NCBI GenBank assembly: GCA_903881565.1 | Contig: CAIRTR010000065.1 | Location: 1-45,094 of the forward strand | DNA length: 45,094 nt | DNA from: Oligoflexia bacterium | Lineage (GTDB): Bacteria > Bdellovibrionota > UBA1018 | Direction: 5' to 3' | Part shown: positions 1 to 45,094 of the stretch, piece by piece | Numbering within the stretch: the first letter of the stretch is position 1 | Layout of the letters: each line of letters begins with the position of its first letter | Position numbers and translations under genes: made by a program | The notes under the pieces: model-generated | The model's database searches: none | Seen by the model: the letters and a program-made list of their open reading frames with translations, nothing else | What the model was told of the DNA's origin: nothing

Positions 1-117
1 TAAGGCCACCGCGCCATTTTCAGAGCCATAAACCGTATAACCTTCGCTCTCAAGAAGCAGCGATGAAGCAAATAAAATGTTCCGATCATCCTCAACAATC
101 AATATCGTCTTAGCCAT
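1..117 (-). CDS. Response regulator receiver domain, N-terminal part (cut by window edge)
   Basis: The 39 visible residues begin MAKTILIVEDDRNILFAS and match the start of a CheY-like receiver domain: hydrophobic beta-1 (TILIV) followed by the acidic pocket E-D-D that binds magnesium, then helix 1. The phospho-acceptor Asp and any output domain lie left of position 1, so the output function is unknown. Its ATG overlaps the stop of the histidine kinase remnant upstream, the usual arrangement of a two-component pair. The family call is secure from the motif; anything beyond the receiver domain cannot be seen. Confidence 0.85.
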   Translation of the reverse strand, partial: MAKTILIVEDDRNILFASSLLLESEGYTVYGSENGAVAL

Positions 118-345
118 TTATGAACGCCCTTTCTCGGAAAACATTTGGGGAAGCTCATAATAGAACGTGTGTTCGGTATTGTACTTTACCGCGTTATCAA
201 GGAGATTGGAGAGCACCTGATTCATGCGCACAGGGTCCAGTTCGATCTGCACCGGGTGATCAGGTGCTGCGAAAACAAAAGCCAACAGTGCACTCGGCCC
301 AAACGCAAGCGCCGCAATCAAACCCGTGAACAACCGAGACGTCAT
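118..345 (-). pseudogene. Histidine kinase remnant with large in-frame deletions
   Basis: This 75-residue ORF has a good ribosome site (GAGGGAG just before ATG) and an N-terminal hydrophobic segment (residues 5-27) like the first membrane helix of a sensor kinase. It then jumps to DPVRMNQVLSNLLDNAVKYN (residues 37-56), an unmistakable N-box of a HATPase_c domain. The ending HTFYYELP resembles the last strand of a kinase (usually G-T-x-F-x-F-x-L-P). The H-box, G1 and G2 boxes and sensor region are all missing, yet the frame is kept. It abuts the response regulator with a one-base overlap. I read it as a kinase gene collapsed by two internal deletions; it cannot be an active kinase. An alternative is a real small membrane protein reusing the fragment. 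Confidence 0.7.
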
Positions 346-532
346 TGCTCCCTCTCCCTTTGCCTTGGGGAACTAGTACTGCAAGTTTCGGCGCGAGGCC
401 AGGGAAAATCAGGGGTTTTTTAGGTCTTCGCGGCTGATTTTGGCTTCTATCGAAAGTGCATTTTGCACGAAAATCTCGAGCACTTCAGCCGCTAAACCGG
501 CGTGCATTTTCCGGCGGGCGTTTTAATGAGCC

Positions 533-1081
533 TTAGCGCGCCGTTTTTTGACTTAATATTTTGCCCATCACTTCAAGCGTTGCAGGACTTAGATTCGCTT
601 TGTAGCCGCTCCAAAGTTCTGCGGATTTTTCAATCGTAGGGTGTTGATCGTTTGCGAGATCAGAGGCCACAGAATCTTTTATGGCATTAAGTTCTTCAAG
701 TTCGTGGTTATAAACTTCAAGGGATTCTTGAGAGACTCCGAGGGCGAGTGCTCTGTCGGCAGAAATTTCTGAAAAAGTGAGTCCGCTAGAGCCTTCTTGA
801 TCCAAGAGCACCAGGCCTGCGATGCCGATCGCGCCGGCCGCGAGAATTTCGGCAGCTCCCACAAAAGCGTCGAGCACCCGCCCCACGGGATTGAGCCGCT
901 TATCCGGAATCGCAGCATCCAACAAAAGCCCGCCGGTCACCGCCAGCAATGCGCCTCCTACGATCATGACGGGCACGTTAGCGGTCGCAATACCGACCAC
1001 CGCGTGAGCCTTCTTCGGAGAGAGTGTCGAAGAAGTGATAAGCGCGCCGAGAACGAGAATTGAAAATGATTTTTTGAACAT
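533..1081 (-). CDS. Exported protein of unknown function
   Basis: A 182-residue protein with a clear signal peptide (MFKKSFSILVLGALITSSTL, cleavage probably after AHA near residue 27). Two further hydrophobic Gly/Ala-rich stretches follow (about 36-55 and 74-93), then a soluble acidic C-terminal half predicted to be helical. The start is supported by GGGAGG about 9 bases upstream. I do not recognise a family. The glycine-rich hydrophobic pair could be a membrane hairpin, so the mature protein may sit in the inner membrane with its C-terminal domain in the periplasm. Confidence 0.7.
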   Translation of the reverse strand: MFKKSFSILVLGALITSSTLSPKKAHAVVGIATANVPVMIVGGALLAVTGGLLLDAAIPDKRLNPVGRVLDAFVGAAEILAAGAIGIAGLVLLDQEGSSGLTFSEISADRALALGVSQESLEVYNHELEELNAIKDSVASDLANDQHPTIEKSAELWSGYKANLSPATLEVMGKILSQKTAR

Positions 1082-1309
1082 GACTGAGATCCTCCCATGA
1101 GAGTTTTTGTTTAGCGACGGCTCCGATTCTTTGAAGTCATCGAAGCAATCGCTTGATTAATGCGGTGTATAAAACAAACATTGGCAATACGGAAATCAAT
1201 AGAAGTAATACGAGTCATTCCTGGAAGGAATCTGTGGAGGAACCCTTGTGGACGCCCCTTGCTCAATCACACCTTTTTGAATGTACCGGCTTTAGTCAGC
1301 GCCAATGAG

Positions 1310-1885
1310 TTAAGGCGGAGCACCGTCTGATTCAATCCTCATGATCCGGTAACCTTGAGCGAGAAGCGTTTTCATTGGAACTCCCGCAGCTTCGAAGAGA
1401 TTCTTGATAAGGTACCGACCCATGCCTCTGAAGTCCCGCCCGAAGTGAACGATTCGAGTAAACGCCAGATGATCCCAAAAGCCCCGTCCAGTTTCGTTCT
1501 TGTTTAGTGATGCGCCTTTTTTGGCGCCGGTGACGATAATGGCGATTCCACCCGCGAGCTCTCGCAGGAACCGCCTCCAGATGAGGCGAGATGGCACCTT
1601 GATGAGGAGATGAATGTGATTACCGACGTTTGCATAGCGATAAAGCCGCACGCCCCAGCGTTTAGCAAGTGCCTCCGTAAAGTCATGAATATGATCACAA
1701 TGCTTGGGATGAAGCATAGAACTTGAGCCGCGAGCCTGAGAGGATCGCAAAACAACGTGAAGTGCCTGCTTCGGATCAATGGGGCGCCTGATTTTGCGCT
1801 TGTTCTTCGTGTGCTCCCCGCCATGAGAGATGTCTCCCGTTTTCGAATTGAATCCAGGCAAAAAGGATTGAGCTTTGACTCGCAT
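1310..1885 (-). CDS. RAYT-like (IS200/Y1 family) transposase
   Basis: Contains the HUH nuclease signature in NVGNHIHLLIKVPSR, preceded by a conserved basic block KNKRKIRRPIDPKQALHVVLRS typical of REP-associated tyrosine transposases, and followed by a Tyr in GRYLIKNLFEAAG that fits the catalytic Y1 tyrosine. These enzymes nick single-stranded DNA at hairpins. I chose the ATG at 1885; a GTG at 1930 in the same frame would add 15 residues, and neither has a strong ribosome site. No second transposon gene (TnpB) or paired terminal hairpins are visible alongside, so it looks like a solitary, domesticated copy rather than a mobile insertion sequence. Confidence 0.8.
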   Translation of the reverse strand: MRVKAQSFLPGFNSKTGDISHGGEHTKNKRKIRRPIDPKQALHVVLRSSQARGSSSMLHPKHCDHIHDFTEALAKRWGVRLYRYANVGNHIHLLIKVPSRLIWRRFLRELAGGIAIIVTGAKKGASLNKNETGRGFWDHLAFTRIVHFGRDFRGMGRYLIKNLFEAAGVPMKTLLAQGYRIMRIESDGAPP

Positions 1886-2167
1886 TTTTTCTGATAGCGT
1901 AGGGGCAATGGGTTTGCAAGCAAAATTCACCCACGGCGGAGGTCCGGACCTGGTACATCATGGAGACTGAGAAGGGAGAACAGCCGTTTCACGTGATTTG
2001 TCAAAATGCCCACAGCGCTACAGTGAATGGCACGCTCCCGCGCTTCCCCTCCCGCGCTAACCGCCGCAAGCGATCGGAAACGAGCCTTTTTACAATTCAC
2101 AATCACACCACCTAAAGACGTAAATTACTAATATTACACCACAATCTGAAACATCTACCATTCAACT

Positions 2168-2189
2168 TATCATTCATGCTATCATTCAT
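2168..2189 (+). repeat. Direct repeat TATCATTCAT x2 at the yjjJ start
   Basis: The decamer TATCATTCAT occurs at 2168-2177 and 2180-2189, straddling the annotated ATG at 2176. With a second ATG at 2194 (residue 7), the repeat could mask the true start or be a protein-binding site. No Shine-Dalgarno sequence is evident before either ATG. Confidence 0.5.
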
Positions 2190-3528
2190 ATTGATGATCA
2201 AATCGTCCAAACAGCGTTTACTAGAACTCCTCCGCTCCGAAGGCCCTCAGAGTCCAGCGGTACTGATGGGGCGATTGAGCATCAGTCAACCCACCTTGTT
2301 TCGGTTAGCCAAAGCCCAACCCGAGAACATTGCCGCACTCGGCGCCAATCGAAATCGCAAACTCGCCGCACTTCGAAACGCTCGAGGGCTGACTTCAATC
2401 ACGCCTGTTTTTTTCATCTCCCCAGAAGGCGAAGCCGTCTCCGCTGGCAACCTTCTCGCCCTCTACCCTAGCTCGTTCGTTTTTCAGCCAAACTCATCGC
2501 CATCGAAGCCCCTGTTTTATCCAGGGCTACCCTTCTTTTTAGACGACATGCGACCCCAAGGCTTCATGGGGAGAACCTTTAGCCAAAAACATTCAGACTT
2601 GAGATTGCCTCCGCGAATATCAGACTGGAGCAATGACGACATTCTCGAGGCCCTTGCCTGCCGAGGCGAGGATCTAACAGGTAATCTCCTCATCGGAGCA
2701 GAATCTTTTGAACGCTACCAATCACTTCGACGCGGCAAGACCGAAGCAATCGATGGTACGCGGCCCGCAAAACAATATCTCATCCATGCACAAGCTGCCA
2801 TCGATGGACAGCCCGCCGGCTCATCTGCCGGAGGAGAACAGCCCAAGTTCGGTGCGACACTCAAAGACAAGAACGGCACCCTCAAAAAGGTTCTTGTGAA
2901 ATTCTCCCCCACCGGCGACACATTTTCTGCCTCCCGATGGCGCGATCTCCTCATCTGCGAATCACTCTCGCTTGAGCTATTGCGCGAAAACGGCATTGCA
3001 GCCGCAGAGAGCAGACTCATAGAAGCTGGGGGAAGAACATTTCTAGAAACCCTACGCTTTGATCGTGTAAGCGCACACGGACGAAAAGGCACAATCTCGC
3101 TCTCCGCGATTGAAAACGAATGGATTGGGCGAGGCGAGAACTGGTCCGTGTCTGCGCAAGCGTTAGCGCGTGACAAAAAAATATCAGCGGACGATCTTAG
3201 CACCATTCAGACCTTAGAGTGCTTCGGCCGATTAATCGCCAACACCGATCGTCACCCCGGCAACCTCTCCTTTTTCTGGCAGCCCGGAGAGAAGCAGGTC
3301 CAACTCGCCCCGATTTATGACATGCTCCCCATGCTCTATGCGCCTAGCAGTGGCGGTGAAGATACCCGGAAAAAGTTCAGCCTCCCCTCTTATGATCACA
3401 CCCTCCTAAACTCCTGGAAAGGGGCACTCAAACTGGCAATCCAGTACTGGACCCGAGTACACGAGGACTCAAGGATCTCGCCCGAATTCAGAATAATCGC
3501 AAAGCGGAACCTCTCGTTGCTGTCCTAA
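2176..3528 (+). CDS. yjjJ: HipA-family serine/threonine kinase-like protein, YjjJ type
   Basis: A 450-residue protein with an N-terminal helix-turn-helix-like region (about residues 10-50, SKQRLLELLRSEGPQSPAVL then SQPTLFRLAK) joined to a HipA kinase core. The core shows SAGGEQPK (217-224), the ATP-contacting Lys242 in VKFSP, LETLRFDR (290-297), the catalytic NTDRHPGN (Asp358, Asn363) and the metal-binding Asp382 in PIYDMLP. This fused HTH plus HipA layout is that of E. coli YjjJ. HipA toxins phosphorylate aminoacyl-tRNA synthetases such as GltX; whether YjjJ-type members do so is not settled. No separate hipB antitoxin gene lies beside it, so the built-in HTH may do the regulation. All key kinase residues are present. 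Confidence 0.85.
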   Translation: MLSFILMIKSSKQRLLELLRSEGPQSPAVLMGRLSISQPTLFRLAKAQPENIAALGANRNRKLAALRNARGLTSITPVFFISPEGEAVSAGNLLALYPSSFVFQPNSSPSKPLFYPGLPFFLDDMRPQGFMGRTFSQKHSDLRLPPRISDWSNDDILEALACRGEDLTGNLLIGAESFERYQSLRRGKTEAIDGTRPAKQYLIHAQAAIDGQPAGSSAGGEQPKFGATLKDKNGTLKKVLVKFSPTGDTFSASRWRDLLICESLSLELLRENGIAAAESRLIEAGGRTFLETLRFDRVSAHGRKGTISLSAIENEWIGRGENWSVSAQALARDKKISADDLSTIQTLECFGRLIANTDRHPGNLSFFWQPGEKQVQLAPIYDMLPMLYAPSSGGEDTRKKFSLPSYDHTLLNSWKGALKLAIQYWTRVHEDSRISPEFRIIAKRNLSLLS

Positions 3529-3637
3529 AACCCCGAAAACGCACCCCTGCCGTGGATATGCGAAGTTATTGGATTTCAGCCTGACCCAAATTAGAAATTT
3601 CCACATTCGGCTCCAAAATGCGCTATACCCTCCCCAC

Positions 3638-4174
3638 ATGAGCCTCCCAAAACCGTTCCTTCCCCCCGCTTTGCCTGTACTCAAACTCACCCGTGTTGTG
3701 GAGGCGGATCCGCGCCATGCTGCGATTGAAGCACTCCTTAAAAAAGACTGCCGGCCGCTTTGGGAAAAAAGTTTTTACAAAGTACCCCATATCCCTTTTC
3801 TGCCGGCTCTGGAGAGTTGCCTCAGAGACGTCCACAGTCGCAAGAAACTGGAACGTGGAGTGGAGCAAATTGAGCGCCTCTTAAGCAAAGAGCAAAAGGG
3901 ATTGGCCGCACTTAAAGAAAAGCAAGGCACCGAACCTTTTAACCGGATTTCGCGACTCTTTATCGTGGCCAATGATGGGAGCGAGCGCTTCTATCGGGCG
4001 TGCGAAAAAGTGCTGCTACAGAACAGCGATCGCCTGCTTCTCTTGCACGTCGACGCGTCTTCTGACCGCCTTGCGCAGTGTATTTTAGGTGTGTCGGACA
4101 AACCGCTCAAAGCGCTCCTCGTCTCAGACCGGGACGCGGTTTCGGGAGTGCTGTTTTCGCTAGTGGGGAACTAG
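3638..4174 (+). CDS. Hypothetical protein
   Basis: A 178-residue protein starting at ATG 3638 (a TTG at 3569 in the same frame would add 23 residues, less likely). It has no signal peptide or membrane segment. The middle (about residues 70-105) is a charged helical segment rich in Lys/Glu/Leu that could form a short coiled coil, and the C-terminal half alternates hydrophobic strands and helices (RLFIVAND, RLLLLHVD, KALLVSDRD), hinting at an alpha/beta fold. I do not recognise it; the strand pattern with SDRD near the end may suggest a small nucleotide-related fold but this is weak. It converges on the GDPD gene with four bases between stops. Confidence 0.6.
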   Translation: MSLPKPFLPPALPVLKLTRVVEADPRHAAIEALLKKDCRPLWEKSFYKVPHIPFLPALESCLRDVHSRKKLERGVEQIERLLSKEQKGLAALKEKQGTEPFNRISRLFIVANDGSERFYRACEKVLLQNSDRLLLLHVDASSDRLAQCILGVSDKPLKALLVSDRDAVSGVLFSLVGN

Positions 4175-4178
4175 CAAT

Positions 4179-5237
4179 CTAGCGCCCCTTCAGACTCCAT
4201 CTCGCAGGGACACTCGCCCCTCGCGCGGCAAGCATTGAGATGAGTCGCCCAGGATCGTCCGTGATAATTCCGTCCACACCCCAATCGATCATTTTTGCGG
4301 TCATTTTTGCGTCAAATGCCGTGCCCAGCTTTTCAGGCCAGCTCCAAACAACGACCTTAAGCCCCAGGGAGTGCGCTTCTTTGAGTGACCCGAGCGTCAA
4401 CTCCGCATCTTCTGGCTCCCAAGCAAATCCACCCATTACCTTGACCATCTGCGGGATTGATCCGCCACTCTGAGCCAGGAGCGCGCCTCCCGTCCAAAGC
4501 GTCGCCAAGGCCGGATCTTGTGAATAAAAATCATCCCCACCCCCTTTTTCGTTATCGCGACTGGTAAGGTACGCGGTCTTGAGGTGTGAATCGAGTTTCT
4601 GAAGCGCCGTCAGACAGCGAAAATCGAAGGCTTGAACTTCCGTGCGACCGATGATTTTTTCTTCTTTTAAAACTCGGTAAACCGCGCTCGCAAATACGAC
4701 CGGATCCGCGCTAGATTCGGGGTGCGTGGGATCAGTTTTCATTTCAATCTGAAACCCGACACTGCCGTGAGTTTCGCGCTCCACAAAGCGCACGACTTCG
4801 CGCAAGGTCGGCATCCGCGTGCCATCCACCGGCAACTGGTCTGGGAAAAACTTCGCGTACGCGCTCTCCGGATTGAGTCGTCCGACATCAAACTGCTGCA
4901 ATTCTTTGAGGGTCAAATTCTTCACCGCATATTTGTTTTTTTCGATAAATTGGCCGTCGGCCTTGCGAACAAGCTCAGGCTTCAAAAGCGGGTCATGCGA
5001 AATCAATACTTCACCCTCTTTCGTCAACACCACATCCATATCAACGAAGTCGGTTCCGATCGCAAGCGCGGCTCGAAACCCGGGCATGGTATTTTCAGGC
5101 GCAAATGATCGGACGCCTCGGTGGGCATAGACTTGAAGATGTGGCGTGCCCGGAGAAGCGCCGAAAGCGCCAAAAGCGGAGCCCAAAAATACCACAAACA
5201 GAGACACGAAGTAGGCGAGGATTGTGATTTGTGACAT
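4179..5237 (-). CDS. Glycerophosphodiester phosphodiesterase (exported)
   Basis: Carries the full GDPD signature: AHRG with catalytic His, ENT with the metal-binding Glu, DFVDMDVVLTKEG and the second His in LISHDP. The enzyme hydrolyses glycerophosphodiesters to glycerol-3-phosphate plus an alcohol. The start at 5237 gives a hydrophobic N-terminus (ITILAYFVSLFVVFLGSAFG), a signal peptide or anchor, placing the enzyme in the periplasm as for GlpQ; a longer reading frame upstream would run into the divergent transporter gene. Mature length near 330 residues fits GlpQ-like enzymes. It is divergent from a GlpT-like transporter 46 bases away, so the pair likely makes and imports glycerol-3-phosphate from lipid debris. 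Confidence 0.9.
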   Translation of the reverse strand: MSQITILAYFVSLFVVFLGSAFGAFGASPGTPHLQVYAHRGVRSFAPENTMPGFRAALAIGTDFVDMDVVLTKEGEVLISHDPLLKPELVRKADGQFIEKNKYAVKNLTLKELQQFDVGRLNPESAYAKFFPDQLPVDGTRMPTLREVVRFVERETHGSVGFQIEMKTDPTHPESSADPVVFASAVYRVLKEEKIIGRTEVQAFDFRCLTALQKLDSHLKTAYLTSRDNEKGGGDDFYSQDPALATLWTGGALLAQSGGSIPQMVKVMGGFAWEPEDAELTLGSLKEAHSLGLKVVVWSWPEKLGTAFDAKMTAKMIDWGVDGIITDDPGRLISMLAARGASVPARWSLKGR

Positions 5238-5283
5238 ACTAAGGAGAGTTGCATCTCGACTTGATCTCGTCAATACTACACCC

Positions 5284-6633
5284 ATGCCTAGCCCTGCAGC
5301 CATCCTACGCCTCACCCCAAATCCACAGCAGCTCAAACGCTTGGTTGCATGGCGAGTCTCCACCTTCTGGGTCATGCTCATCGGGTACATCGGCTATTAT
5401 CTGATTCGAGGCAACCTCCCCGTCGCGCTCCCGCTTTTGAGTCGCGAATTCGGCTACACGAATCTTGAGCTTGGAAAAATCCTGACCTTCTCGGAACTGG
5501 CCTACGCGCTAGGAAAACTGACCACCGGTCCCTACGCCGACACCCTTGGCGGCAAAAAAATATTCATGATGGGGATGATCGGTGGAATTGTATTTAATTT
5601 TCTTTTCCCGCTGCACCCGAGCCTTCTCTACTTTACCGTTGCCTGGTGCTTTGTGAGATTCTTTTTATCCATGGGCTGGGGCGGAATCATCAAAACCATC
5701 GGCGAGTGGTACGAGCCCGAACGCAACGGCACGATCATGGGGCTGATCAGCGTGAATTTCCAATTTGGCGGAGTATTGGCTTCTTTGTTTGGCGGCCTTC
5801 TCATTGGCTGGGGCGTGGGCTGGAAAGGCCTGTTTTTCTGGCCGGCGATTGTCGTAACGGGTTTCGCGGTACTCTCACAACTGCTCTCTAAAGCAAGTCC
5901 CGGCGATCTGATTCCCGACGTGGTTTTTGGGAAAAACGCAGGCACCAAAAAATCAGTGCTTTCGCTTGAGGCCGCTCATGGCGCGCGCAGCGCTCATGGC
6001 GGTGGCCTGGAGATCGCAAAGAAACTTTTCGAAGTCCCGCTCTTTCGGCAGGTCCTCGTGTTTAGCTTTTTCATTCATATTTTGCGCTCATTCTTTATGT
6101 TCTGGATTCCAAAATTCATGGTGGACCTGGGAATGGGCACGGTGAACGCAGCGTTTTCATCGGCCGTTTTTCCGCTCGCCGGGGCACTGGGTACGATTGG
6201 ATTAGGTTGGTACACGGATCGTTTTGCTAAAGACGGGGATCGCTCGGCCGCCATGTGGAAGATGCTTTTTGGCTCAGTTATTTCGTTGGCCATTATCGGA
6301 GTCCTGATCCCCTTTCATCTAAAGTTTCAGGTCGCCATCATTGTCCTGCTCGCTTTTTCGGGGTTCTTTATCTACGGCCCCTACTCGATGTCAGCCGGCT
6401 GCCTGAGCTTAGACATCGCAGGTCCCGAGGGCGCGGGGACGTGCACAGGCCTCATCGACGGAATCGGTTACATCGGCGGTGCCGTTGCCGCGTGGGGAAC
6501 AGGTGCGATCTCGGATGCGTTCGGATGGGGTGAAGTGTTTTTCGCCTTGTCGGGATTTTCACTGCTCACGGTCGCCTGGGTATTTCACATGAGCCGATGG
6601 GCTCAAAAGAAGTCTAGAATGGGAGCGTCATGA
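5284..6633 (+). CDS. OPA-family MFS transporter, GlpT-like (organophosphate:phosphate antiporter)
   Basis: A 449-residue protein with about 12 hydrophobic segments. The N-terminal GYYLIRGNLPVALPLLSREF and the YADTLGGKK loop match the organophosphate:phosphate antiporter group (GlpT, UhpT), as does the RFFLSMGWGGIIKTIGEWY helix. Inner-membrane uptake of glycerol-3-phosphate in exchange for phosphate is the likely role, supported by the divergent GDPD gene. I chose ATG 5284; a GTG at 5224 would overlap the GDPD start. The downstream gene overlaps its stop by four bases (ATGA), so it leads an operon of at least four genes. The exact substrate cannot be read from sequence. Confidence 0.85.
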   Translation: MPSPAAILRLTPNPQQLKRLVAWRVSTFWVMLIGYIGYYLIRGNLPVALPLLSREFGYTNLELGKILTFSELAYALGKLTTGPYADTLGGKKIFMMGMIGGIVFNFLFPLHPSLLYFTVAWCFVRFFLSMGWGGIIKTIGEWYEPERNGTIMGLISVNFQFGGVLASLFGGLLIGWGVGWKGLFFWPAIVVTGFAVLSQLLSKASPGDLIPDVVFGKNAGTKKSVLSLEAAHGARSAHGGGLEIAKKLFEVPLFRQVLVFSFFIHILRSFFMFWIPKFMVDLGMGTVNAAFSSAVFPLAGALGTIGLGWYTDRFAKDGDRSAAMWKMLFGSVISLAIIGVLIPFHLKFQVAIIVLLAFSGFFIYGPYSMSAGCLSLDIAGPEGAGTCTGLIDGIGYIGGAVAAWGTGAISDAFGWGEVFFALSGFSLLTVAWVFHMSRWAQKKSRMGAS

Positions 6634-7406
6634 AAATGAAATTTATTATGAAGAGTCTTTCGGCTGCAGCGTCGCTCACAGCTGCCTTGTTATTAATTAC
6701 GCAAGCAGCCCAGGCCGAAACTCCGCAGGTGGAACCAAGCCCTGCGCCAGAAGCCCCGGCAGCAGCCACGCCAGTCGTGCTCCGCTCTCAAAGGTGGGCA
6801 GGAGGCAGCGGCGGGTTAATGTTAGGTTATTCGCCCTTATTTAAGCCCAAACTTGCAACGGCTGCGCGGCTGAATTGCGGTAAATTTTCAAGTTTCGATG
6901 CAGGCCTAGAACTCAAAGACCATGTTTCGTTAACAGGCAGAATTTCCAGTGCTACGGTTCCCTCGCTTAAGGTCTATGATTCGAGCGCCTTTCAAACCAC
7001 TTATTATGCCAACGCGCCGGCATCCCTTTACGAACTCATGGTGTCGATCAACGCTCCTTTGAATGAACCTTATTCGAAGTTAGGGCCGGTACAGCTTTTT
7101 CTTCCGCTGCAGTTTGGCAGCTCCTATCTTACGATCACGGGGGGCGGCAGCAAGTATACGGCGATGGCACTCGAGGGCGCGCTGGGCTTAGGCGCTCGCG
7201 TTTACACCTGGAGCACGGTGAGGTTCGATATTTCGGGACTCTATCGGTTCGGATTGCCCTTGATCGGAATTACAAAAAGCGACTCCACGCTCGTCACGGT
7301 CCAGAATTCCATTGGTGAGAATCTCAAATCCAGTCTCGAAGGAATGGAGATGAGGGTCGGTGTCACATTCATGCTTCCGTCTTCCCATGAGGAGAAACAG
7401 CAATGA
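6630..7406 (+). CDS. Exported protein, probable outer-membrane beta-barrel
   Basis: A 258-residue protein with a signal peptide ending at AQA (about residue 29), then a Pro/Ala/Glu-rich linker (residues 31-50), then alternating amphipathic strands separated by Gly/Ser/Thr turns, for example GSSYLTITGGGSKYTAMALEG and RVYTWSTVRFDISGLYRFG. The last strand VGVTFMLP is followed by a short polar tail, so it does not end in a canonical C-terminal aromatic. GGGAG precedes the ATG, which overlaps the transporter stop. I do not recognise a family. A passive barrel or surface anchor for the following lipoprotein is plausible. Confidence 0.65.
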   Translation: MKMKFIMKSLSAAASLTAALLLITQAAQAETPQVEPSPAPEAPAAATPVVLRSQRWAGGSGGLMLGYSPLFKPKLATAARLNCGKFSSFDAGLELKDHVSLTGRISSATVPSLKVYDSSAFQTTYYANAPASLYELMVSINAPLNEPYSKLGPVQLFLPLQFGSSYLTITGGGSKYTAMALEGALGLGARVYTWSTVRFDISGLYRFGLPLIGITKSDSTLVTVQNSIGENLKSSLEGMEMRVGVTFMLPSSHEEKQQ

Positions 7407-8470
7407 GAACTTTAATACTCAGTCTCCTGGTTCTTTTCGCTTCCTGCTCCAACGATGCAACAAAAACGGCTACTGGAAAAACATTCGTAATTCGCGGAAA
7501 AGCGCTCACCGGCGCGCATCCTAAAACGCGAAAACCTGTCGCCGGAGGCTTTGTCGGACTCGTCAGTCCGGAGCCCAGCAAATGGATGGGCCTTAGTTTT
7601 GCCACCAACAGTGGCGTGCCCAATAAAACGGTGACCCAGGCCGATGGTAGTTTCACGTTCACCGTTGATATCAGCATTATCGTGACCACCTATCCGATCT
7701 TTTTGGCCGTCAGCGATTCGGCGCAAACGTACACGATGATCTCCGAAATCCCGGTCAATCTCGCCGTCGAAGACGCACAGGTGGATATGGACATCAACCC
7801 AACGACGAGTGTGGCTGGGCAAATGATCTGTCCAGGCGGGGTTTATCCTCCCAAAGGCAACGGGTATTGCTATAGCGATCCTCATAACGCCTCGACCACC
7901 AAAGACGCGATGGAGACGAGCATTGATAACCTGCTCGCAGGTGCGGACGTAGCCGTCGAGATGGCAACGCCCGGGGATTGGAAAACGTTCATTACCACTT
8001 TGCTAGGTGACGCCCCTACTTTTGCCGAACTCAAGGCGATACTGAACAAAGCGGGGTTGACCTCGACTGATTTAACTGCCACCGCCATTGATTCCGCACT
8101 GATCACGCTCCCCATTGTGACCGAACCCGTTTACGGGATCGACGACAATGACCCCACCCCGACAACGACCTCTGATAGTTCCAGTGGCGGATCCTGCTCC
8201 GGGGGCTGGATCGGATCCGAATCCTCTTGCGTCCCTTTGGGCGCGGGCGGAAGCTGCGTCTGCTCGGGAAGCAAAAGCACTTGCGTATCGAAGTCTGAGT
8301 ACGAGAGTGTGACCGGTCTGACGTTCCCCTCAGCCTGTGCACCTTCTGGGACCACGGGATGCATGAACGGAGAAAAGGGCACGCTCGTGAAACCCTGCTG
8401 CTCGGGATTATCATGTAAATTGTCTTCGGTATGTGGCGGAGGCAGTAACGTCGGAGGCATTTGCCAATAA
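7403..8470 (+). CDS. Cys-rich lipoprotein with carboxypeptidase-regulatory-like domain
   Basis: The N-terminus MRTLILSLLVLFASCSN has a lipobox (F-A-S-C), so the mature protein should be lipidated at Cys15. Residues about 28-110 (FVIRGKALTGA, GFVGLVSP, ADGSFTFTVDIS) resemble the beta-sandwich of carboxypeptidase regulatory-like/transthyretin domains. The last 100 residues hold 12 cysteines with Gly/Ser spacing, including a CC pair, like small disulfide-knotted extracellular modules. The ATG overlaps the previous stop by four bases. Function unknown; a surface adhesin or binding protein is the natural guess. Together with its barrel and diheme neighbours it forms a translationally coupled envelope module. 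Confidence 0.7.
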   Translation: MRTLILSLLVLFASCSNDATKTATGKTFVIRGKALTGAHPKTRKPVAGGFVGLVSPEPSKWMGLSFATNSGVPNKTVTQADGSFTFTVDISIIVTTYPIFLAVSDSAQTYTMISEIPVNLAVEDAQVDMDINPTTSVAGQMICPGGVYPPKGNGYCYSDPHNASTTKDAMETSIDNLLAGADVAVEMATPGDWKTFITTLLGDAPTFAELKAILNKAGLTSTDLTATAIDSALITLPIVTEPVYGIDDNDPTPTTTSDSSSGGSCSGGWIGSESSCVPLGAGGSCVCSGSKSTCVSKSEYESVTGLTFPSACAPSGTTGCMNGEKGTLVKPCCSGLSCKLSSVCGGGSNVGGICQ

Positions 8471-8473
8471 AAT

Positions 8474-9031
8474 ATGAAAAAACAAACTATTCTCATCTCA
8501 GCGGGGGTCGTGATCGGGGCCGTGCTTCTGGTATCAACCTTGAGCAATAAATTTATTGCCAGTGAAGTGGTGTTCAGCACGCGCCTCTATCCTAAGTTTC
8601 AAGCCAAAGCCTGCACCCAGTGCCATGACTTCTTTTTGCAAAAGCTTAACGGCCTTTCGTTCAATTCTCACATTGAACGTACCGCTGAAAAGTGCGTTGA
8701 ATGCCACAAGCAAGAGGTGACCGGCTTTGCCACGGCCGACGAATGGTTTGCGCAGCCGGGCCTTTACACCTCTGATATGAACGCACAGCAAACCTGCGAG
8801 ACGATCATGAATGGCATGCAGGCTCAGTTTAAACACAAAGACAAGCTGGCGCGCGATCTTGCCAAGCACTTGTTCGAAAGTCCGCGCGTCCTCTGGGGCA
8901 TTGCGGGCGCCACGCCCAACAGTGGGCGGTTACCTGAAAAAAAGATGGAACTGGGCCTCGTCCAAGGGGGAATGGAAGAATGGAAAGCCGAAGTCAACGC
9001 CTGGATTCAAGGTGGGATGAAGTGTCAGTGA
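8474..9031 (+). CDS. Diheme c-type cytochrome-like protein
   Basis: A 185-residue protein with an N-terminal hydrophobic anchor (residues 5-24) and two heme-attachment motifs, CTQCH and CVECH, about 29 residues apart. Extra cysteines occur in QQTCE and near the C-terminus (MKCQ). It would be exported and receive heme in the periplasm, with a role in electron transfer. It starts three bases after the lipoprotein stop and is probably the last gene of the operon. The C-terminal half (GNxGRLPEKKM-like region) does not resemble a family I know. The second half of the protein is helical and lacks further heme motifs. Confidence 0.75.
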   Translation: MKKQTILISAGVVIGAVLLVSTLSNKFIASEVVFSTRLYPKFQAKACTQCHDFFLQKLNGLSFNSHIERTAEKCVECHKQEVTGFATADEWFAQPGLYTSDMNAQQTCETIMNGMQAQFKHKDKLARDLAKHLFESPRVLWGIAGATPNSGRLPEKKMELGLVQGGMEEWKAEVNAWIQGGMKCQ

Positions 9032-9060
9032 CGGCTGTTTCTAAACTGCACTCGTTAATT

Positions 9061-9096
9061 TTCGGGTTTGTTCGGGTTTGTTCGGGTTTGTTCGGG
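9061..9096. repeat. Tandem decamer repeat TTCGGGTTTG
   Basis: Three exact copies of TTCGGGTTTG plus a fourth partial copy (TTCGGG) in the 3' region behind the diheme cytochrome gene. The unit has no dyad and there are no spacers, so it is a simple microsatellite-like array likely to vary in copy number between strains. Confidence 0.9.
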
Positions 9097-9216
9097 ATTC
9101 AGTTTCGAAAGACCTTAAAAAAGCGATCACGCAGTGCAGCTGATTGAGATCGCCCTAGAGACGGGCGAAGAATTTATCAGAAGGAAGGAATTGCAAAGCT
9201 GATACCATAACGGCAG

Positions 9217-9699
9217 TTACAACAACTTGCGAAGATCTGAACAGCTCCGCGTAACAGAGGTTTCCGTACCCGAACGATAATCGTAGTGGATCGATCCCAG
9301 GCTTGCGTCTTCGCGCTTTTCGACCCCCAAACCAATTGCGAGCTCTCCACTCTGAGCTGCGTAGACGGCGCTTGCGGAAACAGAGTGCGCATCCATTTGA
9401 AACGACCCGATCTGGGACTCATCGATTGATGAACTTAAAAAAAAGTTTATGGCAAATCCCAGAACGGGACCCGTTGCGTATTGAAAAGTCCCTTCAAGAT
9501 AGACGCGGGATGCATCGGCGTCAGTTGAGGAATAGATCATGACCCGGCACTCACCAACTTCGTCGTGTCCTTCGTATAGCACGGGTCCGCGTAAATCTAA
9601 AAAACCCCGAAGGCTCTCCACCGCAGAGGCCTGGTCGAGCGCATAAGCGGAACCGGCGAAAAGAAGTGTTGATGCGATTAACCCAAACATTGATTTCAT
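9217..9699 (-). CDS. Small exported protein of unknown function
   Basis: A 160-residue protein from ATG 9699 with a signal peptide (MKSMFGLIASTLLFAGSAYA, cleavage after AYA near residue 20). The mature part alternates short strands and polar turns (RVYLEGTFQYATGPVLGFAINFFL, GSFQMDAHSVSASAVYAAQ), suggesting an all-beta fold. Two cysteines (GECRV and RSCSD) may form a disulfide. I chose this start over an upstream in-frame ATG (9741) because the signal peptide begins here. No family recognised. Confidence 0.65.
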   Translation of the reverse strand: MKSMFGLIASTLLFAGSAYALDQASAVESLRGFLDLRGPVLYEGHDEVGECRVMIYSSTDADASRVYLEGTFQYATGPVLGFAINFFLSSSIDESQIGSFQMDAHSVSASAVYAAQSGELAIGLGVEKREDASLGSIHYDYRSGTETSVTRSCSDLRKLL

Positions 9700-9872
9700 A
9701 AACCGGCCCTTTTGTTCGGGTGATAAAACAATAACGGGCAAAGAAAGTCAATTTCTATGGCGCCTCAAGCACTCTCGTTTTTCTTAATCATCAAAAAAAG
9801 TACCCCAAGATCATAGGGTTCCCCATCCACCCGAGCGCTTACCCAACTCATGGGCTGCAAGATCCAAAAAGA

Positions 9873-10262
9873 TTACTTTTTCGACCAAGCAGCTGCGAGT
9901 TGTTTGTCAAGAGTCACAAGCTCCAGATTCAGCGTAGCAGCTAGCCAGAAGTAGCTTGCATCGTAAATCGTGAGGCCATATTTTTCGGCGATCGCAACCA
10001 CGGAGCTAACGGGTACGTCGACGCGCTCAATGGCAGAATCACAGTAGATCTGATAGCATTCATCGAGTTGCTGTCGAAGCCGCGGGTGGTATTTTATTTT
10101 CTTGAGAAATACCGATCCGATTTCATAGTCGATCAAGGTCGGCGCAACCCAAGAGCGATTCCGCAACTTTCGTTCAAGAAGTTCTGCTTCCGGCTCTCTA
10201 AAAAAAATCGCGCTGACGGCGGAAGCATCCACCACAAGTTTAGCGTCTGTCTCTGTCTTCAC
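9873..10262 (-). CDS. vapC: PIN-domain ribonuclease toxin, VapC type
   Basis: A 129-residue PIN protein with the four acidic positions of the metal site: Asp12 in VVDASAV, Glu47 in LIDYEIGS, Asp101 in YDASYFWLA and Asp119 in LVTLDKQL. Such toxins cleave specific RNAs (often tRNA or rRNA) when released from their antitoxin. Length fits the family. Its start overlaps the 3' end of the upstream ribbon-helix-helix antitoxin gene by 23 bases, the standard antitoxin-first vapBC order. All active-site residues are intact, so it should be functional. The exact RNA target is not predictable. Confidence 0.9.
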   Translation of the reverse strand: MKTETDAKLVVDASAVSAIFFREPEAELLERKLRNRSWVAPTLIDYEIGSVFLKKIKYHPRLRQQLDECYQIYCDSAIERVDVPVSSVVAIAEKYGLTIYDASYFWLAATLNLELVTLDKQLAAAWSKK

Positions 10263-10476
10263 GGATTGCTCTTGTTGATTCAGCAGCAGTTGTCACTGCG
10301 ATTTTCCGAAGCCTCCGGATCGATTCATCTATAGACAAGGGGCGAGGCCGTTCAAGATTCTCTTCGAGAATGGTTAGCAACTCACCCTGAAGGGAACGGT
10401 GATTTTTTTCAGCTCTCGAGCGCAATTTTTCGACTAAAGCATCGGGGACGGCTTTGATGGACAGATTTACGGGCAT
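10240..10476 (-). CDS. vapB: Ribbon-helix-helix antitoxin of the VapBC pair (FitA/VapB-like)
   Basis: A 78-residue protein. NLSIKAVPDALVEKLRSRAEKNHRSLQGEL fits an Arc/FitA-type ribbon-helix-helix fold: a DNA-contacting strand (LSIKAVP) and two helices, then a C-terminal charged tail (ESIRRLRKIAVTTAAES) that would wrap the toxin. It would neutralise VapC and repress its own promoter. GGAG lies 7 bases before the ATG, and a reasonable sigma70 promoter is upstream (10497-10525). Gene order and overlap with vapC support the pair. Confidence 0.85.
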   Translation of the reverse strand: MPVNLSIKAVPDALVEKLRSRAEKNHRSLQGELLTILEENLERPRPLSIDESIRRLRKIAVTTAAESTRAIREDRDRR

Positions 10477-10998
10477 AACGGCTCCAATCTGACTCCATTA
10501 TGGCCCCAAAACAGATCTATGTCTATGGCTGAAAAAGAGTCCCAGTAAGCCCTTGAAATACCGCGATATTTCGGCCGGCTGCCCAAATTGTATTCATTGG
10601 TATTATGGGAAATAGTGATGTCCGAGATGCTTCGAGCATGCAGAATAGCCAGCAAGATCGAAAACAGAACACCAGTTCCAGCCAAAAAGAAAGCTCGTAA
10701 GGACAGAGAAGATTGCGGTCACAGCTATGTAGGCAACAGGAAGCACAAGGGCGATGAAGCGTATCTCCTGTAGATAATCTGATTACGCCGAGCTATCAAC
10801 TGTTTTGCCATAATGTCTTTCAATCCTGGGTGAGCTGTCGACAAAGATAGCTTTGACGTTCTCCCGAAAAGCTGGGACGGATTTCACTTGTTTTCCGGAA
10901 ACCGCGCTTCCGCTTTTACGCCAACTTATCGGCAACAGATAAACACCTTTGCGCGACTTCGCGTTCTTTGTCGCTCATTGTGAAGATCACAACGCCAA
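10477..10998. other. 522-base interval without an intact gene; possible decayed coding region
   Basis: No ORF with a credible start is present. On the minus strand one frame stays open for 63 codons from 10974 to a stop at 10783, without an ATG, and then for 59 codons to a stop at 10603. The second stretch is strongly hydrophobic (FIALVLPVAYIAVTAIFSVL). After a run of five T near 10686, another frame continues with GVLFSILLAILHARS. This would make sense as a two-helix membrane protein broken by a stop and a frameshift. Apart from the vapBC promoter at its left end I see nothing else here. Confidence 0.35.
10497..10525 (-). promoter_or_regulatory. Putative sigma70 promoter of vapBC
   Basis: Read leftward: TAGACA (10525-10520), 17-base spacer, CATAAT (10502-10497), each one base from consensus. 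The predicted start of transcription near 10490 leaves a leader of about 14 bases holding the GGAG ribosome site. GGAG also repeats 11 bases apart downstream of the -10, a possible half-site for the antitoxin. Confidence 0.5.
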
Positions 10999-11376
10999 TC
11001 AGAGGAATCGTTTATAGTCGATCCCCAGCGCCTGGCCAATTCGAATGGCAAGCTTTTTCCCAATAGCGCGCTCTCCTTTTTCGATCTTCGAGACATCTGA
11101 TTGGCTAATTCCGATTTTCTCGGCCATCTGCTTTTGCGTGAGCCCGTATCGTAAACGGGCCCCATGGAAAGATATGGCCGGCCCTTTCACCGGATCTTGA
11201 AGATCAGGATAAAGCTCCTTGGCATCAACAAAGCTCTTGTCGCCAGAGCGGTCGTCTAGTCCTTTTAGCAGCGTCGCCACCGCACTCGCTGCGTCCTTTG
11301 GAACCAGATAGAGGGTACGCTTTTTTCCCTCGCTAATTTCGATCCTAATAAGGTGCGTCTTCGCGGCTACCGACAT
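10999..11376 (-). CDS. higA: XRE-family HTH antitoxin (HigA-like)
   Basis: A 125-residue protein with a C-terminal XRE helix-turn-helix (about residues 70-118): RLRYGLTQKQMAEKIGISQSDVSKIEKGERAIGKKLAIRIGQALG. The N-terminal half (residues 1-65) is a separate acidic region, likely the toxin-binding part. It follows the toxin gene with a 32-base overlap and has its own strong ribosome site, GGAGG, 5 bases before the ATG, so antitoxin can be made in excess. The toxin-first order is that of higBA. Family call firm, symbol by arrangement. Confidence 0.85.
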   Translation of the reverse strand: MSVAAKTHLIRIEISEGKKRTLYLVPKDAASAVATLLKGLDDRSGDKSFVDAKELYPDLQDPVKGPAISFHGARLRYGLTQKQMAEKIGISQSDVSKIEKGERAIGKKLAIRIGQALGIDYKRFL

Positions 11377-11632
11377 AAGTTACCTCCAAAATTCGAACTT
11401 CGTTATCAACCACTTCCCAAACAGCCGCATAGCTGTAATTCAAATGGCAATGAAAACGAGCATGAGTAAGCTTTGAGTAGTTCGGCCATTCCGGCTGTGC
11501 TGGGCCGTATTGAACAAGGTCACGAATAAGCGCGCCAAAAATAACCCTCACATTGAGAGGCATCTTCTCCGCCCTTTTCGCTGCCTTTTTATGAACTCGA
11601 ACCTTCCAATCCACATACTTACGATATATCAT
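11345..11632 (-). CDS. higB: RelE/HigB-type mRNA interferase toxin
   Basis: A 95-residue basic protein with the RelE/ParE-like pattern: N-terminal helices rich in Lys/Arg (VRVHKKAAKRAEKMPLNVR), a strand region (HARFHCHLNYSYAAVWEVVDNEVRILEVTYVGSRED) and His/Tyr/Arg residues that can serve general acid-base roles in ribosome-dependent mRNA cleavage. It directly precedes and overlaps the HTH antitoxin gene. A palindrome lies 24-38 bases upstream of its start. No Shine-Dalgarno site is obvious, so toxin translation may be weak by design. Confidence 0.8.
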   Translation of the reverse strand: MIYRKYVDWKVRVHKKAAKRAEKMPLNVRVIFGALIRDLVQYGPAQPEWPNYSKLTHARFHCHLNYSYAAVWEVVDNEVRILEVTYVGSREDAPY

Positions 11633-11655
11633 TTATACACTATTCGCAAGGTGTT

Positions 11656-11670
11656 TTTACTATATGTAAA
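11656..11670. promoter_or_regulatory. Candidate higBA operator palindrome
   Basis: TTTAC-tatat-GTAAA, five-base perfect arms around a five-base self-complementary-like centre, located 24-38 bases upstream of the toxin ATG. Position and symmetry fit an autoregulatory operator for the XRE antitoxin. A single copy is visible. Confidence 0.45.
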
Positions 11671-11705
11671 CGCTAACCCCCAGGGAGAGCGCCACTCCAA
11701 AAACT

Positions 11706-11806
11706 GATTTCTCCCCATCGACTTAAACGGCTGCCTCTCAAGAGCCCCCACGTTTCGGGGAAGAGCCATGGTCGCTTTAAGTGAACCCTGAAAAGCCCGT
11801 GAAATC
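11706..11806. ncRNA. Nested inverted repeats, candidate structured RNA of unknown class
   Basis: Three nested complementary pairs share one centre: GATTTC (11706-11711) with GAAATC (11801-11806), ACTTAAA (11721-11727) with TTTAAGT (11776-11782), and CCCC (11745-11749) with GGGG (11757-11760). Together they fold as one long, interrupted hairpin of about 100 bases. A T-rich stretch follows the outer arm on each strand (TTTGTTTTT on plus, AGTTTTT on minus). It sits between higBA and tRNA-Gln. Shape recalls 6S-type rods but I cannot match the conserved bubble, so the class and strand are left open; a long bidirectional terminator is the simple alternative. Confidence 0.35.
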
Positions 11807-11861
11807 TTTGTTTTTGGTTATGGTAACTTAGCAGCAGATGGGTCTAACAACTTGTGGAAAA

Positions 11862-11935
11862 TGGCTGGGGAACTAGGATTCGAACCTAGATAACCAGAGT
11901 CAGAGTCTGGTGTCCTACCGTTGGACGATTCCCCA
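11862..11935 (-). tRNA. tRNA-Gln (anticodon CTG), CCA encoded
   Basis: Read leftward it folds as a full cloverleaf: acceptor TGGGGAA/TTCCCCA, D arm with AACGGTAGGA, anticodon stem CCAGA/TCTGG around loop CTCTGAC (anticodon CTG, reading CAG), and T arm CTAGGTTCGAATCCTAG. Discriminator G is followed by an encoded CCA. The U1-A72 weak first pair and G discriminator are glutamine identity features. It lies 54 bases behind the stop of glnS on the same strand, so charging enzyme and tRNA may be cotranscribed. Confidence 0.95.
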
Positions 11936-11989
11936 ACATACGAAAATGACGCGAACCTTAACCAAAAGGCGTGCTTCGCACGCCACCTT

Positions 11990-13693
11990 TTATTTAGAAT
12001 CCCTTAGCGTCACGGTCCTATTAAACACAAGTTGCCCCGGCTTGCAATCAACTCGATCCACACTAAAATATCCCTGACGCTCAAACTGAAACTGCGACTC
12101 AAGTGCCGCGTGCGCCAAAGAGGGTTCAACGCGCGCGTCACGCAGTACTTCCAAGGACTTTGGATTCATCTGTTTCAAAAAATCAGTATCCCCTGCCCCG
12201 GGATTGGGCACTGCAAATAATCGCTCATACAATCGCACTTCGGCCTTCAACGCGTGAGCTTCGGAGACCCAATGCAGCGTGCCCTTCACCTTGCGACCAT
12301 CCGGAGGATTGGATCCTCCCTTGGTGGCAGGATCATAGGTACAGCGTAATTCACTCACGCGACCTTGGGCATCTTTCGTGACCCCCACGCATTTGATAAA
12401 GTAAGCAGAGCGAAGCCGAACTTCTTTATCGGGCGCAAGCCTGAAAAAACCTTTTTCCGGGACTTCCATGAAGTCCTCTTGCTCAATATAAACGACGCGC
12501 GAAAAAGGAACTTTACGTGTCCCAAGCTCCGGCCGTTGCGGGTGATTGGGCACATCAAACTCTTCACTTACTTCTCCAGCCTGTCCTTCAGGATAATTCT
12601 CAATCACCACACGAAGGGGCCTCAAAACCGCCATCGCACGAGGTGCGTTCTTGTCTAAATCTTCACGCACACAGGTTTCCAAAAGCCCGTACTCGATGCA
12701 GCTATCTTTTTTGGTGACCCCCACGCGCTCACAAAAATCTCTGATCGAAGCCGGTGTAAACCCGCGCCGTCTGAAACCCTGAATGGTTGGCATCCGCGGA
12801 TCATCCCAACCACTGACGTGCTTGTCTTTGACGAGCTCCAGGAGTTTTCGTTTGCTCATCACGGTATAATCAATATTGAGCCTTGAGAATTCAATCTGCT
12901 GAGGATGACAAGGCGTTTTAAGCGTCGCTAGCACCCAATCATAAAGCGGCCGATGATCTTCAAACTCCAGCGTACAGATCGAATGCGTGATCCCTTCGAT
13001 CATATCCGACAGGCAATGCGTATAATCATACATCGGATAAATGCACCATTGATCGCCCGTGCGATGATGATGCGCTTTACGAATGCGATAAATCACGGGA
13101 TCGCGCATATTCACGTTAGGCGAGCTCATGTCGATCTTGGCACGCAAAACATGCGCACCCTCTTCAAACTCCCCTGCGCGCATGCGCGTGAACAAATCCA
13201 AATTCTCGGCCACCGAGCGCGCGCGAAACGGACTGTTTGTCCCCGCTTCGGTCAACGTGCCGCGCGTTTTTCGCATTTCATCGGCGTTCAGGCTGCACAC
13301 GTAGGCCTTACCCAACTTGATAAGCTCCACGGCATACTCATAAATCCGCTCAAAATAATCAGAAGCGTAATGAATCTCTCCACTCCACGAAAACCCAAGC
13401 CAGCGGACGTCGTCTTGAATCGAATTCACGTACTCAATGTCTTCTTTAACGGGATTGGTGTCATCAAACCGAAGATTGCACGTTCCTTTATAGTCGCGCG
13501 CGATTCCAAAATTCAGACAAATGGACTTGGCATGCCCGATATGCAAATACCCATTGGGTTCCGGGGGAAAGCGCGTGGCAACTTTCGCGCCATTCTTCCC
13601 GCTCGCCAGATCCTCGTCGATGATGTGACGGATGAAGTTTCTGATTTCTGCTTTTGCTTCGCCTTTTGCTTCGCCTTTTGCTTCTTGATTCAT
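11990..13693 (-). CDS. glnS: Glutaminyl-tRNA synthetase
   Basis: A 567-residue class I synthetase that charges tRNA-Gln directly. The ATP-binding HIGH motif is in [15 protein letters not shown] (residues 51-54) and the KMSKS-type loop is VMSKR (278-282); the catalytic domain segments NLRFDDTNP and [18 protein letters not shown] are typical of GlnRS. The C-terminal half is the two-beta-barrel anticodon-binding domain. Length is close to the E. coli enzyme. The first 15 residues hold a lysine/glutamate repeat ([10 protein letters not shown]) made by a 12-base tandem repeat. The start overlaps the gltX stop by four bases. Having GlnRS means the GatCAB transamidation route is not needed for Gln-tRNA. 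Confidence 0.97.
13651..13686. repeat. 12-base tandem repeat in the 5' end of glnS
   Basis: CTTTTGCTTCGC occurs twice exactly and a third time with the last two bases changed; on the coding strand it encodes the repeat GEAK. It is in frame (12 bases), so copy number changes would lengthen the N-terminal tail of GlnRS without breaking it. Confidence 0.8.
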
Positions 13694-15204
13694 AGCGTTC
13701 CAACCTTGCTTAATCGCGCCTGCAACACATCCCAGGGCAAAACACCCAAGAGTTCAAAAAGTCCTGCACTGACCGATCGACCGGTCACCGTCAAGCGCAT
13801 CGGGCCCGTTAAATCCCCAAGCTTCACGCCGTGCTGATCGCAGACCTGACGCAGGAACTGCTCAATGTCGGCATGTCCCATCCCGATATCAGATAGCGTG
13901 GGCTCCGATCCCCAAGGGGCATCAAGACCCGTACGCTCATGCTTCTTCGCCCCTTCTAGCTTCTTAGCCAAACCTTCGAGCACATGCCTCACCCCAGCTT
14001 GAAGTGGGCCTTTCAAGGAGCCATCTTTTCCCCATTTCAATTCGGAGAGATTGACTTCGACTGCACCGGGCGTACAAAGAGGAACGAGTTGCTCAGCCAT
14101 TTCTTTGAGCAGCTTCACTTTAGGTTGCACCAGCGCCGTAAGCTGCACCCCTAACGACGACTTCAAACGCGTAAGCGCTTGATGCGAAAAGTGATGCGCA
14201 AAATCCTCGACGATAATGTCCCTTAAACGCTCGGGCTTTGCCGCGCGGATATGCGAACCATTGGTCCACAGCAGCTTCTCGACATTGAACACCGCAGAAC
14301 TTTTCTGAACATGATCAAACGAAAAGAATTCAATCATCTCGGCGGTTGAAAAAATCTCCTGATCGCCATGACTCCAGCCCAGGCGCGCTAGGAAATTCAA
14401 AAGCGCCTCCGGTAAGTACCCTTCGGCCCGATACCAGTTCGCGGAAACCGCGCCGTGACGTTTTGAGAGTTTCTTTTTGTCCGGGCCCAGAATCATCGGT
14501 AAATGCGCAAAAAGCGGAATCGGATACTTGAAAAAATCGTACAAATGCACCTGTTTCGGGGTGTTATTAATATGATCATCACCCCGAACCACGTGCGTGA
14601 TTTTTGTGAACACATCATCCACGACGACCGAAAGATTATAGGTCGGCGCCCCGTTGGAGCGGATCAAAACAAAATCATCAATCTCGGCATTCTCCACCCG
14701 AATCGGGCCCCGGATCTGATCCGTGAACTCCACAAAACCTTCGAGCGGAATCTTCGCGCGAATCGCATAGGTTTGCCCCGGACGATTTTCGTTCTTCTCA
14801 CGACACGTGCGATCGTACATGGGCTTCTTGCCGGCTTTCATCGCCACTTCTCGCATGGCTTCGACTTCAACTTCCGTGCAATAGCAACGATAAGCATGCC
14901 CATTGGCCACGAGTTCCTCCACCTTATCGCGATACACATCGAGACGATTTTTCTGAAAAATCAGATCCTCATCCCAACGAAGCCCCAACCACTGCATCGA
15001 AGCCAAGATATCCAGCGTGAATTGATCTTCAGAGCGCTCCAGATCCGTGTCTTCGATTCGAAGAAGAAACTGACCTTTGTTTTGCTGGGCGAAGAGCCAA
15101 TTAAAAAGCGCCGTGCGAACCCCGCCGATATGCAAGTAACCGGTGGGAGAAGGAGCAAAACGAACGCGAACGGGTGGGGCAACAGTGGTCGAAGTCGTCA
15201 TCAT
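13690..15204 (-). CDS. gltX: Glutamyl-tRNA synthetase
   Basis: A 504-residue class I synthetase. [24 protein letters not shown] gives the HIGH-type motif (HIGG, residues 25-28) and [11 protein letters not shown] the KMSKS loop. YRCYCTE followed by [12 protein letters not shown] and [25 protein letters not shown] are catalytic-domain hallmarks; the alpha-helical C-terminal third is the anticodon-binding cage. Slightly longer than the E. coli enzyme because of a basic linker near residues 415-440. ATG is doubled (MM), so the start may be either of two adjacent codons. Couples by ATGA overlap to glnS. HipA-type kinases are known to target GltX, and a HipA-like gene lies 10 kb left. Confidence 0.96.
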
Positions 15205-15264
15205 AATTTATTCCTAATATCCTAGTTTTGGCCTTCAAGAAAGAGGGCTTAAGTGTCGGAGGGA

Positions 15265-16158
15265 CTAATTTGTCTTCTCATTTGTTTGGACTTCAGCCGA
15301 AGGAACTGCAGAGACGGCGCGGGATTGTATCTCCAACTGACGCGCGTCGAAATAACTCGCAAGCGCGCGACGCTCCCGCTCCCCCAAAGTTCCCAAGCCC
15401 GTCTTGGCAACAATCGCGGGATGCTGAAAACCCGGAGAACTTTTGGAAACCACCTGTTCTGGCCCGGGTCCATTGCCCACAGAATGACAACTCATGCAAT
15501 TCTGCACAAAAATCTTCTCCCCCCGAACTGCGCCGGGATCGGAGCGTTTTTTCAAGAACCAAGGACTGTATTTCTCGCGATAACTGGTGAGCTCAAGAGC
15601 TGTAAGCTCAGAAACGAAGTAGGCGCCGACCGGAACCTCTTCTTTGAGAATTTGCGGCCTGGAGGTCCACGGCATCACCCCTAAAAGGCGCTCCCCGTTT
15701 CGCGCAACCAACACCGGATACTTCGTGACAAGAGAGCGAGGAATCAAGGCCCGATGCCCCAAGCGATCCGTCAACACCAGCAAATCCACCTGAGCACGTT
15801 GATCAGGTGTTACCCCTTCCAACGCCTTCTCCACCACTTGCGAGAGCAACACCCCTTCATAACGCACGAGCTTCCCGGTTTCGGGATCCCGCTCACTACT
15901 CGCTGCACGCTTAAGCCTAAAAAGTTCGGGAAAAGACCAGTCCCTCAAAACTTGAGACGCACCGCCTCCAAGCCACTGAATGGACAAGTGAGAGCTCGGC
16001 GCGGCCCCCTGCGAATTTGCATGACTTTCCAAAGAAGTTAATTCCATAGGAATTAACAAGAAAAGCCCAAAAACAAGAGGCGTAAAGCCCCGTAAAGAGC
16101 CCGATAAAAAGAACCGTGAAGTATTCAAAAAAGCGCGCCGAAACCCGAAATCTGCCAT
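15265..16158 (-). CDS. Exported c-type cytochrome with molybdopterin-oxidoreductase-like N-terminal domain
   Basis: A 297-residue protein with an N-terminal hydrophobic segment (about residues 20-40, FTPLVFGLFLLIPMELTSL) for export. The middle (about 60-190: VRYEGVLLSQVVEKALEGVTPDQRAQVDLLVLTDRLGHRALIPRSLVTKYPVLVAR) resembles the sulfite-oxidase/molybdopterin-binding fold, but I see no clear molybdenum-ligating Cys. The C-terminal part has one heme site CMSCH followed by a possible distal Met region, so it is a monoheme cytochrome c. It reads toward gltX with a 60-base gap. Role in periplasmic electron transfer is inferred. Confidence 0.7.
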   Translation of the reverse strand: MADFGFRRAFLNTSRFFLSGSLRGFTPLVFGLFLLIPMELTSLESHANSQGAAPSSHLSIQWLGGGASQVLRDWSFPELFRLKRAASSERDPETGKLVRYEGVLLSQVVEKALEGVTPDQRAQVDLLVLTDRLGHRALIPRSLVTKYPVLVARNGERLLGVMPWTSRPQILKEEVPVGAYFVSELTALELTSYREKYSPWFLKKRSDPGAVRGEKIFVQNCMSCHSVGNGPGPEQVVSKSSPGFQHPAIVAKTGLGTLGERERRALASYFDARQLEIQSRAVSAVPSAEVQTNEKTN

Positions 16159-16275
16159 ACCTTATATTGGAACAGCACCCTTTGCCCGTGTCAAGACTTG
16201 TGTCGCGGCCAAAACTCTATTGGATTTCCTAACAGGCTATGCTAACAACGACGTACAATCCGGTCACACAAGGTG

Positions 16276-16304
16276 AGTGGGCCAATAAAGCCCGCTTTTT
16301 TTTT
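16276..16304 (+). terminator. Rho-independent terminator ahead of rimP (possible attenuator)
   Basis: AGTGGGC (16276-16282) pairs with GCCCGCT (16290-16296) over seven bases with one G-T pair, loop CAATAAA, followed directly by eight T (16297-16304). It is on the same strand as, and 27-81 bases upstream of, the candidate rimP starts, and nothing is encoded on this strand before it, so it would end only a leader transcript of the rimP-nusA operon. Confidence 0.75.
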
Positions 16305-16330
16305 GCCTTTTTGGGCCAAATTCTTGCCGG

Positions 16331-17059
16331 TTGGCACTGAATAACAGAGATCGTAACTTAACAGGAATACGGGACTTAAAAACTTTGAACTCTCGCGTCG
16401 AAACAGAAAAGCAGCTCCCTGAACGCATCACAGCCGTGATTGCGCCGCTCGGCTTTGAGCTTGTGCATATCGAGATTCAAAATCAACGGCAAAAAATCCT
16501 GCGGCTGTTTATCGACAAAATATATACCGCCCAAAAAGATTCCGGTGGAATCAATGTCGACGACTGCGCACAAGTCTCGCATGCCCTTGATGAACCGCTG
16601 GAAAATACCACTGAAGTTGACGCTATTTTCAAAGGCCCCTTTGACCTTGAGGTCTCCTCCCCTGGATTGGATCGCCCGTTGCATAGTGCTTCTGATTATG
16701 ATCGTTTTGCAGGCAAAGAAGCCCGAATTCACACTTTCCGTCCTCTGACTCTCGAAGAGATCAAGAATGCCGCCTACCTGGCGCACAACCCAAAACAGAA
16801 AAATTTCCAAGGCGTATTAAAGGGATTGTGCGGATCCGAAGACTCCCAAAGTGTCGTACTCAAGATCCAAGGATCCCTAGAATCCAAGAAAACGAAATTA
16901 GAAGCAGAGGAAATTATGATCCCACTGCTGCTGATCTCGAAAGCAAATCTCGAACCTCAGTTTGGCGCTGAGGCATTTGAATCCATAAGCAAGCCTAGCG
17001 AAAGCATGCCTTGCGAAAGCAAGCCTAGCGAAAGCAAGACTAAAAGGAGCCATTCATGA
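16331..17059 (+). CDS. rimP: Ribosome maturation factor RimP
   Basis: Binds the 30S head during assembly of small subunits. The sequence shows the RimP pattern: LPERITAVIAPLGFELVHIEI, ILRLFIDK, GINVDDCAQVSHALDEPLE and DLEVSSPGLDRPL. No ATG is available near the 5' end; TTG at 16331 gives 242 residues and TTG at 16385 (GGGA ten bases upstream) gives 224, which fits the family better. Residues after 215 are a tail of SKPSE/SMPCE repeats from a 15-base tandem repeat, not part of the fold. The stop overlaps the nusA ATG by four bases. First gene of the rimP-nusA-infB-rbfA-truB cluster. Confidence 0.92.
   Translation: MALNNRDRNLTGIRDLKTLNSRVETEKQLPERITAVIAPLGFELVHIEIQNQRQKILRLFIDKIYTAQKDSGGINVDDCAQVSHALDEPLENTTEVDAIFKGPFDLEVSSPGLDRPLHSASDYDRFAGKEARIHTFRPLTLEEIKNAAYLAHNPKQKNFQGVLKGLCGSEDSQSVVLKIQGSLESKKTKLEAEEIMIPLLLISKANLEPQFGAEAFESISKPSESMPCESKPSESKTKRSHS
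16988..17032. repeat. 15-base tandem repeat at the 3' end of rimP
   Basis: Three units AGCAAGCCTAGCGAA (second with three changes) followed by a degenerate fourth encode SKPSE-SMPCE-SKPSE-SKTKR at the RimP C-terminus. In-frame, so length variation would be tolerated. Confidence 0.85.
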
Positions 17060-18474
17060 ACCCCACCGAACTGACCCGAGTTATTGATGCTGTAGAAAAA
17101 GACCGAGGAATCAAGCGCGAAATCATCATCGCCGCTCTCGAACAGGCTGTCCTTACCGCCGCTCAGAAAAAATACGGCCTCAACGCCATCCTCGAGGCCC
17201 ACTACAACAGTGATTCAGGCGACATCGATTTGTTCCTCTTCAAAAAGGTCGTCGATAGTGAACCCGAGATGCTTGAAGAGTCCGAAGAAATCCCACTCGA
17301 AGAAGCTTATAAGCTCGACCCCGAAGCCGTCATTGGAGATGAACTTGGGATTAAGGTCGAAGGCCCCGCTTTTGGTCGCATCGACGCCCAGACTGCAAAA
17401 CAAGTCATCTTTCAAAAAGTCCGCGACGCCGAGCGCGAGATCATTTTCAACGAATTCATTCATCGCAAAGCAGAGATCGTCACCGGGATTGCACGACGCG
17501 TGGAACGCGGCAACCTTGTGATCGACCTTGGCAAGACCGACGCACTCCTGCCTCGCTCCGAAATCATTCCTGGCGAGCAGTTCCGTCCTGGCGATCGCGT
17601 GCAAGCCTATCTTTCGGACGTCGTGCTTTCGAGCCGTGGCCCCCAACTGTATTTGACCCGCACTTCGCCCAAATATCTCATGAAGTTGTTTGAAGTTGAA
17701 GTCCCCGAGATTCGCGAGCAGATCATCGAGATCAAGAACTGCGCCCGTGAACCCGGCGCCCGCTCGAAAATCGCCGTCATCTCCAAAGATCGCGATATCG
17801 ATCCTGTCGGCGCTTGCGTCGGGATGAAGGGTGTTCGCGTGCAAAACGTGATTCACGAACTTAAAGGCGAGAAGATCGACATCATCCCTTGGTCGGATAA
17901 CCCCGTGATGTTTGTGCGCTCCGCTTTATCCCCTGCGGAAATTTCTTCGGTGCGCGTTGATGAACGTAACCACACGATGGAAATCATGGTCGAAGACGAC
18001 CAACTGTCTCTCGCCATCGGTCGAAAAGGCCAGAACGTCAGATTGGCCGCGCAACTCACGGGCTGGAGAATTGACATTATTTCGAAGACCAAGCTCACCA
18101 AGCGGACTTCGGAAACTCTCTTCAATCTTCAGCACATTGAAGGCGTCAACGAAACAATGGCTCAAGCCATTTACCAGGCCGGTTACCTCAACGTGAAGCA
18201 GGTCGCCGAAGCCTCCATTGAAAATCTTCAAAAAGTCCCAGGCTACGACGCTCCCGAAGCTGCAGCAAAGCTTAAAGCCTCTGCGGCGGGCGTGGTGGAA
18301 AAAGCAGGAGACATTCTCTCGATTACTCCTTCAGCAGGCGATGGGGGTGGAACCTTCTCGGCACAACCTTCTGGACCTAAAGATGCCAAGACGTTAGCTG
18401 AAGAGCGTCTGCGTGAAATGATGAAACAAGTCAGCGGCGGGACCTCCGGAACCGGCGATCAAGAAGGCCGATAA
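17056..18474 (+). CDS. nusA: Transcription termination/antitermination factor NusA
   Basis: A 472-residue NusA: N-terminal RNA-polymerase-binding domain (about 1-125), S1 domain (about 130-200, IVTGIARRVERGNLVIDLGKTDALLPRSE), KH1 and KH2 (about 205-345, including VGACVGMKGVRVQNVIHELKGEKIDII and LAIGRKGQNVRLAAQLTGWRIDI), then one helix-hairpin-helix-type repeat (about 350-415, TLFNLQHIEGVNETMAQAIYQAGYLNVKQVAEA) and a Gly/Ser-rich tail. NusA modulates pausing and termination and in other bacteria controls its own operon. It overlaps rimP; the usual ylxR gene between nusA and infB is absent. Confidence 0.97.
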   Translation: MNPTELTRVIDAVEKDRGIKREIIIAALEQAVLTAAQKKYGLNAILEAHYNSDSGDIDLFLFKKVVDSEPEMLEESEEIPLEEAYKLDPEAVIGDELGIKVEGPAFGRIDAQTAKQVIFQKVRDAEREIIFNEFIHRKAEIVTGIARRVERGNLVIDLGKTDALLPRSEIIPGEQFRPGDRVQAYLSDVVLSSRGPQLYLTRTSPKYLMKLFEVEVPEIREQIIEIKNCAREPGARSKIAVISKDRDIDPVGACVGMKGVRVQNVIHELKGEKIDIIPWSDNPVMFVRSALSPAEISSVRVDERNHTMEIMVEDDQLSLAIGRKGQNVRLAAQLTGWRIDIISKTKLTKRTSETLFNLQHIEGVNETMAQAIYQAGYLNVKQVAEASIENLQKVPGYDAPEAAAKLKASAAGVVEKAGDILSITPSAGDGGGTFSAQPSGPKDAKTLAEERLREMMKQVSGGTSGTGDQEGR

Positions 18475-18499
18475 GTAGTACGTCCAAGGAGAAAACCCG

Positions 18500-21382
18500 A
18501 TGACAGAACAAGAATCAGTTAAAGTCTATGAATTGGCCAAAGAGCTCGGAATCGATTCGATTTCGCTGCTTGATAAACTTAAAGGTCTCAACATCAACGT
18601 CAAGAATCACATGAGTGATCTGCAAGACGCCGATGTAGAAACCGCACGCTCCGCATTCCGAAAGCCGCTTCCAGGAGCCAAGACGGCCGCGAAGACTGCA
18701 AAGAAGCCCGCGGCTGCAACGGCAGCGGCCCGCACGCGAAAGAAGGAGTCGCCCCCTCAAGCCGCTGCTCCCAGAGCTTCTGCCTCCGCAACCTCGGCGG
18801 CTAAAGAAGCCTCTGCCGGGGATAAGAAGGCCACCTCTCCCGTGCTTCGTCGTCGGACAAAATCCGACGGTGCCACTGAAATCGTTTCATCCAAGACCGC
18901 GCCCCTGTTGCGAAAACGCACAGCGAGCGTGAGCGAAGAACAAAGAGCCGAAGAAGCAGAAGGCGCCGAAGCCAATGCTGCGCAGCTAGATGGCGCCGAA
19001 GCTATGGAAGCCGAAACCGCTATTGCCCAAGAAGCAATGGGTGACGAAGAACAAGATGCGACGTCTCTAGAACAAGCTGCTTCTGAAGTTTCTGAAGCAA
19101 CAGCAGAGGAGCTCTCCGAACCGCTCGAAGCAGCTGGCGAAACGGCTTCAGAAGTGACAACGGAAACCACCGAGACGGCGGCAAGCCTCTCCCCTACTTC
19201 TCAGACTCAGGCCCCAATTAAAACAAGAGCTCCCGTGGTTCTTACTCCTCGACCTGTGGCGCCCCGCCGCAGTATTCTCAAGATCGTCGAAGCAGCTCCT
19301 CCTCCTGCTCGTCCCGTGATCAAGCCTGCTGCTCCTGCAGATAAGGCAGCGTCCGGGATCAAGCCTGGCGTTAAAGGAACAACGACTCAAGATAAAGATG
19401 GCTTTCGCATCATCAAGATGACCAAAGAAAACCTCGACCAGATGGTTGAGGAAGAAGCAGCCCGCAAGCGCCTGGGCGTTGGACGCGAATCTGAGATTCG
19501 CCCCGAAGATGTACGCTTTGCCGATTACCGTAAGAAGGAAATGGTCTTCCTTCCGAAAAAGAAGAAAATTCCTGTGGGAAAAGAAATTAGAAAAACGCAG
19601 CTCACCGTCTCCGGCTCCAAAAAGCGTGTGGTTGAAATGCAAGACAACATCGCCGTTTCAGATCTTGCTAACCAACTCAGCCTCAAGGCGACCGACGTCA
19701 TTCGAAAACTCATGGGCATGGGCCAGATGGTCACCATCAATCAAGCGATTGATTTTGATACCGCGACGCTTGTAGCCGCTGAGTTTCAATACGAAGTCAA
19801 AAACGTCGCCTTCAAAGAAGATACGCTTATCGAGGCAACTCAAGACGCTGAAGAAAAACTACTCCCCCGTCCCCCGATCGTCACGATCATGGGACATGTC
19901 GATCACGGCAAGACGACGTTGCTCGACTCCATTCGCGAAGCGCGCGTCGCTGCGGGCGAAGCCGGCGGAATCACGCAACACATTGGAGCCTACACCGTCG
20001 AGAAAAACGGCAAGCTCATTACGTTTATCGATACGCCGGGCCACGAAGCCTTCTCCGTCATGCGTGCCAGAGGTGCCAATGTCACGGACATCGTGATCTT
20101 GGTCGTCTCAGCTGATGACGGCGTGATGCCACAAACCCGAGAAGCTTTGAGCCATGCTCAAGCTGCAAAGGTGCCGGTCATTGTTGCGATCAACAAAATC
20201 GACAAACCCGGTGCAAACCCTGAGAAAATCAAGCAAGGACTGGCCGAACTGAACCTCTTGTCTGAGGACTGGGGCGGAGAAACGATGTTCATTCAGGTCT
20301 CAGCACTGAAGAAGACCAACATCGACAAGCTTCTGGATGCAGTTTTACTTCAAGCCGAAATGCTGGATCTCAAAGCAAACGCTAATGCACGTGCGCACGG
20401 CACCGTCATCGAGTCACGCCTTGAAAAAGGCCGGGGCCCGATCGTCAGTGTGCTTGTCGCTCGTGGAACCTTGAAGCCCGGTGATGCCGTGGTGGCAGGG
20501 CCTTTTGCCGGCCGTGTAAAAGCACTTCGGGACGATAAGGGACGCAGCGTTGACTCTGCAACTCCTGGTATCGCGGTCGAAATCCTGGGCTTTGAAGGCG
20601 TTCCTAACGCCGGCGAGCGCTTTGATTCACCCGCGACTGAAGGCGATGCACGCGTGATTGCGGAAAACCGAATTGAAAAAACTCGGGCGCAAAACGTTTC
20701 CACCCCCATGAACAAAATGCGCCTTGAAGATCTCTTCTCGCGCATTCAAGCCGGCGAAGCCAAAGAGTTGGACGTTATTCTCAAGGCCGATGCGTTTGGC
20801 TCTGTCGAAGCGATCCGAGATAGCCTGGTTCGTTTGGGCACAGATAAAGTCAAAGTCAAAGTCATCCACAGCGCTGCGGGCGGTATCACGGAAAGTGACG
20901 TGATGTTGGCCAGTGCGTCGGATGCCATTATCATTGGCTTCAACGTGCGACCTGAAACCAAAGCCAGACAACTGGCTGAAGCCGAGCACATCGAAATCAA
21001 GAGTTACAGCATTATTTACGAGCTCATTGATGACGTGAAAAAATCGATGGAAGGCTTGCTCGATAAGAGAAAAGTCGAGAAATTCCTGGGCCGCGCCGAA
21101 GTCCGCCAAATCTTCTCCATTCCAAAACTTGGAGTGATTGCCGGAACGGCAGTCATTGATGGCAAGATCATTCGTGGCGCCAGCCTCCGATTGCTTCGTG
21201 ACAGTCGCGTGATTTTTGAGGGCAAAATGTCCTCTCTCAGACGCTTCAAAGACGACGCAAAAGAAGTGGCCAGCGGCTATGAGTGCGGGATCGGAATTGA
21301 AAATTACAACGACCTCAAGCCTGGCGATGTGATTGAAGCGTTCCAGATTGATCTGATTGCTCCGACTCTTGATGAGAAATAA
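18500..21382 (+). CDS. infB: Translation initiation factor IF-2
   Basis: A 960-residue GTPase that places initiator tRNA on the 30S. An IF2_N module opens the protein (residues 3-55, [20 protein letters not shown]), followed by a 300-residue Ala/Glu/Thr-rich disordered linker, a second IF2_N module (about 372-440, [22 protein letters not shown]), then the GTPase domain with GHVDHGKT (about 464), DTPGHE (about 510) and NKID (about 564), and the C1/C2 domains ending [16 protein letters not shown] lies 10 bases before the ATG. Internal ATGs around the linker could give a shorter form, as in E. coli. Core member of the nusA operon. Confidence 0.98.
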
Positions 21383-21414
21383 GAAGAAAAGTAAAGGCGA
21401 GAAATAAGGCTGTC

Positions 21415-21825
21415 ATGCAGGAAAATCGAAGATCCAGGCTCCAAGCTGTCATTCAAGAAGAACTCTCTGTGATCGTACCACGCATGGTGAAGGACCCTCG
21501 GATTCCGAGCATCACCTTCACTTCTGTCGAGGTGACCCAGGATGGCTCTCACGCCACGGTTTTTGTCGCGCTCCTGGGGGGAATGATTAAATCTCCAGAG
21601 TCAGAAGCATTACCAGACCCGAAGGCTCCCAATGCCCCAAATCCGATGAAGGAATGCCTTGAGGGTCTTAAGTCTGCGTCTGGTTTTCTTCGGCGCCACC
21701 TTGGGAAAGTCTTAAGCGTAAGACATATTCCTAATCTGGTTTTCAGAGAAGACAAGGGCTTTGAAAACGCCCTTCGCGTCAATGAGCTTCTGAAACAAAT
21801 CAACGAAACACCAAAGTCGGAGTAA
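21415..21825 (+). CDS. rbfA: Ribosome-binding factor A
   Basis: A 136-residue protein with the RbfA KH-type fold signature: RLQAVIQEELSVIVPRMVKDPRI at the N-terminus, FTSVEVTQDGSHATVFVALLGG for the conserved strands, then LRRHLGKVLSVRHIPNLVFREDKGFENALRVNELL. It aids late 30S maturation (16S 5' end processing) and cold adaptation. A Pro/Asn-rich insert (about residues 59-76) between strand and helix is slightly longer than usual. Lies 32 bases behind infB and 9 bases before truB. Confidence 0.95.
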   Translation: MQENRRSRLQAVIQEELSVIVPRMVKDPRIPSITFTSVEVTQDGSHATVFVALLGGMIKSPESEALPDPKAPNAPNPMKECLEGLKSASGFLRRHLGKVLSVRHIPNLVFREDKGFENALRVNELLKQINETPKSE

Positions 21826-21834
21826 CTTCAACTC

Positions 21835-22773
21835 ATGAATGGCGCCCTGCTTATCCGCAAAGAACCCGGCGTCAGCTCCTTTGGCGTCGTCGATGCCTTA
21901 AAAACCCAGCTCATCAAAATCAAAGGAATCAAGCCCAAAGACCTGCCCAAGCTTGGCCACGGTGGAACCCTCGATCCGTTTGCCACGGGACTGCTCATGG
22001 TCTGTATCGGGCGCGGCGTGAAGCTTGCCCGCTATTTTCTAGGCTCGCGCAAAGAATACGAAGGCCTCATGAAGTTCGGCGAAACAACGGTCCCGGGAGA
22101 CCCGACCTCGCCGATTTCAGAATCAACGAACGTACTCCCCGAAAGCATCGAGCCGATGCAGGATCTAGCGCGGCGGCTGACGCTTCAGCCGTACTTGCAA
22201 ATTCCGCCCATGCATTCGGCAAAAAAAGTCAACGGCAAGCCGCTTTATGAGCTTGCCCGCGAAGGCATCGAAATTGAGCGCGATCCAAAACTCTGTCACC
22301 TGTTTAAATTTGAGATCTTGTCCTTTGAGAAACCCTACGCTCGTTTTCGCGTCCGCTGCAGCTCGGGCACCTACATCCGAACGCTGGCGCAAGATTTTGG
22401 AAAACTCTTAGGATCTTTGGCACTGCTTGAAACTTTGGATCGTACGGGCTCGGGAGCTTTTAGCGTCGCGAACGCCTGGAGCTTGGGCCAGATGCGAGAG
22501 GCCACTGAAGCCAATACGCCTTGGAATGAGTTGCCGAATTTTATCCCGTTTGATCGGATGCTGGAGAGTTACAGCAGAGCGGATGCCAGTGACGAAGAAG
22601 CGCAGGCCATCTATCAGGGCCGCCAAAATGCGCTGTTTTCGATCTTAAAGCGCGCCACCCATTGCGAAGAAGCCGAAGATATCGTGACGGTTTATCACCG
22701 AGACCAACTCATTGCGATCGCACGGCGAGAGAATAATATCTGGGGTTTAGAGCGGGTGTTTGTCAGGAGTTGA
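21835..22773 (+). CDS. truB: tRNA pseudouridine-55 synthase
   Basis: Makes pseudouridine 55 in the T loop of tRNAs. GALLIRKEPGVSSFGVVDALK opens the fold; GHGGTLDPFATGLL carries the catalytic Asp47; KEYEGLMKFGETTVPGD, PPMHSAKKVNGKPLYELAREG and RCSSGTYIRTLAQDFGKLLG are the conserved TruB segments. 312 residues is normal. The motif usually written GHTGTLDP reads GHGGTLDP here, a mild variation. Last gene of the rimP-truB cluster; no clear terminator follows. Confidence 0.96.
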   Translation: MNGALLIRKEPGVSSFGVVDALKTQLIKIKGIKPKDLPKLGHGGTLDPFATGLLMVCIGRGVKLARYFLGSRKEYEGLMKFGETTVPGDPTSPISESTNVLPESIEPMQDLARRLTLQPYLQIPPMHSAKKVNGKPLYELAREGIEIERDPKLCHLFKFEILSFEKPYARFRVRCSSGTYIRTLAQDFGKLLGSLALLETLDRTGSGAFSVANAWSLGQMREATEANTPWNELPNFIPFDRMLESYSRADASDEEAQAIYQGRQNALFSILKRATHCEEAEDIVTVYHRDQLIAIARRENNIWGLERVFVRS

Positions 22774-22783
22774 GTTCGGGGGC

Positions 22784-23034
22784 TTAGCCCAGCTCTAGCG
22801 TCTGGCGCATGAGCTGTCCTATCTCTGTCATCTCGCGTAGGCTAAGCTCACCTATTTTCTTCTTGAGACGCTGTCCGACGTCGATGCTTCGGATTTGCTC
22901 AATCAAGACATAACGTTTGGGTGCCCCACATCGTTTAACAGGTCTGTCTGAACAATCAATACAGGTCGCTGTTTTCCCACTTCGGAGCCTTTATTAGGCT
23001 CAAGTGATGCTACCCAGATTTCTGAACGCTTCAT
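22784..23034 (-). pseudogene. mazF: Broken mazF/pemK-type toxin gene
   Basis: Reading leftward from ATG 23034 gives MKRSEIWVASLEPNKGSEVG then KQRPVLIVQTDLLNDVGHP, the exact start of a MazF endoribonuclease, but the frame ends after 43 codons. In another frame the end of MazF follows (VLIEQIRSIDVGQRLKKIGE then LSLREMTEIGQLM, stop at 22784). About 20-25 residues between the halves, normally including the conserved strand with the catalytic Thr/Ser, are deleted and the frame is shifted (251 bases total, not divisible by three). The ATG overlaps the stop of the antitoxin gene by four bases (ATGA), so the pair was a standard operon. The toxin is certainly inactive. Confidence 0.85.
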
Positions 23035-23294
23035 GGTTTATAATCTGATTTATGATCCAACCCATCTGCCAAAGACCGCTCCCACTCCTTAGATTCCCTT
23101 AAGCTCTCTGCTCTTGTTGCAAGCGAAGCCTCTCTCATCTTGCTAGCCAGGAGTTCTCTGGACTTCAAATCCACCCAAAGCCTCAACCCTTCTTCGATGG
23201 CGCGATTGCGTGGGATTTTTAAGCGCCGGGCGAGGCGATCCGCATCTTCTAGAAGAGCCTCATCTAATTTTGCACTCAATGCTGTCTTACTCAT
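23031..23294 (-). CDS. Ribbon-helix-helix antitoxin of the broken MazF pair
   Basis: An 87-residue protein with a ribbon-helix-helix N-terminus (LSAKLDEALLEDADRLARRLKIPRNRAIEEGLRLWVD) and a charged C-terminal tail (SKEWERSLADG) that would bind the toxin, as in MazE-like/CopG antitoxins paired with MazF. Ribosome site GGAGG and a good promoter with an overlapping palindrome lie upstream. The gene is intact although its toxin is broken, so it may persist as a repressor or as an anti-addiction remnant. Confidence 0.8.
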   Translation of the reverse strand: MSKTALSAKLDEALLEDADRLARRLKIPRNRAIEEGLRLWVDLKSRELLASKMREASLATRAESLRESKEWERSLADGLDHKSDYKP

Positions 23295-23321
23295 TGTTCG
23301 CTCCTCCGTACTTGAGGCTTA

Positions 23322-23350
23322 AGTATATCCCTTTAGTAATACTAAACCAA
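23322..23350 (-). promoter_or_regulatory. Promoter with palindromic operator of the mazE-like gene
   Basis: Read leftward: TTGGTT (23350-23345), 17-base spacer, TATACT (23327-23322). A 15-base palindrome TTTAGTA-A-TACTAAA (23332-23346) fills the spacer and touches the -35, the expected position for autorepression by the ribbon-helix-helix protein. The promoter and operator are intact despite loss of the toxin. Confidence 0.7.
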
Positions 23351-23517
23351 TATACAGAGTGTGCCACCCAGTTTCGGCATAATGCCTTGAAAATGTTAAG
23401 ATTCCCAGTTCCGGAAAGACAGGCGATCTTTGTCATGCCGCTTAATCAGCAGATAATATCGCGTTAGCAAAACGCACAGCCGAGCGTTGAAGAATCATTA
23501 GATTTTCGAACGCAGCC

Positions 23518-23886
23518 TCAAACTGCAATCTTCAGTGTGCTTACAACCTTTGCCACGTTCTCAAATGAGGGGTTAGATCCGCTATCAAGCATTCTAAATA
23601 CAGTCGCGCGTGATACGCCGGTTTGCTTCGAGATGTCGTCCTTATTGACTGCCCGAAGGTGGGCAGCAAGAACCTCTTTGAAACCATCAGTATCGCCTTC
23701 AAAAAACGCTTGAATAAGCGCTTCTCGAACAAGCTTAGAGTCTTTCAAGAAAACGTCAGGATTGTGCTCTTCGAGCTTCACACCCTTCTTGAGCTTTACA
23801 AGTGACATCTGCTCGACATTAAAGGGTTTACTCTTGGTAATTCGCAAGGATTTTTCTCGCTTGGCGGATGTCTTTACTCTGCCCAT
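23518..23886 (-). CDS. HTH antitoxin of a RelE-like pair (COG3636-type)
   Basis: A 122-residue protein. The C-terminal part (about residues 60-120) has an HTH of the type found in addiction-module antidotes: FKEVLAAHLRAVNKDDISKQ then TGVSRATVFRMLDSGSNPSF. The N-terminal 45 residues are basic and probably disordered until bound to toxin. It overlaps the 3' end of the toxin gene by 59 bases and has its own strong ribosome site (GGAGG 9 bases upstream). Toxin-first order with COG3657-type toxins is the known arrangement. It would repress its own promoter at 24137-24184. Confidence 0.8.
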   Translation of the reverse strand: MGRVKTSAKREKSLRITKSKPFNVEQMSLVKLKKGVKLEEHNPDVFLKDSKLVREALIQAFFEGDTDGFKEVLAAHLRAVNKDDISKQTGVSRATVFRMLDSGSNPSFENVAKVVSTLKIAV

Positions 23887-24124
23887 TTTTATTACCTCCT
23901 AAAATTAGAATTACGACGCGACCATCACTATCGAGTGTCATCGCGAAATATACTCGGCGCCCATTCTCCCACTTCAACTCAGCGAGATTGCCGCCGAGAT
24001 CTCTGGCTTTTCCAAAATGACCAAAGTCACGGATGCGCGAAAGTCGATCTTCGATTTGAATCCTGCTCTTTGGAGTTTCCTGTTCAAGCCAGTCGGTGAA
24101 CTCTGATAATCGCATCAGTTTCAT
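23828..24124 (-). CDS. RelE/ParE-superfamily toxin (COG3657-type addiction module killer)
   Basis: A 98-residue protein with the characteristic ending of this group: LSRIRDFGHFGKARDLGGNLAELKWENGRRVYFAMTLDSDGRVVILILGGNKNGQSKDIRQARKILANY. These proteins fold like RelE and are thought to cut mRNA on the ribosome; the Arg/Tyr pair in GRRVYF fits the active-site strand. All conserved parts are present, so it should be functional. Overlaps its HTH partner. Two palindromes stand between 13 and 60 bases upstream. Confidence 0.8.
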   Translation of the reverse strand: MKLMRLSEFTDWLEQETPKSRIQIEDRLSRIRDFGHFGKARDLGGNLAELKWENGRRVYFAMTLDSDGRVVILILGGNKNGQSKDIRQARKILANYQE

Positions 24125-24136
24125 ACCCTCACATTA

Positions 24137-24184
24137 TCTCATATATGAGACTTTGATTCCACTCAAAAAATCTCATGCGTGAGA
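24137..24184. promoter_or_regulatory. Paired palindromic operators upstream of the RelE-like pair
   Basis: TCTCATATATGAGA at 24137-24150 is a perfect 14-base palindrome, and TCTCATGCGTGAGA at 24171-24184 repeats it with five-base perfect arms; both are followed by CTT. Their centres are 34 bases apart, about three helical turns, as expected for cooperative binding by the HTH antitoxin. The first lies immediately upstream of the toxin start. Confidence 0.75.
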
Positions 24185-24270
24185 CTTATTGACCTTAGAA
24201 GCATCTCAAAAAGAGCGTTAAATTATTGAGATTAAACAACTAAACCATGGAGCTTTACGCTCTTAACCAC

Positions 24271-25383
24271 TCATTGCGAAGTTCGCGAATTTAGCGAATA
24301 ACTCGTGCTGCGCCCCCCGCCCGAATTCTTGATCAGTATTTCCCGCTTCACAAGATCATCGATGTCACGAGAAGCACTGTCCTGCGAGCAACTCCCCAGC
24401 GCCGCCCATTTTGAAGAAGTCAATTTTGCATCGAAGCCATCAAGCAAGCGATTGATGATTTTTCGCTGCCGATCACTGAAGGGCTCTCCGTTGTGAGTCT
24501 CCCAAAACTGCGCTTTCATCAGAACGGACGAAAGAATCGTCTCCGCACCTAAGAACGCACGCCCCAGGCACCCCAAGAACCACACAAGCCAATCCGTGAT
24601 ATCCAAATCCCCTTTTTGAGTTGCTTCCAAAATATCGTAATAAGCTTTGCGCTCCGAGCAGATCTGGCTCGACATACTATAGAAACGCTGTGAACTATTT
24701 TCAGAGCGCGCCAGCGCCATATCGGCAATTGCTCTAGCAATTCGACCATTTCCATCGTCAAGCGGATGAAGAGTGATGAACCACAGATGTGCGATCCCTG
24801 CCTTAAGGACAGGATCGAGGGGTGTCTTGCCATTAAACCACGAGAGAAACGCTCGCATCTCTTGAGCAAGTCTCGCCGCCTCTGGCGCTTGATAATGAAT
24901 GCGCTCCTTTCCGATCGCCCCCGAAACCACCTGCATCGGGCCTGAGCTATCGTCCCGCCACTTCCCCACTCGGATCTTGGTCATCCCACTATGAGCAGTC
25001 GGAAAAAGGGCCGAGTGCCAACTAAAAAATCTCTGATTTGTGAGGGGCGAGCTATAATTTTGAGTGGCATCGACCATCATTTCAACAATGCCCTCAACGT
25101 TTCGCTCAGAAGCCACTAGCCCGGCCACGTCCAATCCCAGGCGCCGCGCCAAAGAGGAGCGTACCTGATCCCGATCCAGTCGCTCACCTTCAATTTCACT
25201 CGATTTGAGCACATCTTGTGTCAAATTTTGGAGGGCCGCCTCTTGCCGGAACTTAAAGCCTAATCCCTCCATCCGCCCAACCAGACGCCCCTGCTTATGC
25301 CGAAGGTCGGCCACCTGCTCGGCTAGACGTCGTTCGTTCCAATAGAACTCAGGCCAGTTTTTGCGCTCATAAATATATTTCAT
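24271..25383 (-). CDS. Fic-family AMP-transferase with C-terminal winged helix
   Basis: From ATG 25383 (370 residues; a GTG six codons earlier is unlikely). N-terminal DUF4172-like region (FYWNERRLAEQVADLRHKQG), then an inhibitory motif SSEIEG (residues 61-66, class II form S-x3-E-G), then the Fic core with HPLDDGNGRIAR (His206) that transfers AMP from ATP to target hydroxyls. The C-terminal part (about 305-370) reads as a winged helix, so it may bind the palindromes in its own promoter. The usual Phe in HPF is Leu here, which occurs in this subgroup. Target unknown. Cytosolic: no signal peptide. GGAG is 10 bases before the ATG. Confidence 0.9.
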   Translation of the reverse strand: MKYIYERKNWPEFYWNERRLAEQVADLRHKQGRLVGRMEGLGFKFRQEAALQNLTQDVLKSSEIEGERLDRDQVRSSLARRLGLDVAGLVASERNVEGIVEMMVDATQNYSSPLTNQRFFSWHSALFPTAHSGMTKIRVGKWRDDSSGPMQVVSGAIGKERIHYQAPEAARLAQEMRAFLSWFNGKTPLDPVLKAGIAHLWFITLHPLDDGNGRIARAIADMALARSENSSQRFYSMSSQICSERKAYYDILEATQKGDLDITDWLVWFLGCLGRAFLGAETILSSVLMKAQFWETHNGEPFSDRQRKIINRLLDGFDAKLTSSKWAALGSCSQDSASRDIDDLVKREILIKNSGGGRSTSYSLNSRTSQ

Positions 25384-25390
25384 TGAACTT

Positions 25391-25467
25391 AATCTCCGCA
25401 CTTCATACGGAGATTATACGCGCTAAACTCCGCACAATCAAGCGTTAATATCCGCATTACCTGCGGA
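25391..25467. promoter_or_regulatory. fic promoter embedded in three operator copies
   Basis: Read leftward, TTGATT (25441-25436), 17-base spacer, TATAAT (25418-25413): near-consensus sigma70. Operator 1 is the inverted repeat AATCTCCG...CGGAGATT (25391-25415), overlapping the -10 and start site and ending in the fic ribosome site. A half-site CTCCGCAC (25428-25435) lies in the spacer. Operator 2 is TCCGCA-ttacc-TGCGGA (25451-25467), upstream of the -35. The first and last share the pattern T-TCCGCA-T...CGGAGA. This layout indicates tight autorepression, and the second site also lies 47-63 bases before the divergent SelO-like gene. Confidence 0.8.
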
Positions 25468-25513
25468 GAATATCCCCCTCAAGCCCCCCCTCCTTATAGC
25501 CGAAAAGCCACTA

Positions 25514-27583
25514 ATGCTCCTGCGCCCTTGGCTCATCCGATTTCGCGTTCTTCTCGCCCTGCTTGCGGCGCTAGTTAGCTTCGCAGCATTTGCGATTGAG
25601 CCGATCACGACCCTCAGTGACGGTCCGCCTGCGCTGAAGGGCCAAGTGCTCCCCGATTCAAGCTATGTCGAGTTCAATGCCTACAAACTGGCGCACCCGA
25701 AACTGCTATGGATCAATTGGGACTATCTTCGTGAGCACGGCATTGAATTTCCAGCAGAAGGATTGACCCCTGAATTTGAATCCCAGATCATGGACACCTT
25801 GGCTTATGCCATCCCCAATGCAAGGGACCCTCCAGAAACGTTTCTCTCAATCGTGAAGAAGTTCTTTGCAGATCGATATGGCGGCGGCGGTATGGGCGTA
25901 AACTGGGGAAGCGGTCGCGCCGCTTCTGCCGGTAAAATTCAAATCAAAGGCATCGGCCAGACCCCTCTTGTGGGTGAAGGTCAGAGCTTTGAGCATGCGC
26001 ATGGGCGCGCCTCAATCGAGGAATCCATTCGCGAAGCGATCTGGGGAGAGGTCACTCATCAAGGGCTTCCCTATGGAGGCAATCGCACGATTGCGATTAT
26101 CGATACAGGGACCTCAACGCTTTGGGCAGACGGAGGCAAGCAGGCCAACGCGCTCATCATCAGGGAGGACCCGCTGCGCCCTGCTCACTACCTTGGTGTC
26201 CGTCAAGGCTCCGGAGCGGCTCTCAAAGCGACGGAACCCGAACGCGTAAAAACAGCGGTAAAATGGATCGACAAATCACTTCCCGGCACCGCGGTGGGGG
26301 CTCGCGAATACGTGAGCCGCATCGCAAGGCAATATGCCCATGCCTTCGCCACTCGACTTTTTCACGGCACAACCAGCGCCTCTAACTTTGAAATCTCAGG
26401 CCGGTTCCTCGACTTTGGAACCATGACCGCTCAACCGGGATATGCAAAAATCAAAGTCTTGAGTTTTGTCGATCCCGCTGGCGATATCACGGCCGTAAGA
26501 TCAAACCTTGTCCGGGATTTCTTCACCGAAATGAAGAGCACCGCCTTAGGGAATATTCCGGGTACGCCGGATGTAGACGAACTCTTGAAAGCATTTACCA
26601 TTCAATACGACCAGGCTCTGAGCACCAGTTTCGTAGAGCTTACAGGAATTCCTCCGCACCTTGCCAAAGCACACGAGAGCACTCGCGAGGAAACTCTCGG
26701 CAAACTCCTGCACACCCTTGCCACTATCGGGGCCAAAGAGGCTAATGTCGACAAAGCCATGATCGTTGACACCAGTACCTACGACATCAAGAAAATTCTG
26801 ACTCAACTCGCCGATGCCCATACGCTTGAACCCGCGGCGCTTGGGGGAGCCATCGCCCAATCTCTGCCCTCAGAAGAGTATCGCAACCCACTTACCCAAG
26901 CCTATTCAGCCTTCATGAAACCCGCCTTCGACATTGCCGAAAAAGCCGGAATCTCTGCCCAAAACCTCCACACCTACCTCGCTGAAAACGTGCGTCTTCG
27001 AAACGCCGAGGTGCCCGAACTTTATCGCGACCAGATGATGAGGACCAACGTCGCGCTGATCGACGAGTACGCACGAACGGGAGATGCCACCGCAATAGGC
27101 GATTCAATCGACTCGCGCATCCAAAACAATCGTCGCCAGTTCAAAAGCGCCGATCCCTATCAACTGATACTTCGCGAGGATGTTCATCCCTCAAGCGCCA
27201 CGACTTCGCGCTTTATTTATGATGCAAGAAGCGGAGAATATTTTATTGAAACCACGGTTCCCGTCAAGAATGGCGCCTTGAGTTTCTATGGCAATCAAAT
27301 CCCGGTCGAAGAAGCCGAAGGCGCTTTTCTGCGCTACACCACCAATAATTGGAAAAATGTTTTTGAGGCTCCCCTGATCAAACGTGACGGCCAGTGGAGA
27401 ATCAAAATCCCAACGGAGGCGCGCCGGTTTTCGGCCGAAATGGTGCTTCGTTCAAAAGATTCTAGAAAATGGTGGAAGGCCGGCGCCCGAAACCTAGCTT
27501 TGAGTTTTCGGCCTCTGCCTGCAATTCCCGCACGGTGCAGAGGTCTCAAGCAAGTGTTGGAAGACCTCGTTATAAATCCCTAA
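25514..27583 (+). CDS. Exported SelO-like (YdiU/UPF0061-related) pseudokinase, putative protein AMPylase
   Basis: A 689-residue protein with a signal peptide (residues 1-28, RFRVLLALLAALVSFAAFA). The core resembles SelO: GRAASAGKIQIKGIGQTPL with Lys145 where SelO has its nucleotide-binding Lys (LKGAGxTP), GRASIEESIREAI with Glu174 (SIREFL in SelO), FHGTTSASNFEISGRFLDFGT with Asn291 and the metal-binding Asp300 of a DFG-like motif (HGVxNTDN...DYGP in SelO). SelO flips ATP in its pocket and transfers AMP to proteins. Overall similarity is distant and most of the C-terminal 370 residues match nothing I know. Typical SelO is not exported, so the signal peptide is odd. Stop is two bases from the convergent gene. 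Fic, another AMPylase fold, is its divergent neighbour. Confidence 0.65.
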   Translation: MLLRPWLIRFRVLLALLAALVSFAAFAIEPITTLSDGPPALKGQVLPDSSYVEFNAYKLAHPKLLWINWDYLREHGIEFPAEGLTPEFESQIMDTLAYAIPNARDPPETFLSIVKKFFADRYGGGGMGVNWGSGRAASAGKIQIKGIGQTPLVGEGQSFEHAHGRASIEESIREAIWGEVTHQGLPYGGNRTIAIIDTGTSTLWADGGKQANALIIREDPLRPAHYLGVRQGSGAALKATEPERVKTAVKWIDKSLPGTAVGAREYVSRIARQYAHAFATRLFHGTTSASNFEISGRFLDFGTMTAQPGYAKIKVLSFVDPAGDITAVRSNLVRDFFTEMKSTALGNIPGTPDVDELLKAFTIQYDQALSTSFVELTGIPPHLAKAHESTREETLGKLLHTLATIGAKEANVDKAMIVDTSTYDIKKILTQLADAHTLEPAALGGAIAQSLPSEEYRNPLTQAYSAFMKPAFDIAEKAGISAQNLHTYLAENVRLRNAEVPELYRDQMMRTNVALIDEYARTGDATAIGDSIDSRIQNNRRQFKSADPYQLILREDVHPSSATTSRFIYDARSGEYFIETTVPVKNGALSFYGNQIPVEEAEGAFLRYTTNNWKNVFEAPLIKRDGQWRIKIPTEARRFSAEMVLRSKDSRKWWKAGARNLALSFRPLPAIPARCRGLKQVLEDLVINP

Positions 27584-27585
27584 CT

Positions 27586-29385
27586 TCACTTCACTATCAA
27601 ACGAAACGGCACGAGCTTCTTTTGAATCTTCTTATCAGGACCCTTTTTCTCCCAGGCGAGCGTCATTTGCTCCCCCGAATCCCCTGACAATTTTCGCTCA
27701 ATGTCCCAGAGATCAAACTCGTCAGATGACTTTCCGTCGATTTCGGTGATGACCATGCCAGGGTGCAAGCCTTCTTTGGCCAGCGCTGCGGCTGGACTGT
27801 TTTTAGCCAGCGCTACGACAAGCAGCACGCGATCCGACCCCTGATAATCGTATTTTAATTTCAAACCACTCTGATTGCGATCGCTACGAATAAACCCCGG
27901 GGTTTTCAATTTTTCGGACAACCAAACTCTGCCATGAGGTAAATCAAAAATAATCGGCGCTAGTGATAAAACGGCCATTCCCAGCTCCAATTGCGCAGGC
28001 AACTCCGATTGCCACTGACCACAACTCATCGGGCCCGCCTTAATACTCTTTTTGCCCTCGGCTTGATTGCCGGTGTTTAGCCCCATGGCCCCACTCGCAC
28101 ATTCCACCTGAGGTGCTTCACCCGGAACTGCCCTTACGGCAAGAGCGAAACTCGGCTCATGCTGCTTGAGCATCGGCCTGAAATCATGACGAGACCACAA
28201 CCTCACCTCAGCCGGAGCACCCGGATAAAGCTCCACCACGTTCTGCGCTAAGAAGTCTTTTCCCAAAACTCCATCGCAGCACGTGGACACATTTTCAGGG
28301 GGAGAGAAGATCTCGGTATCGGCGACCAAAAATTCACGCAGCGGCAATGAATATCCGCCAAGCTCCACAGAATCAAAACGAGCATGCCGCCCTAGTCGCC
28401 CTTGATGAGCACCCTCGCGGCCCCCGCTCCAGACGATGGGCTCAGGGGGAAGCCCCGAGGTCTCCACGAAAAAGGGGGGAATGCCTTGAGAAGATAAAAA
28501 ATTTGGAGAAACAAGGCTGACATCTGCTTTGGAGTCGATCAGAAATTTTCCGTTAAGCTTTCGGCCCCCAATATCAAGCGCCAAGCGCACGGAAAAAAGA
28601 CCGTTCCAGCGCCGAGCGGGGCCACGAGCCAGCAGCAGCACTTCATGATCAGGGGGCGATGTTTCAACCTTCGAAACGCGGGCACTGGCCTTTTGGCCTT
28701 TGCAGACCCCAGCTTTGTTCGCCCACTCCAGATAGGTTTTCCATTCTCGGTCTTTGACTCTTGGCAGAATATGCTCGCGCCACTGCTTTTCAAGCCGATG
28801 CCGGGCACTCTCCCACTCCACAAGACCTCGGGCGAGTGCGGCGACTTTTGTTTTCTCGTTTATTTTTGAGAGCTTTACAGCGATCAGATCTTTTTCAAGA
28901 TTCTGCGCCTCATCCCAAGCTTTGGAGGCCCATCCCGCCGCAAGACGAGCTCCTTCTACGGTTCCGAATCGAAAATCCTCGAAGGTAGTGGGTTTTGCGC
29001 GACATGAAAAGCCCTGCAAACCCTCATCTGACAACCCCGCTTGCCCGACAAGCTCAGAAGAAAAATAGGACCGAGATTCAGACCTGATATAATCCGCACT
29101 GACCCCAAAACGATCATCTTTAAGAGGGCGCGACGTCAAACCGGACAACTCCGTATTTCGCGCTAAAATCCAAAGCCGCTCCGAGGGATTCCACTCCGAA
29201 GGCGCCATCGACCACACGCGCTCCAAAATCAAAGGCTCTTTTGCCTGCTGGTAATCCGATCGAAAAGAGAGTCCATTACGAGAAGCTTCATCGTCCTGAG
29301 AAGCCTGCGAGAAGCCCGGCGAATACAAGACTCCAAAAAAAACAAATCCAACGAGCGCCGTGAACCGGAACATTTTACCCATCAT
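27586..29385 (-). CDS. Exported aspartyl-protease-like protein with C-terminal PDZ domain
   Basis: A 599-residue protein with a signal peptide (about residues 6-28). Residues about 265-480 look like a retropepsin-type aspartyl protease fold: LNGKFLIDSKADVSLVSPNFL sits where LIDTGADVSLIS is expected, with Asp284 kept but the Gly of D-T/S-G replaced by Lys. Residues about 505-595 form a PDZ domain (VLLVVALAKNSPAAALAKEGLHPGMVITEIDGKSSDEF). It resembles periplasmic Asp_protease_2 plus PDZ proteins, but the altered active site makes catalysis doubtful; it may be a scaffold or binder. Several unpaired-looking cysteines lie between. The start overlaps the hflX stop by four bases. Confidence 0.7.
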   Translation of the reverse strand: MMGKMFRFTALVGFVFFGVLYSPGFSQASQDDEASRNGLSFRSDYQQAKEPLILERVWSMAPSEWNPSERLWILARNTELSGLTSRPLKDDRFGVSADYIRSESRSYFSSELVGQAGLSDEGLQGFSCRAKPTTFEDFRFGTVEGARLAAGWASKAWDEAQNLEKDLIAVKLSKINEKTKVAALARGLVEWESARHRLEKQWREHILPRVKDREWKTYLEWANKAGVCKGQKASARVSKVETSPPDHEVLLLARGPARRWNGLFSVRLALDIGGRKLNGKFLIDSKADVSLVSPNFLSSQGIPPFFVETSGLPPEPIVWSGGREGAHQGRLGRHARFDSVELGGYSLPLREFLVADTEIFSPPENVSTCCDGVLGKDFLAQNVVELYPGAPAEVRLWSRHDFRPMLKQHEPSFALAVRAVPGEAPQVECASGAMGLNTGNQAEGKKSIKAGPMSCGQWQSELPAQLELGMAVLSLAPIIFDLPHGRVWLSEKLKTPGFIRSDRNQSGLKLKYDYQGSDRVLLVVALAKNSPAAALAKEGLHPGMVITEIDGKSSDEFDLWDIERKLSGDSGEQMTLAWEKKGPDKKIQKKLVPFRLIVK

Positions 29386-30659
29386 AATCTAAATTTCCCA
29401 AGCCCCAATTTTTTCGCCCAGGTCGGCTCAATCCGGATTCGAAAAAACAGGCCTTTTTCCATAGGGCGCATCGTTTCAACGACGCCATGCGCGTGAATTT
29501 GAGATTCTAACTTGCTTTCCGCATAGGGGATCATCACATCCCATTGTTCTAATTGCGCGTGAAAATGCTTGAGAATCGCTTGTCGCAAGTTCTCCACATC
29601 ATCGCCCTTTAAAGCCGAAACAAAGTGCGCCCCAGGGGCAACCACGCGCGCGCGGTTTCGCGCAAGTGCGCCTTGTATCAAATCGACTTTATTAAGCACC
29701 GTAAACCGCGGCTTCTCCCCTACTCCCAGATCCTCAAGAACCTTTTCGGCCACTTGCAGCTCCTCGCTTGCTTGCGCTGAGGAGGCATCCACGACATGAA
29801 CCAAAAGATCGGCCTGCTCAAGCTCCTCAAGAGTTGAGCGAAAAGAGGCAATCAAAGAATGGGGCAATCGAGAGATGAATCCCACCGTATCAATCGCCAC
29901 AACAGGTGGATGCGCATCAGGATCCAACGCCCGCACACTTGAGTCCAGCGTCGCAAAAAGCTTATCTTCAGCCAGCACCTTCGAATGCGTCAGCGCATTG
30001 AGGAGCGTGGATTTACCCGCGTTGGTGTAACCCACCAGGGCCACCTTCAAAACATTTTTCCGCCCCGCTCGCTGAACCTTGCGCTCTTTTGCGATTTCCA
30101 CGAGCCGGCCTTTCAAAACCGAAATCTGCCTTTGCACCAAACGCCTGTCCACTTCGATTTGCTTTTCGCCCATTCCGCGGCTACCCGGCGAGCCCCCGCG
30201 CTGGCGTTCAAAATGGTCCCAAAAATGGGCTAATCTCGGCAAAAGATACTGCATCCGAGCCAGAGCCACTTGAGTTTTGGATTCGCGGGTCCTTGCATGC
30301 CGCGAAAAAATTTCGATAATCACGCCCGGGCGATCCAAGACGGGCTTGCAGAGGTCCTTCTCAAGATTCCTGAGTTGATTAGGAGAGAGCTCCGCATCGA
30401 TCACAATACAGCGCGCCTTTAAGGCTTCAGCTTGAACGCGGATCTCATCAATTTTCCCACCGCCAAGATAGGTGGCAGGATTGACCGCACGAAGATGGAC
30501 CATCACTCGACCGGCCGGGCGCGCGCCGAGCGTTGTTAAAAGCCGTTCGATTTCTTCAGCCGCAGCGTCCGTGTCAAAACAAACGCAAAGCGCCGGGAAG
30601 TCGATTCCCTTGGCGACGTCATCTAAACCGGGCAGTAATGTTTCAATCTCTTCAAGCAT
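29382..30659 (-). CDS. hflX: Ribosome-rescue GTPase HflX
   Basis: A 425-residue GTPase that splits stalled 70S ribosomes under stress. N-terminal HflX domain (about 1-195) contains ARPAGRVMVHLRAVNPATYLGGGKIDEI and DAELSPNQLRNLEKDL; the glycine-rich linker GSPGSRGMGEKQIEVDRRLV precedes the G domain with GYTNAGKST, DTVGFISRLP and NKVD. C-terminal domain ends normally. Strong ribosome site AAAGGAG. Coupled by ATGA overlap to the PDZ protein gene, an uncommon partner. Confidence 0.95.
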   Translation of the reverse strand: MLEEIETLLPGLDDVAKGIDFPALCVCFDTDAAAEEIERLLTTLGARPAGRVMVHLRAVNPATYLGGGKIDEIRVQAEALKARCIVIDAELSPNQLRNLEKDLCKPVLDRPGVIIEIFSRHARTRESKTQVALARMQYLLPRLAHFWDHFERQRGGSPGSRGMGEKQIEVDRRLVQRQISVLKGRLVEIAKERKVQRAGRKNVLKVALVGYTNAGKSTLLNALTHSKVLAEDKLFATLDSSVRALDPDAHPPVVAIDTVGFISRLPHSLIASFRSTLEELEQADLLVHVVDASSAQASEELQVAEKVLEDLGVGEKPRFTVLNKVDLIQGALARNRARVVAPGAHFVSALKGDDVENLRQAILKHFHAQLEQWDVMIPYAESKLESQIHAHGVVETMRPMEKGLFFRIRIEPTWAKKLGLGKFRL

Positions 30660-30713
30660 GCAGCTCCTTTAACTGGACAACCCAAATGTTCCCACGATAA
30701 CACAGTTGTATCT

Positions 30714-31658
30714 ATGGAAAACGTCGTCGTAAACGTTAATGGAGTGATCCATGTTTTTTCCTCGCTGCAACGCGAGATTGAAGCCCCCCAAGCGGTGGTT
30801 TCGGTCTTTGATCGCAGTTTTCTCTATGGCGACAGCCTCTATGAGGTTTTTCGCTCTCATGAAGGCGTTTTTCTACAGCTGGATGAGCATTTAGAGCGCC
30901 TCTACAGATCCGCGGCACTGTGTCGGATGAGGGTCTCCCAGGACCCAGGGAGCCTCAAAGCGCAAATCGCAAAGACCTTTGCGGAATTTCAAAAGGGAGC
31001 CCAAAAGGGCCAACAAGACGCCTATTGCCGCCTCGTCCTCACGCGCGGAGTCGGGCGCATTGGCTTTGGCGAAGAGTGCGTTCTCACCCCTACCCAGATC
31101 ATCATCATTGTTCAAAAAGTGGAACTCCCCACCGAAGCCCAGATTGAAAAAGGCCTGCATCTTCAAATTTCAAAGCGGATTCGCAATCGCCCCGAGGCCC
31201 TTGATCCGGCGATGAAATCCGGCAACTATCTCAACAGCCTTTTGGCCTATCTCGAAGCCGCTGCAGAAAATATTGATGACAAATTTGATGACGCCCTTTT
31301 GTGCAACGGTGATGGCCATATCACCGAAGGCACGACGTTCAATATTTTCTATGTTAAACGCGGCATCCTGGTCACGCCGCCGCTAGACATCGGGATTTTG
31401 GAGGGAACCACGCGAAGGGCGGTCCTTGAAGTCGCGCGCCAATTGAGCATCCCGATTCGCGAAGTTCGATTCCCAAAAGAGCGGCTTTATAAAGCCGACG
31501 AAGTTTTTGCAACCTCGACTACCAAAGACATTTTTCCGGTGACCCGCCTGGATCAGAAGAAAATTGGAGCGGGAAAACCAGGTGAAATCTCGCTGAAACT
31601 CCGAAAAGCGCTCCAGGCTGCCCTCATTGAATCTGCAAAAAAAATGGGACGACATTGA
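30714..31658 (+). CDS. Class IV aminotransferase (branched-chain/D-amino-acid/ADC-lyase type)
   Basis: A 314-residue PLP enzyme of fold type IV: FDRSFLYGDSLYEVFRSHEG opens the active site, Lys168 in AMKSGNYLNSLLA is the PLP lysine, and GHITEGTTFNIFYV (Glu205) and GILEGTTRRAVLEVA bind the phosphate. The family includes branched-chain aminotransferase (IlvE), D-amino-acid aminotransferase (Dat) and aminodeoxychorismate lyase (PabC); sequence alone does not separate these, though length and lack of PabC-like neighbours favour an IlvE- or Dat-like enzyme. Divergent from hflX. Its stop lies one base before the ATG of the next gene. Confidence 0.85.
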   Translation: MENVVVNVNGVIHVFSSLQREIEAPQAVVSVFDRSFLYGDSLYEVFRSHEGVFLQLDEHLERLYRSAALCRMRVSQDPGSLKAQIAKTFAEFQKGAQKGQQDAYCRLVLTRGVGRIGFGEECVLTPTQIIIIVQKVELPTEAQIEKGLHLQISKRIRNRPEALDPAMKSGNYLNSLLAYLEAAAENIDDKFDDALLCNGDGHITEGTTFNIFYVKRGILVTPPLDIGILEGTTRRAVLEVARQLSIPIREVRFPKERLYKADEVFATSTTKDIFPVTRLDQKKIGAGKPGEISLKLRKALQAALIESAKKMGRH

Positions 31659-31659
31659 C

Positions 31660-32478
31660 ATGAACGCACCTAAACTCTCGCCCAAACTATTATCTCAACT
31701 CCGAACCACAACATTAAATGCGGCTCACGCCGCAGGCGCTGTACTTGAAAAATACTTCACCCGTCGGCTAGATATTCGCGAAAAACCGCAAGCGGGATTG
31801 GTCACCGATGCCGATATGGGCGCGGAAAAAGCCGCGATGAAACTCCTGAAAAAGGCTTATCCTGACTTTGGTTTTTTGACCGAAGAATCACATCCTGAAG
31901 ACATCACTCACCCCAATACGCCTGGGCGATGGATTTTGGATCCCTTGGACGGCACCACCAACTTTGTGCATCGTTTTCCGATGTTTTGCGTTTCACTTGC
32001 TCTCGAGCTCGAGGGCAAAATCCTTATGGGCGTCATCTATAACCCCATCTTGAAAGACACCTATTTTGCCCAAAAGAATGCGGGCGCGACCCTCAATGGC
32101 CGAAAAATTCAGGTTTCAAAAACGCGCTCCCTTTCCGCCTCCTTGCTGACGACGGGATTTTCCACGAGTCAAAAGAACGAAAAGAGCATTTCTGATCAAT
32201 TATCCGTTTTTCGAAGCTTAAGCCTCCAAACTCGAGGCATTCGCCGCCCCGGGAGCGCCGCAATGGACCTGGCCTATACCGCACGTGGGGTTTTTGACGG
32301 TTTTTGGGAGCGAAAGCTCTCCCCTTGGGACGTGGCGGCTGGATATCTGCTCGTAGAGGAGGCCGGAGGTCAAGTAACGGACTTTAGCGGTGGGGCTTTT
32401 AAGGTCAATGGGGGTCAAATAACTGCCTCCAACGGGAAAATCCACAAAGCCCTGATCAAGGAGATGAGAGGGATTTGA
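31660..32478 (+). CDS. suhB: Inositol-1-monophosphatase family protein
   Basis: A 272-residue phosphatase with the metal-binding motifs of the inositol monophosphatase family: GLVTDADMGAEKAA, FGFLTEESHPED, WILDPLDGTTNFVHRFP (the DPLDGT-type motif) and ending GSAAMDLAYTARGVFDGFWERKLSPWDVAAGYLLVEEAGG. The start is taken at ATG 31660, one base after the aminotransferase stop, rather than an overlapping ATG 33 bases earlier. SuhB-like proteins can also act in rRNA antitermination with NusA; which role applies here is not decidable. Stop codon overlaps the -35 of the next promoter. Confidence 0.9.
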   Translation: MNAPKLSPKLLSQLRTTTLNAAHAAGAVLEKYFTRRLDIREKPQAGLVTDADMGAEKAAMKLLKKAYPDFGFLTEESHPEDITHPNTPGRWILDPLDGTTNFVHRFPMFCVSLALELEGKILMGVIYNPILKDTYFAQKNAGATLNGRKIQVSKTRSLSASLLTTGFSTSQKNEKSISDQLSVFRSLSLQTRGIRRPGSAAMDLAYTARGVFDGFWERKLSPWDVAAGYLLVEEAGGQVTDFSGGAFKVNGGQITASNGKIHKALIKEMRGI

Positions 32479-32503
32479 CAGAAACGCTAAGGTTTCTTAC
32501 AAT
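32475..32503 (+). promoter_or_regulatory. Near-consensus sigma70 promoter
   Basis: TTGACA (32475-32480), 17-base spacer, TACAAT (32498-32503). The -35 hexamer is perfect and overlaps the suhB stop codon. Transcription should start near 32511 and serve the coiled-coil/HEAT gene pair; AGGAGG follows 10 bases before that start codon. Confidence 0.85.
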
Positions 32504-32530
32504 AAGGTAGGGCCAGGAGGGACCTTTCTT

Positions 32531-33643
32531 ATGACGTCATGGGTCTATTTGTTTTCGAAGTTTACACCTGAGGCACTCCTCTTTGAAGCATCATTTCTTT
32601 TCTTCATTTGCGCGTTTTATTTTGGGTACTGGATTCTTCATAAAAGAAAAGACGGCGTGGCAGGAAAAACACTCCCCGCCGGGATGGTCAAATTTTATCT
32701 CAATAATATGATCAAGCAGGCGGAATATCTGAGAGCCCAACTCTTTGGACTTATTTCTGGTGGTGAGATCCCACCCGAAGAACTTGAAAAAATGATAGCG
32801 GGAATGTCCATGCCTACTCTCCCCATGATGGGGATGTCGGGACAGGGAATACCTGCGAGGTCAGCAGGAGCCGGGACAATTGCTAACGCATCCGAAGGCG
32901 CTTCGGACCCTGCACTCCTCCAAAAACTTACGGCATTAGAAGCTAAAATGGCTGAGCAGTCCGGCGCCATGGACACCATGATCGCCGAAAAAACTCAACT
33001 CGAACAGGAATTAGATGCGGCACGTGCCGCAGCGGCCACTGCAGAAATGAGCGGCGCCGAAAGCTCGGGCAATTCTGCGGCAGGATCTGCAGAAGCCGGA
33101 AAGCTCAAAGAAAAAGTCGAAAGCCTCGAAGCGCGCCTCGCAGAATACAGTGTCATTGAAGATGACCTTGCGAACTTGAAACGGCTTCAGCAAGAAAACG
33201 CCGCACTCAAAGCGGCCCTTGCCCAAGGTGGCGGCGTGCCAGTAGGCGTGCCAGTAGGCACGCTAAAACCCGCAGCCGTTGCCGCAGCTCCTGCTCCCGA
33301 GCCCATTGCGGAACCGGCTCCTGTTGAAGATACGATGGCGGCCCTTGAAGCGGCGACAGCAACATCACCTGAGTCTACGATGGAACCTGACGCTCCAGCC
33401 TCTGCCCCGCTTGATGCACCGGATGCTTCATTTGAAAGCCTCGTCGATGATGTTGAAAAGAGCTTGGATACCGCAAAATCGGACGAGCTCCTAAACCCAA
33501 CCGCAAGCGCTCCTACCGGCGCCTCTGCCGTGGACACAAAGGCGGCGGCAGCTCCGGCAGCGCCAAGCGTCACAGCCGCGCCGCCTGCCCCAGCAGGTGA
33601 AGCGGACCTGGTCGCTGAGTTTGAAAAGATGCTGAATGGATAA
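32531..33643 (+). CDS. Membrane-anchored coiled-coil protein with Ala/Pro-rich tail
   Basis: A 370-residue protein. Residues 14-37 (ALLFEASFLFFICAFYFGYWIL) form a membrane helix, followed by a basic KRK stop-transfer, a Met/Gly-rich segment (about 95-115), a coiled coil (about 137-235, LEAKMAEQSGAMDTMIAEKTQLEQELDAARAA and similar heptads), and an Ala/Pro/Glu-rich disordered tail ending in an amphipathic helix (EADLVAEFEKMLNG). No family recognised. Tail length and composition suggest an interaction arm in the cytoplasm. It overlaps the HEAT gene by eight bases. A short in-frame repeat (GVPVGVPVG) is present near residue 236. Confidence 0.7.
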   Translation: MTSWVYLFSKFTPEALLFEASFLFFICAFYFGYWILHKRKDGVAGKTLPAGMVKFYLNNMIKQAEYLRAQLFGLISGGEIPPEELEKMIAGMSMPTLPMMGMSGQGIPARSAGAGTIANASEGASDPALLQKLTALEAKMAEQSGAMDTMIAEKTQLEQELDAARAAAATAEMSGAESSGNSAAGSAEAGKLKEKVESLEARLAEYSVIEDDLANLKRLQQENAALKAALAQGGGVPVGVPVGTLKPAAVAAAPAPEPIAEPAPVEDTMAALEAATATSPESTMEPDAPASAPLDAPDASFESLVDDVEKSLDTAKSDELLNPTASAPTGASAVDTKAAAAPAAPSVTAAPPAPAGEADLVAEFEKMLNG

Positions 33644-34361
33644 ACGAGCGTTTCCCGTCTGCCTGTTCTTGCTCGCAAGTTTGCCGATCCAGAGTTGGGC
33701 TTCGCCCACCCCTCCCGCAAGTTCGGAGTGGATTTCGAAGAAAATCAAGGCAGATCTCAATCATCGGACAAAATCGGATTTTGATCCCCTCCTGAAAACA
33801 TGGGAAACATTGTATGGCTCGGCAGCGGTACAATCGCTTGTGAACATCGCGGGTAACCCGAAAGAATCGGACTCGAGTCGCTACGTTTCAATTATGGGGA
33901 TCGCTAAACTCGGAGGCCCCAAAACGGCCTCGCTTGTGCTGCCGGTTTTGCTTCAAACCTTAAAAGATAAGAGTTGGATGATTCGAAACGCGGGCCTTCG
34001 CGCGCTCTCGATCCTCAAGGATCCCAGCGCCAAGCATGCAGTCGTTTCGCTCCTGAAAGACCCGGCGCTTGTCGTAAGACTCGAGGCCGTAAGCACCCTC
34101 ACCCACCTGGATCCCAAGGGGGCGCCCTCGGATTTTGTGAGAGTCATCGAAGACCCCCTCAATTACCACCATGGTAAGGCGATGTGGGTACCTGCAAGAG
34201 CTCTACGGGCCATTGAAGCCCTCACCACCGGCGAGCAAGATCGAAAACTCACCGTTAAACTCTCTGAGCGACTCGCTGAAGCTTTGGCGAAGGTCCCCGA
34301 TGCAGAGTTTCGGGCCGAGATACAAAAAAGCCTGACTCTCATGAAGAGAGCCAGGCTCTAA
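33636..34361 (+). CDS. Exported HEAT-repeat protein
   Basis: A 241-residue protein with a signal peptide (MDKRAFPVCLFLLASLPIQSWA). Residues about 75-215 are alpha-helical hairpins of the HEAT type: RYVSIMGIAKLGGPKTASLVLPVLLQTLKDKSWMIRNAGLRALSILKDPSAKHAVVSLLKDPALVVRLEAVSTLTHLDPKG. Such scaffolds bind other proteins, here in the periplasm. Its ATG overlaps the previous gene, so the two are translationally coupled. The last 12 codons also form the stem of a terminator for the convergent gene. Partner unknown. Confidence 0.75.
   Translation: MDKRAFPVCLFLLASLPIQSWASPTPPASSEWISKKIKADLNHRTKSDFDPLLKTWETLYGSAAVQSLVNIAGNPKESDSSRYVSIMGIAKLGGPKTASLVLPVLLQTLKDKSWMIRNAGLRALSILKDPSAKHAVVSLLKDPALVVRLEAVSTLTHLDPKGAPSDFVRVIEDPLNYHHGKAMWVPARALRAIEALTTGEQDRKLTVKLSERLAEALAKVPDAEFRAEIQKSLTLMKRARL
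34324..34357 (-). terminator. Rho-independent terminator inside the HEAT gene's 3' end
   Basis: Read leftward: AGCCTGGCTCTC (34357-34346), loop TTCAT, GAGAGTCAGGCT (34340-34329) with one mismatch, then six T (34329-34324). Twelve-base stem. It would end the convergent dsbA transcript about 50 bases past its stop codon while coding for the last residues of the HEAT protein on the other strand. Confidence 0.75.
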
Positions 34362-34408
34362 AAAAAAATACTTTTTAAAAGGTCGACTACTTCTTGCTAC
34401 TTCTCGGG

Positions 34409-35509
34409 CTACTTTTTAGGTTGGTTTAATTCTTCATCAATGATCTCTGCGAAATTCTCAATCGGAACTGCGCCTGCGATCAACTGACCGTTCACAAAGA
34501 AAGTCGGAGTGGATTTCACACCGATCTTCTCGCCGTATTCCAGATCCTTCTGAACGTAGTCCGCATACTTCTTGGACGCCAGACAATCGGTATATTTTTT
34601 CGCATCCGCGCCAGAATCCTTGGCATATTTTTCAAGGCTTGGACCGTCAAGCTTCGCTTGATTCTTGAAAGCCAGATCATGGAACTTCCAGAACTTGTCC
34701 GTGCTCTGCTCATTCACGCACATCGAAGCTTCAGAAGCGGGACGCGCTTCTTTATGCATCGGAAGAGGGAAATGACGGAAAGCAATCTTCACTTTGTTTC
34801 CATACTTCTTCTTCAACTCCGTAACGGTTTCAGCACCGCGTGAGCAAAAGGGGCATTGAAAATCCGAAAACACCACAACGGTGACGGCCGCATCGGCTTT
34901 TCCATGAAAAGGAGCATTGCCCACTTCAACGTTGACCTGCATCTTCGGCTTGGAGAAATAAACTTCGACAGGACTGCCTTTGGTCATTTTTGCGACATAG
35001 GCCTGAACAAGTTCCTGCTTCTTCAAAGTCTGAAGATAAGAATTAATCCGCTCACGAATCTGCGGATTAAGCTGACTTTCAGGGATTTTCTTTTCAGCCA
35101 CGAATTTTTTGAATTCTTTGTCTGAAATCTTGATGTCGCTGCCGATAATCTTTTTATTGATGTATTCATCAAGCGAAAGATTCGCTTTCTTCGCATCCCC
35201 GCCGACAAGCTTTTCGATCACAAGCTTGTTGAGACGCTCCATCTTAAGTTCAAACTCGCGTTTCTTAAGATCAAAGAAATCAAGCTTATCGTCGCCGATA
35301 AGTGCTTCTTCGGTGATTTCTTCGCCATTAATCTTGGCGACAACACCGGCTTTAGGGGCATCTTTAAATACAAAATTGGGTTTCGCTTTTGCTTGATGAT
35401 CGGTGCACGCTGCCACCACCATAAACAAAGCAACGGACAAGCCCATGGTCATCATTGTTGCAGAAAAAAATCTGCTCCGACGTGTTCTAGTTTCAGAAGT
35501 CTTTTTCAT
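34409..35509 (-). CDS. DsbA-family thiol oxidoreductase lipoprotein with SurA-like N-terminal domain
   Basis: A 366-residue lipoprotein (lipobox V-A-A-C, lipid on Cys35). Residues about 55-175 resemble the SurA/PpiC N-terminal chaperone region (VVAKINGEEITEEALIG, charged helices). The C-terminal thioredoxin-fold domain has the CPFC active site (Cys219, Cys222) and the DsbA-type insertion helices (FRHFPLPMHKEARPASEASMC, FWKFHDLAF, GVKSTPTFFVNGQLIAGA with cis-Pro). It should oxidise or isomerise disulfides in the periplasm, perhaps those of the Cys-rich exported proteins seen in this window. AAGGAG precedes the ATG. 73 bases behind kdsD. Confidence 0.85.
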   Translation of the reverse strand: MKKTSETRTRRSRFFSATMMTMGLSVALFMVVAACTDHQAKAKPNFVFKDAPKAGVVAKINGEEITEEALIGDDKLDFFDLKKREFELKMERLNKLVIEKLVGGDAKKANLSLDEYINKKIIGSDIKISDKEFKKFVAEKKIPESQLNPQIRERINSYLQTLKKQELVQAYVAKMTKGSPVEVYFSKPKMQVNVEVGNAPFHGKADAAVTVVVFSDFQCPFCSRGAETVTELKKKYGNKVKIAFRHFPLPMHKEARPASEASMCVNEQSTDKFWKFHDLAFKNQAKLDGPSLEKYAKDSGADAKKYTDCLASKKYADYVQKDLEYGEKIGVKSTPTFFVNGQLIAGAVPIENFAEIIDEELNQPKK

Positions 35510-35582
35510 TTGAACCTTTTCTCCTTGGTTTTCACTACGTTTGCGGTGAACTCATCGTAAGGCGAGTCCCGTGGGGTTGCAA

Positions 35583-36593
35583 TCAGAAAGTGCGAACCAA
35601 ATCATGGAGGCGAACAAGCCCCTTCCAGGCTCCATCCACACCCACGACCGGAATAACGCTAATTTGAGAGGATCGATTTTCCATCAAATCCAGGGCGGTT
35701 TTCGCCAATTCTGTGGGCAAAATGGTGATTGGGTGAGTCGTCATCACCTGATGCGCTTTGAACGAAAAGAACTTCTCCCGATGCTGCAATGCGCGTCGAA
35801 TATCTCCGTCCGTAATAATCCCCAGGAGCTTGACGCCTTCCACGACGAGTACCCCCCCAAGCTTTTTTCGGGTCGACTCGCCAATCACGGCCTCCATCGA
35901 GGCTTCGGGTGCCACTGTCCCAACCTGCTCGCCAGAGTGCATGATCTCTTCTACTTTCAGATTCAAGCGATGCCCCAGGGAACCTGCAGGATGAATTTTC
36001 GCAAAAGACTCTGCATCAAAGCCTCGCAATTGCATCAACGTCACAGCGATCGCGTCGCCCATCGCCAAGGCGAGAGTCGAGCTGCTGGTGGGCGCAAGAT
36101 TATGGGGACAAGCCTCTTGGGCGACGGAGACTTCAATAAAATGATCGCAAAACTCCCGCAGCTGAGACTTGGGATTACCGCACAAACCTACGATTTTAAC
36201 GCCAAGATTTCGCAAAGAAGGGAGCAGGCGAATCAACTCATCCGTATTCCCGGTATAACTAATCGCAAGAACGACGTCTTTAGATGAAACAACGCCCAGA
36301 TCACCATGAAGCCCCTCAGTGGGATGAAGAAAAACAGCAAGGCTTCCCGTACTGCTCAGCGTCGCAGCAACTTTTTGCGCGACCTTTCCAGATTTTCCAA
36401 GCCCCGTGACGACGATTTTGCCGCCACTTTCCAGGGCCTGCTTCATGCAGGCTAGCGCGGATTCAATTTCTACCGCGGTTTGTCCCTGAATTCTCGAGCG
36501 GCACTCTAAAATAGAATGAGCCTCAAGTTCCAGTACACGCCGCACTTCTTTAGCTACATCCGTGGCGACTTCTGTCCCTGTCAAGACATGCAT
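35583..36593 (-). CDS. kdsD: D-arabinose 5-phosphate isomerase
   Basis: Converts ribulose-5-phosphate to arabinose-5-phosphate for Kdo, an inner-core sugar of LPS. From ATG 36593 (336 residues): SIS domain with VVTGLGKSGKVAQKVAATLSSTGSLAVFLHPTEGLHGDLG and IVGLCGNPKS; two CBS domains follow (about 207-265, VGTVAPEASMEAV and GIITDGDIRRALQ; about 275-336, VMTTHPITILPTELAKTAL). Length fits the KdsD/KpsF family. An upstream in-frame ATG (36680) is rejected because it would overlap the divergent promoter at 36616-36643. Presence implies this organism makes Kdo-containing LPS. Confidence 0.93.
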   Translation of the reverse strand: MHVLTGTEVATDVAKEVRRVLELEAHSILECRSRIQGQTAVEIESALACMKQALESGGKIVVTGLGKSGKVAQKVAATLSSTGSLAVFLHPTEGLHGDLGVVSSKDVVLAISYTGNTDELIRLLPSLRNLGVKIVGLCGNPKSQLREFCDHFIEVSVAQEACPHNLAPTSSSTLALAMGDAIAVTLMQLRGFDAESFAKIHPAGSLGHRLNLKVEEIMHSGEQVGTVAPEASMEAVIGESTRKKLGGVLVVEGVKLLGIITDGDIRRALQHREKFFSFKAHQVMTTHPITILPTELAKTALDLMENRSSQISVIPVVGVDGAWKGLVRLHDLVRTF

Positions 36594-36615
36594 AAAATTA
36601 GTAGTGCATGTTCCA

Positions 36616-36643
36616 TTGACAAAGAGCAATGCTTTTTTATAAA
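36616..36643 (+). promoter_or_regulatory. Sigma70 promoter of the following exported protein
   Basis: TTGACA (36616-36621), 16-base spacer, TATAAA (36638-36643). Start of transcription near 36650 gives an 18-base leader with GGAGGG (36653-36658) before the ATG at 36668. Confidence 0.8.
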
Positions 36644-36667
36644 CCTGTTTTCGGAGGGAATTTTTAC

Positions 36668-38146
36668 ATGAATACGACAAAATCTTTTAGGGACTTTGCG
36701 ACCATTTGCTTTATCACCACCTTGGCAGCCGGTGCTTGCCTTGGTTCTGCCCAGGCAGATACATTAGGATTCAGCATTAAGGATGATGGATCAACTCTTC
36801 CCAATGCCCTAAGGGTTTCGGTCGTTGATGAATTTACAAAACAACCTTTGTCACAGGCGAAAATCAGCGTTTCAGAAGTTCGCGGCGAAACAAAACTTCG
36901 CTCAGATCTCACCAACCCCAAGGGCACCGTTGACTTCGTGTTCGAAAGCCCCACTCAAGCCCTGAGCCCAAAAACAATCACCATCACGAAACCCAACTAC
37001 ATCAGCGTTTCCGTGATCGGGACCCAAAACCACAGTGTGACGATTTTTCTTAAACCCCTCACCTCCAGCACCAATACGGTCCTGGCATCGGGCGGATTTA
37101 CAGGTTTCAAACTCCCCGACACTTCGGACGTGGTTGTAGCAGGCCTTGTTTTCCCAACCTTTAACGCCTCTGATCTTCTGAGTTTTAATCCTGACTCCAT
37201 TATTTCGCCGCTTTCGGACTCAATTGACGTCATGGGCCCTCAAAAAGTTCCTTCAAATCTCGTTATTCCAAGACAGGAATTTTCGATCATTTTTGATACG
37301 ATTGTTTTGAATAAGCCAGCCTATCGGCTCCCAGTGGTCGCAGGACAACCGCTGCGTTTAACTGGGATTCAAGGGGAGATTCCGGTTTCTGATCTCATTG
37401 ATCTTGCAACTTCTGGCGGCGGCAAAATGAGTTTAGATCTGCTCAATAAACTAAAATTCCGAAAGAGCGCCGGCACCACGGACCTGATCACACCGACGGC
37501 CCCCTTCAAGAAGGATTTAAACGCAACCGTGTTGCTCTCCAAACGCTATCAAGCTACTCCCGCCAAGCCGGATTTCGAGAGCAGCATTCTTGTTTTGGCT
37601 GCTAACGATCTCGTGGGAGATCGCTCGATCTTGATTCCGACTGATATCAAAGTTGCGCTCAATGCCGAGAATTCAAGCACCGTACAAACGGTATCCCTCG
37701 CCCAGCCCGCAGCAGACTACGGCAAAGCTCGGCTCACTTTATCGCTTGCCTACGGAAATCATGGCAAAATGATCTCGGGCGCGATCGCCTCTTCGGGCAC
37801 AAGCTCGCTCACTCCCATCGTCAGAACGGGTGAGTTCATGCATGTCGATGCGTTGGATGACAGCCAAGGACTTCCTGCCACGATTTCGTTGCAAGCCCCC
37901 CAGAGGGGTGTGAAGGTTGCTGTTTTTGAAAGTGAAGGTTCGGCGGTCTGGAAAGTCTATACGCTTCCTGCAGCCGGCACCTTTTCCCTTCAAACAAGCG
38001 GCCTCTCTGCGAGCGCTGCGATTACGAAATACGCTTTGATCGACTTGGATTTTGGGCCCACATTTATCGAAACCTCAATCGATGGCAATACTCTCATGAT
38101 GAGTCTTGAGCGTTTTGCGAGATCTTCGGCCAAGATGCTCCCCTAA
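36668..38146 (+). CDS. Large exported protein of unknown function
   Basis: From ATG 36668 (492 residues; GGAGGG 9 bases upstream). Signal peptide about residues 8-28 (ATICFITTLAAGACLGSAQA). Residues about 40-110 look like a carboxypeptidase-regulatory-like beta-sandwich (ALRVSVVDEFTKQPLSQAKISVSE, NPKGTVDFVFESPTQ). The remainder is a mix of strands and Ser/Thr-rich loops without recognised motifs; few cysteines. Likely a periplasmic or surface protein. A lipoprotein gene follows 39 bases after the stop. Confidence 0.7.
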   Translation: MNTTKSFRDFATICFITTLAAGACLGSAQADTLGFSIKDDGSTLPNALRVSVVDEFTKQPLSQAKISVSEVRGETKLRSDLTNPKGTVDFVFESPTQALSPKTITITKPNYISVSVIGTQNHSVTIFLKPLTSSTNTVLASGGFTGFKLPDTSDVVVAGLVFPTFNASDLLSFNPDSIISPLSDSIDVMGPQKVPSNLVIPRQEFSIIFDTIVLNKPAYRLPVVAGQPLRLTGIQGEIPVSDLIDLATSGGGKMSLDLLNKLKFRKSAGTTDLITPTAPFKKDLNATVLLSKRYQATPAKPDFESSILVLAANDLVGDRSILIPTDIKVALNAENSSTVQTVSLAQPAADYGKARLTLSLAYGNHGKMISGAIASSGTSSLTPIVRTGEFMHVDALDDSQGLPATISLQAPQRGVKVAVFESEGSAVWKVYTLPAAGTFSLQTSGLSASAAITKYALIDLDFGPTFIETSIDGNTLMMSLERFARSSAKMLP

Positions 38147-38185
38147 GAGGCTATTTCTAAGAGGCGATTTTAAGATGAGAAATCC

Positions 38186-38785
38186 ATGAAGAAACATCCC
38201 TCCCTTTGGCTCCTCTTCACGTTTGTCATTGCTGGAGCGCTCGTCCCCGGCTCAGGCTGTGTCACCGCCTACCAAGAAACCGTTGGGGCAGACTCCGCTC
38301 GCTCGTTCTCGAAGATCTATCTCACTGATTTCAACCTCGCTTGGCAGGCGATCCTGGAAAGCCTCAAACAGCACGCCATGGATGTCTCCAATCGAGACAG
38401 TGGTTTCATTCAGACCAAATGGACGGACAATACCGCAGAGAAGAATCTCATTGATTCCTTTGGAAGCGCCGATTCATTTTTGAAGGCCCAAATCCGCTAC
38501 AAAGTGGCCACCTCCAAGGGTTTCTACAACGGAAAATCCTCCGTAAAAGTCACCATTCAAAAAGAGCAAATGATCCAGCGAGACGTGTTGGAAGGCTGGA
38601 AACCCGTACAAACGGATTCCATCGAGGAAGCAACGCTGCTTTACCGGATCGGCCGAATTATCACGATGAAGATGAAAATTGCCCGACTTGAGGAACGAAA
38701 AACCAAGCAAGAGATCGAAGGATCAGGTTTTGCGCCGGCCCCGCCAAAACAAGAAAACAGCCAAGAGGGCGAAAGCGAGCCTTAG
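38186..38785 (+). CDS. Lipoprotein, BamC/NlpB-like features
   Basis: A 199-residue lipoprotein: lipobox G-S-G-C with lipid on Cys25. The body (ARSFSKIYLTDFNLAWQAILESLKQHAMDVSNRDSGFIQTKWTDN) looks like the start of a BamC-type helix-grip domain, where a lipid-anchored domain recognises the residue pair aromatic-Trp, but only one such domain is evident instead of two, and similarity is weak. The tail (residues 165-199) is charged and disordered. I would call it a lipoprotein with a possible outer-membrane-assembly relation. A terminator follows at 38831. Confidence 0.6.
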   Translation: MKKHPSLWLLFTFVIAGALVPGSGCVTAYQETVGADSARSFSKIYLTDFNLAWQAILESLKQHAMDVSNRDSGFIQTKWTDNTAEKNLIDSFGSADSFLKAQIRYKVATSKGFYNGKSSVKVTIQKEQMIQRDVLEGWKPVQTDSIEEATLLYRIGRIITMKMKIARLEERKTKQEIEGSGFAPAPPKQENSQEGESEP

Positions 38786-38830
38786 GCAAAATCTGCCGAA
38801 GCTGCGGCAAATACTTCCGACCCGAGTAAA

Positions 38831-38892
38831 CTCAAGACTCTCCCCTTTCTAAAAAGTCGGCAAAACCACGGGAGAAGTTGAGCTTTTTTTTT
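38831..38892 (+). terminator. Rho-independent-type terminator behind the lipoprotein gene
   Basis: CTCAA (38831-38835) pairs with TTGAG (38878-38882) and TCTCCC (38839-38844) with GGGAGA (38870-38875), with a small internal loop and a 25-base loop, followed by nine T (38884-38892). It separates the upstream genes from the sigma54 promoter. Confidence 0.6.
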
Positions 38893-38910
38893 CGTTCCCT
38901 AAATCGTTTT

Positions 38911-38926
38911 TGGCACATGGTTTGCT
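38911..38926 (+). promoter_or_regulatory. Consensus sigma54 promoter
   Basis: TGGCAC (38911-38916), five-base spacer, TTGCT (38922-38926): all the invariant GG and GC positions of the -24/-12 element with correct spacing. Transcription would begin near 38937, at the ribosome site GGAGG (38939-38943) of the coiled-coil gene. No enhancer-binding site can be identified by eye. Confidence 0.8.
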
Positions 38927-38950
38927 TTCTTACTTATTGGAGGCTTTTCA

Positions 38951-40999
38951 ATGGCGAGCGTGTCTCGAACATCCGATGAGGGGAATGGCAATACCCTTAA
39001 GAGTCTAAATGAACTCCAGGAAGAGCTGCGCACGGACAACGAAAAAGCTGAATCTAACCGCAATGCGCGGATTAAAGAGCTAGAAGAAAAACAAAAAACC
39101 ACCTTAAGAGCTCAAGAAGACAAGTTTGAAAAAAGTATCGCGCAGCTCCGCGAGATGGCCGAAGGACGAGTCAAAGAGGTCAAAGAAGGCGCGCGCTATG
39201 AAGTTGATGACCTCCGCGCTCAGACCTACAATCGTATGAAAAGGTACAACGGCGAAAGCGCCGACACTCTCAAACGTCAAGTTCAGGCGCTCACTCGCGA
39301 TAACGAAACCCTCGAACAACAATCTACTCTAAAACTGGACGACGCTAAAGAGAACTACTCGAAACGGGCCGAGCGTCTCCAGAAGGATAATGGCGACGAA
39401 CTCACCCGCGCCGTGGACACGACACGGCGGGCAACCCAGGCCGCCTATCACGAGCTCGCAAAAGAAAACAAACTCAGCACTCGCGAAAACGAACGAAACC
39501 TCGAGCAGGAACGAGAAGAAACCCGAACCACCACCCAAAAGCAGATCGGCTTCGAACGCGAGCGCGCAAGTCTTGCACTTGAAGCGAAAGACTTTGAATT
39601 TGCCCACAAAGAAGACAAAACAGAGCGCGAAGCGAGTCGCAAAATCGCGCAAGTTCAGGATGTGTCAGCAAAGGACATTGAAAATAAAACCCGCAAACTC
39701 ACGGAGAGCCAGGCCGATCAAACTCGCACGATGCGAAACGAAGTCAAAGATCTGCTTGAAGCCGAAAAGCATTATGTCAAAAGCCGTGCGCAAGGCTCCG
39801 CAGATGCGGTCGCTCAGTTCGAGCAGGAAAATCGGGCGCGTGAACGACTCATCGGAGAGAGCTACGATGCCCAAATGGGGATGATGCAACGGAAAGGCAA
39901 GGACAGCGATACTTACTTCTCCCATCTTAACGACGAAAACATCCGGGCTAAAGACCGGGCTTTTGCCAAAATCATGTCCAGGCAAATGACCGAGGACCAT
40001 GAAAACACACAAGCCTTATCCAGACGCTTTGATGAAAACCGAGTACAACTCGAAGGAAAAATTCAAAAACTTTCAAAGGAAACAGAACGAGGACTGGCCT
40101 CCCAGCGCGAAGGCATAGAAAAGAAGAACGAAGCGACGCTTCAACATCAAAGCATCACCGCCTCAGATACCCTCGAACGGCAACGACTCATGGATCGTGA
40201 AACCATCAAGGCCCTCGAGGGCTCCCTTGCGCAAAGAAACAATTCAACGGACATCGCAGACATCCCTGCCGCCTACGAAGAGCAGATACGGAAAAGACTT
40301 CAAGAGACCTATCACCAGACCGCTGAGCTTGAGACCGAGCACAATAACGCGAAGTTTGACAACCTCAGGCACGAATACTCAGGACGCATGAATGACCTCA
40401 CCCACGATCAAGGATTGCGGGAAACAAAGATCCAAAGGCAATCGGCAGTGGATCGGGAGCTCGACAAAGGCCAGTTTCTTGACCATGTGAGAGACATGGA
40501 AACTGAAAAAGGGATTCAAACGAGAAACTTAAAGACGGATCATGAAAAAGAAACTGAATCGCTCAATCGTAACTACGCCCATGTTCTGGAGCGCCAACGC
40601 AGAGAGTACGAAGACATTATTCAGACATTAAGACATGACGCAACCTCCCGTCTCGCCAACACGCGTCAAGAAGCAGAATTTAGCTCAAAACTCTTGCGCC
40701 GCGAGGCCATTTCCAAACACAATGAGGTGGTACGGGATTATGAGAAGCGCCTGGCAGATCAAAAGGTAGAATTTGGATCTCATCAGGGCGATCAAAAAGA
40801 AGAGCTTCAAAAAGTGACCCGCGAAAGTGAACGCATGATGAAACAGGCCATAGCAGAGTCCGAAAAGAATTTCGAACAGCGGATCGCCCAGCTGCAGCAG
40901 CAGGCCAAAGAGCGCGAGCGAACGCTCATGCAAAACCATGAAGATGAACTCGATAAAGTAAGGCGCTCCAATGCACTCCTTATCCAAAAGAAGAGTTAA
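38951..40999 (+). CDS. Long, highly charged coiled-coil protein
   Basis: A 682-residue cytosolic protein, Glu/Lys/Arg/Gln-rich nearly throughout, with long runs of heptads (for example about residues 20-70 and 570-660, EKNFEQRIAQLQQQAKERERTLMQNHEDELDK) and no cysteine or membrane segment visible. This composition suggests a rod-like filament or scaffold such as a cytoskeletal or polar-organising protein. Governed by the sigma54 promoter just upstream, so it is probably regulated by an activator tied to motility, nitrogen or life-cycle stage. It overlaps the pyk start by 29 bases, unusual pairing with a glycolytic enzyme. No family recognised. Confidence 0.75.
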   Translation: MASVSRTSDEGNGNTLKSLNELQEELRTDNEKAESNRNARIKELEEKQKTTLRAQEDKFEKSIAQLREMAEGRVKEVKEGARYEVDDLRAQTYNRMKRYNGESADTLKRQVQALTRDNETLEQQSTLKLDDAKENYSKRAERLQKDNGDELTRAVDTTRRATQAAYHELAKENKLSTRENERNLEQEREETRTTTQKQIGFERERASLALEAKDFEFAHKEDKTEREASRKIAQVQDVSAKDIENKTRKLTESQADQTRTMRNEVKDLLEAEKHYVKSRAQGSADAVAQFEQENRARERLIGESYDAQMGMMQRKGKDSDTYFSHLNDENIRAKDRAFAKIMSRQMTEDHENTQALSRRFDENRVQLEGKIQKLSKETERGLASQREGIEKKNEATLQHQSITASDTLERQRLMDRETIKALEGSLAQRNNSTDIADIPAAYEEQIRKRLQETYHQTAELETEHNNAKFDNLRHEYSGRMNDLTHDQGLRETKIQRQSAVDRELDKGQFLDHVRDMETEKGIQTRNLKTDHEKETESLNRNYAHVLERQRREYEDIIQTLRHDATSRLANTRQEAEFSSKLLRREAISKHNEVVRDYEKRLADQKVEFGSHQGDQKEELQKVTRESERMMKQAIAESEKNFEQRIAQLQQQAKERERTLMQNHEDELDKVRRSNALLIQKKS

Positions 41000-42437
41000 G
41001 ATCGTTTGTACCTTAGGCCCCGCCTCTTCAACGATGGCCCAAATTTCGGGTCTCATCGAAGCAGGACTAGACGTCGCGCGCTTGAATTTCAGTCATGGAA
41101 CCCATGAGTATCACGCAGGAGTCATCAAGGTCATTCGTGAAGCGGCAAAGAATGCGGGAAAACACATTGCCATCATGCAAGACCTGCAAGGGCCCAAACT
41201 AAGAGCAGGCAAGCTGGGCAAAGACGGCATGGATTTAATAGAAGGGGACGTCCTCCTCCTCTACCCTGAAGGCTCAACGCCCACCCTTTCGTTAAGTGGC
41301 CGAAAAGCCGTACCCATTTCGGCTGAGATCGCGTTATCGATTTCAACTGACGTCCAGGTCGGTGCTCGTATTCTTTTTGACGACGGGAAAATTTCCACGA
41401 TCGTTAAACAGGTCAAGCCTCCCGAAATGGTGGTTGAGGTCGATGTGGGCGGCAAACTCACCGATCACAAAGGGATGAACCTTCCCGGCACTCCCCTTTC
41501 CATGGCCTGCCTAACCGAAAAAGATTTATTGGATCTTAAATTTGGACTTGATCATGGCGTCGATGCGATGGCCTTGTCTTTTGTACGAAACGTCAAAGAC
41601 ATCGAAGACATCAAGCAGCGGCTGCGGGCGGTCTCTAATGATCCTCCGATTATCGTCGCAAAAATTGAGCGCGAAGAAGCCATCGACAACCCGGATCTCA
41701 TCATTGAGTCAGCCGATGCGCTTATGGTGGCTCGGGGCGATATGGCTGTGGAAATTGGGGCTCAACGGGTTCCTATCGTTCAAAAACAACTTATTCATGC
41801 GTGCAATGAACTGGGTGTCCCCATCATTACCGCCACGCAGATGCTCGAATCCATGATTAGCGCTCCCACTCCGACTCGCGCTGAAGCAAGCGACGTTGCC
41901 AATGCCGTCTTTGATGGCACGGATGCCGTGATGTTATCTGCCGAGAGCGCATCAGGCAAGTACCCGCGTGTGACCGTTGAAACCATGTCTCGCATTATTG
42001 TAGAAGCCGAGCGCGCTAAAGAGACTTATTCCAAACATCGCGACTCTCACCCCTTGCCTGGATCCATTGTCGACGCTATCGAAAGTAGCGCGGCCCTCAT
42101 CGCGCGCCAAACGGGCGCCGTTGCGATTGCTTGCTTGACTCATTCGGGAACCGCCGCTCGCACTTTGGCAAAACATCGCCCAGACACACCGATCGTGGCC
42201 ATCATGGATAATGAAGTTACACTCAGGCGGCTTGCTTTTGCCTGGGGGGTACGCGGAATCCTCATTCCGAAACTAGTAGGAACTGATGATATTTTCACCA
42301 TGGTTGAGGGTGTCTTGAAGACAAATGGCTGGGCCGATAACGACGACCTTATTGTCATTACGGCAGGAGTCCCTACCCTTCGCCGCGGCACGACGAATAT
42401 GGTGAAGGTGCACCGCATAGGATCGACTCGACTCTAG
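40971..42437 (+). CDS. pyk: Pyruvate kinase
   Basis: A 488-residue enzyme making pyruvate and ATP from PEP and ADP. Motifs: VKIVCTLGPASS, VARLNFSHGTHEYH, IMQDLQGPKLRAG, IVAKIEREEAIDNPDLIIESADALMVARGDMAVEIG (catalytic Lys and metal-binding Glu/Asp) and TATQMLESMI; C-terminal allosteric domain ends normally with AGVPTLRRGTTNMVKV. Length is usual. Its first 10 codons lie inside the coiled-coil gene, so it may share that gene's sigma54 transcript. Confidence 0.96.
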   Translation: MHSLSKRRVKIVCTLGPASSTMAQISGLIEAGLDVARLNFSHGTHEYHAGVIKVIREAAKNAGKHIAIMQDLQGPKLRAGKLGKDGMDLIEGDVLLLYPEGSTPTLSLSGRKAVPISAEIALSISTDVQVGARILFDDGKISTIVKQVKPPEMVVEVDVGGKLTDHKGMNLPGTPLSMACLTEKDLLDLKFGLDHGVDAMALSFVRNVKDIEDIKQRLRAVSNDPPIIVAKIEREEAIDNPDLIIESADALMVARGDMAVEIGAQRVPIVQKQLIHACNELGVPIITATQMLESMISAPTPTRAEASDVANAVFDGTDAVMLSAESASGKYPRVTVETMSRIIVEAERAKETYSKHRDSHPLPGSIVDAIESSAALIARQTGAVAIACLTHSGTAARTLAKHRPDTPIVAIMDNEVTLRRLAFAWGVRGILIPKLVGTDDIFTMVEGVLKTNGWADNDDLIVITAGVPTLRRGTTNMVKVHRIGSTRL

Positions 42438-42462
42438 GGGTTTCCTCGTGTAATTTGTCTTC

Positions 42463-43302
42463 ATGAGCATACTCAATTCAATAATACTGGGCATCATCCA
42501 AGGTCTCACTGAGTTTCTTCCCATTAGCAGCACGGCGCATCTCACGCTTGCAGGCAAGTTCATTAATGTGGTGAACCTTGATCATCCCGAACAATGGACG
42601 GCCTTCATGGCCGTGATTCAGCTAGGCACGCTGCTAGCCGTGCTGGTCTATTTTCGAAAAGAGATTCTCAATATTTCACTCGCCTTCACCCAGGAGAACT
42701 TCGCGCGCAAACCCCTGGCGCAGCAAAGTCTCGATTCGAGGCTCGGCTGGATGGTTATTTTGGGAACGATCCCCGTCGTGGTGATTGGGCTTGGATTCAA
42801 GCACGTGATTGAAGGGGTGCTCACCAAAAGCGTTTTCGTGATCGCCGTGAATCTCGTACTTTTTGGACTGATCTTGGGGTTTGCTGAAAAGTGGGCCAAG
42901 CACCGTAAAACCATGGCGCAAACAACGCTCATGGATTCTTTTTTAATCGGCGTGGCCCAGGCGTTTGCACTTTTTCCGGGCGCCTCACGCTCCGGCACCA
43001 CCATGACGGCAGGCTTGCTCTTAGGAATCAAACGCAGCGAGGCTGCCAAATTATCGTTTCTGCTTAGCATCCCGGCGGTTTTCGCAAGTGGCGTGCTGGA
43101 ACTTCACCAAGCGATGAAATGGGTGGATCAGTCGCAAATTTTGGAACTTGCGGTTGGGACGCTCACCGCTTTTGTTACCGGGTATCTCGCGGTTAGTACC
43201 CTTATTACCTTCCTCAAAAAATATTCAAATCTCGTCTTTGTTTTCTACCGCGTGATCTTTGGCGCCGGGCTCTTAGGTCTGCTCTATTTAGGGAAAATCT
43301 AA
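42463..43302 (+). CDS. uppP: Undecaprenyl-diphosphatase
   Basis: Recycles undecaprenyl pyrophosphate, the lipid carrier for peptidoglycan and O-antigen; overexpression gives bacitracin resistance (BacA). A 279-residue membrane protein of about 8 helices with both signature motifs, GLTEFLPISSTAHL and PGASRSGTTM. LSIPAVFASGVLEL is the conserved helix before the C-terminal pair. It starts 25 bases behind pyk and ends 3 bases before the LysR-like gene. Confidence 0.96.
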   Translation: MSILNSIILGIIQGLTEFLPISSTAHLTLAGKFINVVNLDHPEQWTAFMAVIQLGTLLAVLVYFRKEILNISLAFTQENFARKPLAQQSLDSRLGWMVILGTIPVVVIGLGFKHVIEGVLTKSVFVIAVNLVLFGLILGFAEKWAKHRKTMAQTTLMDSFLIGVAQAFALFPGASRSGTTMTAGLLLGIKRSEAAKLSFLLSIPAVFASGVLELHQAMKWVDQSQILELAVGTLTAFVTGYLAVSTLITFLKKYSNLVFVFYRVIFGAGLLGLLYLGKI

Positions 43303-43305
43303 GCG

Positions 43306-44097
43306 ATGGAACTGCTCCACTGGGAACTCAGTGTTCTTTCGCGTGCGGTGGCTTTTCAAAATCTCTCCGGCGCAGCAGCGCAGGTGGGCTTGAGTCAACC
43401 TCAGTTGTCTCGCATTGTCGCGAAACTGGAAAAAGAAATCGGCGTGCCGCTGCTGGATCGCGCCTCCAAACGCAAATCGGGTTGGACATCCACGGCGCTC
43501 AGGCTGGCTGAGATTTACGCCCGATCTTCTCACCTGCTCCAAGCGGAGATCCAAAACCTTGAAAACGAAAACACGCCCCAGCATTTTCGAATCGGCGCTC
43601 TCGAAGGCTTGATCCCGCATGCGGCGAGGCTCTCTCAGTTTCTCATGAAGACCCTGGGCGTTCATCGAATCGAGCTTGATATTCACGATCTGGACAAACT
43701 TGAGGAACGTTTTTTTAAAGGCGAATTTGATTTTCTCCTTTCCATTCGAGAACCGGGGAAGAAGAAGTTTTCAAATTCTTTGAGATTGGGCTATCAGGCG
43801 ATGGAGCGGGTCACTACGGCAGACGCGGTCAGCGTCTTCAGTTCTTTTGAGTTTCAGTCTCAGGAGTTTCATCGCAGAAAAACGAAGGCTGAAAAAGAGC
43901 GAACGCAAGGATCTGTTCTGATCAGCAACTCGCTTGCGGTGAGAAAATACTGGGTCGAGAACTTCGGAGGTAGCGGCGTTTTTCCCTCAAAACTTCACGC
44001 GCGCTCCAGCGACCATGCGAGCGAGGTTTCCGTTTATTTGCTGGGCTCCGAGCTGCTTTCGCAATCGGTGTGGCGAGGAGCGAAGGAGTTTAAGTAG
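43306..44097 (+). CDS. LysR-type regulator, short effector domain
   Basis: A 263-residue regulator. The N-terminal 60 residues are a LysR winged HTH: VAFQNLSGAAAQVGLSQPQLSRIVAKLEKEIGVPLLDR. The rest (about 90-263) is shorter than a normal LysR effector domain (family near 300) and lacks clear ligand-pocket motifs, though ISNSLAVRKYWVENFGG may be its second lobe. It follows uppP by 3 bases and may be co-transcribed with it. Inducer and targets unknown. Confidence 0.75.
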   Translation: MELLHWELSVLSRAVAFQNLSGAAAQVGLSQPQLSRIVAKLEKEIGVPLLDRASKRKSGWTSTALRLAEIYARSSHLLQAEIQNLENENTPQHFRIGALEGLIPHAARLSQFLMKTLGVHRIELDIHDLDKLEERFFKGEFDFLLSIREPGKKKFSNSLRLGYQAMERVTTADAVSVFSSFEFQSQEFHRRKTKAEKERTQGSVLISNSLAVRKYWVENFGGSGVFPSKLHARSSDHASEVSVYLLGSELLSQSVWRGAKEFK

Positions 44098-44395
44098 GGA
44101 GCGCGGGCGGGATTCGGTGCGAGCTTCTTGGATTTGGGCATAGTGCCGCTCAATCAATGGCGGAAACTTCGGGGAAAAATTCTCCCGATTTAGAATATTT
44201 TGCTTGACGACAAAAACTCTATTCCTCTTTTCAACCCATAAACAAGCTATAAAGTGGCCTAAAACGAATGACATTGGCCATCATCGCATTATCCCGAAAC
44301 GCTAATCCGCGAGCGACTAGCCACTCACCACCCGTGCTCCTTGCGCATCCTCGCGCGTTTTAGAGGATCAAATTTTCCGTGCTACAGATATCCGC

Positions 44396-45094
44396 ATGAA
44401 ACATATCAAAGCCCTTACTGATTCTGAGCTTCTTAACCAAACCCGTCTCCTCGTCTCGCGTGAGCGTGAATTGACCACTGAACTTCTGTGGCATCTCAGA
44501 GAAGTCGAGCGGAGACGCCTTTTTGCCGAACAAGGATACAGCTCCCTTTTTGATTACGTCAGGCGAGGCCTCGGATATTGTGAAGCAAGTGCTGATCGTC
44601 GAATCTCTGCCATGCGCCTGCTTAGGGAACATCCGGAGATTGAGCCGGCCCTCAAAAGTGGAGCACTCAGTCTTTCCAATGCAAGCGCGCTTCAGCACTT
44701 TTTTAAATGCGATAAGCATCTGGCGGCCCTTGCCCCTGAGCCCGCAAAACCCGAGAAAGCTCGTCAGTTCTCAGCCACCCAAACTGAGATCCGATTTACT
44801 GCCCACCAAGAGCTCATGCAGAAATTTGAGAAACTTAAACACCTTCTCTCGCACCGCAATCCCAACCCAACCTACGCAGAACTGTTTGAGATGCTCGCAG
44901 AGCTTGCGCTCACAAAGCTCGATCTGGAGAAAAAGGCAGAAAAGAAACAGGCTGACCAAATCGCGGGCAAGCCCGCGAGCCCGACTCCGCCGGCGGAAGT
45001 GCGCCCCGCCCCGGTGAGAAGTCGACATATCCCCCACGCCTTGCGCCGGACCGTGTGGGGGCGCGACCAGGGCCAGTGCACGTACGTGAATGAA
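44396..45094 (+). CDS. HNH endonuclease-type protein, cut by window edge
   Basis: Open to the right edge (233 codons visible, frame intact). It begins MKHIKALTDSELLNQTRLLVSRERELTTELLWHLREVERRRLFAE and continues YSSLFDYVRRGLGYCEASADRRISAMRLLREHPEI, a helical region common to HNH proteins of this type, then a coiled stretch and HALRRTVWGRDQGQCTYVNE at the edge. The latter is the usual start of an HNH nuclease domain (W-x-R-D-x-x-x-C-x-x); its catalytic His residues lie beyond 45094. Such genes occur in many copies in Bdellovibrio-type genomes. Start chosen for lack of a better ATG; the ribosome site is weak. Confidence 0.8.
   Translation, partial: MKHIKALTDSELLNQTRLLVSRERELTTELLWHLREVERRRLFAEQGYSSLFDYVRRGLGYCEASADRRISAMRLLREHPEIEPALKSGALSLSNASALQHFFKCDKHLAALAPEPAKPEKARQFSATQTEIRFTAHQELMQKFEKLKHLLSHRNPNPTYAELFEMLAELALTKLDLEKKAEKKQADQIAGKPASPTPPAEVRPAPVRSRHIPHALRRTVWGRDQGQCTYVNE

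Follow-up and report, generated by a model that had tools for sequence, protein, structure and literature searches.

The stretch of DNA considered here, referred to as the window, comprises 45,094 nucleotides of a single contig (C65) in the 4.56-Mb draft genome (98.75% complete, 323 contigs; G000) of an Oligoflexia bacterium. Four genes on its forward strand, named A (transporter), B (barrel), C (lipoprotein) and D (cytochrome), run away from a gene for a secreted glycerophosphodiester phosphodiesterase (GDPD):

4179..5237, minus strand: secreted GDPD (Pfam GDPD, 1.1e-31; PDB 3l12, 8.4e-33; start set at 5237)
5284..6633, plus strand: A, GlpT/PgtP-like organophosphate MFS transporter (MFS_1, 7.1e-38)
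6630..7406, plus strand: B, predicted small outer-membrane beta-barrel (OMP_b-brl, 0.00017, below cut-off; structure model)
7403..8470, plus strand: C, putative lipoprotein with an N-terminal beta-rich domain, a helical middle and a 12-cysteine tail (sequence and orthologues)
8180..8470, plus strand: 12-cysteine tail of C (cysteine spacing; the tail alone has no Pfam match)
8474..9031, plus strand: D, predicted diheme c-type cytochrome (CXXCH at residues 47 and 74)

The structural outline given in a preliminary description of this DNA is borne out. All four frames are open and co-directional, and their junctions measure -4 bp (A/B), -4 bp (B/C) and +3 bp (C/D). The GDPD gene, whose product has a signal-peptide-like N-terminus, starts 46 bp from the ATG of A and is divergent from it; C contains 15 cysteines, the last 12 of which fall within residues 265-354, and D carries the two CXXCH sites ascribed to it. 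Given this spacing, A-B-C-D are likely to be carried on one transcript in the window's organism, and co-regulation of the four genes is possible. Tight junctions are, however, common throughout the window. Among 37 genes of the window listed by hand, with some starts perhaps placed too far upstream and with overlaps counted as tight, 12 of 25 same-strand pairs are separated by 4 bp or less, and 9 of 22 when the three junctions of A-D themselves are set aside. The packing thus supports an operon, not a dedicated system; with about half of the window's same-strand junctions equally tight, a system cannot be recognised by overlaps alone. Promoter-like sites between 4100 and 9300 number 3 (2.8 expected) and terminator-like sites 8 (6.2 expected), which is the level of chance, and internal promoters are therefore neither shown nor excluded by the sequence. 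A literature search covering GDPD/GlpT operons, porin-cytochrome systems, combinations of diheme cytochrome, lipoprotein and barrel, and MtrAB in Bdellovibrio and Bdellovibrionota found nothing on this gene set.

Several other features of the window were recorded. A perfect 10-bp tandem repeat of 3.6 copies (9061-9096) directly follows the cytochrome gene. Further upstream lie an IS200-like transposase (1310-1930, minus strand; Y1_Tnp, 7.9e-06), whose family has 11 Y1_Tnp matches in the same genome, and a HipA-family protein (2176-3528, plus strand) that passes the cut-off of the YjjJ equivalog (456.5 versus 401 bits). Downstream, on the minus strand, are two short overlapping gene pairs that by eye are toxin-antitoxin-like (9873-10476 and 10999-11632; PIN-like and RelE/HTH-like) and, adjoining a gltX-like gene, the gene for a protein of 297 aa that looks secreted and has one CXXCH, located towards its C-terminus (15265-16158).

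Transporter A and the secreted GDPD

A matches MFS_1 across the full profile (residues 31-403), indicating an MFS fold over its whole length, and residues 20-433 align with the structure of GlpT (PDB 1pw4, 9.1e-21). The closest curated models are those of PgtP/GlpT (TIGR00881, 2.8e-44; TIGR00712, 1.2e-32), both below cut-off. Since A falls short of every curated equivalog cut-off, namely those for GlpT (113.5 versus 632.55 bits), PgtP and UhpT, it is not filed as GlpT itself. The phosphate-binding arginines of E. coli GlpT are R45 and R269. Arg42 and Arg268 of A, both invariant in the orthologue from genome G024, align with arginines of GlpT in 1pw4 that we take to lie in TM1 and TM7.

A profile built from the window's A and the G024 orthologue (E<=1e-100) found A in 20 of the 368 genomes of the phylum, nearly all genomes compared in this analysis being drafts. 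Within flanks of at most 1.5 kb, some of them ended by contig edges, a GDPD homologue was found at 14 of these 20 loci, co-oriented in six, divergent in six and convergent in two; at the other six none was found. The GDPD of G247, a genome of another family, shares 65.7% identity with that of the window and is likewise divergent from A. B, C and D were not found in the flanks of the other 19 A loci (up to 1.5 kb, a span that would reveal B and part of C, not D, if arranged as in the window), nor in stretches of 17-20 kb around A in G015, G018, G247 and G024.

The recurrent partner of A is thus a GDPD, and the simplest function suggested by these homologies would be that of a scavenging pair for glycerophosphodiesters and glycerol-3-phosphate. 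We infer the biochemical steps as follows: the secreted GDPD would cleave glycerophosphodiesters outside the cytoplasm, and A would import the resulting glycerol-3-phosphate, or a phosphate ester like it, while exporting phosphate. The arrangement resembles that of the GlpT/UhpT/PgtP antiporters with GlpQ-type secreted GDPD in fold family, in the two aligned arginines and in the linkage to GDPD. It differs in that A scores far below the equivalog cut-offs and in that the GDPD gene is divergent in the window instead of lying in the same operon. A GlpT-like transporter with a secreted GDPD is already a known kind of pairing.

The predicted barrel and lipoprotein pair

C was found by a three-row profile in 3 of the 368 genomes of the phylum, and B by a single-sequence search in 3 of 58 relatives, these being the same three genomes (the window's own, G010 and G019). 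In all three, B and C form a bicistron with an identical ATGA overlap. Identity to the window's proteins is 67% (B) and 71% (C) in G010, and 39% and 44% in G019. The neighbours of the pair vary: in G010, the pair is preceded by a 53% identical homologue of the window's IS200-like transposase and followed by a gene that by eye is ATPase-like, and in G019 it adjoins a DUF2239 gene and one that by eye resembles small heat-shock genes.

The model of B, made from an alignment of three sequences, is predicted to contain about eight transmembrane strands (pLDDT 68.6), and the best small barrels retrieved with it by Foldseek are 3dzm and NspA (1p4t, TM(target) 0.68). With moderate confidence, B may be regarded as a small outer-membrane barrel like NspA and those of the OmpA type. 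In predicted size, strand number and fold it would resemble the small eight-stranded barrels (NspA, the OmpA N-domain, OmpW); it differs from them in matching no sequence family above cut-off, in the coupling of its gene to that of a lipoprotein, and in its rarity.

C has no match in Pfam, NCBIfam or PDB, and its AlphaFold model (pLDDT 37.6) is too poor for use. Profiles of B, C and D compared with solved structures gave no meaningful match. The lipobox consensus is loose; the candidate lipobox of C, as read from the sequence, is FASC in the window, LTSC in G010 and MLSC in G019. The 12 tail cysteines are spaced identically in G010, and the tail in G019 has eight cysteines with another spacing; the exact cysteine tail is therefore not conserved along with the pair. 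A mobile cysteine-rich tail shared with other proteins was considered and rejected: among 97 relatives, the tail alone matched only the lipoproteins of the window and G010, besides a weak match across stop codons in G007. A phage or plasmid origin of C was also set aside, there being no plasmid match and no relative in viral contigs.

B and C would be produced as a translationally coupled pair. B is predicted to form a small barrel inserted in the outer membrane. Disulfides may stabilise the tail of C, and C itself most likely resides close to B, either attached to the outer membrane or displayed through it. We infer from these features a surface or outer-membrane role. As judged by sequence comparison, the B-C pair is the only part of the cluster that belongs to no known family.

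The predicted diheme cytochrome and MtrAB-type conduits

D was found by a two-row profile in 5 of the 368 genomes. The four other orthologues are 50-64% identical to the window's protein and share both CXXCH motifs; His66, His132, Cys108 and Cys184 are also invariant, and the N-terminus of D reads as hydrophobic. Several models of the c7/c3 type match D, all below cut-off. With Paired_CXXCH_1 (cut-off 20.6 bits), the window's D scores 12.2 bits, and its relatives in G152 (22.3) and G133 (21.0) pass. Together with the two CXXCH motifs, this would place D near the paired-CXXCH/cytochrome c7 class, from which it departs in its own score below cut-off, in a long C-terminal half that is conserved and lacks heme motifs, and in the additional invariant Cys108 and Cys184. 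The hemes are probably bis-His, ligated through His66 and His132 besides the CXXCH histidines, and a disulfide between Cys108 and Cys184 is probable. D would be read as a diheme carrier of electrons that is either free in the periplasm or anchored to a membrane, electron transfer being the natural reading of its function. A magnetochrome identity (E 0.54, below cut-off) and a plasmid origin of D (no plasmid match) were both rejected.

Outside the window, D is found apart from B-C. In G010 it lies on another contig, with 21 kb of sequence upstream and about 380 bp left downstream before the contig ends, and follows a gene for a 172-aa protein adjoining a divergent two-component system (identified by eye, except for the kinase). 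G132, G133 and G152 carry D without B-C: after a response-regulator-like gene in G132, after response-regulator-like and kinase-like genes in G133 (all by eye), and with no close same-strand neighbour in G152. Two similar, secreted-looking tandem proteins with one CXXCH each near the N-terminus were observed in G133 (L034 1491-4400, plus strand). They have no Pfam match, and they occupy the slot held in G132 by an MtrAB-like pair.

That pair, in which a multiheme cytochrome accompanies an MtrB/PioB barrel, lies upstream of D in G132 at a distance of 4.3 kb. The MtrB/PioB family (PF11854) is above cut-off in 13 of the 368 genomes, including all three with B-C, three of the five with D and one of the 20 with A, the window's own. 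In the window's genome, the only PF11854 match is on another contig (C115; L046 6703-9877, minus strand), where the gene for a 300-aa protein with 10 CXXCH motifs overlaps that for the MtrB/PioB barrel; none of B, C and D is on that contig. One report places an mtrAB operon in magnetotactic Bdellovibrionota (PMC13200544). Two similar conduits, each with a 14-CXXCH protein of 550 aa encoded after an MtrB gene, were also noted in G010 (contigs C229 and C230; L047, L048).

The distribution of MtrB/PioB sets A apart from B, C and D, a weak lead drawn after the fact from three related genomes. The co-occurrence of B-C with MtrB/PioB is a weak lead of the same kind: seven of the 35 numbered genomes of the family (f1) carry MtrB/PioB, so that three out of three would arise by chance at 35/6545, uncorrected for kinship. 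B, C and D could on this basis assist an extracellular electron route of the MtrAB type, with D as the periplasmic electron carrier and B-C modifying or anchoring something at the outer membrane. The presence of MtrB/PioB in every B-C genome, the position of D in G132 and the 10-CXXCH protein beside MtrB in the window's genome are all consistent with this idea. We nevertheless regard it as very unlikely. B and C lack CXXCH, B does not match PF11854 and its model of about eight strands is far smaller than MtrB, and no decaheme protein or MtrB barrel is encoded among the window's genes. D is present in G133 and G152, which lack MtrB; G019 combines B-C with MtrB and lacks D; and in the window's genome B, C and D all lie away from the MtrAB contig. 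That B-C-D should be the family's own accessory set for extracellular electron transfer, acting together with an MtrAB conduit whose genes lie at another place in the genome, seems very unlikely.

Origin of the cluster

All four genes occur together in one of the 368 genomes, that of the window; G010 has B, C and D, G019 has B and C, and G024 has A. The preliminary description had taken the four genes for one envelope module, and had named absence of the order from relatives as the result that would refute this. When the A-B-C-D order was sought in relatives it was absent, B-C alone being conserved as a unit, and a single four-gene system is not supported. The description is borne out in part, in that the genes are arranged like an operon and every product is a membrane, envelope or secreted protein. 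The notion that the four proteins act jointly, for example in redox-gated uptake, draws on the tight spacing, the common strand and a number of terminator-like sites not above chance. The gene neighbourhoods led us to reject it: the co-presence in a single genome, the pairing of A with GDPD instead, and the equal tightness of so many other junctions in the window make a joint system very improbable. It is just as improbable that B, as a pore, or C, as a binding lipoprotein, aids phosphate-ester uptake by A and GDPD, as the direct coupling of A to B, seen in the window only, might suggest; this role too was rejected, because no orthologue of A accompanies B-C in G010 and G019 (best MFS match 26-28% identity) and 19 of the 20 A loci have neither B nor C within 1.5 kb.

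It thus appears probable that three units, each inherited independently, have come to lie in one lineage-specific run, namely GDPD with A, B with C, and D. What the comparisons establish directly is the order of the genes, their conservation and the separate occurrence of the units. Related bacteria carry these genes as three separate sets, and the cluster is therefore most likely a local assembly, not a new machine. The co-presence of B, C and D in G000 and G010 leaves room for a looser functional link among them. B-C is carried by three genomes only, which is a small sample, and its co-occurrence with MtrB merits a larger one. What the locus offers is B-C, an uncharacterised small pair, probably of the outer membrane, that one bacterial family carries and that is testable by itself.

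Follow-up and report, generated by a model that had tools for sequence, protein, structure and literature searches.

The promoter of fic in the window (the whole 45,094-nucleotide stretch of DNA analyzed here) is enclosed by an array of five half-sites. This array very probably serves as operator in a negative autoregulatory loop, with local autorepression by the winged helix of Fic itself. This reading draws on sequence comparisons across relatives. An earlier note had proposed the C-terminal winged helix as the repressor, and the proposal is well supported: the array accompanies fic across phyla and its core tracks the recognition helix. The palindromes around the promoter, taken there as putative operators, are supported in that role by cross-phylum conservation and covariation.

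Half-sites and promoter upstream of fic

Five 11-bp half-sites lie upstream of fic (25390–25472; Table 1). Their order toward the gene is R5F-11-F7R5F, where F is TGCGGAGATTA, R is its reverse complement, and digits are gaps in bp, giving successive gaps of 5, 11, 7, and 5 bp. All five differ from TGCGGAGATTA by at most one mismatch, and the 45-kb window has just two further places that match as closely. The half-sites enclose a sigma70-like promoter, TTGATT-17-TATAAT, that has 10 of 12 consensus bases.

The layout described in the earlier note was confirmed, with one half-site in the spacer, palindrome O1 over part of the -10 element and the expected start site, and palindrome O2 above the -35 element. 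Half-site R of O1 shares the last four bases of the -10 element. Calling the promoter near-perfect is accurate for the -10 element and overstated for the -35 element and the whole, which is better described as good. What had been termed a triple operator consists of real sites, though a reading as five half-sites, with 5- and 7-bp gaps recurring in relatives, describes them better. The end given for it, 25467, was too short, as O2 reaches 25472.

The start codon of fic is the ATG at 25383, where homology begins in protein comparison; the longest open reading frame opens upstream of it with a GTG at 25401, within the operator. GGAG in half-site F of O1 (25397–25394) may double as a Shine-Dalgarno sequence, 10 nt before the ATG.

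Table 1. Coordinates of fic, its recognition helix, and the elements of its upstream region in the window
Feature	Position	Strand	Sequence or detail	Basis
fic, 370 aa	24271..25383	-	DUF4172 + Fic + C-terminal winged helix	Pfam, structure match, AlphaFold
Recognition helix of winged helix	24346..24384	-	residues 334-346, QDSASRDIDDLVK	AlphaFold secondary structure + covariation
Palindrome O1, 27 bp	25390..25416		TAATCTCCGTATGAAGTGCGGAGATTA	
Half-site F of O1	25390..25400	-	TGCGGAGATTA	11-mer match
Half-site R of O1	25406..25416	+	+ strand TACGGAGATTA; toward fic TAATCTCCGTA	11-mer match
-10 element	25413..25418	-	TATAAT, perfect	consensus comparison
Lone half-site F in -35/-10 spacer, first F of proximal F7R5F triad	25424..25434	-	TGCGGAGTTTA	
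-35 element	25436..25441	-	TTGATT, 4/6 consensus bases	consensus comparison
Palindrome O2, 27 bp	25446..25472		TATTCTCCGCAGGTAATGCGGATATTA	
Half-site F of O2	25446..25456	-	TGCGGATATTA	11-mer match
Half-site R of O2	25462..25472	+	+ strand TGCGGAGAATA; toward fic TATTCTCCGCA	11-mer match

Domains and motifs of Fic

Domains and motifs identify the fic product as a predicted class II Fic AMP transferase with DUF4172 and a winged helix. Pfam matches were found for DUF4172 (114.2 bits, cut-off 25) and Fic (52.5 bits, cut-off 24). The catalytic motif, HPLDDGNGRIAR, differs from HPFx[D/E]GNGRxxR by an F to L substitution and keeps the catalytic His, Asn, and Arg. An inhibitory motif, SSEIEG, occupies residues 61–66 and fits the [S/T]xxxE[G/N] pattern of an N-terminal inhibitory helix. 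Key residues of both motifs are nearly invariant among homologs, and the inhibitory glutamate is conserved in all 106 that were aligned. An AlphaFold model built from 48 aligned homologs (pLDDT 94.6) has a C-terminal winged helix with helices at residues 323–330 and 334–346 and strands at 350–352 and 362–364, which form the wing. The PADLOC SoFic profile matched residues 12–363 (134.5 bits), and the NCBIfam SoFic equivalog NF046030 gave 42 bits, well under its cut-off of 550. Judging from the sequence, an anti-phage defense role for this Fic is possible.

Conservation of the array across relatives

Homologs were drawn from genome contigs, GTDB genomes, viral contigs, and later plasmids, and reduced to 122 proteins with less than 80% identity. 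The F7R5F triad was scored by comparing three 11-mers with one another, with no motif given, against 100 dinucleotide shuffles per locus. At the window fic the triad scores 29 out of 33, and the top score among 100 shuffles of its upstream region is 22. Across the non-redundant set, the triad outscores every one of the 100 shuffles made from the same upstream region in 103 of 122 homologs and fails to do so in the remaining 19. Median scores are 27 upstream and 18 in coding controls, where the maximum is 23. Matches occur in at least six phyla, including that of the window, Pseudomonadota, Bacteroidota, Acidobacteriota, Verrucomicrobiota, and Planctomycetota.

Spacing between neighboring half-sites is dominated by F7R (n = 147) and R5F (n = 132), with F6R (n = 24) and R4F (n = 12) as minor variants. 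The array takes two forms. One has two triads separated by 8–11 bp, and the window array has this form without the outermost F; the other is a continuous F7R5F7R, seen in clades with ACCC and AGCC cores. Direct repeats at 34 bp were found in 69 of the 122 loci, compared with a control mean below two per distance. Three loci (L136, L138, and L187) have longer continuous arrays upstream, F7R5F7R5F7R with six half-sites, and the core of L187, TTAT, is an outlier. Of 83 non-Bacteroidota loci, 53 have a TATAAT-like hexamer whose start is exactly 2 nt ahead of the proximal R, the overlap seen in the window, and 42 of these 53 have TTG 16–18 bp upstream of the hexamer. The fixed offset between hexamer and R indicates that the nesting of promoter and operator is itself conserved.

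Genes next to fic vary among annotated plasmid loci, whereas the array stays with fic, and no conserved adjacent antitoxin gene was found among these loci. The upstream gene is divergent about as often as co-directional, based on rough ORF calling. In two roseobacter plasmids (L193 and L196), fic lies directly downstream of repABC and beside a RES/Xre toxin-antitoxin pair, a context that suggests a role tied to plasmid maintenance. Broken remnants of close fic relatives occur in genomes of the same family (G002:C37:13084-13321 and G013:C99:21442-21806) and suggest frequent loss in the family. Phage carriage was considered and rejected, as there was no match in annotated phages and one in viral contigs.

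Covariation of the recognition helix and the half-site core

Each half-site has a constant frame, TG....GAWTA, around a variable core at N3–N6, for which the loci have CGGA, CGGT, CGGC, CGTA, CAAC, ACCC, AGCC, AGGC, and other variants. These core letters track the recognition helix of Fic more strongly than other protein columns. Among approximately 362 columns, mutual information with the core is highest at residues 338, 334, and 335, which come fifth, first, and second in the recognition helix (S338, Q334, and D335 in the window). D335 pairs with C3 in 77 of 77 loci, Q334 with A6 in 35 of 38, K or R334 with C6 in 23 of 24, and K338 with ACC in 10 of 10, counts that are partly inflated by shared ancestry. 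Close-pair contrasts were made with 52 non-overlapping pairs. For position-6 changes, column 334 still comes out top of the 366 (p = 4.2e-5); within the D335 clade it again ranks first. For positions 3–5, column 338 is first (p = 1.5e-3, which fails correction for 366 columns).

The residue-to-base rule was fixed before the upstream regions of plasmid loci were analyzed, of which L192–L194 were known earlier by gene neighborhood. The test set comprised 13 plasmid loci whose triad was significant and whose identity was at least 39%. The rule gave the right N3 in 11 of 12 cases and the right N6 in 9 of 10, with one failed prediction each in L192 and L198. These loci have relatives in the training set and in part among themselves, so the result is a check of the rule and not proof. 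Proline at residue 334 gives an ambiguous core prediction.

The rule is inapplicable to plasmid homologs below approximately 38% identity (L206–L215), which have a different, TGAGCGATAGA-like repeat. In six plasmid loci with 33–37% identity (L206, L207, and L209–L212), this repeat lies upstream of fic and its spacing differs. This distant DUF4172-Fic clade probably uses the same design with another half-site.

Scope in the host genome and neighboring genes

Searching the 4.56-Mb host genome for R5F sites gave the two fic operators as the only close matches. Two weak sites, at C83:6117 (3' end of a gene) and C290:16867 (three mismatches), look like chance matches, and a looser pattern occurs at background (150 versus 152 in controls). 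A whole-genome regulon was rejected on the basis of these pattern searches. With no close target in the genome other than the fic promoter, a self-contained circuit is favored over a regulon, and the Fic circuit appears to be local.

Divergent from fic is a gene at 25514–27583 (+) that encodes 689 aa with a signal-peptide-like N-terminus and has a weak Pfam match to SelO, a protein adenylyltransferase (25.7 bits, cut-off 22.8). From this match, it possibly encodes a second AMP transferase, placed opposite fic with the operator between them. The ATG of this divergent gene lies 41 bp past O2, which might act on the gene as well. Directly downstream of fic, at 23518–24124 (-), is an HI1419/HI1420-type pair of a RelE/ParE-family toxin and its antidote, both just under their NCBIfam cut-offs. 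An 87-aa ORF at 23031–23294 (-) resembles a ribbon-helix-helix antitoxin by eye and had no Pfam match.

Comparison with known systems

CccR of Yersinia pseudotuberculosis is also a class II Fic with a C-terminal DNA-binding domain, and both it and the window fic have inverted repeats at the promoter. The two proteins are distant: structure 7XUX, which we take to be CccR, matched the window Fic with 28 bits by sequence and a TM of 0.5 by fold. CccR represses its own promoter via inverted repeats near the -35 and -10 elements, as determined by EMSA, footprinting, and lacZ assays (PMC9755527). Its footprint contains two 10-bp boxes, AGATAATCAT-N26-ATGATAATCT (PMC9755527), a sequence and spacing absent from the window array with its TGCGGAGATTA half-sites and 5- and 7-bp gaps. 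The autorepression effect of CccR is 3.3-fold (PMC9755527), which by analogy would fit homeostatic feedback and, equally well, an on/off switch of the normally off, quickly induced kind suggested in the earlier note. The geometry of CccR, with 70 angstrom between helices, numerically fits the distance of 21 bp between F7R cores, but was not relied on because the boxes of CccR itself are spaced differently. CccR is a secreted T6SS effector, whereas nothing suggests secretion of the window Fic.

The closest solved structure is CbFic2 of Coxiella burnetii (8CIL; 42% identity, TM 0.89), which has the same three domains. CbFic2 binds DNA through its winged helix, dimerizes on DNA, and changes from AMPylation to de-AMPylation (PMC10628234). 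Because it had no known target, it was probed with random DNA only (PMC10628234), which leaves it without a known operator, whereas the window fic has a defined candidate array. The anti-phage SoFic (PMC12249575) shares the general layout. SoFic structures have a TM of approximately 0.58 to the window Fic. CbFic2 acts on histone H3, a target without an equivalent in a free-living bacterium.

Type II toxin-antitoxin operons such as phd/doc are autorepressed through operator sites over the promoter. The window Fic differs from them in that a single polypeptide combines repressor, inhibitory helix, and enzyme, and no partner gene is conserved beside fic in the loci examined. For the LacI family, a recognition code has been deduced from operators next to regulator genes (PMC2978694). 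The approach is shared, and the fold and family differ, with dedicated transcription factors on one side and an enzyme on the other.

Proposed mechanism and alternative explanations

At the array we infer physical binding by Fic, dimer occupancy, repression, and a physiological purpose. Fic would bind 11-bp half-sites of the form TG-N3-N4-N5-N6-GAWTA via its C-terminal winged helix, with Q334, D335, and S338 reading core positions 3–6. Dimers on the proximal F7R5F triad and on the upstream R5F would cover the spacer, the -10 element, the start site, and the leader, and would exclude RNA polymerase. The outcome would be a potentially toxic AMP transferase that stays scarce and self-limited. Sofic is toxic even when expression is slight or leaky (PMC12249575), which offers a reason for tight control of fic. 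Published work backs the model indirectly, through self-repression by CccR (PMC9755527) and DNA binding by the winged helix of CbFic2 (PMC10628234). The odd number of half-sites counts against the autorepression model, as it does not match simple dimers.

An extension of this model, rather than a replacement, is that operator DNA also acts as an allosteric off-switch: the array would dimerize Fic and convert the AMP transferase to a de-AMPylase or an inactive state, so that one event controls expression and activity. Stripping Fic from the array would then turn on both production and AMPylation. CbFic2, the best structural match, dimerizes via the winged helix on DNA of at least 20 bp, and its dimers de-AMPylate while its monomers AMPylate (PMC10628234). 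The invariant inhibitory glutamate also points this way. However, the tests of CbFic2 used random DNA, which makes a promoter array unnecessary for the effect, and a single promoter per cell holds few Fic molecules; we regard the dual role as unlikely. A different division of labor, in which Fic at O2 recruits polymerase for activation and the proximal triad represses, would suit the many relatives in which one of two triads lies above the -35 element. The gap between triads, which ranges from 8 to 11 bp, was likewise counted for this two-level arrangement, but the variable phase of the upstream triad does not point to a fixed polymerase contact. Single-triad loci have their sites over the core promoter, a repressor position, and activation from O2 is very unlikely.

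The array could instead be bound by another protein, such as a neighboring antitoxin or a global regulator, and not by Fic. The HI1419/HI1420-type pair downstream of fic includes an HTH antidote, and many plasmid relatives are near toxin-antitoxin genes. Against this, the array keeps company with fic while neighbors change between loci, and a third protein would leave the tracking of core letters by the Fic recognition helix unexplained, so that we judge this reading highly improbable. Extremely improbable is a function of the palindromes in RNA, as a leader hairpin that masks the ribosome site. The final half-site does overlap the possible Shine-Dalgarno sequence, and self-pairing of O1 is conceivable, but the covariation partner is a DNA-reading helix. 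Most of the array would be untranscribed, since the expected start site is downstream of both O2 and the spacer half-site and the -10 element includes part of the R arm of O1; the hairpin was rejected because of the arm at the -10 element.

Novelty and implications

Full-text searches of open-licence papers found Fic autorepression for the distant CccR only, and no account of the present operator or its code. Both the architecture shared across phyla and the recognition code appear new, and an earlier description beyond that literature is conceivable. DUF4172-Fic proteins occur widely, on chromosomes as well as plasmids, and this cross-phylum family now has a specific predicted operator, an architecture that recurs, and a code linking residues to bases. 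The defined DNA permits testing of sequence-specific binding, autorepression, and DNA control of AMPylation in DUF4172-Fic proteins. If the array did control both expression and activity, all members of the DUF4172-Fic family would be enzymes that double as transcription factors, with a specificity code that can be read.
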